A DNA stretch of 64,000 nt from Spinactinospora alkalitolerans (GTDB taxonomy: Bacteria > Actinomycetota > Actinomycetes > Streptosporangiales > Streptosporangiaceae). A program made the translations under genes and the position numbers. The notes below the pieces were generated by a model, which saw only the letters and a program-made list of their open reading frames with translations, was not told the DNA's origin and did not search any database. Positions 1 to 64,000 of this stretch are shown here, one piece after another; the first letter of the stretch is position 1, and every line of letters starts with the position of its first letter. The stretch lies in NCBI RefSeq assembly GCF_013408795.1, contig NZ_JACCCC010000001.1, positions 4,960,001 to 5,024,000 of the forward strand, written 5' to 3'.

Positions 1-506
1 TGCCGCACCGGCAGGCGGGTCTGCTCGGCCACGATGTCGGCGATCACGCTGGTGCGCATGGGGGTGAGCGGGTCGAACGCGAGCTCGGTGCGCTCCAGCG
101 GCACGCCGTCGAGCAACTGGATGCCGTCGACGGTGACCCGCCCCGATGCCGGGAAGGCCGGGGCGAACAGCGCCCGCACCCGCGTCGCGGCCGGGGTCCG
201 CTCCCGGACCGCCAGCAGGGCCGCCTCCAGCTCCGCGCCGATGTTGCCGCGCAGGGTGGTGTCGGTCCGCTTGACCACGAGGCTCACCGGCCAGACCGCC
301 TCGACCACGTCGGTGACGAGGTCGGCGGCCTGTTCGGCGGGCAGGTGGCGGCTGTCCAGGTTGGCGATGACGACGTCGTAGTCCTCCGCCGCCCGGGTGA
401 CGTGCTCGGGCGCGACGGTGGCCACCCGCTGCCCGGCGCGGGCGAACCGGGCGCCGGTGGCGTTGGCGCCGGTGAGGTCGTCGGCGATGACGAGAATCTG
501 GGCCAT
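1..506 (-). CDS. Four-carbon acid sugar kinase (DUF1537 family), partial
   Basis: This is the N-terminal part of a DUF1537 kinase; the C-terminal part lies beyond the left edge. The family (OtnK/DtnK) phosphorylates threonate, erythronate or related sugar acids. The start reads MAQILVIADDLTGANATG, and the DDLTGAN motif near residue 9 is the family hallmark. KRTDTTLRGN, near residue 80, is also typical. The ATG lies 10 bases past the stop of the GntP permease, so the genes should be co-transcribed. The exact substrate cannot be read from the sequence. Confidence 0.85.
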   Translation of the reverse strand, partial: MAQILVIADDLTGANATGARFARAGQRVATVAPEHVTRAAEDYDVVIANLDSRHLPAEQAADLVTDVVEAVWPVSLVVKRTDTTLRGNIGAELEAALLAVRERTPAATRVRALFAPAFPASGRVTVDGIQLLDGVPLERTELAFDPLTPMRTSVIADIVAEQTRLPVR

Positions 507-515
507 GGTCGTCCC

Positions 516-1907
516 CTACCTCAGAATGAGCGCTGCGATGCCGAGGAGGGGCAGCGTGGCCAGCCACAGCACGGTGGTCATGCCGCTCCACATCTTCAGC
601 GCCGACACGCCGGACAGGCCGGTGAAGCGCGTGACGACCCAGAAGTAGGAGTCGTTGAAGTAGGAGAAGACGATCGAGCCGGCGCAGGCCGAGAGCACGG
701 CGAGCGTCGGGTCGACGCCGGCGGACTCGACGAGGGGCGCGCTCAGCGTGGCCGCGGTGATGATCGCGACGGTGCCCGACCCCTGCGCCACGCGCACGAA
801 GCTGGCGATCACGAACGGGATGAGGAACATCGGCACCGGCCAGCCCGACACGGCGTCGGCCAGCGCGTCGCCCACGCCCGACTGGCGCAGGACCTCGCCG
901 AACGCGCCGCCGGCGCCGGTGATGAAGACGATCATGCCCGCCGATGCGGCGGCCGCGGTGAGCCAGCCGACCACGGTCTTGCGGTCGGTACCGCGCGGCG
1001 GCAGCAGGTAGACGGCGATGACCAGGCCGATCAGCAGCGCGACGGCGGGGTTGCCGATGACGGCGAAGGTGTCGCCGACCACCGGGGGCACGGACATGGC
1101 GCCGGTGACGGTGTTGCCGACGATCAGCAGCAGCGGCAGCAGCAGCGGGACGCAGGCCCGCAGGGCGCTGACGGGCGGGTCGGCGGGCTCCTCGGCGATG
1201 TCGCGGCCGTCACCGGTGAGGACTCCCGTGGAGCCGGATCCGCCGCGCCCGTCCTCGGCGGCGAGCGCCGCGACGAGGTCGGGGTCGAGCTGGGACTCAA
1301 GCTTCGGGCCGACGATGCGCGCGTAGGCGACGACGACCGGGATCAGCAGGACCGCGAACAGCGTGCCGGCCACGATCACCGCGCCGAGGTCGGCGTTGAG
1401 CAGGCCGGCCGCCGCCAGCGGCCCGGGCGTGGGCGGCACCATGTGGTGGGTGACGGACAGGCCGCCGGCGAGCGCGAGGCAGACCACCACGAGCGGCTTG
1501 CCGTACCTGCGGGCCAGGGAGCGGGCCAGCGGGTGCAGGATGACGAAGCCGGAGTCGCAGAACACCGGGATCGAGACGACGGCGCCGGTGGCGGTCATGG
1601 CGACGTCCTCGCGCCCCTTGCCCGCGAGCCGGACGAACATCTTGGCCAGGGCGTCGGCGCCGCCGCTCTCCTCCAGGACCTTGCCGATCATCACGCCGAG
1701 CGCGATGACGATCCCGATGCCGGCGAGGGTGTTGCCGAAACCGGTGGTGATGTGCTCGATCAGCTCGGTGGCGGGGACGCCGGCGACCACGCCGGTCACC
1801 AGCGCGCCGGCCAGCAGCCCGACGAACGCGTCGAGCCTCGACCACAGGATGAGCGCGACGACCGCGGCGACGCCGAGGACCAGCGCCGCGAGCAGCTGCA
1901 ATTCCAT
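516..1907 (-). CDS. GntP-family sugar-acid permease
   Basis: A 463-residue, very hydrophobic protein of normal length for the GntP family, with about a dozen membrane segments. Family members import gluconate, glycerate, threonate-type acids or D-serine using proton symport. Recognisable stretches are GKVLEESGGADALA and the THHMVPPTPGPLAAA segment, typical of gluconate/glycerate permeases. It sits between a DeoR regulator (18 bases upstream) and a DUF1537 kinase (9 bases downstream). It probably imports the sugar acid which that kinase phosphorylates. Start is ATG. Confidence 0.9.
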   Translation of the reverse strand: MELQLLAALVLGVAAVVALILWSRLDAFVGLLAGALVTGVVAGVPATELIEHITTGFGNTLAGIGIVIALGVMIGKVLEESGGADALAKMFVRLAGKGREDVAMTATGAVVSIPVFCDSGFVILHPLARSLARRYGKPLVVVCLALAGGLSVTHHMVPPTPGPLAAAGLLNADLGAVIVAGTLFAVLLIPVVVAYARIVGPKLESQLDPDLVAALAAEDGRGGSGSTGVLTGDGRDIAEEPADPPVSALRACVPLLLPLLLIVGNTVTGAMSVPPVVGDTFAVIGNPAVALLIGLVIAVYLLPPRGTDRKTVVGWLTAAAASAGMIVFITGAGGAFGEVLRQSGVGDALADAVSGWPVPMFLIPFVIASFVRVAQGSGTVAIITAATLSAPLVESAGVDPTLAVLSACAGSIVFSYFNDSYFWVVTRFTGLSGVSALKMWSGMTTVLWLATLPLLGIAALILR

Positions 1908-1925
1908 AGTCGTGATTCTTCTTTC

Positions 1926-2717
1926 CTACGATTCCTCCGGCGCCGCGGCCGGAGGGCCGGAGCCGAGCGACACGATGACGGGGGTGCATCGCGGGTCCTC
2001 GGCGAGGGATCGGCGGGCCTTCTCGGAAAGTCCGTCGTCGGTGATCACCGTGTAGTGACCGGGAACGATCGCCCAATGCGGGAACGGGGCCGCACCGATC
2101 TTGCTGGAGTCGGCCACGACGACCGCGTGGCGGGCGCTGCGCAGGTGGAGTTCCTTGATCGCTGCGAGCTCGGAGCTGGAGCAGTTGACGCCGCGCCCGG
2201 GCACCAGGCCGTCGGCGCCGATGAAGGCGATGTCGGCGGTGATCCGGTCGAGTACGGCGCGGGCGTAGTCTCCGACGATCGAGCCGCGCCGCTGCCGGAC
2301 GCGGCCGCCGGTGAGGATCACCTCGACGTCCTCGGCGTCGTGCAGCGCCCAGAGGGGGCCGATGCCGTTGGTCACCACGGTCAGGCCGGAGCGGGCGGCG
2401 AGCCGCTCGGCGACGAAGGTCGTGGTGCTCCCGGCGTCGAGCAGCACCACGTGGTCGTCGTTGACCAGGGTGTTGGCGCATTCGGCGATGCGGCGCTTGG
2501 CCGCGGCGTTGCGTTCGCTCTTCTGGGTCCAGGACAGCTCGCCGGTGACGCTCACCGGGACCGCGCCGCCGTGGGTGCGCACGACCTTGCCGGCCTGTTC
2601 GAGTTCGCTGAGGCCGCGGCGCACGGTGGACGGGCTCACGCCGAGGACGTCGGCGAGCTCCTCGACCCGCTGTACCCCGTCGATGACGGCGTCCAGCAGC
2701 CGCTGGTGACGTGCCAC
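1926..2717 (-). CDS. DeoR-family transcriptional regulator
   Basis: A 263-residue repressor-type protein. The N-terminus is a DeoR winged helix (VEELADVLGVSPSTVRRGLSEL, quoted here only as its start VEELADVLGVSPSTVRR, about residues 16-32). It is followed by the DeoR C-terminal sugar-phosphate sensing domain with LLDAGSTTTFVAERL and VILTGGRV. The start is GTG, preceded by the strong ribosome binding site GAGGAG. It is first in an operon with the permease and kinase. It probably represses that operon until a phosphorylated intermediate appears, which is inference from the family. Confidence 0.9.
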   Translation of the reverse strand: MARHQRLLDAVIDGVQRVEELADVLGVSPSTVRRGLSELEQAGKVVRTHGGAVPVSVTGELSWTQKSERNAAAKRRIAECANTLVNDDHVVLLDAGSTTTFVAERLAARSGLTVVTNGIGPLWALHDAEDVEVILTGGRVRQRRGSIVGDYARAVLDRITADIAFIGADGLVPGRGVNCSSSELAAIKELHLRSARHAVVVADSSKIGAAPFPHWAIVPGHYTVITDDGLSEKARRSLAEDPRCTPVIVSLGSGPPAAAPEES

Positions 2718-2725
2718 AACGCTCC

Positions 2726-2776
2726 TCTGCTCATCTCGCGCAATCTATTCGCAACATCATGACCAGTTTGAGCAGA
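2726..2776. promoter_or_regulatory. Candidate DeoR operator
   Basis: Two 8-base arms, TCTGCTCA (2726-2733) and TGAGCAGA (2769-2776), form a perfect inverted pair separated by 35 bases. They lie directly upstream of the DeoR gene, and the inner arm overlaps the leader next to the ribosome binding site. Widely spaced repeated sites are usual for DeoR proteins that loop DNA. Assignment is by position only. Confidence 0.4.
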
Positions 2777-2886
2777 TTAAGCAAGTGGGGAACCGAAATT
2801 TGATTGAAACACGCATGCGGTAGCCCGCGGATTCCCGGACACCGCGCACGGTGCGCACCGTCGGCGAGCGAAACGCGCGGCCGGGA

Positions 2887-4110
2887 TCAGCCCCGCGGCC
2901 GCGTCCTCAAGACGAGCCCGGCCAGCGCCGCCGCGGCGCACAGGGCCGCGACGTAGCCGACCACGCCGCCCCATCCCACGTGGTCGTAGACGACGCCGCC
3001 GAGCCAGCCGAACACGCTGGAGCCCAGGTAGTAGGCCAGCGTGTAGAGCGCGGAGGCCTGCGCCCTGACCTCGCCGGAGGCCCTGCGGCCCACCCAGGCC
3101 GACGCGGTGGCGTGCGCGGCGAAGAAGCAGAACGTGAGGACGACGAGGCCGACCACGATGACCGGCAGCGACATCGCCAGCATGGCGAGCGCGCCCAGCA
3201 CCATGCCGGCGACGCCGGCCAGCAGCACCGCGAGCCGGCCCACCCGTTCGATCACGATCCCCGCGGCGGCCGAGCTGACGGTGCCGGCGAGGTAGGCGAC
3301 GAACAGGAACGCCACGACGGTCTGGGAGAGCCCGAACGGCTCCCCCGCCATCCGGAAGCCGAGGTAGTTGTAGACGGAGACGAAGGCCCCCATGAGGAAC
3401 AGGCCCTGGCAGTACAGCGCGAGCAGGCCGGGGTCCGTCAGGGCGGCGGCCACCCGCCGCCCCATGCCCATCGCTCCCGCGGCCCGGCGCCCGGGCGCGA
3501 ATCCCCGCGGCCGGGGGATCGCGAAGAGGAACACGAGCAGGGCGAGCAGACCCAGCACCGAGTCCGCGCCGACGCCCCAGCGCCACCCGCCGAGGTCGGC
3601 GACGGCACCGGCGACGAGGCGGCCCGCCATCCCGCCCACGGTGTTGCCCGCGATGTAGACGCCGACCACGCGGCCCAGATGGGCCCGGTCGATCTCCTCG
3701 GCCAGGTAGGCCATCGCGACGGCCGGCACCCCGCCCAGCGCGGCGCCCTGCAGCGCGCGCAGCAGGAGCAGCGTCCACAGCTCCGGGGCGAACGGCGCCA
3801 GCAGGCCCAGCACCGTGGAGATCGTCAGGGCCACCGCCATGACCCGGACCCGTCCGAACCGGTCGGACAGGCCGCTCCAGACCAGCACGAACCCGGCGAG
3901 CCCTCCGGTGGCCAGGGAGACGGTGAGCGCCACCTGCGCCGCCGAGGCCGAGAACGTGCCGGCGAGTCCGGGCAGCACCGCCTGCACGGCGTAGAGCTGG
4001 GAGAACGTGGCGACCCCCGCGGCGACCATCGCCACTGTGACGCGCCGGTATCCGGAACTGCCGGCGCGGTGGCCCTGCCGTGACGGCGTCTCGCTGACGG
4101 TGTCGCTCAC
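2887..4110 (-). CDS. MFS transporter (YnfM/drug exporter type)
   Basis: A 407-residue major facilitator protein with about twelve hydrophobic segments. TM1 contains ATFSQLYAVQAVLPGLAGTF and loop 2-3 contains SDRFGRVRVM, the MFS signature. A second conserved basic loop, IERVGRLAVLL, occurs in the C-terminal half. Such proteins export small molecules or drugs by proton antiport at the inner membrane. The gene is monocistronic, with the divergently arranged DeoR promoter region about 150 bases downstream of its stop. The substrate is unknown. Confidence 0.88.
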   Translation of the reverse strand: MSDTVSETPSRQGHRAGSSGYRRVTVAMVAAGVATFSQLYAVQAVLPGLAGTFSASAAQVALTVSLATGGLAGFVLVWSGLSDRFGRVRVMAVALTISTVLGLLAPFAPELWTLLLLRALQGAALGGVPAVAMAYLAEEIDRAHLGRVVGVYIAGNTVGGMAGRLVAGAVADLGGWRWGVGADSVLGLLALLVFLFAIPRPRGFAPGRRAAGAMGMGRRVAAALTDPGLLALYCQGLFLMGAFVSVYNYLGFRMAGEPFGLSQTVVAFLFVAYLAGTVSSAAAGIVIERVGRLAVLLAGVAGMVLGALAMLAMSLPVIVVGLVVLTFCFFAAHATASAWVGRRASGEVRAQASALYTLAYYLGSSVFGWLGGVVYDHVGWGGVVGYVAALCAAAALAGLVLRTRPRG

Positions 4111-4200
4111 TCCTCTGACGCTAGAAAATCGGCGTGAACACGTCCAATGAACGGGCGATCGGATATCTCATACCCGCCGCGTGTCCACCGTGCCCGGCCG

Positions 4201-5280
4201 TCAGTCCGCGGCCAGGGCGACGACCCGGCCGGTTTCGGCGCTCTGCCTGGCCGCCTCGATGACCTCCAGGCCGTGCACGGCCTCGTGCAGTTCGACCGGC
4301 AGGGGGTCGCCCTCGCCGACGGCGTCGCGGACGGCGGCGTAGAAGGCCGGGTAGTCGCCGCGTTCGCTGGGCACGGCGCGCAGGTCGCCGTCGAGCCCGA
4401 ACGCGCCCCACCTGGCCTTGGGCTCCTCGCCCCAGTCCGGGGCGTCGGGGCGCTCGCCGCGCTCCAGGCGGCGCTCCTGGCCGTCCAGGCCGCTGACCGT
4501 GAACGCGGTGCGGTCGCCCAGCGCCCGGAACCGCGGGCCGAGCTGGGCGGTCAGCGCGCTCATCCACAGGTGGGAGCGCACGCCCGAGGCGTGGGTGAGC
4601 GCGACGAATGTGTCGTCGTCGGCGCGCACGCCCGGCCGGTGGGAGTCGAGTTCGGCGTAGACGCTCGCGACCGGCCCGAACAGGTTGACGGCCTGGTCGA
4701 TGAGGTGCGGCCCCAGGTCGTAGAGGAGCCCGGCGCCCTCCTCGACGCCGCCCTGATCGCGCCAGGTCTCCTTGGCCTCGGGGCGCCACCGCTCGAATCG
4801 GGACTCGAACCGGTGCACCCGGCCGAGGGTGCCCTCGTCGATCAGCTTCCACAGGGTCAGGAAGTCGCTGTCCCAGCGGCGGTTGTGGAACACCGTGAGG
4901 ACCTGGCCGAGCCGCCGCGACTCCTCGGCGAGTTCGCGGGCCTCGGCGGAGGTGAGGGCGAAGGGCTTGTCCACCACGACCGCCAGGCCGGCCTCCAGCG
5001 CGGCGCGGGCCAGCGGGGCGTGGCTGTCGTTGGGCGTGGTGATGGCGGCGATCTCGAAGTCGTCGGCGCGCCGCCACAGCTCGTCGACCGACGCGATCAC
5101 CTCGGTGTCGGGGTAGCGCTCGCGGACGGCGGCCCGCCGCCCGGGATCGCCCGTGACGACAGCGGACAGCCGCAGGCCCGGGGTGGCGTCGATGAGCGGG
5201 GCGTGGAAGACGGCGCCGCCCTTGCCGTAGCCGATCAGGGCGACGTGGAGATCGTGGTCAGCACCGTGCGAAGAGGTCAT
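4201..5280 (-). CDS. Gfo/Idh/MocA-family oxidoreductase
   Basis: A 359-residue NAD(P)-dependent dehydrogenase. The N-terminal Rossmann fold begins VALIGYGKGGAVFHAPLI, as in the YdgJ/YvaA (scyllo-inositol dehydrogenase-like) branch. The DKPFALTSAEARELAE stretch corresponds to the catalytic EKP motif. The C-terminal domain carries the GGVEEGAGLLYDLGPHLIDQ region typical of the family. I chose the ATG at 5280 rather than an in-frame codon 60 bases upstream because the Rossmann strand starts soon after it. The substrate, probably a cyclitol or sugar, is inferred only. Confidence 0.87.
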   Translation of the reverse strand: MTSSHGADHDLHVALIGYGKGGAVFHAPLIDATPGLRLSAVVTGDPGRRAAVRERYPDTEVIASVDELWRRADDFEIAAITTPNDSHAPLARAALEAGLAVVVDKPFALTSAEARELAEESRRLGQVLTVFHNRRWDSDFLTLWKLIDEGTLGRVHRFESRFERWRPEAKETWRDQGGVEEGAGLLYDLGPHLIDQAVNLFGPVASVYAELDSHRPGVRADDDTFVALTHASGVRSHLWMSALTAQLGPRFRALGDRTAFTVSGLDGQERRLERGERPDAPDWGEEPKARWGAFGLDGDLRAVPSERGDYPAFYAAVRDAVGEGDPLPVELHEAVHGLEVIEAARQSAETGRVVALAAD

Positions 5281-5341
5281 GCGTCCAATTATGGGAGACC
5301 GCGGCCCCGGCGCGCCGCGCCCCGGCCGCGGAGAAGACACG

Positions 5342-5373
5342 CGCGGGCCGTCCCCCGAGGGGGACGGCCCGCG
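5342..5373 (-). terminator. Terminator hairpin after lon
   Basis: A perfect 14-base-pair GC-rich stem (5342-5355 with 5360-5373) closes a four-base loop 14 bases past the lon stop. There is no clear U tract. Strong hairpins without U runs commonly end transcription in actinobacteria. Confidence 0.7.
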
Positions 5374-5387
5374 TCGGCGTCCGCCGG

Positions 5388-7799
<2,412 letters not shown>

Positions 7800-7809
7800 G
7801 GGACCCTCC

Positions 7810-7834
7810 TTATTGAGTCAATAGGACTCAATAA
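7810..7834. promoter_or_regulatory. HAIR element (HspR operator) upstream of lon
   Basis: TTATTGAGT and ACTCAATAA are perfect 9-base inverted arms around a 7-base spacer. The core TTGAGT-N7-ACTCAA matches the published HAIR consensus CTTGAGT-N7-ACTCAAG except at the outermost bases. The element sits 10 bases upstream of the lon ATG. HspR control of lon is established in Streptomyces; binding here is inferred. Confidence 0.85.
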
Positions 7835-8038
7835 AGAAGAGTCTGGTTTTGTTCCCCTGTCTCTGTTCGCTGACAGCGATCTCGATCCCGGCACGGTTCC
7901 ATGACCGAACGACCACGTGACGAAACCGTTACGGCCGGGATCAGACACGGATATGGACAAGTCATGCCAAACCCACTTCCATCAGACCTCACGATCCCGG
8001 TCTACACCAGTCGCCGGGCGGTCCCCGGAGGTACGCGT

Positions 8039-9385
8039 ATGCCCACATCCCCGCGCAGTCGCATCACCGTCGCGGCTTCGCTCCCCCTGATCCTGCTCGC
8101 CGGCGGCTGCTCCTACCTGTCGGGCGACTCCCAGGCGGCCGACCCCGAATCCGCGGACTGCGAGGACTTCCAGGAGTGGCAGGGCCACGAGGGCACCAGC
8201 GTGGAGGTCTACGCCTCCATCCGCGACGAGGAGGGCGAGCGGATGCAGCGGGCGTGGGCGGACTTCGCCTCCTGCACCGGCATCGACATCCAGTACGAGG
8301 GCAGCGGCGAGTTCGAGGCCCAGGTCCAGGTGAAGGTCGACGGCGGCAACGCCCCCGACCTCGCCTTCTTCCCCCAGCCCGGCCTGCTGGAGCGCTTCGC
8401 CGAATCCGGGGACGCGCTGCCGGCGCCCGAGGGCGTCCAGGAGAAGGCCGAGGCCGGCTGGAGCGAGGACTGGCTGAACTACGCCACCGTCGGCGACGAG
8501 CTCTACGGCACCCCGCTGGGAGCCAACGTCAAGTCCTTCGTCTGGTACTCCCCCGGCTTCTTCTCCGACAACGGCTACGAGGTCCCGCAGACCTGGGACG
8601 AACTGATCGAACTCAGCGACGCGATGGCCGACGACGGCGTCAAGCCGTGGTGCGCGGGCATCGAATCCGGTGACGCGACCGGATGGCCGGCCACCGACTG
8701 GGTCGAGAACGTGATGCTGCGGCAGAACGGCCCCGAGGTCTACGACCAGTGGGTCGAGCACGAGATCCCGTTCGACGACGACCAGGTCGCCGACGCCATG
8801 GAGCGGGTCGACGGGATCCTGCGCAACCCCGACTACGTCAACGGCGGCCACGGCGAGGTGCAGAGCATCGTCACCACCTCCTTCCAGGACGCCGGCCTGC
8901 CCATCCTGGACGACGAGTGCGGAATGTACCTGATGGGCTCCTTCTACGCCGCCCAGTGGCCGGAGGGGACCACGGTCGCCGAGGACGGCGACGCGTTCGC
9001 GTTCAACCTGCCCCCGATCAACCCCGACTTCGGCACGCCCGTCATGGGCGGCGGCGAGTTCGTCGGCGCCTTCGCCGACCGCCCCGAGGTCGTCGCGGTC
9101 CAGGAGTACCTGGCGACCGCCGACTACGCCGACCGGCGGGCCGCCGAGGGCGCCTGGTTCTCGGCCCACCAGGACCTGGACCTGGACACGCTGGAGTCCC
9201 CGACCGACCGACTCGGCGCCGAGATCCTGCGCGACTCCGAGACGGTGTTCCGCTTCGACGGCAGCGACAACATGCCGGCGGCGGTCGGCGCCGGAACGTT
9301 CTGGCGCGGCATGACCAACTGGATCAACGGCGACGAGACCGCGGAGACCCTGTCCTACATCGAGGACTCCTGGCCCTCCTCCTAA
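8039..9385 (+). CDS. Sugar ABC transporter substrate-binding lipoprotein (CUT1, AglE-like)
   Basis: A 448-residue extracellular solute-binding protein. The signal peptide ends in a lipobox-like LLAGGC, with the lipidated cysteine at residue 24. The mature part has the carbohydrate-binding pattern (NAPDLAFFPQPGLLERFAE, VPQTWDELIELSDAM). I chose the ATG at 8039 because GGAGG stands 7 bases before it and the lipoprotein signal starts there; an upstream in-frame ATG at 7901 would bury the signal. It leads an operon with two permeases. Alpha-glucoside or another oligosaccharide is a likely ligand by family resemblance. Confidence 0.9.
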   Translation: MPTSPRSRITVAASLPLILLAGGCSYLSGDSQAADPESADCEDFQEWQGHEGTSVEVYASIRDEEGERMQRAWADFASCTGIDIQYEGSGEFEAQVQVKVDGGNAPDLAFFPQPGLLERFAESGDALPAPEGVQEKAEAGWSEDWLNYATVGDELYGTPLGANVKSFVWYSPGFFSDNGYEVPQTWDELIELSDAMADDGVKPWCAGIESGDATGWPATDWVENVMLRQNGPEVYDQWVEHEIPFDDDQVADAMERVDGILRNPDYVNGGHGEVQSIVTTSFQDAGLPILDDECGMYLMGSFYAAQWPEGTTVAEDGDAFAFNLPPINPDFGTPVMGGGEFVGAFADRPEVVAVQEYLATADYADRRAAEGAWFSAHQDLDLDTLESPTDRLGAEILRDSETVFRFDGSDNMPAAVGAGTFWRGMTNWINGDETAETLSYIEDSWPSS

Positions 9386-9403
9386 AGGAGCGTCCGCACC
9401 TGC

Positions 9404-9431
9404 CCCGGGCGCCGGCGCGCCGGCGCCCGGG
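9404..9431. repeat. 28-base perfect palindrome between binding protein and permease genes
   Basis: The 28 bases are fully self-complementary and consist only of G and C. The palindrome lies between the stop of the binding-protein gene and the first permease start. Such intercistronic hairpins in ABC operons stabilise the upstream message and reduce downstream expression, giving excess binding protein. That role is inferred from position. Confidence 0.75.
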
Positions 9432-9454
9432 CGGCTCCCCCTGAAAGGGATGGA

Positions 9455-10435
9455 ATGGGTTTCTCCCTGCTCGAAGAGCTGCCCAAGCTCCTGTGGCTGG
9501 TGATCGGCGTCGCGGCGTTCACCGGCGTCATCGGAGTGCTCCTGCTCGTCGTCGACCGCGGCCCCAAGACGCGGCGCGACTGGTGGCAGGCGGCGTTCTT
9601 CCTCGGCCCGGCCGCGCTGCTGCTCCTGCTCGGCACGGTCTACCCGGTGGTGCGCACCACGGCGCTGTCGTTCATGGGCCGCTCCGGCGACGCCTGGGTC
9701 GGCACGGCCAACTACGTCTGGATGTTCACCCAGCCCGAGATCCTCATCGTGCTGCGCAACACCCTGCTGTGGGTGGTGTTCGCGCCGGTGCTGGCCACCA
9801 CGACCGGGCTGGTCTACGCGGTCCTCGTTGACCGCTCCAGGTTCGAGTCCGTCGCCAAGTCGCTGCTGTTCATGCCGATGGCCATCTCCTTCGTCGGCGC
9901 CAGCATCATCTGGAAGTTCGTCTACGCGTTCGAACCGGCCGGATCCGATCAGATCGGCGTGCTCAACCAGGTGGTGGTCTGGCTGGGCGGCGAGCCGCAG
10001 CAGTGGCTGCTCAACCAGCCGCTGAACACGCTGCTGCTCATCGCCGTGCTGATCTGGGTGCAGGCGGGCTTCGCGATGGTGGTGCTGTCGGCGGCGATCA
10101 AGGCGATCCCCGCGGAGATCACCGAGGCCGCGCGGATCGACGGCGCCTCGTCCCCGCAGCTCTTCTGGCGCATCACGCTGCCGTCGGTCTGGCCGACGGT
10201 GACGGTCGTGCTGATCACCATCTCGGTGCAGACGCTGAAGGTCTTCGACATCGTCCGCACGATGACCGGCGGGCAGTTCGACACCAGCGTGATCGCCAAC
10301 GAGATGTACAACCAGGCGTTCCGCTACGGCGAGCTCGGCCAGGGCTCGGCACTGGCCGTCTTCCTCTTCGTCCTGGTCATTCCCCTTGTCATCATGCAGA
10401 TGCGCAGCAACCGACGCGCCAGGGAGCAGCAGTGA
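9455..10435 (+). CDS. Sugar ABC transporter permease (AglF-like)
   Basis: A 326-residue inner-membrane permease of the MalF/AglF type. It has several hydrophobic segments, an N-terminal extra helix and the cytoplasmic EAA loop EAARIDGASSPQLFWRI at about residues 226-242, which contacts the ATPase. ATG is preceded by GAAAGGG. Its last codons overlap the start of the second permease. The operon encodes no ATP-binding subunit; in actinomycetes a shared MsiK-type ATPase usually serves such systems. Confidence 0.92.
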   Translation: MGFSLLEELPKLLWLVIGVAAFTGVIGVLLLVVDRGPKTRRDWWQAAFFLGPAALLLLLGTVYPVVRTTALSFMGRSGDAWVGTANYVWMFTQPEILIVLRNTLLWVVFAPVLATTTGLVYAVLVDRSRFESVAKSLLFMPMAISFVGASIIWKFVYAFEPAGSDQIGVLNQVVVWLGGEPQQWLLNQPLNTLLLIAVLIWVQAGFAMVVLSAAIKAIPAEITEAARIDGASSPQLFWRITLPSVWPTVTVVLITISVQTLKVFDIVRTMTGGQFDTSVIANEMYNQAFRYGELGQGSALAVFLFVLVIPLVIMQMRSNRRAREQQ

Positions 10436-11400
10436 CCAACCCGACGCCTCCCCCGCCCACCGCGGACGACGCCGTCAGGGCCGCGCCGCCGGAGTCATCG
10501 GCGGCCCGGGTCCGCAGGCGGCTGTCCGGCCGGGCCGCGGGCATCGCCGCCGTCGTCATCGCCGTGCTCTGGACGCTGCCCACCGCGGGGCTGTTCGTCT
10601 CCTCCTTCCGCCCGGAGGAGCAGATCAAGACGACCGGGTGGTGGACGTTCTTCAGCGATCCGCGGCTCACCATGGAGAACTACGGCGACGTGCTGTTCGG
10701 CACGGCCAGCCGGGGCCAGCTCGCCAGCTACTTCGTGAACTCGTTCGTCATCACGGTGCCGGCCACGGTGTTCGCGGTGACGCTCGCCGCGCTGGCCGCC
10801 TACGCGCTGGCCTGGATGAACTTCCCCGGGCGCGACTGGCTGTTCCTGGGGATCTTCGCGCTGCAGATCGTACCGCTGCAGATGTCGCTGGTGCCGCTGC
10901 TGCGCTTCTTCTCCGAGGGCGTGAGCATCGGCGACCAGCAGATCCTGCCGGCCTGGGAGCTGCAGGGCGCCTTCCAGTTCACCAACGTGTGGGTGGCGCA
11001 CACGATCTTCGGCCTGCCGCTGGGGATCTTCCTGCTGCACAACTTCATCTCGCAACTGCCGCGCAGCCTGTTCGAGGCCGCGCGGGTGGACGGCGCGGGG
11101 CACGGCGTCATCTTCCGCCGCGTGGTGACTCCGCTGATCGTGCCCGCGCTGGTGTCGCTGGCGATCTTTCAGTTCCTCTGGGTCTGGAACGACCTCCTGG
11201 TGGCGCTGATCTTCGCGGGCGGCAGCGTGGACACCGCCCCGCTCACGGTCCGCCTGGCCGAGATGGCCGGCACCCGGGGCGGCGAATGGCAGCGCCTCAC
11301 GGCCGGCGCGTTCGTCTCCATCGTGGTGCCGCTGGGCGTGTTCTTCGCCCTGCAGCGCTACTTCGTGCGCGGCCTGCTCGCCGGCAGCGTCAAGGGCTGA
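10432..11400 (+). CDS. Sugar ABC transporter permease (AglG-like)
   Basis: A 322-residue MalG/AglG-type permease with six hydrophobic segments and the EAA loop EAARVDGAGHGVIFRRVV near residues 210-227. It starts at a GTG that overlaps the stop of the first permease (GTGA), so translation is coupled. The proline-rich N-terminus before the first helix is cytoplasmic. It forms the heterodimeric channel with the preceding gene product. The gene is last in the operon, 27 bases before a convergent response-regulator gene. Confidence 0.92.
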   Translation: MTNPTPPPPTADDAVRAAPPESSAARVRRRLSGRAAGIAAVVIAVLWTLPTAGLFVSSFRPEEQIKTTGWWTFFSDPRLTMENYGDVLFGTASRGQLASYFVNSFVITVPATVFAVTLAALAAYALAWMNFPGRDWLFLGIFALQIVPLQMSLVPLLRFFSEGVSIGDQQILPAWELQGAFQFTNVWVAHTIFGLPLGIFLLHNFISQLPRSLFEAARVDGAGHGVIFRRVVTPLIVPALVSLAIFQFLWVWNDLLVALIFAGGSVDTAPLTVRLAEMAGTRGGEWQRLTAGAFVSIVVPLGVFFALQRYFVRGLLAGSVKG

Positions 11401-11427
11401 TCCGGCCCGGCCGCCCGGCACGGCCCG

Positions 11428-12084
11428 CTACCGCACCAGGCCCGACTGGTAGGCGATCACCACCAGTTGGGCCCGATCGCGGGCGTGCAGCTTGACCATG
11501 GAGCGGCTGACGTGGGTGCGGGCGGTGGCGGGGCTGACCACCAGGCGCTCGGCGATCTCCTCGTTGGTCAGCCCCTCGCCGACCAGGCCCAGCACCTCGC
11601 GCTCGCGGTCGGTGAGCAGGCCCAGCTCGGGGCGGGGGGCGTGGCGGGCGCCCGAGCCCGTGGTGAACGCCGCGATGACGCGGCGGGTCACCGACGGCGA
11701 CAGCAGCGATTCGCCCTCGGCCGCGAGCCGGACCGCCCGCAGCAGCTCCTCCGGCTCGCTGTCCTTGATCAGGAACCCGGCCGCCCCGGCGCGCAGCGCG
11801 TCGAACACGTACTCGTCGAGCTCGAACGTCGTGAGCACCACCACGCGGGTCCCGGTCAGCCGGTCGTCGGCGGCGATCTCGCGCAGCGCGGCGATGCCGT
11901 CCATGACGGGCATGCGCACGTCCATCAGGACCACATCGGGCCGCTCCCTGCGCACCAGCTCCAGCGCCTCGCGGCCGTCGGCGGCCTCGCCCGCGAGCTC
12001 CAGGTCGTCCTCCGCCTCGATCAGCACCCGCAGCCCCATCCGCACCAGGGCCTGGTCGTCGGCGACGGCCACCCTGACGCTCAC
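11428..12084 (-). CDS. NarL/LuxR-family response regulator
   Basis: A 218-residue regulator. The receiver domain starts VRVAVADDQALVRMG, with the phospho-acceptor Asp in DVVLMDVRMPVMDG and the switch lysine in GFLIKDSEPEE. The C-terminal LuxR helix-turn-helix reads LTDREREVLGLVGEGLTNEE. The GTG start overlaps the kinase stop (GTGA), so the pair is translationally coupled. It should be phosphorylated by the kinase encoded just upstream. Target genes are not evident. Confidence 0.93.
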   Translation of the reverse strand: MSVRVAVADDQALVRMGLRVLIEAEDDLELAGEAADGREALELVRRERPDVVLMDVRMPVMDGIAALREIAADDRLTGTRVVVLTTFELDEYVFDALRAGAAGFLIKDSEPEELLRAVRLAAEGESLLSPSVTRRVIAAFTTGSGARHAPRPELGLLTDREREVLGLVGEGLTNEEIAERLVVSPATARTHVSRSMVKLHARDRAQLVVIAYQSGLVR

Positions 12085-13283
12085 CGATCGCCCCCGGTCG
12101 GCAGCGGCAGCTCGGCCCGCACGGCGAACCCGCCACCGGAGCGCGGACCGGCGTGCAGGGCTCCGCCGACGGCACGGGCGCGCTCGCGCATCCCGGCCAG
12201 CCCGTTGCCCTCGGCCGGCGGCGCCTCGGGCCGGGCGGGACCGTTGTCGGTCACCTCCACGACGACCTCCATCGGCCGGTAGGCGATGCGCACGTCGGCC
12301 TCCGCTCCTTCGGCGTGCCGCACCACGTTGGTCAGTGCCTCCTGGACGATGCGGTAGGCCGCGTGGTCCACGGCCGCGGGCAGCTCGACGGGGTCCCCAT
12401 CGGTGCGCACCCGCGCCCGGCGGCCCGCGGCGGTGATCGCGGCGACCAGGTCCTCCAGTCGGTCCAGCCCGGGCAGCGGCGCCCGCTCGTCGTCGCCCCC
12501 GACGCCGGGGTCGCGGAAGACCGCCAGCGTACCGCGCAGCTCCTCCAGCGCGTCCCTGCTGGTCCGCCGGATCGCCTCCAGCGAGGGCACGACCTGCTCC
12601 GGGCGCTTGTGCAGCACGTGCAGCGCCACACCGGCCTGCATGCTGATCACCGAGAGGCTGTGCCCGACGACGTCGTGCACCTCGCGGGCGATGCGCAGCC
12701 GCTCCTCGTAGGCGTAGCGGCGCAGCTCCTGCTCCCGGTCCCGGCGGGCTCCCTCGCGGCGGGTGCGCACGATGACGCCCAGGGCGGCGGGGGCGAGCAG
12801 GAGGGTCAGCCCGAACACGGCCCCCGTCAGCAGCTCGCCGTTGAGCAGCCCCAGGTAGGGGCGGTCGAGGTAGCCGGAGAGCAGCAGCGGCACGGCCAGG
12901 GCCGTCCACGGCGCCCAGGCCCGCAGCGGCAGTGCGGCCGCGGTGGAGAACACCACCACGGCCAGCAGCAGCAGAATCGGGCCGAACGGGTTGCCCAGCG
13001 CGAGGAAGGCCGTGACGGCCGATGCGGTCACAGCGAGGGCCGTGCGGGGCCGGAGCCTGCGCACCATCACGCCCGCGGCGGCCGCGAACACGGCGGCGTG
13101 GGTGGCCGGTGACAGCGGCGCGGCGTCCACCCGGTCGGGCCACCCGGGGCCGGGCCCTCCCTGGCCGGGCGGGCCCCAGTGCTCGAACGCCGTCTGGCCG
13201 CGCGTCACGGCGAGCACCAGGAGGCCGAGGAGGAGCCCCAGCGGCACGTCCACGGCGAGGATCCGGCCGGCCTTGCGCGTCAT
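12081..13283 (-). CDS. NarL-type sensor histidine kinase (HisKA_3)
   Basis: A 400-residue membrane kinase. The N-terminal half has about five hydrophobic segments without a large extracellular loop. The dimerisation domain carries the phospho-accepting histidine in REVHDVVGHSLSVI, and the C-terminus has a HATPase with EALTNVVRHAEG and GNGLAGMRERA. This layout resembles DesK-type kinases that sense membrane or cell-wall states. The signal is unknown. The gene is divergent from the SHOCT-type membrane protein gene. Confidence 0.92.
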   Translation of the reverse strand: MTRKAGRILAVDVPLGLLLGLLVLAVTRGQTAFEHWGPPGQGGPGPGWPDRVDAAPLSPATHAAVFAAAAGVMVRRLRPRTALAVTASAVTAFLALGNPFGPILLLLAVVVFSTAAALPLRAWAPWTALAVPLLLSGYLDRPYLGLLNGELLTGAVFGLTLLLAPAALGVIVRTRREGARRDREQELRRYAYEERLRIAREVHDVVGHSLSVISMQAGVALHVLHKRPEQVVPSLEAIRRTSRDALEELRGTLAVFRDPGVGGDDERAPLPGLDRLEDLVAAITAAGRRARVRTDGDPVELPAAVDHAAYRIVQEALTNVVRHAEGAEADVRIAYRPMEVVVEVTDNGPARPEAPPAEGNGLAGMRERARAVGGALHAGPRSGGGFAVRAELPLPTGGDR

Positions 13284-13485
13284 GGGCTTGCGCGCCTCCC
13301 CTCACCGCGGGTCCGCCACCGCCGGCGCCGGGCCCGCTCACCGGCCGCCGTCATCCCGACGATAGTTCGCGCGGGCCCGCCCGGCGTCGTGCCGGAGGCG
13401 TACCGCGGCTACGCGCGCGGACGTAGCCGCGAAGCCGCGCACCGGGCGATGACGCGCGTAGCGGCCGGCGGCCAGGCTCGGTTGT

Positions 13486-13860
13486 ATGGACACTGCATTG
13501 AGCACCGCTTTGGACACCGCACCGAACATCACGCCGACCGCCGGGGCCGCGGGACTCACCGCGTTGGCCGCCCATCCCGGACCGCCCTGGGGCGGTGGAC
13601 CGCCCCCGTTCCTTCCAGCCGTGGGAGCCGCCATGTTCCTCGTCATCGCCCTGCTGATCGGGCTGGGCGTCTTCCTGCTCAGCCGCCGCGGCGGCGGCCG
13701 CCGCCCGCCATGGGCGAGCGCACCCGAACCGCCCGAGGCGGGCGCCAGGCGGGTGCTGGCCGACCGCTTCGCCGCCGGTGACATCGGCGTCGACGAATTC
13801 ATGGAGCGCGCCGGCGCCCTGAACTGGGTGCCGGGTGAGGACTCCGGAGCCAAGCGATGA
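13486..13860 (+). CDS. Small membrane protein with SHOCT-like C-terminus
   Basis: A 124-residue protein with one central membrane segment (AAMFLVIALLIGLGVFLLS, about residues 49-67). Its C-terminal stretch RRVLADRFAAGDIGVDEFM resembles a SHOCT (short C-terminal) motif. SHOCT domains occur on many unrelated proteins and may mediate oligomerisation. The N-terminus is rich in Ala, Thr and Pro. Its stop overlaps the next start (ATGA), suggesting a joint function with the following membrane protein. The function is unknown. Confidence 0.75.
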   Translation: MDTALSTALDTAPNITPTAGAAGLTALAAHPGPPWGGGPPPFLPAVGAAMFLVIALLIGLGVFLLSRRGGGRRPPWASAPEPPEAGARRVLADRFAAGDIGVDEFMERAGALNWVPGEDSGAKR

Positions 13861-14438
13861 CGGCGACGCCCCGCCAGGACCGGACCCGGGGGCGTCCGCG
13901 CCCCCGGACCGGTTCGCTCCCCGCGTTCCCTCGGCTCTCCCCGGCCTGGCGCAAGACGGTGCTGAGCGCGCACGTCGTCGCGTCGGTCGGCTGGCTCGGC
14001 GCCCAGGTGTGCCTGGTGACGCTGCTGGCCGCGGGCCTGGCCGACGACGACCCCGCGCGGGTCGGCGCGGTCTACGGCGCCGCGGGCCTGCTGGTCTCCA
14101 CCCTGGTCGCCCCCGTGAGCCTCACCGCGCTGGCCACCGGCCTCGTGCTCTCGCTGGGCACCCCGTGGGGCCTGGCCCGCCACTGGTGGGTGCTGATCAA
14201 GCTGGGGTTGACCGCGCTCCTGGTGGTCGGAAGCAACTTCAGCCTCGGCCCGCAGGTCCTGGAGCTGGCTGCGGCGACGGCGGACGGCTCGGTGCCGCCC
14301 CCGCTGCTCGAACGGGCCAGGACCGTCATCGCCCTGTCGGTGGCGCTGACGGTGCTGCTGGCCGCCACGCTGCTGTCGACGGTCAAGCCCTTCGGCCGGG
14401 TCCGCCGGCGCGCGGGGGCGCCGGCGGCACGCGGCTAA
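13857..14438 (+). CDS. DUF2269-like integral membrane protein
   Basis: A 193-residue protein with four predicted membrane segments after a basic, proline-rich N-terminus. The segment VLSAHVVASVGWLGAQVCLV and the RHWWVLIKLGLTALLV helix are typical of small DUF2269-like actinobacterial membrane proteins. It is translationally coupled to the SHOCT protein. Its stop overlaps by four bases the stop of the convergent gene on the other strand. No enzymatic motif is visible. Confidence 0.72.
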   Translation: MTATPRQDRTRGRPRPRTGSLPAFPRLSPAWRKTVLSAHVVASVGWLGAQVCLVTLLAAGLADDDPARVGAVYGAAGLLVSTLVAPVSLTALATGLVLSLGTPWGLARHWWVLIKLGLTALLVVGSNFSLGPQVLELAAATADGSVPPPLLERARTVIALSVALTVLLAATLLSTVKPFGRVRRRAGAPAARG

Positions 14439-15319
14439 GCGGGCTGGTCCCCGTAGTCGTAGTCGTTGTCGCGCAGCGTCGAGATGACGGTGTCGATGGT
14501 CTCCTCCGTCAGGGCGTCGTCGACCCCGGTGTCGGCGATGACCAGGAAGACGCGCACGCCCGTGTCGTCCTGGTCGGCCGGGACCGCGACCGCGTGCACG
14601 ACCCCGCCGGGCGGCTGGCAGTCGGCGTCGGGCTGCTGCACCGTCGCGTCGATCACGGCGTGGTGGCCCGTCAGGTCGTTGGAGGAGAACGCCTCGACCG
14701 AGCGCACCGACGTGGCGGCCCTGCCCCCGGCCTCGGTCTCGAACGCGTACTCGGCCCACTTCAGCGCGACGTTCCGGGCCATCTCCTCGGTGTCGTCGGT
14801 GTCGGTGACGGCCTGGGCCCCGACGTCGGCGCGCGATCCCCAGGTCTCGCAGGGGTTCTCCTTGTACAGGGAGGTGCCGCCCATGCCGAGGACCGGCTGG
14901 CCGTCATCGTCCTCGTAGCCCCGGAGGTGGGTGGGGCCGTCGAAGACCCAGCCGTCGTCGCTGGGCGGGATCTCGTAGACGAAGCCCCACTTGGTGACGC
15001 TCGCCAGCTGCCAGCCCTCCTGCATGAGGGGCACGGGCGGGGGCGGGGAGGACGGCTCCTGCGTCGGCTCCGGTTCCCCGGCCGGCTCGGGTTCGGGCTC
15101 GCTGCTCTCCTCGGCGGGCGCGGCGGGGGCCGCCGCCTGCTGCGCGTTCCCGCGCAGGCTGATCACCACCACCGTCACGGCGATGACCAGCACGGCCGCG
15201 AACACGATGGCGAGGAGCGCCACCATCATGGGGCCGGGTCCGCCGGAGGCTCGGGGGGTCGGGGCACCGCCCTGAGGGTGGCCCCAGTTGTCCGGTCGCT
15301 GGTTTCCAGGCCAATTCAC
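14435..15319 (-). CDS. Membrane-anchored protein with a DUF8017-like extracytoplasmic domain
   Basis: A 294-residue protein. A short Gly/Pro-rich cytoplasmic tail is followed by one membrane helix (MMVALLAIVFAAVLVIAVTV, about residues 31-50). A Glu/Pro linker (SSEPEPEPAGEPEPTQEPSS) leads to a folded domain of about 190 residues with two cysteines that could pair (PCETW and DADCQPP). The arrangement is typical of actinomycete surface proteins of unknown role. The DUF assignment is from recall of the layout and is uncertain. Confidence 0.7.
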   Translation of the reverse strand: MNWPGNQRPDNWGHPQGGAPTPRASGGPGPMMVALLAIVFAAVLVIAVTVVVISLRGNAQQAAAPAAPAEESSEPEPEPAGEPEPTQEPSSPPPPVPLMQEGWQLASVTKWGFVYEIPPSDDGWVFDGPTHLRGYEDDDGQPVLGMGGTSLYKENPCETWGSRADVGAQAVTDTDDTEEMARNVALKWAEYAFETEAGGRAATSVRSVEAFSSNDLTGHHAVIDATVQQPDADCQPPGGVVHAVAVPADQDDTGVRVFLVIADTGVDDALTEETIDTVISTLRDNDYDYGDQPA

Positions 15320-15351
15320 GGGTCCGACTCTAGCGGTTCCGCACCTTTGTG

Positions 15352-15527
15352 CCGATCTCGAACTTGATTTCCAAGCTCAGCCACAGGATGGAGTAGGCGT
15401 GCGGGTGGGCGATCTCCGTCCAAGGGCCTTCGGCCACACGAGAGGATCGCCCAGTCACCGCGAATCCCTCCTGTGGCCGAGGTCCAGAACCCCCGATGGC
15501 TGAGCTTGAAACTCAAGTCGGGATCGG
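15352..15527. repeat. Structured intergenic repeat, copy A
   Basis: Arms 15352-15383 and 15497-15527 form a nearly perfect inverted repeat of about 31 bases, including TGGCTGAGCTTG. Nested inside are GCCACAGGA (15380-15388) pairing with TCCTGTGGC (15469-15477), GGGCGATC (15407-15414) with GATCGCCC (15445-15452), and a GGCC-TTC-GGCC hairpin. The element fills the gap between two minus-strand genes. Related copies lie near 24.5 kb and 49.5 kb. It could be a MITE-like element or a structured RNA. Confidence 0.75.
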
Positions 15528-15538
15528 CCGGATCACTC

Positions 15539-16402
15539 TCAGGCGCGCAGAGCGGCGCGGGCCGCGTCCATCGCCGTGGTGCGGTACGCGGCGCCGAACA
15601 GGCACACGTGCACCAGCAGCGGGTGGAGCTGGTGCAGGGCGATCCGGTCGCGCCACCCCGCGGCCAGCGGCGCCGCCTCGTTGTAGGCGTCGCGCACGCG
15701 GTCCAGGTGCGGCAGGCCGAACAGCGAGAGCATGGCGAGGTCGGTCTCGCGGTGGCCGCCGTGCGCGGCGGGGTCCACGACGACCGCTCCGTCCCCCTGC
15801 CACATCACGTTGCCGCTCCACAGGTCGCCGTGCACGCGGGACGGCGGTTCGGGGTCGCCGGCCAGGTCCCCGACGGAGCCGATGACCTTCTCCACGACGC
15901 GGACGTCGCCCGGTGTGAGCGCGCCCCGGTCGGCGGCCCGCTCCAGGAAGGGGGCGAGCCGCTGCCGGGCGTAGAACTCCGGCCACGACGGGGACGGGGT
16001 GTTGTCCAGCGGCAGCGGGCCGATGAACCCGTCCCAGTCCGCTCCGAAGGAGTCCGCGCCGGCCAGGTGCATCGCGGCGAGCCGCCGCCCGAAGTCCTCC
16101 GCCGCCGCCGGCGAGGGCGGCCGCTCCTCGATCCAGGACAGCACAAGGGTGTCGGCGTCCCAGCCGACCACCTCGGGCACCGGGGCCCCGGGGGCCCGGC
16201 CCAGCCAGTCCAGTCCCAGCGCCTCGGCGCGGAACAGGCCGGACAACCGCTCGCCGCGGTCGGGCACCGCCTTGGCGAACAGCGGCGTGCCGTCGGCGAG
16301 CGTGACGCGGTGCAGCTCCCAGTCGTGGCTGGTTCCCAGCGGGGCGGTCTCGGCGACCTCGCGACCGGTCAGTTCGGCGACGCGCGCTGCGACGGGTTCC
16401 AT
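15539..16402 (-). CDS. Fructosamine kinase-family protein
   Basis: A 287-residue protein of the fructosamine-3-kinase/YniA family. Such enzymes phosphorylate ketosamines or ribulosamines on glycated proteins, starting their repair. The catalytic loop motif HGDLWSGNVMW is at about residues 190-200 and the metal-binding VVDPAAHGGHRETDLAM follows. Early VAELTGREVAETAPLGTSHDW also matches the family. The stop is 12 bases from repeat copy A. The stop-to-start gap to the phosphatase gene upstream is only 7 bases, implying an operon. Confidence 0.9.
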   Translation of the reverse strand: MEPVAARVAELTGREVAETAPLGTSHDWELHRVTLADGTPLFAKAVPDRGERLSGLFRAEALGLDWLGRAPGAPVPEVVGWDADTLVLSWIEERPPSPAAAEDFGRRLAAMHLAGADSFGADWDGFIGPLPLDNTPSPSWPEFYARQRLAPFLERAADRGALTPGDVRVVEKVIGSVGDLAGDPEPPSRVHGDLWSGNVMWQGDGAVVVDPAAHGGHRETDLAMLSLFGLPHLDRVRDAYNEAAPLAAGWRDRIALHQLHPLLVHVCLFGAAYRTTAMDAARAALRA

Positions 16403-16409
16403 GCGCCGC

Positions 16410-16940
16410 CTACCTCTTGCCGAGCAGGGCGGTCAGCTCGTCGGTGAGGCCCTTGCTCGCCGCCTCGACCATGTTCAGCACGGTGGTGAATCCGTCGTCG
16501 CCGCCGTAGTAGGGGTCGGGCACCTCGGGGTTCGGGCCGGCGCCCGGCGCGAACGAGCGGAACAGCCGGACCCGTTCCTCGGCCTGCGCCGGGTCGGCCG
16601 TGACCGCCTCGACGAGGCGGCGCAGGTCGGCGAAGTTGTCGGTGTCCATGGCCAGGATCAGGTCCCGCTCGGCGAACCAGACCGCGTCGAACCGGCGGGC
16701 GACGTGGTCGGTGGTGTAGCCGTGCACGCGCAGCACCGAGGCGGCCCGGGTGTCCATGTCCGACCCGATGTGCCAGTCCCCCGTTCCAGCGCTGTCCACA
16801 CGCACGGAGTCGGCCAGTCCGGCGTGTTCGAGATCGGCCAGCAGCACCTTCTCCGCCATCGGGGAGCGGCAGATGTTGCCCAGGCAGACCACGCAGATGC
16901 GGTACGGCCCGGCGGGATCACGAGGTTGCGGCAAGCTCAT
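16410..16940 (-). CDS. Low-molecular-weight protein tyrosine phosphatase
   Basis: A 176-residue phosphatase. The P-loop CLGNICRS (C-x5-R-S) lies near the N-terminus and the general-acid aspartate is in VPDPYYGG near the C-terminus. Both are diagnostic for the family, which removes phosphate from protein tyrosines. I took the ATG at 16940; an in-frame GTG at 16949 is also possible, since neither has a clear ribosome binding site. It is probably co-transcribed with the fructosamine kinase-like gene. The pairing of a phosphatase and a protein-repair kinase may be incidental. Confidence 0.92.
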   Translation of the reverse strand: MSLPQPRDPAGPYRICVVCLGNICRSPMAEKVLLADLEHAGLADSVRVDSAGTGDWHIGSDMDTRAASVLRVHGYTTDHVARRFDAVWFAERDLILAMDTDNFADLRRLVEAVTADPAQAEERVRLFRSFAPGAGPNPEVPDPYYGGDDGFTTVLNMVEAASKGLTDELTALLGKR

Positions 16941-17014
16941 GGGGCCCACGGTAGCCCAGGAGCCCGCGTGGACGGGGAAGATGAGGCCGTGACCAGCGCG
17001 GTTCGCGCGTCCGG

Positions 17015-17446
17015 CTACCCCTTGGGCAGCCGGACCACGGTGACGAAGAAGTCGTCGATCTGCCGCACGACGTTGATGAACTGGTCGAAGTCGACCGGTT
17101 TGGTCACGTAGGCGTTGGCGTGCAGCCGGTAGCTGCGCACGATGTCCTCCTCGGCCTCGGAGGTGGTGAGGACGACGACCGGGATGTGCGACAGGTCCTC
17201 GTCCTTCTTCACCTCCTCCAGCACCTCGCGCCCGTCCTTGCGGGGCAGGTTCAGGTCGAGCAGGACGAGGTGCGGGCGCGGCGCTTCGGCGTACTCCCCC
17301 TCGCGGCGCAGGAAGCGCAGCGCCTCGACGCCGTCGGAGACGACGTGCAGGCGGTTGCCGACCTTGTGCTCCTCGAACGCCTCCTTGGTCATGAGGACGT
17401 CGCCGGGGTCGTCCTCGACCAGCAGCACCTCTATGGGTTGCACCAT
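17015..17446 (-). CDS. Single-domain response regulator (Rcp1-like)
   Basis: A 143-residue stand-alone receiver. Acidic residues sit in [10 protein letters not shown], the phospho-acceptor Asp in [13 protein letters not shown], Thr in [11 protein letters not shown] and Lys in [12 protein letters not shown]. The pattern matches Rcp1-like receivers that pair with bacteriophytochrome-type kinases. The ATG at 17446 has GAGGTC in front; a longer upstream reading lacks receiver-like sequence. It is last in a three-gene signalling operon and has no output domain, so it probably relays phosphate or acts by protein contact. Confidence 0.92.
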
Positions 17447-17465
17447 CGTGACCTCGCTCAATGCC

Positions 17466-19184
17466 TCAGACCTTCTCGGGATCGTTCCCGCGCTCGCGGG
17501 AGGCGCTCTCATTGCCGCTCTCGTTGCCGACGAAGGCGAACTCCTCGGGGAAGCCGGCGTCGGCGCCGGCCTCCTCGGTGGAGTCCTCGGCGGACTCCTT
17601 CTCCTGGGTGTCGACGGGCAGCGACCAGCAGATGCTGGTCCCCGACCCCTCCGACTCGGCGCCCAGCCAGATGCGCCCGCCGTGGAACTCCACGATCTTC
17701 TTGCACATGGCCAGGCCGATGCCCGTGCCACCGTACTTGTCACGGGTGTGCAGCCGCTGAAAGATCACGAAGATGCGCTCGGCGTACTGCGGCTCGATGC
17801 CGATCCCATTATCGGTGCAGCAGAACACCCATTCGGCGCCCTCCCTGCGCGCGCTCACGTGGACGCGCGCCGGATCATCGCCGCGGAATTTCACGGCGTT
17901 GCCGATGAGGTTGAAGAAGACCTGGGTGAGCAGGGTCTTGTCGCCCCGGACCACGGGCAGGTCGTCGCCGGTGACGACGGCCTCGGCCTCCTCCAGCGCC
18001 GCGTCCAGGCTGCGCAGGGCCTCGTTGAGCGCGACGTTGAGGTCGACGGCGCCGAAGTTCTTGGTCCGCCCCACCCTGGAGAACGCCAGCAGGTCGTTGA
18101 TAAGCGTCTGCATGCGCTTGGCGCCCTCGACGGCGAAGTCGATGTAGGAGTCGGCGCGCTCGTCGAGCCGACCGTGGTAGCGCCGCTGCAGCAACTGGCA
18201 GAAACTGGCCACCTTGCGCAGCGGCTCCTGGAGGTCATGGGAGGCGACGTAGGCGAACTGCTCCAGCTCCAGGTTGGAACGGCGCAGCTCCTCGGTCTGG
18301 CGCTCCAATAGCTCCGACTGCTCCTGCAGGGTGCGCCGGGCGGTGCCGACCTCTTCGAGGTCGCAGACGATGCGCTCGCGCATGCCGTCGACGTCGCGGC
18401 CGACCCGCTGGATCTCCGGCGGCCCCTCCAGGGCGATGCGGTGGGCGTAGTAGCCGTCGGAGACCTGCTGGAGGTGCCGGCCGAGCTGGTCGAGGGGGCG
18501 CAGCACCCAGTGCTGGAGCATCACCCACAGGAACGTGCACAGCACCACCACGACCACCCCCACCAGCACCAGCAGCGCGATGAGCTGCTGGGTCGCCGAC
18601 GTCAGGCCGTCCCTGGCTTCGACGAGCTCCTGGTTGATGCGCCGTTCGAGCTGCTGGCCGGCCAGGCGCAGGTCGTTGAACCGCTCGCGGCCGAGCCGGT
18701 AGTCGGTCGAGGTGATCTCCTCGCCCCGCTCGACCTTGTCCAGCGTGGGCTCGGCGAAGTCGCGCTCCCACGCCTCACCGGCCGCCAGCAGCTCCGCGAT
18801 GTCGGAGTCGATCTCCTCGTTGTCCAGCGCCACGTCCCTGAGGACCGGCAGGGTCTCCTCAAGGGTGGTGACGCCCCGCCGGTAGGGGGAGAGGAAGTCG
18901 GTGTCCTCGGTGAGCGCGTAGCCGCGGACGCCGTTGTCCTGGTTGAGGTAGGCGGTCAGGGTGCGCTGGACGGCGCTCTGGGCCGGGGTCAGCTGGTCGA
19001 CCTGGCGCATGATCGCGTCCCGGGCCTCCAGCGCGTTGAGCGTGATGGTGGAGACCAGCGCGACCAGGACCACGCCGACCGCGGCGAGCAGGACGGTGAC
19101 GCGGCGCCGCAGCGTCCAGGGCCGCCGCTCGGTGCGTCCGGCGCCGGGGGCCGCGGCGGTCTCGGGGCCGTCGGGCCGGCTCAC
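17466..19184 (-). CDS. CHASE3/HAMP sensor histidine kinase
   Basis: A 572-residue membrane kinase. An N-terminal helix (about 27-50), a helical extracytoplasmic CHASE3-type domain, a second helix (about 200-225) and a HAMP linker precede a HisKA domain. The histidine is in [17 protein letters not shown], as in phytochrome-like kinases. The ATPase has the N box [11 protein letters not shown] and [25 protein letters not shown]. An acidic C-terminal tail follows. No chromophore domain is present. It overlaps the phosphatase stop by four bases and precedes the single-domain receiver, its likely partner. Confidence 0.93.
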
Positions 19185-20440
19185 CCCTGATCCCCGTGCG
19201 TGATGAGCAGCATGGCGACGTCGTCCTGGAGCGGGCCGCCGTTGCGCCGCTCGGCCTCGTCGACCAGGTGCTCGGGCAGGTCGACGACCGAGGTGCCGGC
19301 CCCGACGACGTCGCTGAGGATCCGCTGCAGCCCCTCGACCCCGAGCCGCTCGGGGGAGTCGTCGTAGGCGTCGACGAGGCCGTCGGTGTAGAGCATGAGC
19401 GTCGCGCCGCGCGGGAAGGGGACCTCATCGACCACGGTCTCGACCTCGGGGAACGCGCCCAGCGGGGGCCGGGGGCTGGCCACGACCTCGGCGACGTGGT
19501 CGGTGATCACCAGCGGCGGCGGGTGTCCGAACAGCCTGATGCGCAGGGTCTCGGCGCCGGTGTCGAGGCTGACCTGGCACAGCGTCGCATACATCTCCTC
19601 CTGCGCACGCTCGCTGATCAGGATCTCCTCCAGCGCGGGCAGCACCGACTCCTCGGGCACGCCGCCCATGACCAGGGCGCGCCAGGCGATCCGCAGGCTC
19701 ACGCCGAGCGCGGCCTCGTCGGGGCCGTGCCCGCTGACGTCGCCGACGATGACGTGGGTGGTGCCGTCCTTCTCGATGGCGTCGAAGAAGTCGCCCCCGA
19801 CCAGCGCGCGCTTGCGGCCCGGCCGGTAGAAGGCGCGGTGCGTCAGCGGGGAGCGGTCCAGCAGCACCTGCGGCAGCAGGCCGCGCTCCAGGCGCATGTT
19901 CTCGCGCGCGTACAACTCGGCCTCGCGCAACTGGCGGGCGTTCTCGTCGGAGCGCTGCCGTTCGACGGAGTAGCGCAGGCTGCGCGCCAGCAGTGAGCCG
20001 TCGACGTGCCCCTTGACCAGGTAGTCCTGGGCGCCCGCCGCGACGGCGGCGACGCCCTCGTGCTCGTCGTCGAATCCGGTCAGCACCACCACGGCGGCGG
20101 ACTCGGCCGAGGTGAGCACCTCGCGCAGCAGCTCCATGCCGCCGGCGTCGGGCAGGTTCAGGTCGAGCAGCACGCAGCCCCGGAAGGACGGCAGGTGCTC
20201 ACGGGCCTCGTGCAGCGTGGAGAACCAGGTGATGTGCGCGCTCAGCGCCGTGTCGGCGAGCAGCTCCTCGACCAGGAACGCGTCTTGGGGGTCGTCCTCG
20301 ATCAGCAGGATCTCGACCGACTCGACGGGGGCCGACACGGAACGCGTATCGGCCTCGTCCGAATGGCCGCTATCGGCCGTCCTCGCCGCGTAGGAATACC
20401 TCACGGCCACGGACTCGTGCTCTGTTTTCCTAGTGTCCAC
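19181..20440 (-). CDS. Receiver-linked PP2C/SpoIIE-type phosphatase
   Basis: A 419-residue protein. An N-terminal receiver (IEDDPQDAFLVEELL; phospho-acceptor in [22 protein letters not shown]) is joined by a helical linker to a SpoIIE/RsbU-type Ser/Thr phosphatase (GGDFFDAIEKDG, IVGDVSGHGPDEAAL, LYTDGLVDA, LQDDVAMLLI). These proteins dephosphorylate anti-anti-sigma factors in partner-switching pathways. The start is GTG. It is the first gene of the operon with the CHASE3 kinase and the receiver. No STAS or RsbW-like gene is nearby. Confidence 0.92.
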   Translation of the reverse strand: MDTRKTEHESVAVRYSYAARTADSGHSDEADTRSVSAPVESVEILLIEDDPQDAFLVEELLADTALSAHITWFSTLHEAREHLPSFRGCVLLDLNLPDAGGMELLREVLTSAESAAVVVLTGFDDEHEGVAAVAAGAQDYLVKGHVDGSLLARSLRYSVERQRSDENARQLREAELYARENMRLERGLLPQVLLDRSPLTHRAFYRPGRKRALVGGDFFDAIEKDGTTHVIVGDVSGHGPDEAALGVSLRIAWRALVMGGVPEESVLPALEEILISERAQEEMYATLCQVSLDTGAETLRIRLFGHPPPLVITDHVAEVVASPRPPLGAFPEVETVVDEVPFPRGATLMLYTDGLVDAYDDSPERLGVEGLQRILSDVVGAGTSVVDLPEHLVDEAERRNGGPLQDDVAMLLITHGDQG

Positions 20441-20822
20441 ACATCGCCTCTACGTCGACCAGTTCTTCGGTGCTCGGCAGCACCTTCGCGGCTCCTCCGA
20501 TGCCCGGAGTCCTCCCGTCAACCGCCCGGCACGATGAGACATCGGCTGTCAGTGTTCATCGGAGTTCATCGGAGACTGCGACCGTCCGCTCAGCGAGACG
20601 CCAGCGCGCAGATGATTCGCGGCATTCAAACGATAATGGCCCGGAATGTCTATCGCTAGCGGGATTGCACGAGAGACATCCAACGCCCGGACCGGGAACT
20701 CTTGAGCCGGGAACGCTCGTCGCCGCGTCATTGTTCCGTTGTCAGGATACCGCCCCGAGGGCTCCACAAACGGCCAGGTCACAAGAGTCCGGGTATTCCA
20801 GTGCCGTGGGTGGCGGGCGGAA
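20441..20822. other. Intergenic region with a 10-base tandem repeat
   Basis: This 382-base gap holds the promoter region of the phosphatase operon and the downstream end of the exonuclease gene. The only clear structure is GTTCATCGGA in two adjacent copies (20554-20573), a possible regulator site. No convincing gene is present. Confidence 0.4.
20554..20573. repeat. Tandem direct repeat GTTCATCGGA x2
   Basis: Two adjacent identical 10-base units lie 114 bases upstream of the phosphatase operon start. The spacing of one helical turn suits a response-regulator dimer, but this is only a possibility. Confidence 0.4.
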
Positions 20823-21758
20823 TCACCGTCGGCGCAGGCGCCGCACCAGGGTCGCGGCGGCCGCCGCACCGGCCAGCGCGCCGGTCAGCGCCACCGTCGC
20901 CGAGGCGGCTTCGCGGCGCCGCCGGCGCAGGGCCGCATCGGCGACCGCCGCGGTGCGGTCCTCCTCGCCGAACCGCCCGGCACACAACTCCGGATCCAAC
21001 TCCCAGGGCCGCCAGCGCCGCGGCCAGTCGCACAGCTCATGGGCGGGGGCCGCGCGCACGGCTCCCAGCGACAAGCGGGTGACCAGGCCGCTGAGCGAGC
21101 GGCGCGGCTTCAGCCGCGCGCCGGAGGAACGGCCGGTCAGCGTCACGGGCCCCGGGCCCGCGTAGCGGAGCTCACCGGGGGCGTTGCGCAGCAGTTCCGC
21201 GAGCAGCTGCGCGCAGGCCCTGGCGTCGCCCAGCGCCGTGTGCTGGCCGGTCGGCCAGTGCCCGCTGAGGACGTGGCTGGCCCTGGGCAGCGAATAGCGC
21301 TCCAGATCGATCTGGGAGCGCAGGGTGCGCAGCGTGCACAGCCCGGCCAGCCCCGTGGGCAGCCCCGCCGGGACGAACTCCGCGTCGAGGAAGCGCCCCT
21401 CGAAGTCGAGGTTGTGGCCCACCAGGACCGCGCCGGAGAACAGCTCGGCCAGGTCCCCGACGATGTCGGCCGCCCTGGGCGCCCCGACGACGTCGCCGAC
21501 GGCGATGCCGTGGAACTCCTGCCCGGTGACGGGGATGCGGGGGTCGACCAGCGTGGTGAACTCGCGCAGCACCGTGCCGTCACCGCGCATCCGCACCACC
21601 GCGATCTCGCAGACCTTCGCGCCCCGGCGCGGGTCGAGTCCGGTGGTCTCCACGTCGACCACGGCGTATTCGAGGTCCAGCGCCCGGTGACCGGGGCGGG
21701 TACGGCTCAGCGCTCCGAAACGGAGGGCCCGCCGGCCGGCGCGACCGTCGTCCAGCAC
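20823..21758 (-). CDS. DEDDh 3'-5' exonuclease (DNA polymerase III epsilon-like)
   Basis: A protein of about 311 residues. Exo I is VVDVETTGLDPR, Exo II is VGHNLDFEGRFL and Exo III is HTALGDARACAQLL; together these make the DEDDh metal-binding set. Family members proofread DNA or degrade RNA in the cytoplasm. After about residue 200 comes a less conserved region ending in a hydrophobic, alanine-rich stretch and a basic tail, which may be a membrane anchor. I chose the GTG at 21758 because AGGGGA stands before it; longer TTG or GTG starts are possible. Confidence 0.85.
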   Translation of the reverse strand: MLDDGRAGRRALRFGALSRTRPGHRALDLEYAVVDVETTGLDPRRGAKVCEIAVVRMRGDGTVLREFTTLVDPRIPVTGQEFHGIAVGDVVGAPRAADIVGDLAELFSGAVLVGHNLDFEGRFLDAEFVPAGLPTGLAGLCTLRTLRSQIDLERYSLPRASHVLSGHWPTGQHTALGDARACAQLLAELLRNAPGELRYAGPGPVTLTGRSSGARLKPRRSLSGLVTRLSLGAVRAAPAHELCDWPRRWRPWELDPELCAGRFGEEDRTAAVADAALRRRRREAASATVALTGALAGAAAAATLVRRLRRR

Positions 21759-22008
21759 GTTGTCGTCCCCTGTCTGTCGCAATGAGCCTCCCGGCACGCA
21801 CACCCTCCGGCGTGCACCGGCCACCCCGCCTGCCTGCCGGGCCAAGCCCCGACCTTACCCGCCGACACTGACGGAGCCCGTCGAACGAGCACGCTGGAGG
21901 CCGCGCGGACGGGGTGCCGACCCGGTCGCGGCGTCTATGCTCTGGCCTGGCCCACGAGGCCGAGCAGCACGAGCCAGGGAAGACCCCCGCACCGCACGAG
22001 GAGCCCGC

Positions 22009-22977
22009 ATGCCGGACAGCACGCCGACCGCCCACGCCCCGCTCGTCGAGGTGGTCAGATCAGGGTTCCGCGAAGGCGTGCACTTCGGCGCCGTGGTGGG
22101 GCTGTCGGCGTCAGGCGAGGTGGCCCATGCGCGCGGACCGGTCGAGGCGCCCACGTTCCCGCGCTCCTCGGCCAAGCCGTTCCAGGCGCTGGCCTGCCTG
22201 CGCGTCGGCGCGCCGATCACGGGCGCCCAGGTGGCGATCGCCGCGGGCAGCCACAGCGGCCAGGACATCCACGTGGCCAATGTCATCCGGACGCTGGCCG
22301 ACGCCGGTCTGGGACCGGACGCGCTGGACTGCCCGCCGGAGCCGCCCATGGACCGCAGGACCCGCGAGGAGCTGCTGCGCTCGGGCGGCGGGCCCGCGCG
22401 GGAGCTGATGAACTGCTCGGGCAAGCACGCCGCGATGCTGGCCGCGTGCGTGCGGCAGGGCTGGAGCACCGCCGACTACCTGGACCCCGGCCACCCGTTG
22501 CAGGTCCTGGTCCGCGAGGTCATCGAGGAGAAGTGCGGCGAGCCGGTCGTCCACACCGCCGTCGACGGCTGCGGCGCCCCGCAGATGGCGGTGTCGCTGG
22601 TCGGCCTGGCCCGCGGCGTGCGGGCGATGGCCCTTGCCGACGCGGACTCGCACGAGGCGACCGTGCTCTCGGCGATGCGGGGGTTCCCCGAGTACGTCGC
22701 GGGCGCCGACCGCGACGACACCGTGCTGATGCGGCGGCTGCCCGGGGTCGTGTCCAAGCAGGGGGCCGAGGGCGTCATGGTGGTGGCCGCGGCCACCGGT
22801 GAGAGCGTCGCGGTCAAGATCAGCGACGGCGACCCGCTGGTCCGGGCCCGCACGATGGTCGCGCTGACCGCGCTGGCCGAACTCGGCGTCGACGTCGGTC
22901 CGGTCACCGACCTGCTCGCTGCGGACGTGCTCGGCGGCGGCCGCCCGGTCGGGACGGTCCGCCCGCTGGCCGGCTGA
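22009..22977 (+). CDS. Asparaginase (type II, PF06089 family)
   Basis: A 322-residue protein of the asparaginase II family typified by the Rhizobium etli enzyme. It hydrolyses asparagine to aspartate and ammonia. Recognisable blocks are VVRSGFREGVHFG, PRSSAKPFQAL, MNCSGKHAAML and DGCGAPQMAVSL; the Ser-Lys pairs in SSAKP and CSGKH are conserved. The ATG at 22009 is preceded by ACGAGGAG. It is divergent from the exonuclease gene. The family is unrelated in sequence to AnsA/AnsB enzymes. Confidence 0.92.
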   Translation: MPDSTPTAHAPLVEVVRSGFREGVHFGAVVGLSASGEVAHARGPVEAPTFPRSSAKPFQALACLRVGAPITGAQVAIAAGSHSGQDIHVANVIRTLADAGLGPDALDCPPEPPMDRRTREELLRSGGGPARELMNCSGKHAAMLAACVRQGWSTADYLDPGHPLQVLVREVIEEKCGEPVVHTAVDGCGAPQMAVSLVGLARGVRAMALADADSHEATVLSAMRGFPEYVAGADRDDTVLMRRLPGVVSKQGAEGVMVVAAATGESVAVKISDGDPLVRARTMVALTALAELGVDVGPVTDLLAADVLGGGRPVGTVRPLAG

Positions 22978-23142
22978 GCCGCACCGCTGCGCGCGCAGCA
23001 CAACCGCGTGCGGCACAGCGCGGAAACACAGCGGAAACACATCGGTTCCGGTGGACGTTGCACCTTGGTGATCCCACCGGTGCGTGCCGCGGTGGGACGG
23101 CCCCCGCCCACGGCACGCGTCACCGGGACGAGTGGAGATCGG

Positions 23143-24345
23143 ATGCGCGACATTGTCATCGTCGGGGCCGGCATGGCCGGGCTCGGTGCCGCGGAGTCGC
23201 TGCGCAGCGCGGGCTTCGACGGCACGATCACCCTGGTCGGCGAGGAGAAGCACCGGCCCTACTCCCGGCCCCCGCTGTCCAAGGAGGTGCTGACCGGCCG
23301 GGGCTCGCCCAAGGGCGTCGCGCTGCGCGACGAGCCCGAGTTCGACGCGCTCCGGCTGGACCTGCGGCTCGGCCGCCGCGCGGAGCGGCTACGCCCCGCC
23401 GAGCGCGCGGTGGAACTGGACGACGGCTCCGCCCTCACCTGCGACGGCCTGGTGATCGCGACCGGGGCCGCGCCGCGGCGGCCGGCCACCGGCCTCGCAG
23501 GGGTGCACGTGCTGCGCACGATCGAGGACGCCGAGGCGGTGCGCGCGGAGTTGGAGGCCGTGGACCGGATGGTCGTGGTCGGGGCCGGGTTCATCGGCGC
23601 CGAGGTCGCGGCGAGCGCCCGGGCGCTGGGCGTCGAGGTGACTCTGGTCGAGGCCGCGCCCACCCCCATGACCCGGGTGGTCGACCCGAGGATCGGCGCG
23701 GCGCTCACCGGACTGCACCTGGACCACGGGGTGGACCTGCGGCTGGGGGTCGGCGTGACCGGGTTCGAGGGCACCGGCCGGGTCGAGCGGGTCCGGCTCG
23801 CCGACGGCACAGCGGTCGAGGCGTCCCTGGTGGTGGCCGGCCTGGGTGTGGAGACGAACACCGGCTGGCTGGCCGGCTCCGGCGTCGAACTCGCCGGCGG
23901 CGTGGGCGGCGTGCGCTGCGACGCCCACTGCGCGACCTCGCTTCCCGGCGTGTACGCGGCCGGCGACATCGCCTCCTGGCCGCACCCCCGCTACGGCGGC
24001 CGCATCAGGCTGGAGCACTGGACCAACGCCGGTGAGCAGGCGGCCGTGGCGGCGCACAACCTGCTGGCCGGCGAGGGCGCCCGGCAGGAGTACGCTCCGG
24101 TCCCCTACTTCTGGTCCGACCAGTACGGCATGAAGGTCCAGCTACTCGGCCAGGCGGCCCCGGCCGACACCGTGGAGTTCGTGCACGGCTCGGTCGAGGA
24201 CCGCAAGTTCGTGGCGTTCCTCGGCCGGGCCGGGATGCTCGTCGGCGTCCTGGGCCTGCGCTCCACCCCGAAGGTCATGCGCTACCGCCCGCTGCTGGCC
24301 GAGCCCACCGCCTGGGACGACGCCCTGGCCGCCGCCGGGCGTTAG
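23143..24345 (+). CDS. FAD-dependent ferredoxin reductase
   Basis: A 400-residue flavoprotein of the rhodocoxin/putidaredoxin reductase type. The FAD Rossmann motif is VIVGAGMAGLGAAE at the N-terminus, the NADH motif VVVGAGFIGAEVAA is near residue 145, and the second FAD motif is GVYAAGDIASW near 270. The C-terminal LEHWTNAGEQA block is characteristic. Its partner is probably the small ferredoxin encoded convergently 312 bases away. Such pairs feed electrons to cytochrome P450s or oxygenases; none is encoded in this window. Confidence 0.93.
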   Translation: MRDIVIVGAGMAGLGAAESLRSAGFDGTITLVGEEKHRPYSRPPLSKEVLTGRGSPKGVALRDEPEFDALRLDLRLGRRAERLRPAERAVELDDGSALTCDGLVIATGAAPRRPATGLAGVHVLRTIEDAEAVRAELEAVDRMVVVGAGFIGAEVAASARALGVEVTLVEAAPTPMTRVVDPRIGAALTGLHLDHGVDLRLGVGVTGFEGTGRVERVRLADGTAVEASLVVAGLGVETNTGWLAGSGVELAGGVGGVRCDAHCATSLPGVYAAGDIASWPHPRYGGRIRLEHWTNAGEQAAVAAHNLLAGEGARQEYAPVPYFWSDQYGMKVQLLGQAAPADTVEFVHGSVEDRKFVAFLGRAGMLVGVLGLRSTPKVMRYRPLLAEPTAWDDALAAAGR

Positions 24346-24657
24346 GAATGCGTGGGCGGACCTTGGCCCCAGGGGGCTTGGAGGCCCACCGCAGGAGGAG
24401 GCTCGTGCGGGCGCGGTTCTCTCGTGTGGCCGAAGGCCCATTGAGGTGAACTGCGCGCTCGTGCGCGAAGCAGACCCGCCGCCTTGGGCGTGGGCCGAAA
24501 CCGCGGTTCCGGTCTGGACCGCAGGACGTCCGATGTGCTTCGCGCGGAGCCGGGCACCCCGCAGAAACGGGCCTCCGGCCACACGGCGGACCGCCCGTTC
24601 ACCGCGAACCCCTATGGCCGAGGTTTCACAACCCCTATGACCGAGGAGGGCGGCGGT
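24346..24657. repeat. Structured intergenic repeat, copy B (rearranged)
   Basis: Between the convergent reductase and ferredoxin genes, 24569-24624 aligns closely with copy A (GGGCCTCCGGCCACACGG and TCACCGCGAACCCC). A second, inverted stretch of the same sequence is at 24411-24439, so the two could fold into a large hairpin. CCCCTATGGCCGAGG and CCCCTATGACCGAGG repeat at 24609-24623 and 24633-24647. The left part (CCAGGGGGCTTGGAGGCCC) also resembles copy C. The gap holds no gene. Confidence 0.65.
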
Positions 24658-24849
24658 TCAGCCCTCGATCCCGATGGCCTGCTTGGGGCACATCCTGGCC
24701 GCTTCCTCGACCTTGCCGCGGAGGTCCTCCGGGGGCTCCTCCTGGAGCACGTAGAGGTAGTCGTCGTCGCGGACCTCGAACACCTCGGGGAGGATGCCCA
24801 TGCAGACGGCATTGCTCTCGCAGCGGTCGAAGTCGACGTTCACACGCAT
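24658..24849 (-). CDS. Ferredoxin (P450-type, [3Fe-4S] or [4Fe-4S])
   Basis: A 63-residue acidic ferredoxin. The cysteines are in DRCESNAVCMG (C-x5-C) and MCPKQAI. With a spacing of C-x5-C and a distant C-P, and no fourth cysteine at the usual place, a [3Fe-4S] cluster is likely, as in actinomycete P450 ferredoxins. It lies convergently next to the ferredoxin reductase gene and should carry electrons from it to an oxygenase encoded elsewhere. Confidence 0.92.
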   Translation of the reverse strand: MRVNVDFDRCESNAVCMGILPEVFEVRDDDYLYVLQEEPPEDLRGKVEEAARMCPKQAIGIEG

Positions 24850-24954
24850 TGCTGCTCCTCGCTCGTCGGTCCGGGGCCACGAGCCTATTCGAGCCCCGCC
24901 CGTCCCGGCGCGGTGCGGTCCCGCCGGGACGGCCGCCGTCGGAAAAAGGCCCCG

Positions 24955-26383
<1,429 letters not shown>

Positions 26384-27469
26384 ATGAAGGAAGACATGAC
26401 GAGCACCAACGACACCCGCGTCGTCAGCTACCAGCCGCTCATCGCGCCGCAGGACATCCTCGCCGAGCTGCCGATGGGGCCGGAGCGCACCGCTCTCGTG
26501 GAGGACGCCCGCGCCGAGGTCAAGCGCGTCCTCGACGGCGCGGACGACCGGCTGCTGGTGGTGGTCGGCCCGTGCTCGGTGCACGACCCCGCCTCGGCCC
26601 TGGACTACGCGCGCCGGCTGAAGGCGCTCATCCCGGCCGTCAGCGGCGAGCTGTGCGTGGTCATGCGGGTGTACTTCGAGAAGCCCCGCACCACCCTGGG
26701 ATGGAAGGGCCTCATCAACGACCCGGGCCTGGACGACAGCTACGACGTGCACCGCGGCCTGCGCACCGCCCGCAAGCTGCTGCTCGACATCGGCTCGCTG
26801 GGCGTCCCCGCCGGCACCGAGTTCCTCGACCCGATCACCCCGCAGTACATCGCCGACGCCGTGGCCTGGGGCGCCATCGGGGCCCGCACCACCGAGAGCC
26901 AGGTGCACCGCCAGCTCGGCAGCGGCCTGAGCATGCCGGTGGGCTTCAAGAACGGCACCGACGGCGACGTCCAGGTCGCGGTCGACGCCTGCGGCGCCTC
27001 CGCCGCCTCCCACACCTTCTTCGGCGTCGACCCCCACGGCGCCGGCGCGGTCGTCGTCACCTCCGGCAACCCCGATTGCCACGTCATCCTGCGCGGCGGC
27101 CGCTCCGGCCCCAACTTCGACGCCGAGAGCGTCGGCGCGGCGCTGGACGTGGTGGGTTCCGCCGGCCTGCCGCGCCGCCTGATGATCGACGCCAGCCACG
27201 CCAACAGCGGCAAGGACCACCGCCGCCAGCCCGGCGTCGCCGAGTCGATCGGCGCCCAGATCGCCGAGGGCCAGACCGGCATCATCGGCGTCATGCTGGA
27301 GAGCTTCATCGTCGAGGGCGCGCAGAAGCTCGGCGCCCCGGCCGACCTCACCTACGGCCAGAGCATCACCGACACGTGCATGAGCTGGGAGACCACCGAG
27401 GGCGTCCTGCAGGGACTGGCCGAGGCCGTGCGGCGGCGCCGCAAGGCCGTCCAGGCCCCCGCCCGGTAG
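26384..27469 (+). CDS. Class I DAHP synthase (3-deoxy-7-phosphoheptulonate synthase)
   Basis: A protein of about 361 residues of the AroF/AroG type. It condenses phosphoenolpyruvate and erythrose 4-phosphate, the first step of the shikimate pathway. Diagnostic blocks are LLVVVGPCSVHDP, MRVYFEKPRTTLGWKG, FKNGTDG and MIDASHANSGKDHRRQP. Two starts are possible: ATG at 26384 with GGAGAGGG, or ATG at 26396 with AAGGAAG. It is monocistronic and followed about 90 bases later by the glycine riboswitch. Confidence 0.95.
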   Translation: MKEDMTSTNDTRVVSYQPLIAPQDILAELPMGPERTALVEDARAEVKRVLDGADDRLLVVVGPCSVHDPASALDYARRLKALIPAVSGELCVVMRVYFEKPRTTLGWKGLINDPGLDDSYDVHRGLRTARKLLLDIGSLGVPAGTEFLDPITPQYIADAVAWGAIGARTTESQVHRQLGSGLSMPVGFKNGTDGDVQVAVDACGASAASHTFFGVDPHGAGAVVVTSGNPDCHVILRGGRSGPNFDAESVGAALDVVGSAGLPRRLMIDASHANSGKDHRRQPGVAESIGAQIAEGQTGIIGVMLESFIVEGAQKLGAPADLTYGQSITDTCMSWETTEGVLQGLAEAVRRRRKAVQAPAR

Positions 27470-27559
27470 CGCCCGAGCGGCACCGGGCCGCGCGGCGGTC
27501 GAGGTGCGGTCCTGGGCTCGCCCGGGTCGCGCTGCTAGGCTTGGGCACCAGTCGCCGAC

Positions 27560-27756
27560 CCCGTACGGGAGAGTGCCCGCGCAAGCCAGCGCGGGCCGCC
27601 GAAGGAGCAATTCCTCCCCAGAGAACCTCTCAGGCGCGCCGGACCGTACGGGCGAGACCACTCTGGAAAGCAGGGGACCGCGTCCCCTCGCCGAAGGTGC
27701 AAGCCGCGCCCGCGCGCACGGTGAAGCTCTCAGGCACCGATGACAGAGGGGGAGGA
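27560..27756 (+). ncRNA. Tandem glycine riboswitch
   Basis: Two successive glycine aptamers. The first spans about 27563-27650 (GGGAGAGT, CGCCGAAGGAGCAA, CCTCTCAGGC). The second spans about 27651-27754 (CCACTCTGGAAAGC, CGCCGAAGGTGCAA, GCTCTCAGGCACCGATGACA). The CCGAAGG and CTCTCAGG boxes are the conserved glycine-binding core. The second P1 helix runs into GGGGGAGG, the ribosome binding site region. Glycine probably switches on translation of gcvT and the genes behind it. Confidence 0.95.
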
Positions 27757-27797
27757 CGCCTGTGGAACATCGACGTCCATCCTCATCGGGAGTGCTC

Positions 27798-28922
27798 ATG
27801 ACAGCGTCTTCCAATTCGCCCGCCGAACCCCGCCGGACCCCGCTGCACGAGGTCCACGAGCGGCTCGGGGCGAACCTGGTCGACTTCGCCGGCTGGCTGA
27901 TGCCGCTGCGCTACGGCAGCGAGAGCGCGGAGCACCGGGCCGTCCGCGAGACCGCAGGCCTGTTCGACCTGTCCCACATGGGCGAACTCCTGGTCACCGG
28001 TCCGCAGGCCGCGGAGTTCCTGGACCGGGCGCTGGTCGGGCACCTGTCCGCGGTCACCGTCGGCCGGGCGCGCTACACGATGATCACCGCCGAGGACGGC
28101 GGCGTCCTGGACGACCTGATCGTCTACCGGCTGGCCGAGGAGGAGTACCTCGTCGTCGCCAACGCCGCCAACAGCGACACCGTGTTCGCCGCGCTGACCG
28201 AGCGCGCCGCCGGCCTCGACGCCCGGATCGCCGACCGGTCGGCCGAGTACGCGCTGATCGCGCTCCAGGGCCCCAAGGCCGTCGAGATCCTGGCCCCGCT
28301 GACCGACGCCGACCTGTCCGGCATCAAGTACTACGCCGGCTACCGGCACACCGTCGCCGGACTGCCGGTGCTGCTCGCCCGCACCGGCTACACCGGTGAG
28401 GACGGCTTCGAGATCTTCATCAACCCCGGCACCGGGGCCGCCGCCGTCTGGGAGGCGCTGACCAAGGCCGGCGAGCCGCACGGCCTGCTGCCGGCCGGCC
28501 TGTCGGCGCGCGACACGCTGCGCCTGGAGGCCGGCATGCCGCTGTACGGCAACGAGCTGAGCGCCGACGTCACCCCCTACGAGGCCGGCCTGGGCCGCGT
28601 CGTCAAGCTGGACAAGCCCGGCGACTTCGTGGGCCGGGAGGCCCTGGCCGCGCGCGCCGAGAGCGGGCCGACCCGCAGACTGGTGGGACTGACCGGCCGC
28701 GGTCGGCGCGTTCCCCGGCAGGGATACGCCGTCATGCGCGACGATCAGCGGGTCGGCGTGGTCACCAGCGGTGCGCCCTCCCCGACACTGGGCAGGCCCG
28801 TCGCCGTGGCCTACGTCGACGCCGACACCGACACCACCACCGGCTCCTTCGCCGTGGACGTGCGCGGCCGCGCCGAAGCCGTCGACGTGGTGGAACTGCC
28901 GTTCTACAAGCGCGGGCGCTGA
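27798..28922 (+). CDS. gcvT: Glycine cleavage system T protein (aminomethyltransferase)
   Basis: A 374-residue tetrahydrofolate-dependent aminomethyltransferase. It releases ammonia from the aminomethyl-lipoyl H protein and makes 5,10-methylene-THF. Conserved blocks include DFAGWLMPLRYGSESAEH, GLFDLSHMGE, LPVLLARTGYTGEDGFE and GLSARDTLRLEAGMPLYG. I chose the ATG at 27798, but a GTG at 27762 directly follows the GGAGG next to the riboswitch and would add 12 residues. It is first in the gcvT-gcvH-glyA-sdaA block. No gcvP is in the window. Confidence 0.95.
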   Translation: MTASSNSPAEPRRTPLHEVHERLGANLVDFAGWLMPLRYGSESAEHRAVRETAGLFDLSHMGELLVTGPQAAEFLDRALVGHLSAVTVGRARYTMITAEDGGVLDDLIVYRLAEEEYLVVANAANSDTVFAALTERAAGLDARIADRSAEYALIALQGPKAVEILAPLTDADLSGIKYYAGYRHTVAGLPVLLARTGYTGEDGFEIFINPGTGAAAVWEALTKAGEPHGLLPAGLSARDTLRLEAGMPLYGNELSADVTPYEAGLGRVVKLDKPGDFVGREALAARAESGPTRRLVGLTGRGRRVPRQGYAVMRDDQRVGVVTSGAPSPTLGRPVAVAYVDADTDTTTGSFAVDVRGRAEAVDVVELPFYKRGR

Positions 28923-29031
28923 CCGGGGTCCGGCGCCCGCACGGCGGGCGGCGTTTCCCGGCCCCGGGCGGCCCCGCGCAGCGGCGGCGGTCATCGTTGC
29001 TGGATAATGAGAAACCTCCTGGAGAGTTGAA

Positions 29032-29412
29032 TTGAGCGTTCCCGCGGAGCTGGGTTACACGAACGAGCACGAGTGGGTGGCCGTCAAGGACGGCGTCGCC
29101 ACCATCGGCATCACGGCGTACGCGGCCGAGGCGCTGGGCGACATCGTCTACCTCGAGCCCCCAGAGGTCGGCGCGACCGTCGCGGCGGGTGACACCTGCG
29201 GCGAGGTCGAGTCCACCAAGTCGGTCAGCGACATCTACTCCCCCGTCAACGGGGAGGTCATCGACGTCAACCGCGCCGCGGTCGACGAGCCCGAGGTGAT
29301 CGGCACCGACCCCTTCGGCCAGGGGTGGCTGTTCAAGGTCGAGCTCGCGGACGAACCCGCTGATCTGCTCACCCCGGAGCAGTACACGCAGCTCACCGAA
29401 GGCGAAGGTTAA
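29032..29412 (+). CDS. gcvH: Glycine cleavage system H protein
   Basis: A 126-residue lipoyl carrier. The lipoylated lysine is in [16 protein letters not shown], and the opening [12 protein letters not shown] is typical. H protein shuttles the methylamine intermediate between GcvP, GcvT and GcvL. It starts at TTG with GGAGAG upstream, 109 bases after gcvT. glyA begins 4 bases after its stop, so H protein and hydroxymethyltransferase are made together. Confidence 0.97.
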
Positions 29413-29416
29413 TCGG

Positions 29417-30688
29417 ATGGCATCTGAGACCAACCTGCTCAACCAGTCACTCGAACAGCTCGACCCCGAGGTCGCGGCCGTCGTCGGAGCCGAGCTGGGG
29501 CGCCAGCGCGACACCCTGGAGATGATCGCCTCGGAGAACTTCGCGCCGCAGGCGGTCCTGGAGGCCCAGGGCACGGTGCTCACCAACAAGTACGCCGAGG
29601 GCTACCCCGGTCGGCGCTACTACGGCGGCTGCGAGCACGTCGACGTCGTCGAGCAGCTCGCCATCGACCGCGCCAAGGCGCTGTTCGGCGCCGAGCACGC
29701 CAACGTCCAGCCGCACTCGGGCGCGCAGGCCAACACCGCGGTGTACTTCGCCCTGCTCAAGCCGGGCGACACCATCCTCGGCCTGGACCTGGCGCACGGC
29801 GGGCACCTCACCCACGGCATGCGGATCAACTACTCCGGCAAGATCCTCAACGCCGTCGCCTACCACGTCCGCGACTCCGACGGCACGGTCGACTACGACG
29901 AGGTCGAGTCGCTGGCCAAGGAGCACCAGCCGAAGATGATCGTCGCCGGCTGGTCGGCCTACCCGCGCCAGTTGGACTTCGCCCGGTTCCGTGCGATCGC
30001 CGACCAGGTGGGCGCGGTGCTCATGGTCGACATGGCGCACTTCGCCGGCCTGGTGGCCACCGGGCTGCACCCCAACCCGGTGCCCTACGCCGACGTGGTC
30101 ACCACCACCACGCACAAGACGCTGGGCGGTCCCCGCGGCGGGCTGATCCTCGCCAAGGAGGAGTACGGCAAGAAGATCAACTCCGCGGTCTTCCCCGGCA
30201 TGCAGGGCGGCCCGCTGGAGCACGTGATCGCGGCCAAGGCCGTGGCGCTGAAGGTCGCGGCCGGCGAGGAGTTCGCCGACCGCCAGCGGCGCACCGTCGC
30301 CGGCGCCAAGATCCTGGCCGAGCGGCTGACCCGGCCCGACGCCACCGAGGCCGGCGTGAACGTGCTGACCGGCGGCACCGACGTGCACCTGGTCCTGGTG
30401 GACCTGCGCGAGTCCGAGCTCAACGGCCAGGACGCCGAGGACCGGCTGCACGAGATCGGCATCACGGTCAACCGCAACGCCGTCCCCAACGACCCGCGGC
30501 CGCCCATGGTCACCTCCGGCCTGCGCATCGGCACGCCGGCCCTGGCCACCCGCGGCTTCGACGAGGACGACTTCACCGAGGTCTCCGACATCATCGCGGC
30601 CGCGCTGAAGCCGGAGTACGACGCCGAGGCGCTGCGCGCACGCGTGCGTTCGCTCGCGGACAGGCATCCGCTGTACCCGAACCTGTAG
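29417..30688 (+). CDS. glyA: Serine hydroxymethyltransferase
   Basis: A 423-residue PLP enzyme that interconverts serine and glycine with THF. Conserved blocks are [35 protein letters not shown], the active-site lysine in [14 protein letters not shown] and [20 protein letters not shown]. It follows gcvH by 4 bases. In this operon it would combine glycine with the methylene-THF from GcvT to make serine, which SdaA then deaminates. Two strong hairpins follow the gene. Confidence 0.98.
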
Positions 30689-30779
30689 GGGCGCCGCGGC
30701 GCCGCTCCAGGCGCCGGGGCCCCGCTGGCCGAGGGCAGGCGGATCCATCCGTGGCCGGACCGCACGCCGACGCGACCGG

Positions 30780-30837
30780 GGCCGCCCGACGACGAGGTCG
30801 GGCGGCCGAGGCACCGGAGCGCGGGCGCGCGCTCCGG
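30780..30837 (+). terminator. Double hairpin between glyA and sdaA
   Basis: Two adjacent perfect stems: 11 base pairs at 30780-30790/30797-30807 and 10 base pairs at 30814-30823/30828-30837. Neither has a U tract. They probably end or attenuate transcription from the riboswitch, so sdaA may be only partly co-transcribed. Confidence 0.65.
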
Positions 30838-30920
30838 CCACATCCGTCCATACCGCCGAACCGCCGGCCCTTCCGCGCGGTTCGGGCATCCCTGTACTCG
30901 ACGAGGAGGGCAGGAATCCC

Positions 30921-32330
30921 ATGGCCATCAGCGTCTTCGATCTGTTCAAGGTCGGCATCGGCCCGTCCAGCTCGCACACCGTGGGCCCGATGAAGGCCGC
31001 GCGCACGTTCGTCGCCGGGCTGCGGCGGGACGGCGCGCTGGAGCGCGTCGGGAGCGTGCGCGCCGAGCTGTACGGCTCACTCGCGCTCACCGGCAAGGGC
31101 CACGGCAGCGACACCGCCGTCATCCTCGGCTTGCTCGGCGAGACGCCCGAGGACGTCGACGTCGACGCGGTGCCGCGGCTGCTGGAGCAGGTCCGCCGCG
31201 ACGGGCGGCTGCTGCTCGACGGCGAGCGCGCCATCGCCTTCGACCCGGGCGCCGACGTCGACTTCCGCCGCAAGGAGAGCCTGCCCGGCCACCCCAACGG
31301 CATGCGGTTCCGCGCGTTCGACGCCGAGGGCGCCGAGCTGCGCTCCACGGTCTACTACTCGGTCGGCGGCGGCTTCGTGGTCGACGAGCAGGCGGCGGGC
31401 GCCGACCGCATCAAGGCCGACGACACCTCGCTGCCCCATCCGTTCGGCACAGCGGCCGAGCTGCTGGAGCTGTGCCGGGAGACCGGGATGTCGATGAGCT
31501 CGATCATGCTCGCCAACGAGCAGGCGTTCGGCCGCACCGCCGGGCAGGTGCGCTCGGAGCTGCTGGAGATCTGGCGGGTGATGCGCCAATGCGTGCGGCG
31601 CGGGGTGACCACCGAGGGCACGCTGCCCGGCGGGTTGAAGGTGCCGCGGCGCGCGCACCGGCTCTACCGCCAGCTCGGCGGGGCCTGCGACGCGGCGGGA
31701 CTGGCCAAGCCCGACCTCACCGACCTCAGCGACCCCATGCGCGGCAGCGACTGGGTGACGCTGTACGCGCTGGCCGTCAACGAGGAGAACGCGGCGGGTG
31801 GGCGCGTGGTGACCGCGCCCACCAACGGCGCGGCCGGCATCGTCCCGGCGGTGCTGCACTACTACCTGCACTTCGCCCAGGGCGCGAGCGACGAGGGCGT
31901 CGTTCGCTTCCTGCTCACGGCCGGCGCCATCGGCATCCTGTTCAAGGAGAACGCCTCGATCTCCGGCGCGGAGGTCGGCTGCCAGGGCGAGGTCGGTTCG
32001 GCCTCGTCGATGGCGGCCGGCGGGCTGGCCGAGGCGCTGGGCGGCACGCCCGAGCAGGTGGAGAACGCCGCAGAGATCGCGATGGAGCACAACCTCGGCC
32101 TGACCTGCGACCCCATCGGCGGCCTGGTGCAGGTGCCGTGCATCGAGCGCAACGCGCTGGCGTCGGTGAAGGCGATCAGCGCCGCCAAGATCGCGCTGCG
32201 CGGCGACGGCCACCACTTCGTGTCCCTGGACAAGGCCATCAGAACAATGAGGGACACCGGCCGCGACATGATGGACAAGTACAAGGAGACCAGCCGCGGC
32301 GGCCTGGCCGTCAACGTCATCGAGTGCTGA
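30921..32330 (+). CDS. sdaA: L-serine ammonia-lyase, iron-sulfur type
   Basis: A 469-residue single-chain L-serine dehydratase that converts serine to pyruvate and ammonia. The N-terminus [19 protein letters not shown] is the beta-domain hallmark and the later [19 protein letters not shown] and [18 protein letters not shown] carry cluster cysteines. The ATG follows CGAGGAGG. Together with the preceding glycine genes it completes a glycine-to-pyruvate route. Its stop is 9 bases from the convergent Doc toxin stop. Confidence 0.96.
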
Positions 32331-32339
32331 AGGGCTGCC

Positions 32340-32762
32340 TCACCGTATGTCGGTTCCGGTTCGGTGGAACGTGCACAGGGCGACCGCGATCCCGGCGATG
32401 TCGTACAGCTCGCCTGTAGTGACATCGAGAACGAACCGCTCCGCCCGCTCCTCGTCGACGGGATCGATCAGCGGAGCTCCGTTGACCTCCAGGAAGGTGG
32501 CCGCACAGTTCCAGGCGGCCCGTTTGTCGCCGTCTACGAACACGTGGTTCCGGGCCAGGGACTGCATGAGCGCCGCCCCTTTCTCGAAGAGCCCGGGATA
32601 ATGCTCCACACCGAACGATGAAGAGCGCGGCCGATGCACCGCGCTCTCCAACAGGCCGTAATCACGGACGACCGCGTCACCCTGACCGTTCTGGCGTAGC
32701 GCCAGGGTGGTGATGTCGACCACCAAGTCCACGCTCAGGTAGATGATGGATCCAGACGTCAT
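32340..32762 (-). CDS. Doc-family toxin (Fic fold)
   Basis: A 140-residue death-on-curing type protein. The Fic/Doc motif is [12 protein letters not shown] near residue 70, matching the HxFx(D/N)GNKR pattern that binds the nucleotide. Doc toxins phosphorylate EF-Tu and stop translation. An SxxFG-type region ([10 protein letters not shown]) comes before it. The ATG follows immediately after the antitoxin stop, so the genes are translationally coupled. It is chromosomal, next to sdaA, with no mobile element visible nearby. Confidence 0.88.
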
Positions 32763-32957
32763 CTACTGGGCGAGCCTCCTGTTCAGGCCAGACGAGACAC
32801 GGGCCACCCGGGCAGCCACTTCCATGACATGGCGCCGATGCACGCTGGCAAGGACACTGGTCCGAGCCAGTTTCTTGACGCTGGTCTGCTCCGCAGCGGC
32901 GGCCTGGCGGATCTGCTCCATCTCTTCTTCGGTGAACTCGATGTTGAGCGCGGGCAT
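32763..32957 (-). CDS. Antitoxin of the Doc-type module
   Basis: A 64-residue protein beginning MPALNIEFTEEEMEQIRQAA, which looks like a ribbon-helix-helix DNA-binding region, followed by a basic helical tail. The RHH part should bind the operator and the tail should neutralise Doc. I chose the ATG at 32957 because the reading upstream crosses the operator palindrome. GGTGAGGGC provides the ribosome binding site. It lies directly in front of the toxin gene. Confidence 0.82.
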   Translation of the reverse strand: MPALNIEFTEEEMEQIRQAAAAEQTSVKKLARTSVLASVHRRHVMEVAARVARVSSGLNRRLAQ

Positions 32958-32972
32958 GCCCTCACCCCCAAT

Positions 32973-32995
32973 TGGTACCGGTTCTGGTACCAGAA
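32973..32995. promoter_or_regulatory. Operator of the toxin/antitoxin module
   Basis: TGGTACC and GGTACCA are perfect inverted arms with a 6-base spacer (32973-32992). The overlapping TTCTGGTACCAGAA (32982-32995) is itself a perfect 14-base palindrome. It lies 16 bases upstream of the antitoxin ATG, where an RHH antitoxin would autoregulate. Confidence 0.7.
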
Positions 32996-33248
32996 TACCC
33001 GAACACCCAGGGCCATCACACATAGAGATGCGGTATGAACCGACCCCGCTTGGAAAAGCCGATCCCAGAGGTCTTGTGGATTCGTATCACTCGCCGAGCC
33101 GGCAAAACCATGGGGGATACCGGCCGTGCCATATCGGCCGAGCCGGCGCCTTCGACGCCCGGCCTCGGGTCGACCGGTACGAGTATGCGCCATCGACTTT
33201 CCGGTCTTCGACAGCGGTGGTGCTCACAGAGGCCGCCGGCTCTCCGCG

Positions 33249-33653
33249 TCACCGCTGGAGGACGGCCGGGTCCATGTACATGACCTCCCAGAGGTGGCCG
33301 TCGACGTCCTGGAAGCTCCAGCCGTACATGCCGTCCTGGTCGATGGGGTCGTTGGACGGGCGCCCTCCGGCCGCGAGGGCCTTGTTGACCAGGTCGTCCA
33401 CCTCTGCCCGGCTCTCGGCGGACAGCGCGATGATGGCCTCGGTCTGGGTGGAGGCGTCGCAGACCGCCTTCTTGGTGAAGCTCGCGAAGAACTCCTCGAC
33501 GAGCAGCATCGCGAAGATGTCGTCACTGATGATCATGCACGCGGCGTTGTCGTCGGTGAACTGGGGATCGAACGCGAAACCGAGTTTCGCGAAGAAGTCC
33601 ATGGACTTCCTGAGATCCTTGACGGGCAGGTTCACGAAGATTTTCTTAGCCAT
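33249..33653 (-). CDS. VOC-family (glyoxalase/bleomycin-resistance-like) protein
   Basis: A 134-residue protein with the two-repeat beta-alpha-beta-beta-beta fold. It starts MAKKIFVNLPVKDLRKSMDFF and ends DVDGHLWEVMYMDP, both typical of PhnB/YaeR-like VOC proteins in which the terminal Glu helps bind metal. Members isomerise, dioxygenate or sequester small molecules. There is no neighbour that points to a substrate. I took the ATG at 33653 over a longer upstream reading. Confidence 0.87.
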   Translation of the reverse strand: MAKKIFVNLPVKDLRKSMDFFAKLGFAFDPQFTDDNAACMIISDDIFAMLLVEEFFASFTKKAVCDASTQTEAIIALSAESRAEVDDLVNKALAAGGRPSNDPIDQDGMYGWSFQDVDGHLWEVMYMDPAVLQR

Positions 33654-33789
33654 GCCGTGAAGGTAACAGGGGCGTGTGACAGTCCTCACCGAACCGGGCG
33701 CGGCGCGCCGCTCGATTCCCCGGATTCCGGAGGCGGGGCCTCGGACTCCGGCGCCGCGGAGAGGGACCGGCCGGGGCGGCCGGGGCCGG

Positions 33790-34641
33790 TCAGGCCCGCT
33801 GCGGCGTGGGACGGCCCTGGAGCAGCAGCCGTTCGCGCTGTTCGTCGGTCTCCAGCGGGCAGGAGGCGCACTTGACTCCGCCGTAGCGGTAGTAGAAACA
33901 GCACCCGCCGCGCACCAGGAACACCCGCTCGGCGCGCTCGGGCAGCCGGTCGGGCAGCACCAGCGGGAACGGGCGCTGCCTGGCGATCATCCGGGGCGCG
34001 TCGGAGTTGATCAGCTCCGCCATCCGCGCGGCGCGCAGCCAGGCCGCCCGCTGGTCGTGGCCGACCTCCCCCGCGGCGAGCAGCAGCGCCCAGTGGACGC
34101 CGTCGGCCACCATGCTCCACTGCTGTCGGGTTCCGTAGCGGATCACCGCGCGCACGGCCGCGACCACCGGCTCCAGTGCGGCCACCACCGAGCTCATGAA
34201 CCACCGGTCCAGCTCGTTCTCGTCGGCCACCACCGTGACCCCGGGGCGGTGCGCCATCGGATCGCCGGGAAGGACCGCGACGTCGGGTCGGCGCAGCGCC
34301 AGCCGGTCCAGCCGTCCGCCCTCGCCGGCGCGCACCCACAGCCGCCGCGCCGCCATCTGCGGCGCGCGACCGGTCAGGTAGGCCGTTCCCGCGGCGAACG
34401 CCACGAGCTGGCGGCCCAGGTCCGCGGCGAAGATCGCGGCCGCGGAGGTGCGGTGCCCCCGGCAGGTCCCCTCCTCCAGGCCGGCCAGCAGCTCGGGAAC
34501 GCGCTCGGCGATCCGGTCGCCGCGCACCCACTCCGGCCCGAAGGGGTCGGAGTCGCCGGCGCCCAGCAGGTCGACCTTGACGTGGAGGTCGCGCTCGTTG
34601 ACCCACTGCACGACGCCGGCCAGCGGATGGCAAGTCGGCAC
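33790..34641 (-). CDS. FhuF-like ferric-siderophore reductase
   Basis: A protein of about 283 residues ending in GGCCFYYRYGGVKCASC. This is a CC pair followed nine residues later by C-x2-C, the [2Fe-2S] ligand pattern of FhuF-type reductases that release iron from hydroxamate siderophores in the cytosol. I chose the GTG at 34641 with GGGGGAG upstream, because the longer reading would pass through an iron-box palindrome. Iron-dependent repression (DmdR1/IdeR) is therefore likely. No siderophore uptake gene is in the window. Confidence 0.82.
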   Translation of the reverse strand: MPTCHPLAGVVQWVNERDLHVKVDLLGAGDSDPFGPEWVRGDRIAERVPELLAGLEEGTCRGHRTSAAAIFAADLGRQLVAFAAGTAYLTGRAPQMAARRLWVRAGEGGRLDRLALRRPDVAVLPGDPMAHRPGVTVVADENELDRWFMSSVVAALEPVVAAVRAVIRYGTRQQWSMVADGVHWALLLAAGEVGHDQRAAWLRAARMAELINSDAPRMIARQRPFPLVLPDRLPERAERVFLVRGGCCFYYRYGGVKCASCPLETDEQRERLLLQGRPTPQRA

Positions 34642-34668
34642 GGGCTCCCCCAACCGGACGACAATCGA

Positions 34669-34688
34669 ACTATAGGCAAGCCTATCCT
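34669..34688. promoter_or_regulatory. Iron box (IdeR/DmdR1-type operator)
   Basis: The core ATAGGC-AA-GCCTAT (34672-34685) is a perfect palindrome and resembles the actinobacterial iron-box consensus TTAGG...CCTAA. It lies about 30 bases before the chosen start of the FhuF-like gene. Confidence 0.7.
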
Positions 34689-34836
34689 CAGTCTTGATCG
34701 ACCCGGAATGCCGGGGCCGCGATCGACCCGGCGCGGACACTCCGCGTTCCCCATCAATTCAATAGGAAATCGGGCGGGGCCTCCGGTAACGTGAAGGCGG
34801 CACTGCACGGGGCTGCGAAGAGGCGAGGGGAAACGC

Positions 34837-35529
34837 GTGGGCAAGCGGCTGGTTCTGTGGGACATCGACAAGACCCTGCTGGACGTCGACCGGATCGGCT
34901 TCGAGGTCTTCTCGACGGCGTTCGCCGCGTTCAGCGGGCTGACCGACCACATCGACACCCGGGGCCCCGGCCGCACCGAATGGCAGTGGTTCAACGAGAC
35001 CTGCGAGGCCAACGGACTGCAGGGCCGGGCGGGAGAGTTCGCGCTCTTCCTGGAGGCCCAGGACGCGGAGTTCACCCGCAGGGCCGATGAGCTGACCGCG
35101 CGCGGCCGGATCCTGCCCGGGGCGCAGGAGGCGCTGCGGCGCTGCGCCGACGACCCCGACGTCGTCTCCTCCCTGCTCACCGGCAACACCCGCGCCAACG
35201 CCCTGCGCAAGCTGAGCGCGTTCGGCCTGGACCACCTGGTCGACATCGGGCTCGGCGGCTACGGCGACGACCACTGGGACCGTCCCCGACTGGTCGGCAT
35301 CGCCCGCGAGCGCGTGTACGAGGCGACCGGGGTCCAGTTCACCCCCGACACCACGGTGCTCGTCGGCGACGCCCCCAACGACGTCCGCGCGGCCCGCGAG
35401 GGCGGCGCCCGCATCGTCGCCGTGGCCACCGGCATCAGCGACGCGGCGGCCTTGCGCGCCGCGGGCGCGGCCACCGTGCTGCCCGACCTCTCCGACACCG
35501 GCGCGGTGCTGGAGGCGGTGCTGGGCTAG
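34837..35529 (+). CDS. HAD-family hydrolase
   Basis: A 230-residue haloacid dehalogenase-type phosphatase. Motif I is LWDIDKTLLDVD with both aspartates, motif II is LLTGNT, and motif III/IV is VLVGDAPNDVRAAREGG. A cap domain lies between motif I and II. Such enzymes remove phosphate from sugar phosphates or nucleotides; phosphoglycolate phosphatase is one close possibility. It starts at GTG and is divergent from the FhuF-like gene. It ends at a strong hairpin. Confidence 0.88.
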   Translation: MGKRLVLWDIDKTLLDVDRIGFEVFSTAFAAFSGLTDHIDTRGPGRTEWQWFNETCEANGLQGRAGEFALFLEAQDAEFTRRADELTARGRILPGAQEALRRCADDPDVVSSLLTGNTRANALRKLSAFGLDHLVDIGLGGYGDDHWDRPRLVGIARERVYEATGVQFTPDTTVLVGDAPNDVRAAREGGARIVAVATGISDAAALRAAGAATVLPDLSDTGAVLEAVLG

Positions 35530-35558
35530 ATGTGTTGTTCGGTGAGGTTGGTGAGAGC

Positions 35559-35597
35559 GCGGCGCCGGAGGCTCCCCCCGAAGTCCTCCGGCGCCGC
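35559..35597. terminator. Bidirectional terminator hairpin
   Basis: A perfect 13-base-pair stem (35559-35571 with 35585-35597) lies between the convergent HAD and AmaP genes. Confidence 0.7.
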
Positions 35598-35616
35598 TCA
35601 TCCACTATGGCTCTTG

Positions 35617-36213
35617 TCAGGCGGGTTCCCGCCGGGGATTCTTCGGCGGCGCGGTCATCGACATGCGGATCACCGCGGGCAGCCTCTCCAACTCCAGCGC
35701 CGTGCGCAGGTTCTCCAGCGCCTCCGACCGCACCCGCCGCCACACCGCGGCCGCGTCGGCGTCGTCGTTGAGCGTCAGGTCCAGGCGCAGGTGCGGCCGC
35801 ACGCTGGACTCCGTCATGCGGGCGCGCGCCCGGCGCACGCCGGGGTAGTCGCCCACCTCGTCCTCGAAGACCCCTCGGGCCGCGCCGGCCGACAGCTCGG
35901 TCGTGCCGGAGGCCGGGTCGGGTTCCATCCGCAGCCGCGCCACCGCGTCGGTCCGGCCCTGCACGATCAGCCACCGCAGCGCCAGCAGCGCGACGAGCAC
36001 GGCGACCGCGGCGGCGACGTAGGGCACCCACGGCCGCTGGAGCTGACCGGCCGCGGCGTCACTGAGCAGCGTCGCGCGGGCCAGGCCCGCCCCGAACACC
36101 CCGAGGCCCGTGGCCAGCGCCGCCGCACCGCAGGCCAGGAACGGTAAACCCAGGACGGCCAGCCCCCAGCGGTTGCCGCGCGCGGATTTGCGCGCCCTGC
36201 TTCCCAACGTCAT
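35617..36213 (-). CDS. amaP: AmaP-like membrane anchor for Asp23-type proteins
   Basis: A 198-residue protein with two N-terminal membrane helices (about 17-45 and 63-85) and a cytoplasmic Asp23-like domain. AmaP anchors Asp23 at the membrane in Gram-positive bacteria and this family has the same two-helix layout. The soluble part (PHLRLDLTLNDDADAAAVW) resembles the Asp23 beta-alpha core. It is last in a seven-gene operon and starts inside a 6-base gap after the DUF6286-like gene. Confidence 0.8.
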   Translation of the reverse strand: MTLGSRARKSARGNRWGLAVLGLPFLACGAAALATGLGVFGAGLARATLLSDAAAGQLQRPWVPYVAAAVAVLVALLALRWLIVQGRTDAVARLRMEPDPASGTTELSAGAARGVFEDEVGDYPGVRRARARMTESSVRPHLRLDLTLNDDADAAAVWRRVRSEALENLRTALELERLPAVIRMSMTAPPKNPRREPA

Positions 36214-36219
36214 CAGACA

Positions 36220-36825
36220 TCACGCCTTCGCGTACCGTACCTGCGTCCGTACCTTCAGTTCGCGCACGGGCGCCAGCTCGGCCACCCGCTGCCGCACCGC
36301 CGAGCGCACCTGCTCCGGCAGCTCCTCGTCGCGGCGCAGCTCCGTGTGGGCCCGCACCTTGACGCGGCTGCGCCCCACCTTGACGTGGGCGGAGCGCACG
36401 CCGTCGACGTCGCACGCCGCCGCGGCCAGCGCCCGGCGCAGCCCCGACTTCGACAGGCCCACCACCAGGTTCGGGTCTTCGGTGCGCAGGGCGGTCCAGC
36501 GCCCCCGCCCCGGCACCAGCGCCAACGAGATCAGCACCAGCCCGATCAGCGCGAGCACCCCGGAGGCGACCTGGACGGTGGGATCGCTCCAGCGGGCGCC
36601 GCCCGCGTAGCCGGCCGCCCGTTCGAACGGCAGCAGCCGCAGCGGGCTGCCCACGAGCGCCGAGATCACCTCGGCCGCGGCCAGGCCGGCCACCACCATG
36701 AGGAGCGCCCCGGCGATGAACGCCGGCCAGGAGCGGTACGGCCGGAAGGTGTGGACGGCCACGCGCCGCGCTCTCCTGGCGACGCCCGGATCCGGCCGGC
36801 TCAACGCCTCTTCCACCGTGGTCAT
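36220..36825 (-). CDS. DUF6286-like membrane protein, Asp23-related
   Basis: A 201-residue protein. Two membrane helices (about 33-57 and 82-104) enclose a short loop. The C-terminal domain (LRRALAAAACDVDGVRSAHVKVGRSRVKVRAH, from about residue 128) resembles the Asp23 fold. It sits between an Asp23 gene and AmaP, as in other actinomycete Asp23 clusters. A role in membrane anchoring or envelope stress is inferred from context. The family number is from recall. Confidence 0.75.
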   Translation of the reverse strand: MTTVEEALSRPDPGVARRARRVAVHTFRPYRSWPAFIAGALLMVVAGLAAAEVISALVGSPLRLLPFERAAGYAGGARWSDPTVQVASGVLALIGLVLISLALVPGRGRWTALRTEDPNLVVGLSKSGLRRALAAAACDVDGVRSAHVKVGRSRVKVRAHTELRRDEELPEQVRSAVRQRVAELAPVRELKVRTQVRYAKA

Positions 36826-36875
36826 GTCCTCTTCTTCCCCTCCCTCGAAAAATCGGCCGGTGCGCCCGCGAACGC

Positions 36876-37271
36876 TTAGGAGATGCGTCCGTCACGCACC
36901 AGTTCCGTCACCTCGATGTCGATGTGGCGGACCGCCAGCCCGGTGAGGACCTCGACCTTCTCGCGCACGTGCTCGCGCACCTCACGGGTCGCCCCGCGCA
37001 GCGGTTCGGGGTAGTGCACGGCGATGCCCAGGCGCAGCGTCACCACGTTGCCGTCCGACCTCGCCTGCGCCCTGGCCGGCCGGGTCCCGCTCCCCAGCAG
37101 CGCGCCGAGCCGGCGGTGCACGTCCCGGGTGCCGCCGACCTCGGCCGCCGCTCGCACGGCGATCTTGGCGATGACGGCGTCGGGGATGACGGTGCGTCCG
37201 CGCTCCTCCACGGGGCCGGTGCGCGTCCGCTGCTGCGGCACCGCTGCGGGCGGCGCGATACTCGTGCTCAT
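36876..37271 (-). CDS. Asp23/Gls24-family envelope protein (1)
   Basis: A 131-residue soluble protein. After a disordered Pro/Gln-rich N-terminus comes the Asp23 core: RTVIPDAVIAKIAVRAAAEV, VTLRLGIAVHYPEPL and VRHIDIEVTELV. Asp23 is abundant near the membrane in Firmicutes and its loss induces cell-envelope stress genes. It begins 22 bases after the small membrane-peptide gene and is the fifth gene of the operon. Confidence 0.87.
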   Translation of the reverse strand: MSTSIAPPAAVPQQRTRTGPVEERGRTVIPDAVIAKIAVRAAAEVGGTRDVHRRLGALLGSGTRPARAQARSDGNVVTLRLGIAVHYPEPLRGATREVREHVREKVEVLTGLAVRHIDIEVTELVRDGRIS

Positions 37272-37293
37272 TCCTCGTTCCTCGCCAACGTCG

Positions 37294-37470
37294 TCAGTTG
37301 CGCCGGGTGAACAGCTCTGCGAGGTCGATCTCCCCCTCGAAGGCGCGTCCGGCCAGGAAGCCGAGCAGCCCGAGCACCAGCACCAGCGCGAACGCCCCGA
37401 ACCCGCCGAAAGCCCCGGCGAGTCCCAACACCGACCCGAAGGCCAGTCCCGCGATCGGCCACATGACCAT
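37294..37470 (-). CDS. 58-residue membrane peptide of the Asp23 operon
   Basis: A short gene with a strong AGGAGGA in front of its ATG. The peptide starts MVMWPIAGLAFGSVLGLAGA and is almost entirely one long glycine-rich hydrophobic stretch, able to cross the membrane once or twice. It ends in the charged tail EGEIDLAELFTRRN. Small DUF2273-like peptides occupy the same place in other Asp23 operons and may help anchor Asp23. The assignment rests on size, hydrophobicity and place. Confidence 0.75.
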   Translation of the reverse strand: MVMWPIAGLAFGSVLGLAGAFGGFGAFALVLVLGLLGFLAGRAFEGEIDLAELFTRRN

Positions 37471-37500
37471 TCCTCCTCACTGGTAGAGCCGCCGGCGCGG

Positions 37501-37737
37501 TCAGCGCAGCCGGCGCGCCCGTGCGCGGCGGCGGCTGCGGCGCCGCACCGCCTCGGCGATCCATCCGACGGGCCCGCGCGGCGCGCGGTGGACGCCGATC
37601 TCGCCCGCACCGCCCCCGGGCGGCCGCGGGCAACGACGCCACCGCGCCAGTCCCTCGGCGAACACCTCGGGGTCGCCGCCCCGGTCGGGGTGGTTCTCCA
37701 GGGCCCACTCGCGAAAAGCCCGCCGCTCCTCGCTCAC
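37501..37737 (-). CDS. Mini J-domain-like protein
   Basis: A 78-residue protein. The N-terminus FREWALENHPDRGGDPEVFAE carries HPD, the DnaK-stimulating motif of J-domains, set between two short helices and followed by RGGD as in true DnaJ proteins. Helix I is absent and the rest is a basic, arginine-rich tail. The GTG start overlaps the preceding stop (GTGA). It may recruit DnaK to the Asp23 assembly, but it could also be a degenerate fragment. The function is inferred. Confidence 0.65.
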   Translation of the reverse strand: MSEERRAFREWALENHPDRGGDPEVFAEGLARWRRCPRPPGGGAGEIGVHRAPRGPVGWIAEAVRRRSRRRARARRLR

Positions 37738-38054
37738 TCACCGCTCCTCGTCGGCGGTCCCGGCAGGCCGACCGACACGTCCTCGATGGACACGTGGACG
37801 GCGCGGTCCGGCACCATGGGGGCGACCGCCGCCCGGATCTCGGTCGCGATCTCCGGCAGCGGGCGCCCGTAGCGCACGACCACCCCGATCTCCACGGTGT
37901 CGGTACGCAGGGCCACCCCGTCGATCCGGCCGCCGGGCACGGGCGTCGCCACCGTGTTGAACGCCCCAGCGGACAGGTCCAGCACGTCGGCGCACGCGCG
38001 CACCCGCGCGGCGATCCGCTCGCCGGCCTCTGCTGCGGGGTCTGGGCCGGTCAT
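37734..38054 (-). CDS. Asp23/Gls24-like protein (2), short form
   Basis: A 106-residue protein with the Asp23 beta-alpha pattern. IAARVRACADVLDLSAG is followed by VALRTDTVEIGVVVRYGRPLPE and ends VHVSIEDVSVGLPG. It lacks the long disordered N-terminus of the two other copies. The gene starts 4 bases after the first Asp23 gene and overlaps the mini J-domain gene, so the three are tightly coupled. Confidence 0.78.
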   Translation of the reverse strand: MTGPDPAAEAGERIAARVRACADVLDLSAGAFNTVATPVPGGRIDGVALRTDTVEIGVVVRYGRPLPEIATEIRAAVAPMVPDRAVHVSIEDVSVGLPGPPTRSGE

Positions 38055-38058
38055 CTTT

Positions 38059-38547
38059 TCACTGCACCCGCGGCTCGGTGGAGGCGGCGTCCTCGTCGCC
38101 CTCCTCGTCGGGCAGGTGGATGTCGTCGATGGTGATGTTGACCTCGGTGACCTCCAGGCCGGTCATCCGCTCCACACCGCCGATGACGTTGCGCCGCACC
38201 GCCGCGGCCAGGTCGGGGATCGCCGCGCCGTACTCCACCACCAGGTCGATGTCGATCGCGGCCTGCCGCTCGCCGACCTCCACCGCGACGCCGCGGGCGG
38301 CGTTGCTGGTGCTGGTGGCGCCGGGGATGCGGTCGCGTACCGCGCCGAACGCACGGGCCGTACCGCCGCCCATGCGGTGGACGCCGCCGACCTCGCGGGC
38401 GGCCATTCCGGCGATCTTGGCCACGACGTGGTCGGCGATGGAGGTGCGGCCGTTGGCCGTCACGAGTTCGCGCGCCCCCTTGCCGGAGCCGCCGGAGCCG
38501 GTCTCGCGAGCGCCGGGCACCGTGGCCTGCGTTTTGGTATCAGTCAC
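38059..38547 (-). CDS. Asp23/Gls24-family envelope protein (3), operon leader
   Basis: A 162-residue Asp23 protein. The core reads RTSIADHVVAKIAGMAAREVGGV, given here from RTSIADHVVAKIAG, then AAIDIDLVVEYGAAIPDL and EVTEVNITIDDIHLPDE. The N-terminal 30 residues are Gly/Thr-rich and the C-terminus is acidic. The start is GTG with AGGGAG 8 bases upstream. It is the first gene of the operon, divergent from the ECF sigma gene. Confidence 0.88.
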   Translation of the reverse strand: MTDTKTQATVPGARETGSGGSGKGARELVTANGRTSIADHVVAKIAGMAAREVGGVHRMGGGTARAFGAVRDRIPGATSTSNAARGVAVEVGERQAAIDIDLVVEYGAAIPDLAAAVRRNVIGGVERMTGLEVTEVNITIDDIHLPDEEGDEDAASTEPRVQ

Positions 38548-38888
38548 TGTTGAACTCCCTTGGCGCTTGGTGTCGGAGCGGGATCGGAGAAGGCGCTGCG
38601 GCCGCGCCGACGGCACCGCCGGGCGCTGCCGGGACCGTCCATGATCGCCCCGTTCACGTTTCACTCCCCCGTTCGGGGGCACGTGGTCGATCGCTGAAGT
38701 AATGACCACGCTTTCGTCCGTCACAGGTAAAGACACAGCGGAGGTCGACAGCCTCACGCCCCACTGTTTGTGAGCTGGATCACAATCCATACCCACGAAG
38801 CGAGGGCGTCACCCCTGCCGCTACCCAATGTAGCTAATCGCCCGCGTAAAGTAATGCCCAGTCGGTGTGAACGAGGAGGCGGCGGACA
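38548..38888. other. Divergent promoter region, Asp23 operon and ECF sigma gene
   Basis: This 341-base gap must contain promoters for both units. A perfect CRP-type palindrome is at 38769-38784. AGGAGG at 38874-38879 is the ribosome binding site of the sigma gene. I could not fix -35/-10 boxes with confidence. Confidence 0.5.
38769..38784. promoter_or_regulatory. CRP/Crp-type palindrome
   Basis: TGTGA-GCTGGA-TCACA matches the bacterial CRP consensus TGTGA-N6-TCACA exactly. It also fits the shorter Streptomyces Crp core. It lies about 105 bases upstream of the sigma start and 220 bases from the Asp23 start. Confidence 0.55.
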
Positions 38889-39446
38889 CTGGAAACGCAG
38901 GCACATTCGCAGATCTCGGACGCAACGCTGGTGGAACACGCCCAGGACGGCGATACCGACGCCTTCGAACTCCTGGTCCGGCGCCACCAGGACGCCGTCT
39001 ACCGCATCACCCTGCGCATCCTGGGCGATTCCGGCGACGCCGCCGACGCCGCGCAGGAGGCCCTCGTCACGGCCTGGCGGCAACTGCCGAAGCTGCGGAA
39101 CACGGCGACGTTCCCGGCGTGGCTGTACCGGATCGCCACCCGCCGCGCCCTGAACCTCACCCGCTCCCGGCACCCCGCGGTCCCGATCGGCGACGATGAG
39201 AAGCGACTCCCCGGCCCCGCTGCGGGCCCGGAGCAGCACTCGGTGGCCACCGGCCTGCGGGAGGCCCTCGAACTGGCGCTCGCCGGCCTTCCTCCGCCGC
39301 AACGGACGTGCTGGGTCCTTCGCGAACTGGAAGGAATGAGCTATGACGAGATAGCCGAGATCGTCAACGCGACCCCGACCGCCGTACGCGGCCGCATCCA
39401 CCGCGCCCGTACCCACCTCGTGGAGGCGCTTCACTCATGGCGGTAG
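38889..39446 (+). CDS. ECF-family RNA polymerase sigma factor
   Basis: A protein of about 185 residues. Region 2 covers DAFELLVRRHQDAVYRI to LYRIATRRALNL and region 4 covers LPPPQRTCWVLRELEG to TAVRGRIHRARTHL. Start choice is unusual: a good AGGAGG lies 9 bases before an in-frame CTG at 38889, whereas the first in-frame ATG/GTG (GTG 38931) has no ribosome binding site and would clip region 2. I prefer CTG. The gene overlaps the zinc-motif Asp23-like gene by 10 bases. Confidence 0.88.
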   Translation: METQAHSQISDATLVEHAQDGDTDAFELLVRRHQDAVYRITLRILGDSGDAADAAQEALVTAWRQLPKLRNTATFPAWLYRIATRRALNLTRSRHPAVPIGDDEKRLPGPAAGPEQHSVATGLREALELALAGLPPPQRTCWVLRELEGMSYDEIAEIVNATPTAVRGRIHRARTHLVEALHSWR

Positions 39447-39973
39447 AGCCCACTCACGACCGGCTGCCCTGCGGCACCGACAAGGCCGAGCTCATCGAGC
39501 ACCTGGAGGCCGGAACCCGCACCGAGCACGAGCTCCACTGCCCGCACTGCCGGGCGGTGGAGCGCGACCACGGCGTGCTGGCCGCCGCGCGGGAGGAGCT
39601 CGCCGCCGAGGAGGTCTCGGCGCCTCCCCGACTGCTCGGCGACGTCATGCGCGCGGTGCGCGCCGAGCCCCGTTCCCGCAGGACGCTGGCCGTCCCGCCG
39701 CACGAGGACGGCCTGACGCGGGTGCGCGAGACCGCGGCGGCCAGGATCCTGCGCCTGGCGGCGGAGCAGGTGTCCGGCCTCAGCGTCGGCCGGTGCGTGA
39801 TCGGGGAGGAGACCGAGGAGGGCGTCCCCGTGCGCCTCACCGCCCGGATCGAGGCCGGCGCCCCCATCCCCGAGACCGCCGAGGCGGCCCGCCGGGCCGT
39901 GCGCGGCGCCGGCCGGAGCCAGCTCGGCTGGAGCATCACGCGGATCGACGTCGACATCGCCGACATCGCCTGA
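39437..39973 (+). CDS. Anti-sigma-type zinc motif joined to Asp23-like domain
   Basis: A 178-residue protein. The N-terminus contains HELHCPHC (H-x3-C-x2-C, about residues 31-38), the zinc-binding anti-sigma motif. A helical linker follows. The C-terminal half (ILRLAAEQVSGLSVGRC, GVPVRLTARIEAGAPIPE, WSITRIDVDIADIA) has the Asp23 strand pattern. It overlaps the sigma gene, as anti-sigma genes usually do. It probably restrains the sigma factor and ties it to the Asp23 proteins encoded divergently; that link is inference. Confidence 0.78.
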   Translation: MAVEPTHDRLPCGTDKAELIEHLEAGTRTEHELHCPHCRAVERDHGVLAAAREELAAEEVSAPPRLLGDVMRAVRAEPRSRRTLAVPPHEDGLTRVRETAAARILRLAAEQVSGLSVGRCVIGEETEEGVPVRLTARIEAGAPIPETAEAARRAVRGAGRSQLGWSITRIDVDIADIA

Positions 39974-40140
39974 GCCGCCAGATCGTTGACGGGGGTGGAG
40001 GACCGTGACCGCAGTCCTCCATTCACCACCGCATGACCCGGGAAGGCTGCCGTCAGCGCGCCGGCGCCGACGACAGCCCCACCAGGTCACCACGGGCTCG
40101 GCAGGGACCGGAGACAATCCCGGCCCTCCCCCATAACGAT

Positions 40141-41001
40141 CTAGCGGAAGACCACCGTCTTGGCCCCGTTGAGCAGCACCCGCCGCTCGGCGTGCCAGTT
40201 CACCGCCCGCGCCAGGGCGACCGACTCCAGGTCGCGGCCCACGGCGGCGAGCTGCTCCGGGCTGTAGGTGTGGTCGGCCCGCGCGACCTCCTGCTCGATG
40301 ATCGGCCCCTCGTCGAGGTCGGCGGTGACGTAGTGCGCGGTGGCCCCGATCAGCTTCACGCCGCGCGCGTGCGCCTGGTGGTAGGGGCGCGCGCCCTTGA
40401 AGCTCGGCAGGAAGGAGTGGTGGATGTTGATGATGCGCCCGGACATCTTCTGGCAGAGGTCCTCGGAGAGCACCTGCATGTAGCGGGCCAGCACCACGAG
40501 GTCGACGTCGTAGGACTCCACCAGGTCCAGCAGCCGCCCTTCCTGGGCGGCCTTGGTCTGCGGCGTCACCGGCAGGTGGTGGAAGTCCAGGCCGTAGGAG
40601 TCGGCCAGGAACTCCAGGTCGGGATGGTTGGAGACGACCCCGGCGATCTCCACGTCGAGCAGTCCGCTGCGCTGGCGGTACAGCAGGTCGTTGAGGCAGT
40701 GGCCGAACTTGGAGACCATCACCAGCATCCGAGGGCGCGTGTCGCGCCGCCACAGCTCCCAGTCCATGCGGAAGTCGCCGGCCAGCGCCGCGAACGCGCC
40801 GCGCAGCGCGTCCTCGCCGACACCGGCGTCCTCGGCGGCGAACTGCACCCGCATGAAGAAGCGCCCCGTGTAGTGGTCACCGTACTGCTGGCTCTCGGTG
40901 ATGTTGCACCCGTGCCCGGCCAGGAGGTTGGCCACCGCGGCGACGATCCCGCGGCTGTCGGGGCACGACAGGGTCAGCACGTATTCACGATCACTCGTCA
41001 T
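40141..41001 (-). CDS. purU: Formyltetrahydrofolate deformylase
   Basis: A 286-residue enzyme that hydrolyses 10-formyl-THF to formate and THF. An N-terminal ACT domain (YVLTLSCPDSRGIVAAVAN) binds regulators. The catalytic formyltransferase fold has VSNHPDLEFLA, the histidine in NIHHSFLPSFKGARPYHQA, and the aspartate in VTADLDEGPIIEQE. It balances one-carbon pools, complementing the glycine cleavage genes nearby. It is divergent from the deaminase/aldolase gene. Confidence 0.96.
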   Translation of the reverse strand: MTSDREYVLTLSCPDSRGIVAAVANLLAGHGCNITESQQYGDHYTGRFFMRVQFAAEDAGVGEDALRGAFAALAGDFRMDWELWRRDTRPRMLVMVSKFGHCLNDLLYRQRSGLLDVEIAGVVSNHPDLEFLADSYGLDFHHLPVTPQTKAAQEGRLLDLVESYDVDLVVLARYMQVLSEDLCQKMSGRIINIHHSFLPSFKGARPYHQAHARGVKLIGATAHYVTADLDEGPIIEQEVARADHTYSPEQLAAVGRDLESVALARAVNWHAERRVLLNGAKTVVFR

Positions 41002-41112
41002 TGAAGGGCACCTTTGTGAAAACTCTGCCGAACGGCCGGAACCCCAGGTTAACCGGGGTGCGGCGGCGGAGTGCGGAAAAACCGCGGGATACGGCCGCGA
41101 CAACAGACGTGA

Positions 41113-41130
41113 ATATTTCTCATGAAATAT
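41113..41130. promoter_or_regulatory. A+T-rich palindrome before the deaminase/aldolase gene
   Basis: ATATTTC-TCAT-GAAATAT is a perfect 7-base inverted repeat with a 4-base spacer, very A+T-rich against the surrounding sequence. It lies between the divergent purU and deaminase genes and overlaps the first possible ATG (41122) of the latter, which argues for a later start. It is a likely operator or promoter element. Confidence 0.6.
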
Positions 41131-41181
41131 GGCATGCTCGCAGGCATGAGCAGCGGCTTGAACAGCGGCGTGGACGGTGGC

Positions 41182-42375
41182 ATGAGCAGCCTCTTCGAAC
41201 GCTACGAGGCGGCGACCGCCGGACTCCGAGCACCGTTCGCCGTCGTCGACCTGGCCGCCTTCCGCGCGAACGCGGCCGACCTCGCCCGCCGCGCCGGCGG
41301 CGCGCCCATCCGCGTGGCCAGCAAATCGGTGCGCTGCCGCCACCTCCTGCGCGAAGCCCTCGCCCTGCCCGGCTTCGCCGGGATCATGGCCTACACCCTG
41401 CCCGAGGCGCTCTGGCTGGCCGCCGACGGGATCAGCGACGACATCCTCGTCGCCTACCCCACCGTCGATTCGGCCGCCATCGCCCGGCTCGCCGCCGACC
41501 CGCGCGCGGCCGAGACCATCACGATCATGGTCGACGACCCCGCCCACCTCGACCGCATCGCCGCGGCGGCCCCCGACCCGGCGCGCCCCATCAAGGTGTG
41601 CATCGACGTCGACACCAGTTGGCAGCCGCTCGGCCCGCGACTGCGCATCGGCGCGCACCGCTCCCCCGTCCGCACCCCGGCGCAGGCCGCGGCGCTCGCC
41701 CGCGCGATCACCCGCCGACCCGGGCTGCACCTGGACGGGATCATGGCCTATGAGGCCCAGATCGCCGGCGTCGGCGACGCCCCTCCCGGCCGACCGGCCT
41801 ACGGCCGGGCCCTGCGCTGGGTGCAGAAGAGGTCCCGCCACGAACTCGCCCGCCGACGCGCCGCCATCGTCAGGGCCGTGCGCGCAGTCGCCGACCTGCG
41901 CTTCGTCAACGGCGGCGGCACCGGCAGCCTGCACACCACCGCCAGGGAGCGCGCCGTCACCGAGGTCGCCGCCGGCTCCGGCCTCTACCAGCCCCGCCTC
42001 TTCGACCACTACAGCGCGTTCGCCGGCCGCCCCGCGGCCCTCTTCGCGCTGCCGGTCGTCCGCCGCCCCGCCCCCGGCGTCGCCACCGCCCTCGGCGGCG
42101 GCTACCTCGCCTCCGGCACCGCCGACGCCGCCCGGCTACCCCAGCCCTACCTGCCCGAAGGCCTCTCCTACAGCCCCACCGAGGGCGCAGGCGAGGTCCA
42201 GACCCCGCTGCTCGGCGCCGCGGCCGACTCCCTCGCCATCGGCGACCGCGTGTGGCTGCGCCACGCCAAGGCCGGGGAGCTGTGCGAGCACTTCACCGAA
42301 CTGCACCTCATCGACACCGACGCGGTCACCGCCACCGTCCCCACCTACCGCGGCGAGGGACGGGCGTTCCTGTGA
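41182..42375 (+). CDS. Amino acid deaminase/aldolase (fold type III PLP, D-threonine aldolase-like)
   Basis: A protein of about 397 residues with an alanine racemase-type PLP barrel. The PLP lysine is in PIRVASKSVRCRHLL near residue 48. VNGGGTGSLHTT binds phosphate and VQTPLLGAAADSLAIGDRVW and the C-terminal FRHAKAGELCEHF-like stretch (LRHAKAGELCEHF) belong to the beta domain. Relatives act on D-threonine or D-serine. Earlier in-frame ATGs at 41122, 41134 and 41146 are possible; I favour 41182 because of the palindrome upstream. Confidence 0.87.
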   Translation: MSSLFERYEAATAGLRAPFAVVDLAAFRANAADLARRAGGAPIRVASKSVRCRHLLREALALPGFAGIMAYTLPEALWLAADGISDDILVAYPTVDSAAIARLAADPRAAETITIMVDDPAHLDRIAAAAPDPARPIKVCIDVDTSWQPLGPRLRIGAHRSPVRTPAQAAALARAITRRPGLHLDGIMAYEAQIAGVGDAPPGRPAYGRALRWVQKRSRHELARRRAAIVRAVRAVADLRFVNGGGTGSLHTTARERAVTEVAAGSGLYQPRLFDHYSAFAGRPAALFALPVVRRPAPGVATALGGGYLASGTADAARLPQPYLPEGLSYSPTEGAGEVQTPLLGAAADSLAIGDRVWLRHAKAGELCEHFTELHLIDTDAVTATVPTYRGEGRAFL

Positions 42376-42395
42376 CCCGCGCGCCCGCACCACGC

Positions 42396-42433
42396 GGAGC
42401 GGGAGGGGCCGGCCGCCCGGCCCCTCCCGCTCC
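42396..42433. terminator. Bidirectional terminator hairpin
   Basis: A perfect 17-base-pair stem (42396-42412 with 42417-42433) with a four-base loop sits between the convergent deaminase and DUF3618 genes. Confidence 0.75.
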
Positions 42434-42451
42434 CGTCCGTCTTCGTGCGGC

Positions 42452-42847
42452 CTAGCGCCGCTTGCGCCGCCACAGCACGACCAGGCCCACGGCGACGACG
42501 ACGCCCACCCCGACACCGATCAGCACCGGACCCGACGGCCCCGGACGCATCTCGTAGTCGGTGACGACCTCGCCATCGCCCTTGAGGACGATGCTGCCCT
42601 CCGGCGGCTCGACCTCCTGGCTGCTCCTGCGGACCACGCCACTGCCGGAGACCAGCGCCCTGGCCTCCTCGGCCAGGTGCCCGCCGGTGTCGCGCAACCG
42701 CCCCCAGCCACGGCGCGCCACGTTGCCCGGCTTGGTCCGATCGCCGATCTCATCGATCGCCCAGGCCAGCCGGGCCTGCACGCGTTCGATCTCCGCCTGC
42801 ACACTGGCCGGATCCCGACGCATCCCCGCGGGGTCGCGTCCCTCCAT
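42452..42847 (-). CDS. DUF3618-type protein with C-terminal membrane helix
   Basis: A 131-residue protein. Residues 12-38 (RDPASVQAEIERVQARLAWA and onward) match the DUF3618 pattern, a helical motif of actinobacterial membrane proteins. A C-terminal helix (VLIGVGVGVVVAVGLVVLW, about 107-125) ends in RRKRR, so the protein is probably anchored by its tail. Its ATG lies 17 bases after the stop of the phosphatidyltransferase, implying co-transcription. The function is unknown. Confidence 0.78.
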   Translation of the reverse strand: MEGRDPAGMRRDPASVQAEIERVQARLAWAIDEIGDRTKPGNVARRGWGRLRDTGGHLAEEARALVSGSGVVRRSSQEVEPPEGSIVLKGDGEVVTDYEMRPGPSGPVLIGVGVGVVVAVGLVVLWRRKRR

Positions 42848-42864
42848 ACAGCCGCTTCCTTCCG

Positions 42865-43935
42865 CTACCGCAGGGTCACCTGAGAGGGGTTCTCGGCCGA
42901 CGCGTCGCGGCCGGCCGATTCGTCAGGCGAGCGCGTGAGATTCAACGCGCCTTCGATTCCATCCACCACGCGGAAGAAGTCCCGAGTGGACAACCACAGT
43001 TTATAGACGATCGCGATCTCGAACGCGAGCAGCAAAACGCCCACGGCAACGGTAATCCAGACGATCGAGGCACTCGCGACCGCCCCGGCCACCGGGGCCA
43101 GGATGAACACGGCCGTCTGGAACTCGATGCCGCTGACCAGGTGCGTGCGGACCCTGCGCGCCCGCATGAAGTCCCAGAACCGCTGGTACCAGGGGAAACG
43201 GCTGCGGAACTCCTGGTGCAGGTCGATCTTGGGCAGCCGGACGTCGGGCTGCTTGCCCGCGTCGCGGTCGTACCTCGTCTCCTTCTCCGTCTGCGTGCGC
43301 AGGATCTGCGCCAGGACCGAGATGCCGTGCCGCAGCACCGCCTGCTCGCCCGTGTCGCTCATCGGCCGGCCGTCCGAGTGCGCCTCCTCGGGCTCCAGCA
43401 TCGACAGCGTGGCCCGCGCCCGCTCCAGCGCACCGGCCAGGTGCGACCGCATCTCCCTGCGCATCTTGTAGACCTGCAGCGCGTTGAGGTAGCGCAGCAT
43501 GTCGCAGAAGACCACCGCCAGCGCCATCCACACGAACACGACCTCGCCCGTGAGCACGTACTGCCCGCCCATCAGCGCGATCGCGCACACCAGCACCCGG
43601 AACCGGTCGAAGACGTAGTCCATCCAGGACCCGAACAGCGACTCCCGGTCGGTCAGCCGCGCGAGCTTGCCGTCCATGCAGTCCAGCAGGAAGCACAGGT
43701 AGTACAGCACCGCGCCGGCCAGCAGGAACGGCCACGACCCCAGGGCGAAGCACGCCGCGGCCCCCAGCCCCAGCAGCAGCGCCGCCACCGTCAACTGGTT
43801 CGGCGTGACCGACGTGCGGTTGGCCGCCGCCCGGACCAGGCGCAGCGCGATCGGATCGACCGCCCACACCGTCCACCAGGAATCGCGCACCTTGCACGTG
43901 CGCTCCTTGACCTCGTCCAAAGTGAAACCGGACAT
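42865..43935 (-). CDS. CDP-alcohol phosphatidyltransferase-family protein
   Basis: A 356-residue membrane enzyme. The family signature D-x2-DG-x2-AR-x8-G-x3-D-x3-D is complete at about residues 88-113 (DCMDGKLAR, then GSWMDYVFD). About six membrane helices are split by a long cytoplasmic insert (about 165-255) that is not usual in the family. It transfers a phosphoalcohol from CDP-alcohol to an acceptor in phospholipid or inositol-lipid synthesis. The acceptor is unknown. The N-terminal 40 residues are soluble. Confidence 0.88.
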   Translation of the reverse strand: MSGFTLDEVKERTCKVRDSWWTVWAVDPIALRLVRAAANRTSVTPNQLTVAALLLGLGAAACFALGSWPFLLAGAVLYYLCFLLDCMDGKLARLTDRESLFGSWMDYVFDRFRVLVCAIALMGGQYVLTGEVVFVWMALAVVFCDMLRYLNALQVYKMRREMRSHLAGALERARATLSMLEPEEAHSDGRPMSDTGEQAVLRHGISVLAQILRTQTEKETRYDRDAGKQPDVRLPKIDLHQEFRSRFPWYQRFWDFMRARRVRTHLVSGIEFQTAVFILAPVAGAVASASIVWITVAVGVLLLAFEIAIVYKLWLSTRDFFRVVDGIEGALNLTRSPDESAGRDASAENPSQVTLR

Positions 43936-44223
43936 CGCTGGTGAACTCCCAAACCACGAAGCGGGGGGTGTGCTCCGGCCCTGCGCACCTCCGGTACCGG
44001 GTGACGCACGAGTCTACGCATACCGCGCGATCCGTGACACCTCCACCGGACGCCTGGGTTCGGTCAACGATAGGGGAAGAACGCGGCCGATGCGTGCGCA
44101 CCGGATGAACAACGCATCCGGAACCGGCCCCGGTCGTCCCGCGCAGCGGGGTCTTCCGGCCCCGCATTAGGCTGGACCGGCCATGACAAGGGGAAAGTCC
44201 CCTTCTCCCCGAAAGGAGATCCG

Positions 44224-44706
44224 TTGAGCGAGCCCACCGTCCGCCTCCAGCCCGGCGACACCGCTCCCGACTTCACCCTCGACGACGCCGACGGCAACCC
44301 CGTGACGCTCAGCGAGGTGCTCAAGTCCGACAGGCGCGTCGTGCTGTACTTCTACCCCGCCGCGATGACCCCGGGCTGCACCACGGAGGCCTGCGACTTC
44401 CGCGACAACCTGCGGGCCTTCGACACCGCGGGCCTGACCGTGCTGGGCATCTCCCCCGACGGCACCGCCAAGCTCGCCCGATTCCGCGACAAGGAGGGCC
44501 TGACCTTCCCGCTGCTCGGCGACCCGGACAAGAAGGTCCTCGCCTCCTACGGCGCCTTCGGCGAGAAGAAGAACTACGGCAGGACCGTCCAGGGCGTCAT
44601 CCGCTCCACCTTCGTCATCGCCGCCGACGGCACCGTGGAGAAGGCCCTCTACAACGTGAAGGCCACCGGCCACGTCGACCGGATCAAGCGCGAACTGGGA
44701 CTGTAG
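44224..44706 (+). CDS. bcp: Thioredoxin-dependent peroxiredoxin (BCP type)
   Basis: A 160-residue PrxQ/BCP peroxidase that reduces H2O2 and organic peroxides. The peroxidatic cysteine is in MTPGCTTEACDFRD; the second cysteine five residues on is the likely resolving one. The opening LQPGDTAPDFTLDDADG is typical. It starts at TTG with AAAGGAG upstream. It is divergent from the phosphatidyltransferase. Confidence 0.96.
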   Translation: MSEPTVRLQPGDTAPDFTLDDADGNPVTLSEVLKSDRRVVLYFYPAAMTPGCTTEACDFRDNLRAFDTAGLTVLGISPDGTAKLARFRDKEGLTFPLLGDPDKKVLASYGAFGEKKNYGRTVQGVIRSTFVIAADGTVEKALYNVKATGHVDRIKRELGL

Positions 44707-44876
44707 GCCGCCGGGCCACGCCACCGCGGTCCCGTTCCTCCCGGCACGCGACAGCCGCCCCGGTGAGCCGCTAGCATTGTGGACGGTGCGCCGCCCGCCG
44801 TGCGACCTGAACCGCCGTGGACACGGCTCGAACAGCCGACGAAGACCACCGGCGGACCATGGCCGGGCGCGAACCG

Positions 44877-44951
44877 GGGGCCGTAGTCCAACGGGCAGGA
44901 GACGACTGTTTTAGGGGCAGTACAGTGCGGGTTCGAATCCCGCCGGCCCTA
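44877..44951 (+). tRNA. tRNA with UAG anticodon, short variable loop
   Basis: A 75-nucleotide cloverleaf. The acceptor stem GGGGCCG pairs with CGGCCCT through a G1-U72 wobble. T8, A14 and the D-loop GG are present. The anticodon stem ACTGT/GCAGT encloses TTTAGGG, giving anticodon TAG at 44912-44914. The variable loop is five bases and the T arm is GCGGG-TTCGAAT-CCCGC. No CCA is encoded. By anticodon it reads CUA (Leu), but it lacks the long variable arm of tRNA-Leu. A terminator follows 4 bases later. Confidence 0.8.
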
Positions 44952-44954
44952 CAC

Positions 44955-44994
44955 GAGCCGAAGGCGCGGGACGGCGATCCCGCGCCTTCGGCTC
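44955..44994 (+). terminator. Terminator after the tRNA
   Basis: A perfect 17-base-pair stem (44955-44971 with 44978-44994) and six-base loop begin 3 bases after the tRNA, with TTCC following. It could also end the convergent kinase transcript. Confidence 0.8.
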
Positions 44995-45024
44995 TTCCGC
45001 CTCTTCTACGGACCTCGCGGCGCG

Positions 45025-46320
45025 CTAACGGAACAGCAGCGCCCACAGCACCACCGCGAGCAGCGCGAGGACGCCCACGGCCACCGCGGCCACGACCGCC
45101 GCAGGGCTCTTACTGCGGTGCCGGCCCGAACTCGTCAGACCGAGCGTGTCCGTCGACTCCCGGATGGAGGTCAGCAGGGAGCTGACCGACTCGGGGCGGT
45201 GCCGGTGCAGCGCCTCCTGCAGCGACGACATCGACTCCGAAACCGACTCCTGCAACTCCGAGACCGACTCCTGCAGCGAACTGCGCAGCACGTGCGCACC
45301 GGCCCGGAAGTGCTCCCTGGCCCCGTCGCGGTCCGCGGACACCTCCTCCTCAACGGCCTCCTGCGCACCCGTGACCTCGGCGGCCGACTTCGCAGCCGTC
45401 TCGGGGCTGGTCTCCGGCGCCCACGGGGCCAGCGCGGCGATGCGCAGCATCTTCGTCGCGTTGTCCGCCGTCAGACGGGCATCGGAGTCCACGTGCAACA
45501 GGCCCGCCAGCACCGGCGCCAGCGGGCCGGCATGCTCTGCGAGCGGCGGATCCTCCAGGTCGTCCCCGCGCAGGATCGCGATGTAGCCCTTGCGGTTGTA
45601 GGGCGGGTGTCCCTCGACCGCCGCGTACAGCGTCGCCCCCAGCGACCACAGGTCCGACGCCGGCCCCACCGGCCCGGCCTTCGCCCGCTCCGGCGGGATG
45701 TAGGACGGCGAGCCGATGATCCGCCCGGAACTGGTCAGCGCGGACTCGCCGGTCCACGCCGCCAGACCGAAGTCGGTCAGCACGACCCGGCCGTCCTCGC
45801 TGATCATCACGTTGTCGGGCTTGACGTCGCGATGGATGATGCCTTCGTCGTGGGCCGCCTTCAGCGCGCTGATCAACTGCAGGCCGATCTCGGAGACGCG
45901 CTGGTAGGGCAGCGGCCCGGCCAGCTCGATGATCTCGGCGAGCGTGCGCGCGACGACGAGTTCCATGACGATCCACGGCCGGCCGTCCTCGTTCACGACG
46001 TCGAGAACGGTGACCACGCCGGGATGGGTGAGCCGCGCCGCGACCCGCGCCTCGCGGGTGGTACGGCGCAGCAGTGAGGTCCGCTCGGACTCGCTCAGAT
46101 CGGCCGGCAGCCGCAGCTCCTTGACCGCCACCTCGCGGTCGAGGACCAGGTCGGTGGCCCGCCACACGGTACCGACGCCACCGCGCGCGATCTGAGCCTG
46201 CAACGCGTAGCGGCCGGCCAGCACCCGCTCGTCGGGGGCGGCCTCAAGAGTCGCCGGGCGCGCTGAATCGAGCGACGACTGCGCAGGCCGCTCTGCTTCG
46301 GGCTTTTCGATGGAGGACAC
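45025..46320 (-). CDS. Membrane-anchored Ser/Thr protein kinase
   Basis: A 431-residue Hanks-type kinase. The glycine loop is IARGGVGTVW, the ATP lysine is in EVAVKELRLP, the catalytic loop HRDVKPDNVM, and the DFG segment LTDFGLAAW with GSPSYIPPE after it. A C-terminal helix (AAVVAAVAVGVLALLAVVLW) ends the protein, with no extracellular sensor. Between them (about 330-400) lies a Ser/Gln/Glu-rich stretch with repeated SLQES(V)SE units, perhaps a coiled region. The start is GTG. The substrate is unknown. Confidence 0.92.
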   Translation of the reverse strand: MSSIEKPEAERPAQSSLDSARPATLEAAPDERVLAGRYALQAQIARGGVGTVWRATDLVLDREVAVKELRLPADLSESERTSLLRRTTREARVAARLTHPGVVTVLDVVNEDGRPWIVMELVVARTLAEIIELAGPLPYQRVSEIGLQLISALKAAHDEGIIHRDVKPDNVMISEDGRVVLTDFGLAAWTGESALTSSGRIIGSPSYIPPERAKAGPVGPASDLWSLGATLYAAVEGHPPYNRKGYIAILRGDDLEDPPLAEHAGPLAPVLAGLLHVDSDARLTADNATKMLRIAALAPWAPETSPETAAKSAAEVTGAQEAVEEEVSADRDGAREHFRAGAHVLRSSLQESVSELQESVSESMSSLQEALHRHRPESVSSLLTSIRESTDTLGLTSSGRHRSKSPAAVVAAVAVGVLALLAVVLWALLFR

Positions 46321-46522
46321 GGCTTCTAGGTCGTCAGATCACGGGCCACGGTGGCCTCCTGCGGACTCTTACGATGGTGGTCTCGTCGTAGGGGGGACGG
46401 ATCCCTCGTTATATCAGCTACGGAGCACATTAGAGCAGGTGGCCGCGAGTTCCCAGTCACATGGGTTCGGTTTCGTTATCTCCCGTAACCGCGTGACCTG
46501 CCGCGGCCGCCTCCTCTCCCAT

Positions 46523-46555
46523 CCGGTTTTGCCCTCAGGGCGCGTCCGAAACCGG
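46523..46555 (-). terminator. Hairpin after the second M16 gene
   Basis: CCGGTTT (46523-46529) pairs with AAACCGG (46549-46555) and encloses GCCC-TCA-GGGC. It begins at the stop codon of the M16 gene and is probably its terminator. The next 230 bases upstream of the kinase start have no gene. Confidence 0.6.
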
Positions 46556-47908
46556 TTAGGTCCACAACGTTTCGGGATCGTGCACCGTGACGGGACCGAA
46601 ACCGGTCTCCTCCAGCGGACCGGCGACCTCCTTGGCGTCGCCCGCGACGATGACCACGGAGTCGCGCGGGTGCAGGTACTCGCGCGCGGCCTCGTGCAGG
46701 TCCTCGGAGGTGATGCGCTCGAACCCGGCGCGCAGCCGGTCGACGTGGTCCTCCGGCAGGTCGTGGATGACCGCCTCGACCAGCGCGCCGGCCAGGCTGC
46801 GCGCGGTGGAGTAGCTCACCGGGAGCCCCACCGTGTTGGACTCGCGGACCGCCGCCAACTCGCTCTCCGTCACGCCGTCGGCCTGGAGCCGCTCGATCTC
46901 GCCCAGGGTCGCGGTGACCGAGTGCGCGGTCGTGGGCGCCTCGACCTGGGTGCTGAGGAGGAAGACCCCGCTGTCGCGGCGCAGGTCGAACCTGCACCCG
47001 ACGCCGTAGGTGTAGCCCAGGCGCTCGCGCAGCTCCATGTTGAGCCGCGAGGTGAACATCCCGCCCAGCACGTCGCTCATGCCATCGGCCCTGGGCAGGT
47101 CGATCTCGGAGCGGGCCGGGGCGCGGTGGGCCAGGATCAGCGCCGACTGCACGGACCCCGGCCGGTCCAGGACGACGATGCGCGGCAGCTCGCCGGGCGC
47201 GGACCCCGGAGCCGAGGTGGACGGGGAGGGCGTGGGGTCGGCGTCACCGAAGACGGTCTTGCCCAGCTCCTCCAGGTCGACGTCGGAGAGGTCGCCGACG
47301 ACGACCAGGGTGCCGGCGACGGCGGCGATGGAGCCCGCGTGGAAGTCGGCCACGGCCTCCGGCGTGAGCTCCTGCAGCCGCGCCGGGCCGCCGCTGAGCG
47401 GGGTGGCGTAGCGGCCGGTGAAGAGCTGCCCGCCGATGGCGCGGGCGGCCAGGGTGGAGGCGACGGAGGCCTCCAGCCAGAAGCGCTCGACGAGCTGGTC
47501 GCGGCGGCGCACCACGTCGTCGGGCCGCAGCGCCGGAGCGCGGACGGCCTCGGCGAACAGGGAGACCGCGTCGTTGATCCGGTTGGCCGGAGCGTCCACC
47601 CCGGTCACGAAGCTGTCCCAGGTGACGCGCGAGATCCAGTCGGCCCCGTGGCGCTCCAGAGCGGGCGCCAGCGAGCTGTTGCCGCGGACGCCGTCCTCCA
47701 GCGCCTCGTTGGTGAGCGCGGCGACGCCCATGTGCTCCAGCGGCTCGTTGACGCCGCCGGCGGGCTGCACGAGGCGGATCGACGCGTAGGGCTGGCGGGG
47801 GACGTCGATGGCGACGACCGTGCCGCCGCCGACCCGCAGGCGCCGCGGCTTGGGAAACGTGTACGGGCTGGGAGCACCGAGTGTCGGACGGGGCTGCAGC
47901 ATGCTCAA
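46556..47908 (-). CDS. M16-family peptidase, inactive-partner type
   Basis: A protein of about 450 residues with two M16 domains but no HxxEH zinc motif. GGVNEPLEHMGVAALTNEAL stands where HxxEH would be, and the R/Y pair region ERLGYTYGVGCRF is present. In M16B peptidases such a subunit partners an active one. It lies 52 bases downstream of the active M16 gene. I chose TTG at 47908 because AGAGGAAGAG stands before it; ATG at 47902 is the alternative. Confidence 0.88.
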   Translation of the reverse strand: MSMLQPRPTLGAPSPYTFPKPRRLRVGGGTVVAIDVPRQPYASIRLVQPAGGVNEPLEHMGVAALTNEALEDGVRGNSSLAPALERHGADWISRVTWDSFVTGVDAPANRINDAVSLFAEAVRAPALRPDDVVRRRDQLVERFWLEASVASTLAARAIGGQLFTGRYATPLSGGPARLQELTPEAVADFHAGSIAAVAGTLVVVGDLSDVDLEELGKTVFGDADPTPSPSTSAPGSAPGELPRIVVLDRPGSVQSALILAHRAPARSEIDLPRADGMSDVLGGMFTSRLNMELRERLGYTYGVGCRFDLRRDSGVFLLSTQVEAPTTAHSVTATLGEIERLQADGVTESELAAVRESNTVGLPVSYSTARSLAGALVEAVIHDLPEDHVDRLRAGFERITSEDLHEAAREYLHPRDSVVIVAGDAKEVAGPLEETGFGPVTVHDPETLWT

Positions 47909-47960
47909 AACGGCTCTTCCTCTCCGGGGCGCGAGGCCTGGCGGACGTGAACGGCGGGGG

Positions 47961-49268
47961 TCAGGCTTCGGCGGTCTCGGACTGGGACTCGGGCTCGAAG
48001 CGGACGGCCAGCCGGTTCTCTGCGGTGAGGATTCGCTTGGCGGCGGCCACGATGTCGTCGGTGCTGATCTCGGCCCAGCGCTGCGGCCAGGTGTAGACGA
48101 GCCCGGGGTCGTCGAAGAGCTGGGTGTGGCTTCCGAGGGAGTCCGCCAGGCCGCCCGGGGTGGAGACGCTCTGGAGGTGGTCGCGCTCCAGGACCGCGCG
48201 GGCCCGCTCCAGCTCCTCCTCGGTGACGCCGTCGGCGAGGGCCGCGACCTCCTCCAGGATGGCGGCCTCCAGCTCGTCACCGCTGACGCCTTCACGGGCG
48301 ATCATGCTGACGAGCATGAGGCTGGGCGTGTAGCGGAACGGCAGCAGGTCCGCCGAAGCCCCGCCGTCGTCGTTGGCGAGACCGCGCTCGACGACGAGCC
48401 GCCGGTAGAGCCGACTGCCCTGCCCCTGGCCGAGGATGGCGGAGGTCAGGCTCATGACGTCGAACTCGCGGTCGCCGTAGGGGGCGACCCGGTACCCGAG
48501 GAAGACGGCGGGCGCCGGGACCGGCTCGGTGACGGTCTCGCGGAACGGGCCGCCGATCGGCCCCTCCAGGGCCGCGTCGGGCGCCTCGGCGGCGACCTCC
48601 CGGGCGGGGATGCCGCCGAAGTAGCGCTTGACCCGCTCGTGGACGTCGCCGGGGTCGAGGTCGCTGACGACGGTCAGGACGAGGTTGTCCGGACCGTAGT
48701 GGCGCTCGTGGAAGGACAGGACGTAGTCCAGGTCGGCGGCGTCGAGGTCGGCCATGGACCCGATGGTGGAGTGGTGGTAGGGGTGGCCCTCCGGGTAGCC
48801 CAGGCGCAGGATGCGCTCGAAGGCGGTGCCGTAGGGGACGTTGTCGTAGCGCTGGCGGCGCTCGTTCTTGACGACGTCGCGCTGGTTGTCCAGGACCTCC
48901 TGGGTCATGCCCTCGCGCAGGGTGGCGAGGCGGTCGGCCTCCAGCCAGAGGGCGAGGTCGAGAGCGTGCTCGGGCACGGTCTCGTAGTAGTTGGTGCGGT
49001 CGGTGGAGGTGGAGGCGTTGATGTCGCCGCCGAGCCGCTCCACCGCGTCGAAGTGCGCGCCCTTGCTGACGTTGCCGCTGCCCTGGAACATCAGGTGCTC
49101 GAACAGGTGGGCGAAACCGGTACGGCCGGGAACCTCGTGCCGCGAGCCGACCCCGTACCACAGGTTGACCGCTGCCACCTGGCCGGTGGCGGCCGGAGCG
49201 GTTACCAGGCGAAGTCCGTTGTCCAGCGTGAATTGACCGATCTGCCCCACCGCACCGTTCGTCGCCAC
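47961..49268 (-). CDS. M16-family zinc metallopeptidase, active subunit
   Basis: A protein of about 435 residues. The inverted zinc motif is HLFEHLMFQG near residue 58, with the third ligand in VVKNERRQRYDN. Later blocks include PYHHSTIGSMADL and FLGYRVAPYG. It cleaves peptides in a clam-shell heterodimer with the next gene product. GTG at 49268 has GGAG in front; an ATG at 49301 would add 11 residues. It is first in the two-gene operon. Confidence 0.92.
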   Translation of the reverse strand: MATNGAVGQIGQFTLDNGLRLVTAPAATGQVAAVNLWYGVGSRHEVPGRTGFAHLFEHLMFQGSGNVSKGAHFDAVERLGGDINASTSTDRTNYYETVPEHALDLALWLEADRLATLREGMTQEVLDNQRDVVKNERRQRYDNVPYGTAFERILRLGYPEGHPYHHSTIGSMADLDAADLDYVLSFHERHYGPDNLVLTVVSDLDPGDVHERVKRYFGGIPAREVAAEAPDAALEGPIGGPFRETVTEPVPAPAVFLGYRVAPYGDREFDVMSLTSAILGQGQGSRLYRRLVVERGLANDDGGASADLLPFRYTPSLMLVSMIAREGVSGDELEAAILEEVAALADGVTEEELERARAVLERDHLQSVSTPGGLADSLGSHTQLFDDPGLVYTWPQRWAEISTDDIVAAAKRILTAENRLAVRFEPESQSETAEA

Positions 49269-49578
49269 CAGTCTCCGCACCCCTCGCTTACCCGATGTCA
49301 TCCTGCGACTTGAGCCTATGCCCTTGCGCGAGTGCCACGTACTCGTCACCACACCCATTGACACGGTACGCGCCGATACCTCTTCGGGAGTGGGCGCGCG
49401 GGTGGGCCCCCTCCGCCTCGACTCCAGGGGGCTTTAAGCCCGGCCCCGGGATGGAGTGGGCGTGCGGGAGGGCGATTTCCGTCTACGGGCCTTCGACCGT
49501 GCGAGAAGACCACCCCACCACCGCGCACCCCACCCGCGGCCAAGACCCCCACCCCCCCCCCGGAAAAAAAGGGGGCAC
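49269..49578. repeat. Structured intergenic repeat, copy C, in the gap downstream of the rRNA operon
   Basis: The gap between the M16 gene and the rRNA terminator holds repeat copy C at about 49421-49548. GGATGGAGTGGGCGTGCGGG and CCGTCTACGGGCCTTCGACC align with 15386-15435 at roughly 85 percent identity. A GGGC-TTTAA-GCCC hairpin is at 49429-49441. A run of ten C residues and seven A residues follows. No gene is present. Confidence 0.6.
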
Positions 49579-49633
49579 AAAAAAGAGGGGGGCGGGGCCG
49601 GCCAGACGATGCCTGGCCAACCCCGCCCCCTCT
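49579..49633 (-). terminator. rRNA operon terminator
   Basis: Read on the minus strand, GAGGGGGCGGGG and CCCCGCCCCCCTC flank an inner TGGCCAGGCATCGTCTGGCC stem-loop and are followed by TTTTTT. This is a classical intrinsic terminator about 10 bases beyond the 5S gene. Confidence 0.9.
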
Positions 49634-49642
49634 GCAAGAAAA

Positions 49643-49760
49643 TGCGGCGGCGTCCTACTCTCCCACCCCACACCATGGAGGCAGTACCATCGGCGCTGGG
49701 AGGCTTAACGACCGGGTTCGGAATGGGACCGGGTGTGACCCTCCCGCCATCACCACCGCA
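49643..49760 (-). rRNA. rrf: 5S ribosomal RNA
   Basis: The minus strand reads GGTGGTGATGGCGGGAGGGT near the 5' end and ends near GAGAGTAGGACGCCGCCGCA. CATTCCGAACCCGG and GGTACTGCCTCCATGG are typical 5S loop sequences. Ends are estimated to within a few bases. Confidence 0.95.
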
Positions 49761-49925
49761 AACCCCACACCCCAACAACCACAAACCATGGCCACCGGGG
49801 AAACCTAAGGGCCGCGCGGAAAAAAGCGCGAAACCATATGAAGAAATCAAACCAGTGTGTGCGATCCGTGCACCCCCTCCCGGGGGGGCGGATTCGTGTG
49901 CGCGAGCATCCAGTCATCTGCGGTG

Positions 49926-54853
<4,928 letters not shown>

Positions 54854-55260
54854 AAGGCCAAACACCCCCCACCCCGACCAGGGCAGGAGGAAAACCTCGA
54901 AGAGAACAACCCCGACCAACCAACCCAACAAAAAGGGTCGGCCAATCAAAGGAACCCCACACCATCCAACGGACGATGCACGGGGCCAAAACAAACATGG
55001 CTATAAAGAAAAACAAACATCGCGCTGTTGAGTTCTCAAAAAACAACCGCCCACCACACACAAGCCGACCAAACCAGTCGCTCTTCAGCAGCAGCGGCGC
55101 TTCCGCTTTGTTGTGACTCCACTTTATCAGAGCCCCACCGTTCCGCCAAATTGGCGTTTCCGGCGATTCCGGCTCCGAAATGGACTTTCCTACACCCTAC
55201 TCTCTCGAATTACCGTTTTAACCGGTAATTCCAGCGAGCCATCCGAAAAACGGTCAAAGA
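54854..55260 (-). promoter_or_regulatory. rRNA operon leader and promoters
   Basis: On the minus strand, TTGGCG (55144-55149), a 17-base spacer and TAAAGT (55121-55126) form a good promoter. TTGACC (55252-55257), 18 bases and TGGAAT (55228-55233) form a second, weaker one. The leader has TTTTTTGAGAACTCAACAGC near 55025-55045, typical of actinobacterial rrn processing regions. A dyad at 55209-55229 lies between the promoters. Confidence 0.65.
55209..55229. promoter_or_regulatory. ATTACCG dyad in the rrn promoter region
   Basis: ATTACCG and CGGTAAT form a perfect inverted repeat around a 7-base A+T-rich spacer. It lies just upstream of the inner rrn promoter and overlaps the possible -10 of the outer one. 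Confidence 0.5.
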
Positions 55261-55718
55261 GACCGATCCGCGCGACGTGCGAGTGATGGACACGACCGCC
55301 GAGGCGCTCGTTTCGTCCGAGGAGTGTGGACCCGGCCGACCATCCGGGGGGATGTTCGGTTCCCGCGGTCCGTTCCTTCCAAGCTTACACGCTCGAAGTC
55401 AATGCTTCGAACCCTTTTTTGGAAGATCGTCGTCCAGGCTCCGGCCGAGCGGCCCTCGCCGTGGCGACCTGGAGAACACTACCCGATGCCCCGGGCAACG
55501 CAAACCGAACACGCCTGGTCCGCCTCCGGCTCGATCAGCCCATGACTCAGCCCATGACCAGGCGGTCTCCCGGCGCCACGCCCACGGAGCCGGACTCGCG
55601 GAGCCGCACGGTGACCCGGGTCATATCGATCGGGCGACGACTGCGGCGCAGGGCGTTGCAACACGTGATCATGGAATTACGCTTTTCGCACCGATTCGGG
55701 TTGGTAGAAGGGGCTTCC
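55261..55718. other. Intergenic region between rrn promoters and Nramp gene
   Basis: About 460 bases separate the divergent rRNA promoters and the Nramp gene. The open reading frames here are out of character with known proteins. GAAGGGG at 55708-55713 is the ribosome binding site of the transporter gene. No other feature is clear. Confidence 0.35.
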
Positions 55719-56969
55719 GTGGCAGTCACCGAACAACGAAGAGCAAGCTGGAAACTGATCGGTCCTGGGTTCGTCGTGGCCGCCACAGGTGTCGGGACCG
55801 GCGACCTGGTGGCCACTCTGATCGCGGGTCAGCGATTCGGCTACACCCTGCTGTGGGCGACCATCGTCGGCTGCCTGGTCAAGATCGCCCTCGCGGAGGC
55901 GACCGGACGCTGGCACCTGGCGACCGGGCGGACGATCTTCGACGGCTGGAGCAGCCTGGGCCGGTGGACGCACGTCTACTTCGCGCCCTACATCGTCATC
56001 TGGGGCCTCGTCTACGGCGCCACCGCCATGTCGGCCACCGCGTTACCGCTGGCGTCGCTCTTCCCCGCGGTTCCGCTGTGGGCGTGGGCCGTCCTCGTCG
56101 GCCTCTCGGCTCTGCTGTTCGTGTGGTTCAACCGCTACTCGCTGCTGGAAAAGGCCATGACCGCCCTGGTCGGCGTCATGTTCGTGACCGTGGTCGGCCT
56201 GGCCGCCTACCTCACGCCCGACATCGGTGCGACGCTCGCCGGCCTGGTCCCGACGCTGCCCGAGGGCTCGGCCGTCTACACGATGGGCCTGGTCGGCGGG
56301 GTCGGCGGCACGATCACGATGGCCGCGTACGGCTACTGGGTCAACGCGAAGGGCTGGCGGGACGCCGCCTGGATCAAGGTGATGCGCTGGGACAACCGCG
56401 TCGCCTACATCACCACCGGGGTCTTCGTCATCGCGATGCTGATCGTGGGCGCCGAGCTCCTCTACAGCGCCAACCTGGCCCTCGAATCGGGCGAGCAGGG
56501 CCTGCTGCAACTGGGCGACGTCCTTGAGGAGCGGTTCGGCCGCGCCATCGCGATCCTGTTCCTCATCGGGTTCTTCTCGGCGGCGTACTCGTCGGTGCTC
56601 GGCGTGTGGCACGGCGTCAGCCTGCTGTTCGCCGACTTCGTCGGGCACGTCCGGGGCAGGACCAACCGCCCGGTGGAGGAGCGGGAGCGGAGCTGGGCGT
56701 TTCGCGCCTACGCGCTGTGGCTGACCTTCCCCCCGCTGATCGTGGTGTTCCGGGGGCGGCCCGTTGACGAGCTCGTCATCATCTACGGCGTCTTCGGCGC
56801 GTTCTTCATGCCGTTCCTGGCGCTGACGCTGATATGGCTGCTCAACTCCGGGCGGACCCCGCGGGAGTGGCGCAACGGCTGGCTGAGCAACCTCGGCCTG
56901 GCCGTCGCGGGCCTGCTGTTCATCGTGCTGCTCGGGCACGACCTGTGGGAGACCTTCACGGGGGCGTGA
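55719..56969 (+). CDS. Divergent Nramp-family metal transporter
   Basis: A 416-residue protein with about eleven membrane helices and the Nramp layout. TM1 starts GPGFVVAATGVGTGDLVATL: the canonical metal-binding DPGN is replaced by GTGD. In TM6 the MPH motif is also missing (GTITMAAYGYW). So it may carry a different ion than Mn/Fe, or act differently. The GTG at 55719 with GAAGGGG upstream is the likely start. It is divergent from the rRNA operon. Confidence 0.85.
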   Translation: MAVTEQRRASWKLIGPGFVVAATGVGTGDLVATLIAGQRFGYTLLWATIVGCLVKIALAEATGRWHLATGRTIFDGWSSLGRWTHVYFAPYIVIWGLVYGATAMSATALPLASLFPAVPLWAWAVLVGLSALLFVWFNRYSLLEKAMTALVGVMFVTVVGLAAYLTPDIGATLAGLVPTLPEGSAVYTMGLVGGVGGTITMAAYGYWVNAKGWRDAAWIKVMRWDNRVAYITTGVFVIAMLIVGAELLYSANLALESGEQGLLQLGDVLEERFGRAIAILFLIGFFSAAYSSVLGVWHGVSLLFADFVGHVRGRTNRPVEERERSWAFRAYALWLTFPPLIVVFRGRPVDELVIIYGVFGAFFMPFLALTLIWLLNSGRTPREWRNGWLSNLGLAVAGLLFIVLLGHDLWETFTGA

Positions 56970-56999
56970 TCCCGCCGCCGCGTTCTCCCGCCGCACCGC

Positions 57000-57032
57000 T
57001 GTGGCCACCGCCCTTCCCCGGCGGTGGCCACA
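57000..57032. terminator. Bidirectional terminator hairpin
   Basis: A perfect 13-base-pair stem (57000-57012 with 57020-57032) and seven-base loop lie between the convergent Nramp and rdgB genes. Confidence 0.75.
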
Positions 57033-57083
57033 CGTCGTCACGGGGCCGGGCGCGACGCGGCCGCCGCGCCCGGCCCGCAGGGG

Positions 57084-57707
57084 TCAGCCCGGTTTCCGCA
57101 GCTCCTCGGCGAGCAGCCGGAACGCGATGCCCCGGTGGCTGATCGCGTTCTTCTCGGCCGCGCTCATCTCCGCCGTGGTGCGCGTCTCGCCCTCGGGCAC
57201 GAAGATCGGGTCGTAGCCGAACCCGTTGTCCCCGCGCGGCTCGGTGATGAGCGCGCCCCGCATGACGCCCTCGACGACACGCTCCTCTCCCGTCGGCAGC
57301 ACGAGCGCGGCGGCCGAGACGAACTCCGCGCCGCGGCGCTCGTCAGGGGTGTCGGCGAGCTGGTCGAGGACCAGTTCGAGATTGGCGCGGTCCTTGTCGC
57401 CGGTCGCGGTGCCGAAGCGGCCGGACCAGCGGGCGGACAAGACACCGGGCATGCCGTTCAGCTCGTCCACGCGCAGGCCGGAGTCGTCGGCGACGGCCGG
57501 CAGGCCGGTGTGGCGGGCGACCGCGCGTGCCTTGAGCAGCGCGTTGCCGGTGAAGGTGGACTCGGTCTCGGCGACATCGGGCGCACCGGGGTGCGCGTCG
57601 AGCCCGACCACCTCGATGTCGAGGCCGGCCTCGGCGAGAATGGCCCGCATCTCCGGGACCTTCTTGGCGTTGTGCGTGGCCAGCACGATCGTCCTGGCGG
57701 TGCTCAT
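57084..57707 (-). CDS. rdgB: Non-canonical purine NTP pyrophosphatase (RdgB/HAM1)
   Basis: A 207-residue house-cleaning enzyme that hydrolyses XTP, ITP and dITP. TIVLATHNAKKVPEM, VADDSGLRVDELNG, SARWSG and GDNGFGYDPIFVPEG are the conserved blocks, with ISHRGIAFR near the end. It starts 8 bases after rph. The rph-rdgB pair is a common actinobacterial arrangement. Confidence 0.97.
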   Translation of the reverse strand: MSTARTIVLATHNAKKVPEMRAILAEAGLDIEVVGLDAHPGAPDVAETESTFTGNALLKARAVARHTGLPAVADDSGLRVDELNGMPGVLSARWSGRFGTATGDKDRANLELVLDQLADTPDERRGAEFVSAAALVLPTGEERVVEGVMRGALITEPRGDNGFGYDPIFVPEGETRTTAEMSAAEKNAISHRGIAFRLLAEELRKPG

Positions 57708-57715
57708 CCCGGCGC

Positions 57716-58435
57716 TCACCCCACCAGCGCCTTCTTCTGGATCTCGGTGAGCCGGACGCATCCGTCGACGGCGAGGTCGAGGAGGCCGTCGAGGCTGGAG
57801 CGGTCGAACGGGGCGCCCTCCGCGGTGCCCTGGACCTCGATGAACTGGCCGTCGCCGGTGACGACGACGTTCATGTCGGTCTGGGCGACCGAGTCCTCCA
57901 GGTAGTTGAGGTCGAGGCGCGACTGCCCCTGGACGATGCCGACGCTGACGGCGGAGACCGAGCCGGTGAGGGGGTCGCGCTTGAGGTTGCGGTGCTTGCG
58001 CAGGTACTTCACCGCGTCGACGAGCGCCACGTAGGCACCGGTGATGGCGGCGGTGCGGGTACCGCCGTCGGCCTGCAGCACGTCGCAGTCGAGGGTGATG
58101 GTGTGCTCGCCCATCGCCTTGAAGTCGATGACCGCGCGCAGGGACCGGCCGATGAGCCGGGAGATCTCGTGCGTGCGCCCGCCGATCTTGCCCTTGACCG
58201 ACTCCCGCGCCCCGCGCGTGTCGGTGGAGCGGGGCAACATCGCGTATTCGGCGGTGACCCAGCCCTCACCGGTGCCCCGGCGCCAGCGAGGCACGCCGTC
58301 CTCGACGGTCGCCGCGCACAGCACGCGGGTGTCGCCGAATTCGACGAGGGCCGAGCCCTCGGCGTGCCGCAGCCACTTGCGGGTGATGGTCACGGGGCGG
58401 AGTTCGTTCGGAGTGCGTCCGTCGGGTCGAGCCAT
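57716..58435 (-). CDS. rph: Ribonuclease PH
   Basis: A 239-residue phosphorolytic exonuclease that trims tRNA 3' ends. [34 protein letters not shown], the basic [20 protein letters not shown] region and [20 protein letters not shown] are typical; the longer blocks are quoted only in part. It leads the operon with rdgB. Confidence 0.98.
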
Positions 58436-58691
58436 GGATCGAGCCTATCGGGGGCCGCGGACCGGCCGTGCGCGTTTCGCGCGGCATAACAATGTCGTTG
58501 CCCCTGTTGCCCGCGCCTTGTCCGATCCGCGCGCGATGTCGTACACGTCGTAACCGATCGGATCGTCGAGCGGCGCTCTTCGCGCCGAAGGAGCGCGGAC
58601 CGCCGCGAAGTGACACGATCAAGGACACCGTCCCCGTCCCGGAGATTCGCGGGCGGGCGCCATCTCCCCGATTCCCAAAGGGCTCCTCGTC

Positions 58692-59429
58692 ATGAAACCG
58701 GACTTGAAGACCACGATCGCGACGAAGTTCGCCATCAGCGGGGCGGCCCTGCTCCTGACCGTGTCGGCGGCGGGGTGCACCGAGGAGCCGGAGCCGGTGG
58801 ACGCCGCGGAGCCGTCCCCGTCGTCACCGGAACCGCAGCGGTCGGAGGAGGTGGACGGCCGGCCGGTGCCGACTCCGAGCGTGTCCCCTGAGGACATCGA
58901 GCCCGTCGATCCCCTGCCGCTGCCGGAGTCGTGCGAGGCCGCCGGGCTGAAGGCGCACCTGGATGAGTTCACCGACCAGATGGCGGAGCCGGACTTCGAG
59001 GAGGTCCGCACCGACATGCGGCTGGAGTGCTCGTGGGCGGGGTTCAGCCGCAGCGACTGGAGCGAGGTCGTGATGGTGACCTACGCGCCGGGGGAGAGCC
59101 TGGTCGACCATCTCGGGCACATCCCGGCCTCGGCGGCGTCGAACCCGGACTTCTTCATCACCCCCGAGGTGGAGGAGCTGGGCGGCATCGCGGAGTGGCG
59201 GGCCGGACAGGTGTTCTCGGGCGTGGCCCTGCACGTTCCGGGCATGCAGGTGTCGATCACCGCAAACGCCGATGTGGTCGGCGACGACGAGCTGCTCGCC
59301 GTCGCCACGGCGACGGCCGGCGACCTGCTGGCGGAGGAGGCCGGTGACGACTCCGAGGTCGGCGGCGACCCCGGGGCCGACGAGGACGGCTCCGAGGACG
59401 GGGCCGGCGGCGAGGAGCCCGCCGACTAG
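58692..59429 (+). CDS. Secreted lipoprotein of unknown function
   Basis: A 245-residue protein. The signal peptide ends in VSAAGC with the lipidated cysteine at residue 29. A Pro/Ser/Glu linker (about 30-72) leads to a domain of about 140 residues with two cysteines (PESCEAAG, LECSWAG). The tail is almost wholly Asp, Glu and Gly. The layout resembles other actinomycete surface lipoproteins. No function can be assigned. The gene stands alone. Confidence 0.75.
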   Translation: MKPDLKTTIATKFAISGAALLLTVSAAGCTEEPEPVDAAEPSPSSPEPQRSEEVDGRPVPTPSVSPEDIEPVDPLPLPESCEAAGLKAHLDEFTDQMAEPDFEEVRTDMRLECSWAGFSRSDWSEVVMVTYAPGESLVDHLGHIPASAASNPDFFITPEVEELGGIAEWRAGQVFSGVALHVPGMQVSITANADVVGDDELLAVATATAGDLLAEEAGDDSEVGGDPGADEDGSEDGAGGEEPAD

Positions 59430-59477
59430 GTGTTGCGGGCCGGGACGTCGGTGACAGCCGGCTTTCGCGGGGTGTCG

Positions 59478-60434
59478 TCAGTGGCGTTCGAGCAGCCAGT
59501 TGCCGAATGCCCGCAGATGGTCGTTGAGTGAGCTCGGTTCGATGATGTCGATGTCGAGGTTGAGGTAGGCGAGCCAGCGGGCGGCCCAGTCGAGGTCGTC
59601 GGTGCCGAAGTGGAGTTGGCATTCATCGTCATCGCCGATCACGGTGGCGACGCTCGGGTCGACGACTTCGCGGACGAGGTCGGCCGACGTGTGAACCCGG
59701 ACGCGGACGCGGTGCCGCCACGGTCCATGCGCGAGGATGTCAGCGACGAGTTCGGCGGCGTCGGCCGGTGGCTCAGGGGATTGGATGCGGATGCCGAGCG
59801 GCTGGACGTGGTCGATACGGTCGACGGCGTAAACCATCCACTCCATGGCCCCGCGCGGGCATGCGACAAGGTACCAGCGACGGCGCAGAGTCACCAGGCG
59901 GTGGGGCTGTACGTCGATGGGCGTCGCCTGCGAGGTGTCGTTACGGCGGTGGCGGATGCGGATGGCTTCGTTCGCGCGACAGGCGAGCGCGGCGGGGATG
60001 AGTACGTCGCGGCCGGCGCGGCGCGCGGATCGCCCTGGCAGTGCCTGTACGTCTGCGAGTGCGGTAAGCCGGGCCCGCCAGCGCGATGGCACGACCTGAG
60101 TGAGCTTGGCCAGCGCGGTGACCGCCGCGGTCTCCAGTCCTTCGACGGCAACCGCTGTCCGCAGTCCGAGTGCGACCGCGGCGGCCTCGTCTGCGTCCAG
60201 CAGTAGCGGAGGCATCGTGCGACCGTGCGCGAGCCGGTAACCGCCTGTCCGGCCCGCCTCGGCGTCGATGCGGTAGCCGAGCTCACGCAGTTGCGCGATG
60301 TCACGGCGTGCGGTGCGTTCTGTGACGCCGAGTCGGGCGGCAAGGCCGGTGGCGGATATACCCGGGTGTGTCTGCAGCAGTGAGAGCGTCTCAAGGCGGC
60401 GACTTGCTGTGCTCACTGGCTGATGGTCCTGCAT
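59478..60434 (-). CDS. WYL-domain (YafY-type) transcriptional regulator
   Basis: A 318-residue regulator. The N-terminal HTH reads ISATGLAARLGVTERTARRD (about residues 26-45). The WYL domain has PHRLVTLRRRWYLVACP and ends in a WCX-like region. WYL proteins sense small ligands or nucleic acid. It is divergent from RidA, and a perfect palindrome overlaps its own start codon. It probably represses itself and the RidA/SRPBCC genes. Confidence 0.9.
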   Translation of the reverse strand: MQDHQPVSTASRRLETLSLLQTHPGISATGLAARLGVTERTARRDIAQLRELGYRIDAEAGRTGGYRLAHGRTMPPLLLDADEAAAVALGLRTAVAVEGLETAAVTALAKLTQVVPSRWRARLTALADVQALPGRSARRAGRDVLIPAALACRANEAIRIRHRRNDTSQATPIDVQPHRLVTLRRRWYLVACPRGAMEWMVYAVDRIDHVQPLGIRIQSPEPPADAAELVADILAHGPWRHRVRVRVHTSADLVREVVDPSVATVIGDDDECQLHFGTDDLDWAARWLAYLNLDIDIIEPSSLNDHLRAFGNWLLERH

Positions 60435-60459
60435 ACCCGGACACTATCTGACCGGGTAT
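60433..60459. promoter_or_regulatory. Operator between WYL regulator and ridA
   Basis: ATACCCGG and CCGGGTAT form perfect inverted arms with an 11-base spacer. The left arm covers the regulator's ATG and the right arm lies 18 bases before the RidA start. A related half-site, ATACCCGGG, occurs inside the regulator gene near 60358. Confidence 0.7.
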
Positions 60460-60477
60460 TGCGCCATCCTGGATGAC

Positions 60478-60876
60478 ATGACCCAGAAGTCACTGCTACG
60501 CCCCGAAGGACTCGTGCGCTCTCCCGCTTTCAGCCACGTCGCGGTGGTGTCGCCCGGTGCGACGACGATCTACGTCGGCGGCCAGAACGCCGTCGACGGC
60601 GACGGCCGACTCGTCGGCGGGGGCGACGCCGCCGCTCAGACCCGGCAGGTGATGACGAATCTGCACGTCGCGCTGGCTTCCGCAGGTGCCGGTGTCCACG
60701 ATCTGGTGCTGATGACGATCCTCGTGGTCGATGGCCTCGACCTCACGGAGGCTTATCCCGTCGCCGCCGCCGCATTGGCGGGCGCAGCGCCGCCAGTCGT
60801 GGTCATGCGTGTCGCCGGTCTGGCCGTCCCGGGCGCGCTCGTTGAAGTCAGCGCTGTCGCGGCGGTGACGCCGTGA
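60478..60876 (+). CDS. RidA-family (YjgF/YER057c) protein
   Basis: A 132-residue RidA-like protein. The family deaminates reactive enamine or imine intermediates, or acts in amine catabolism. IYVGGQNAVDGDGRLVGGG and MTNLHVALASAGAGVHDLV match the family core. The C-terminal region has VSAVAAV in place of the classic E-x-AA stretch. The catalytic Arg near residue 105 appears as VVMRVAGLAVPGALVEV. It overlaps the following SRPBCC gene by 4 bases. Confidence 0.88.
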   Translation: MTQKSLLRPEGLVRSPAFSHVAVVSPGATTIYVGGQNAVDGDGRLVGGGDAAAQTRQVMTNLHVALASAGAGVHDLVLMTILVVDGLDLTEAYPVAAAALAGAAPPVVVMRVAGLAVPGALVEVSAVAAVTP

Positions 60877-61304
60877 GCGACGGGTGGAAGCGGAGAGAGG
60901 TCGGCCGGACCCGTGATGCCGGCTGGCAGATTGGGGTGTCGAAGACCGTCGACCGCCCTGTCGACGAGGTGTGGGCCTTCATCACCTCGCCAGCGGGCGT
61001 AGCCATCTGGCTGGGCGAGGGCGTCACCGTCTTGTCGGAGCAAGGCGCGGGCTACGAAACCACGACCGGAGTCCGCGGTGAGACACGCAGCTTCCGCGAA
61101 CTCGACCGCGTCCGGCTCACCTGGCAGCCGCCCGACTGGTCCCACGACACGACATTGCAACTGGCCGTACGGTCCGCGGGTGCGGGGCGGGCGATGCTGG
61201 TAGTCCATCAGGAACGGCTGGCCGATGCATCCGAACGTGAGCGGCAGCGCCGCCACTGGCGGGGCGTCATCACTGCTCTGGTGGCTGCCCTCGCCGAGGT
61301 CTGA
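60873..61304 (+). CDS. SRPBCC-family (AHSA1-like) protein
   Basis: A 143-residue protein with the START-like ligand-binding fold. QIGVSKTVDRPVDEVWAFIT and RLTWQPPDW with VVHQERLADASERERQRRHW match AHSA1/CalC-type proteins. The start overlaps the RidA stop (GTGA). The pair is controlled, by inference, by the divergent WYL regulator. No ligand is evident. Confidence 0.85.
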   Translation: MSDGWKRREVGRTRDAGWQIGVSKTVDRPVDEVWAFITSPAGVAIWLGEGVTVLSEQGAGYETTTGVRGETRSFRELDRVRLTWQPPDWSHDTTLQLAVRSAGAGRAMLVVHQERLADASERERQRRHWRGVITALVAALAEV

Positions 61305-61424
61305 CGACTGTTGTGAACCAGACCGGCCCCCTCGGCACCCCACCACGGCTCTCCGCTGACGGTGGAATGACGCCGTCGCCCGGTAGCTCGATGCCAGGAG
61401 CGGCCCATCGCGCACGTCGCCGCC

Positions 61425-61675
61425 CAAACGGGCGTCTCATCAGCCGTATCACGGACGGTGGCGGCCGGCGGGCCCATGGCAGAGGCAGCGAACGCGCTAA
61501 GGGCGTGGACCGGCGCAGGAAGAAGACCGAACGCGGCGGCTACGTGTACCTCCGCTCCGCCGTCGACGGCTTCAGCCGCCTCGCCTGCACCGAAGCCTGC
61601 AGCGCTGTCGGCGACCGGCCACCGGCGGCCCGATTGCGGGTCACCGTCACCGACGTCCCGGCCTCGTACGACTAG
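61425..61675 (+). pseudogene. IS481-family transposase remnant
   Basis: A fragment of about 83 residues. RITDGGGRRAHGRGSERAKG followed by GGYVYLRSAVDGFSRLACTE resembles the DDE catalytic core start of IS481 transposases (GRIPDGGGWR..., YVYLHSAVDG(F/Y)SRLAYTE). The rest of the gene, both ends and any terminal repeats are missing. It overlaps the stop of the convergent MBL gene by 4 bases. It is a decayed insertion. Confidence 0.7.
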
Positions 61676-62445
61676 GCGGTGCTCGGGACGCGCGGGCCGG
61701 TGATCTCGTGGACGGCGCCGGGGCGGGCGAGTTCGACCGGCCCGTTGTAGGTGGTCCTGGCCTCGGCGAGCGAGCGCTCGTCGTCGTTCCACGGGACGAG
61801 GTGGGTGAGGACGAGTTTGCGCGCGCCGGCGCGGCGGGCGTGGTCGCCGGCCTCGCTGCCGGTGAGGTGCATGTCCTTGGGGTGCTCCTGGTGGTCGTGG
61901 AAGGACGACTCGCACAGGAACAGGTCGGTGTCGCGGGCGAGCCGGACGATCTCGTCGCAGGCGCCGGTGTCGCCGGAGTAGGTGAGCGCGGCGCCGCTGT
62001 GCTCCAGCCGGATGCCGAAGGCGTCGACGGGGTGGTTGACGACGTCGAGGTGAGCGGTGAACGGGCCGATCCGCCGGGTGCCGGGGGTCAGCTCGTGGAA
62101 GTCGAAGGTCTCGCGCATGCCGGGGTCGGGGTCGAGCCCGTAGGCCTCGGCCATGCGGTCGGCGACGCCGGGGGGACCGTAGACGGGGATGCGCGGCTTG
62201 GGCCCGCCCGCGGGGTAGGTGCGGGCGACCCAGTAGGAGCACAGGTCGAAGCAGTGGTCGGCGTGCAGGTGGCTGAGGTAGACCGCGTCGATCGCGTAGA
62301 TGTCGGCGTACCTCTGCAGGGCCCCCAGGGCGCCGTTGCCCAGGTCCAGCAGGACACGGAAGCCGTCGGCCTCCACGAGGTAACAGGACGCCGGACTGGC
62401 CGGGCCGGGGAAGCTCCCCGATGAGCCGATGATGGTGAGTCGCAC
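61672..62445 (-). CDS. MBL-fold metallohydrolase (RNase Z/phosphodiesterase-like)
   Basis: A 257-residue beta-lactamase-fold hydrolase. The metal motif is LSHLHADHCFDL (HxHxDH), with later ligands in NHPVDAFG, YSGDTGACDE and LVLTHLVPW. It starts RLTIIGSSGSFPGPASPASC, typical of RNase Z-like phosphodiesterases in actinobacteria. It probably cleaves cyclic nucleotides or phosphodiesters. The start is GTG with AAAGG upstream; a longer reading would cross the hairpin at 62477-62514. Confidence 0.9.
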   Translation of the reverse strand: MRLTIIGSSGSFPGPASPASCYLVEADGFRVLLDLGNGALGALQRYADIYAIDAVYLSHLHADHCFDLCSYWVARTYPAGGPKPRIPVYGPPGVADRMAEAYGLDPDPGMRETFDFHELTPGTRRIGPFTAHLDVVNHPVDAFGIRLEHSGAALTYSGDTGACDEIVRLARDTDLFLCESSFHDHQEHPKDMHLTGSEAGDHARRAGARKLVLTHLVPWNDDERSLAEARTTYNGPVELARPGAVHEITGPRVPSTA

Positions 62446-62476
62446 GTCGTAAAGCCTTTTCGGTGAGGTGCCTCCG

Positions 62477-62514
62477 CGTAAGACCCCGCCGTATGCGCGG
62501 GGCCGGGTCTTACG
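62477..62514 (-). terminator. Hairpin between thioesterase and MBL genes
   Basis: CGTAAGACCC (62477-62486) and GGGTCTTACG (62505-62514) form a perfect 10-base stem with a second CCCCGC/GCGGGG stem inside. It lies between two minus-strand genes and probably terminates the thioesterase transcript. Confidence 0.6.
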
Positions 62515-62658
62515 GATCACGGGTGTCCCGTGTTACGGGTCTACCCCAATGACCGCTCCGGTGGTACCAAATGTGGCTCGCGTCTCAGGCGGTGTGAATC
62601 ACATGTGATGCCTTCACACCAGGCACCCCACCTTATTTTTGCTGCTCGGCGACTGTTT

Positions 62659-63471
62659 TCACGTTCCGACGCGTGCGAGTTGGCGGCTTTGGGCGACGAG
62701 GCGGCCCTTGGTGTCCCACAGGTCGACGGTCTCGTCGAACCAGCCGTCGCTGACCAGGTCGGCCCTGGCGCGGAAGGCGAGCGGACCGGGGGCGGGGACG
62801 GCGCGCATGTGCCAGGTGAGCTCGACGGTGGGGGCCCAGCGCCAGGAGTCGAGGACGGTGACGACGGGCGGCAGCGCGTCGACGGCCAGCGGCAGGAACC
62901 GGGCGGGGTCCTCGCTGTGGCCGCCGTCGCCCTCGCTGAGCCGGATGTGGCCCCGCAGTCGCGGAGCGGCCCCGGCCGGGTCGGCGGTGCGGGCGAGCAT
63001 GGCGTAGGTCTCGCGGCTGTAGTACTGGTCGACGCGGTCGGGGAAGCCCATGCTCGCCGACCGGCCCTGGCGCGGGTCGTAGCGGTGGCACTGCTCGATC
63101 GGCGGGATCTCGGCGGGCGGCGCCTCGTAGACGGGGGCCGCCGACTCGTCGAGCGCCCCGCTGGCGATGAGGCCCGTGACCAGGGGTTTGCCGCCCTGGC
63201 GCAGGGTGACCTGGATGGTGCTGACGGTGCGGCCCGGCTTGAGGACCGCGACGTCGATGTCGGCGGGGCCCTCGCCGCCGGGCCGCAGGAAGTGGAAGGA
63301 GGAGGAGACGGCGTGGGGGTGCGCGGACTCGGCCAGGGCCGCCCGTTGCAGCACCGTCATGAGGTAGCCGCCGTTGAGGGCGCTGCCGATGAGGTAGCCG
63401 GGGTCGAGGTCGACGGTGTAGTGGCCGTCGCCGGCCTTGGTGACCGCGGTCGCTGAGTCGAATCGTGTCAT
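62659..63471 (-). CDS. TesB-like acyl-CoA thioesterase
   Basis: A 270-residue double hot-dog protein. LIGSALNGGYLMTVLQRAAL and SSSFHFLRPGGEGPADIDV mark the first half, and PRLRGHIRLSEGDGGH and VELTWHMRAVP the second. TesB-like enzymes hydrolyse acyl-CoA. The ATG at 63471 lacks a clear ribosome binding site, but longer readings do not look like the family. Confidence 0.85.
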   Translation of the reverse strand: MTRFDSATAVTKAGDGHYTVDLDPGYLIGSALNGGYLMTVLQRAALAESAHPHAVSSSFHFLRPGGEGPADIDVAVLKPGRTVSTIQVTLRQGGKPLVTGLIASGALDESAAPVYEAPPAEIPPIEQCHRYDPRQGRSASMGFPDRVDQYYSRETYAMLARTADPAGAAPRLRGHIRLSEGDGGHSEDPARFLPLAVDALPPVVTVLDSWRWAPTVELTWHMRAVPAPGPLAFRARADLVSDGWFDETVDLWDTKGRLVAQSRQLARVGT

Positions 63472-63812
63472 GAGGACATTGAACCGAACTGCGTTCTGAA
63501 AATGCCAGGCGGGATGGTCTTCAGCGACCGCGGCCGAGAGGACTGCGTCCGGGCGGTGACCACCCATCCACCGACGGGCAGCCGCACCGCTCCGCCGTCC
63601 TCGTAGCGCCGCAGCACCGTCGCCATCGCGTCTCGCGCCCGCGCCGCCGCCGCTGCGCCGCCGGCGGCCTGCGCGCACCGCGACAGCCGACCCCCCGTAC
63701 GGACCCGGTCGCCAGACACCGGCCATGCCCTCAGGACCGCAGCGGCGCCACCCGATGACCTGAGCGCCCTCCCCCGGCACACCACGATTCACCGAAACAA
63801 CGACTCAGGACA
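63472..63812. other. Intergenic region
   Basis: About 340 bases between the thioesterase start and the truncated hydrolase stop. It is rich in CGCC/GCCG runs and holds no convincing gene. Confidence 0.35.
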
Positions 63813-64000
63813 CTAGGGGATGAAGCGCGCGTCGGGGTGCTCCGGGGATTCGGCGTCGAGGAGCGGCTGGGGCCGGTGCCGCAGGTGCTCGTCGAAGAAC
63901 GCCGCGACGTAGGCGCGCTGGGAGCGGTGCATCCGCGCGGGGTCGTCCACCGTGCCGATGGCGGGGGTGATGAGCGCCTCGTCCAGGTCGAACTCCTCCC
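63813..64000 (-). CDS. C-terminal end of an alpha/beta-hydrolase-like protein, partial
   Basis: An open frame enters from the right edge and ends at TAG. The last residues read RSQRAYVAAFFDEHLRHRPQ, then LLDAESPEHPDARFIP. This resembles the C-terminal cap of actinomycete PAF-acetylhydrolase-like alpha/beta hydrolases (an AFFDxHL helix and a short acidic tail). The catalytic domain is outside the window, so the family is tentative. Confidence 0.6.
   Translation of the reverse strand, partial: EEFDLDEALITPAIGTVDDPARMHRSQRAYVAAFFDEHLRHRPQPLLDAESPEHPDARFIP

Follow-up and report, generated by a model that had tools for sequence, protein, structure and literature searches.

Can a tRNA with a leucine anticodon and a variable loop of five bases serve as a leucine tRNA in a bacterium? 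The gene that raises this question lies at positions 44877-44951 (forward strand) of the window, the whole 64-kb stretch of DNA that was analyzed. Its preliminary description started from the premise that a long variable arm is universal in bacterial tRNALeu, and offered another amino acid identity, a role in a non-ribosomal reaction or gene decay as ways out. From its sequence and those of its relatives, we conclude that the gene most likely encodes a functional class I tRNALeu of a type widespread in actinomycetes and phages. It is highly probable, in our judgment, that this tRNA is charged by the single leucyl-tRNA synthetase (LeuRS) of the cell, decodes CUA and belongs to a trio of class I tRNAs that serve in place of the class II forms in this genome.

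Structure and surroundings of the gene

The preliminary description had read a type I tRNA with the leucine anticodon UAG and a five-base variable loop, and had proposed covariance scoring as a check. This reading was borne out by ARAGORN, which called a tRNA-Leu(tag) at 44877-44952, by the Rfam tRNA model RF00005, which scored 51.5 bits at 44877-44951 against a cut-off of 29, and by a segment parser. The parser resolved an acceptor stem GGGGCCG/CGGCCCT followed by U8 and A9, a D stem GTCC/AGAC, an anticodon stem ACTGT/GCAGT and a T arm GCGGG-TTCGAAT-CCCGC. The D loop at 44890-44899 (AACGGGCAGG) has A14 and A15, G18 and G19, and A20a, matching the leucine identity of Escherichia coli. The anticodon UAG at 44912-44914 (also called by ARAGORN), which reads CUA and may by wobble read other CUN codons, is flanked by U33 and G37. 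The variable loop ACAGU at 44922-44926 ends in U48, and with 5 nt it falls short of the long arm of at least 10 bases that marks class II. The discriminator base A73 is the last base of the gene (44951), CCA not being encoded. All these parts lie on the forward strand, and the U8, A14, GG of the D loop, TTCGAAT T loop and U33 on which the cloverleaf had been based are in place. A strict type I UAG pattern matched once in the 64-kb window and in none of 100 shuffles. Energy-only folding of the unmodified RNA gave no cloverleaf and an unremarkable result (z -1.76; 10 of 200 shuffles as good).

Three features had been taken as oddities: the G1-U72 pair, a weak D stem and the missing CCA. All three are present, but they are not peculiar to this gene. 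Twenty-eight of 110 distinct relatives share G1-U72, and C13.A22 occurs in all 19 relatives retrieved by plain DNA similarity, so the weak D stem is a feature of the tRNA family; E. coli tRNALeu likewise has a mismatch at 13-22. Since CCA is encoded at the 3' end in 13 of the 53 ARAGORN tRNA genes of this genome, its absence is the usual state here.

The tRNA gene starts 171 nt past the end of a peroxiredoxin gene on the same strand (44224-44706; AhpC-TSA, 131.4 bits), which the preliminary description had called bcp. Downstream, a hairpin of 17 bp with a 6-base loop (44955-44994, forward strand; -39 kcal/mol, z -6.1) is the probable end of the transcript. The strong terminator described earlier is thus upheld as regards the hairpin but not the T tract, as a terminator scan that requires one reported none; a promoter scan gave no match either. 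A protein kinase gene follows on the opposite strand (45025-46320). ARAGORN found no second tRNA in the 64-kb window, so the gene does not lie among other tRNA genes as in an array, and a plasmid search with the tRNA returned no match. Elsewhere in the window are a glycine riboswitch aptamer (27556-27656, forward strand, 63.4 bits) and, about 5 kb downstream of the tRNA, a complete 16S-23S-5S rRNA operon on the reverse strand (49642-54854) with no tRNA genes inside.

Class I tRNAs in the leucine set of the genome

The genome, a single contig of 6.68 Mb, has 54 matches to RF00005, among which tRNALeu(UAG) ranks 52nd by score. ARAGORN recognized 53 tRNA genes, with tRNALeu(UAG) among them. The match left over, a 57-nt, 31-bit fragment at 5897274-5897330 (reverse strand) that ARAGORN rejected, resembles the 3' part of tRNA-Phe; an intact tRNA-Phe lies about 10 kb away at 5907436-5907509, and the fragment probably marks an end of an element that has inserted at tRNA-Phe.

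The leucine tRNAs comprise GAG and CAG genes of class II, with a long arm, and CAA (at 4064508), UAA (704274-704347) and UAG genes of class I, with a short loop; three of the five leucine isoacceptors are thus class I. Class II patterns matched twice in the genome, at GAG and CAG, and neither these patterns nor ARAGORN applied to the RF00005 matches found a class II UAG, UAA or CAA gene. A normal type II tRNALeu(UAG), the possible presence of which elsewhere had been raised at the outset, was accordingly not found. Beyond the three class I genes, no other tRNA with an anticodon matching UUA, UUG or CUA was found in the genome. Similarity to the other tRNAs of the genome was uninformative, the top seven being tied at 51 identical positions with one leucine tRNA among them. 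As a separate observation, the class I tRNALeu(UAA) has C33 in place of U33 (CCCCCTAAAAGGG), as does the class I UAG tRNA of another family genome (G051); U33 is near-universal in tRNAs.

The codons matching the class I trio are rare in this genome (per thousand: TTA 0.12, CTA 0.25 and TTG 2.37, versus CTC 31.58 and CTG 63.46). As the trio reads rare codons, it is here that replacement of a tRNA would be tolerated most easily.

One leuS gene scored above the family cut-off in the genome (1690586-1693036; 831 aa from the first ATG). Its product aligns with the Thermus thermophilus LeuRS in two stretches, and a segment of about 58 residues (579-636 in T. thermophilus) is absent just before the MSKS motif, at what we take to be the site of the leucine-specific domain.

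Conservation in the family and the class

In a sample of 100 genomes of the family, a DNA search gave matches in 71, some of them short or to other tRNAs, and the strict type I UAG pattern matched in 71, covering 53 of 68 genera, with no match for a reversed-pattern control; the two sets of 71 genomes are not identical. Variant type I UAG genes were found in five of the 29 genomes missed by the pattern (G015, G041, G043, G051 and G064), a relaxed type I pattern finding one among the 29, so that class I UAG tRNAs occur in at least 76 of the 100 genomes. No UAG tRNA of either class was found in the remaining 24. Together with the three short leucine tRNAs of our genome, these numbers overturn, for these actinomycetes, the premise that bacterial tRNALeu is always long-armed. 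All 19 relatives from the DNA search are type I Leu(tag), and 17 of the 19 family loci have a bcp-like gene within 1.5 kb of the tRNA; a search for orthologues beside bcp had been proposed at the outset. Class II leucine patterns matched in 98 of the 100 genomes; among the matches listed, the anticodons were CAG and GAG, except for CAA in G020, G044 and G062, with no UAG or UAA.

At the level of the class, we scanned 394 genomes of 48 families. A general type I leucine pattern (UAA, CAA, UAG and CAG) matched in 216 genomes, a class II UAA/CAA pattern in 124 and a class II UAG pattern in 166. In the family of our genome, type I leucine tRNAs were matched in 38 of 41 genomes, class II UAA/CAA in one and class II UAG in none. 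A second family (f17) has class II UAG in 34 of 35 genomes and type I matches in five (four CAG, one UAA and no UAG); the four genomes with class I tRNA-like CAG matches beside class II UAG (G204, G286, G326 and G401) possibly carry a class I tRNALeu(CAG). A third family (f18), consisting of one genus, presumably Streptomyces, has class II UAA/CAA in all 39 genomes, a bldA-like UAA included, type I in four and class II UAG in one; the other 35 gave no match to a relaxed type I UAG pattern. Since six Streptomyces genomes are listed with UAG as the cognate anticodon of CUA (in portions of PMC4932002), our patterns miss some forms and the class-wide counts are lower bounds. Among the type I matches listed, UAA occurs in many families and CAA in others, and all three type I anticodons are found in families f31 (G137 and G154) and f46 (G333 and G442).

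A scan of genome_contigs for type I UAG genes gave at least 120 loci, each cut at 8 kb. ARAGORN called a type I Leu(tag) in all 120 listed; the tRNA is the single one in 89 and stands among four or more tRNAs in 25. Among these listed loci, the lone genes come mainly from actinomycetes (Nocardiopsis, Streptomonospora, Thermobifida, Amycolatopsis, Saccharopolyspora, Nocardioides, Micromonospora, Actinomadura and others) and Acidimicrobiia, and the array loci from Nostoc and other cyanobacteria, Planctomycetes, Acidobacteria and others. Forty-eight of the 120 encode a bcp-like protein; 47 of the 89 lone loci do so, and none of the 25 array loci. In 30 of these 48 the tRNA follows on the same strand within 0-400 nt, in five it is on the opposite strand, and in the rest it is further off or upstream. 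The close order of bcp and tRNALeu(UAG) was seen in Nocardiopsis, Pseudonocardia, Nocardioides, Catellatospora, Asanoa and others among the listed loci, genera which we take to represent several actinomycete orders.

Class I leucine tRNAs in phages and mobile arrays

A similarity search retrieved leucine tRNAs 77-83% identical to ours in 14 phage records. Of ten examined, nine have a short UAG tRNA and one, Microbacterium phage WaterT, a short CAA tRNA. Gordonia phage Sixama (genes 144, 148 and 150) has short UAG, UAA and CAA leucine tRNAs, all of 74-76 nt, its UAG tRNA being 81.8% identical to ours over 66 nt; unlike our lone gene, they lie in a phage tRNA array. Scanning viral contigs for type I UAG gave at least 120 matches; every one of the 120 listed is a type I Leu(tag), and 87 stand among four or more tRNAs. 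In these viral stretches, the share of class I was 23 of 34 for UAA, 28 of 34 for CAA, 10 of 17 for GAG and 2 of 7 for CAG; in the listed chromosomal arrays it was 14 of 17, 9 of 12, 6 of 6 and 3 of 4, respectively. Both sets were chosen by the presence of a type I UAG gene, and within this selected sample class I versions of all five leucine anticodons occur in phages and mobile arrays. Clusters of tRNA genes with short leucine tRNAs bearing CAA, GAG, CAG or AAG were also seen within the family, in G001 (locus L376, 634-2159), G003 (L407), G084 (L408), G099 (L409) and G078 (L412).

How the chromosomal genes arose can be put forward tentatively. A possible course is that class I tRNALeu genes of the phage or array type entered actinomycete chromosomes and displaced the class II UAG, UAA and CAA genes, one isoacceptor at a time in different lineages. 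Such a replacement may have been favored, as a tRNA lacking the long arm would evade enzymes that attack it. The opposite direction, in which class I tRNALeu was invented by the host and captured by phages and arrays, is also compatible with a functional tRNALeu and would fit the bcp-linked order common to several actinomycete orders and the lack of bcp at array loci. We think it slightly less probable than the first course, both being less likely than not, as all five class I leucine anticodons are found in phages and arrays, including those of non-actinomycetes such as Nostoc, whereas the GAG and CAG genes resident in our family belong to class II.

Leucine identity and the meaning of the codons

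To judge the identity of the tRNA, we compared 110 distinct type I UAG sequences, our own included, from 139 of 140 that could be parsed. The stems covary and are paired in nearly every sequence. Acceptor pairs 2-71, 3-70, 4-69 and 5-68 are formed in all 110 (shuffled means 56 to 60), as is the anticodon-stem pair 29-41 (shuffled mean 41.7). Because pattern and parser required C13, A14, A15, A22, U33 and a loop of five bases, the constancy of these is uninformative; A73, U48 and A20a were left free. Among the distinct sequences, A73 is present in 110, U48 in 107 and the D-loop motif GGNA in 104; the exceptions are three sequences that differ at U48 and six that lack GGNA, as well as G15 in the tRNAs of G041, G043 and G064, which had been found by other means than the pattern. 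For E. coli, excerpts of PMC9976931 give A73, A15-U48, G18G19 and A20a as leucine identity elements, and report that the sequence and folding of the long arm are irrelevant and that armless versions stay active. Our tRNALeu(UAG), with A73, A15-U48, G18 G19 and A20a, has these sequence elements. LeuRS would thus charge it through the acceptor end, the discriminator base and the elbow, much like the armless E. coli variants. The charged tRNA would then decode the rare codon CUA, and the class I UAG, UAA and CAA tRNAs would do the work of the class II forms, while the GAG and CAG isoacceptors for common codons stay class II. The structure, the conservation, the gene order, the codon alignments and the failure to find a class II counterpart are observations; expression and charging, the LeuRS contacts and an origin in which class II genes were replaced are what we infer.

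A different amino acid at CUA, by reassignment of a sense codon, is an alternative that the short variable loop, unlike the long arm of class II tRNALeu, might suggest. It has a precedent in yeast mitochondria, where a tRNA with a UAG anticodon reassigned the CUN codons to threonine (sections of PMC7609411). We aligned 65 orthologous gene pairs from stretches of our genome and a relative (G021), with rRNA masked, a GC3 filter applied and rare leucine codons written as X before alignment. TTG aligned with leucine at 31 of 50 positions (22 of 30 in conserved surroundings), CTT at 24 of 40 (18 of 26) and CTG at 1255 of 1512 (975 of 1097); for CTA and TTA the numbers are small, at 3 of 4 and 1 of 3. 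At loci compared across many genomes, leucine was the majority residue for 5 of 7 TTA, 112 of 137 TTG, 72 of 83 CTT and 1847 of 2241 CTG codons. CTA, again in small numbers, had a leucine majority at just 13 of 23, five being mixed and the others having arginine (two), isoleucine (two) or phenylalanine (one). An earlier version of the codon test, in which CTA was kept as CTA in 25 of 40 cases, was dropped, its result being attributed to contamination by rRNA and shadow ORFs.

UUG, which the sister class I tRNA reads, clearly means leucine, and CUA is consistent with leucine on its small numbers, no other single residue exceeding two of 23. Serine identity needs a long arm and G73, and alanine identity G3-U70; tRNALeu(UAG) has no G3-U70, no G73 and no long arm. 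With the leucine elements largely conserved as well, the suggestion of another amino acid identity finds little footing, and we regard it as very improbable.

A specialized tRNA for a non-ribosomal reaction is similarly improbable. Its shape is unusual, and actinomycetes do employ aminoacyl-tRNA in this way (PMC12945691), but this is the sole UAG tRNA found in the genome, so that CUA could not be translated without it unless some other tRNA reads the codon. The gene is moreover conserved, the same form is present in phages and arrays, and its neighbors, a peroxiredoxin and a protein kinase, are not enzymes that use aminoacyl-tRNA. The remaining proposal, a decaying gene, could draw on G1-U72, C13.A22, the missing CCA and the low rank by score, but is scarcely credible when stem pairing and conservation are retained, the stems covary far above shuffles, the gene is found in 53 of 68 genera and the supposed defects are shared with relatives (C13.A22 in the 19 found by similarity, as it was fixed by the pattern in the others) or with other tRNA genes of the genome.

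Comparison with known systems and implications

A probably functional class I tRNALeu in a bacterial chromosome can be set beside several known systems. The class II tRNALeu of the E. coli type has in common with it a leucine anticodon, A73, A14, A15-U48, G18G19 and A20a, and differs in having the long arm in place of the five-base loop. Animal mitochondrial tRNALeu is also recognized by LeuRS without a long arm (in parts of PMC9976931), whereas our tRNA has the full standard core, strongly covarying stems and a bacterial host; the two presumably arose independently. In the Mycobacterium mucogenicum clade, a tRNA cluster thought to be horizontally acquired includes a short-loop tRNALeu(TAG) (excerpts of PMC6582537). 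This tRNA shares the short variable loop and UAG anticodon, but is an extra copy beside a normal class II gene, whereas ours is a lone chromosomal gene and the sole UAG tRNA found.

For tRNAscan-SE 2.0, a human Leu-CAA without the arm is described as an isotype conflict (sections of PMC8450103). Bacterial class I tRNALeu goes unmentioned in the sections seen of PMC7609411, PMC4033280, PMC6297222, PMC5966550, PMC5733544, PMC10272220 and PMC4255298, and a search of the open-licence PMC literature, in the portions retrieved, turned up no account of a bacterium with class I tRNALeu among its resident isoacceptors. Within these sources, what is new here is a resident class I tRNALeu in the position of class II in bacteria; a short mycobacterial array tRNA had already been mentioned. 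Novel cloverleaves have reportedly also been described by Mukai et al. in 2017.

Class I tRNALeu genes are the sole UAG, UAA and CAA leucine tRNAs found in this bacterium, which bears on how LeuRS recognizes its substrates and matters for the isotype calls made by tRNA programs. They are also relevant to regulation of the bldA type in organisms other than Streptomyces, and to the exchange of tRNA genes by phages and their hosts. If the replacement reading is true, core parts of the decoding apparatus would have been swapped for parts from mobile elements.
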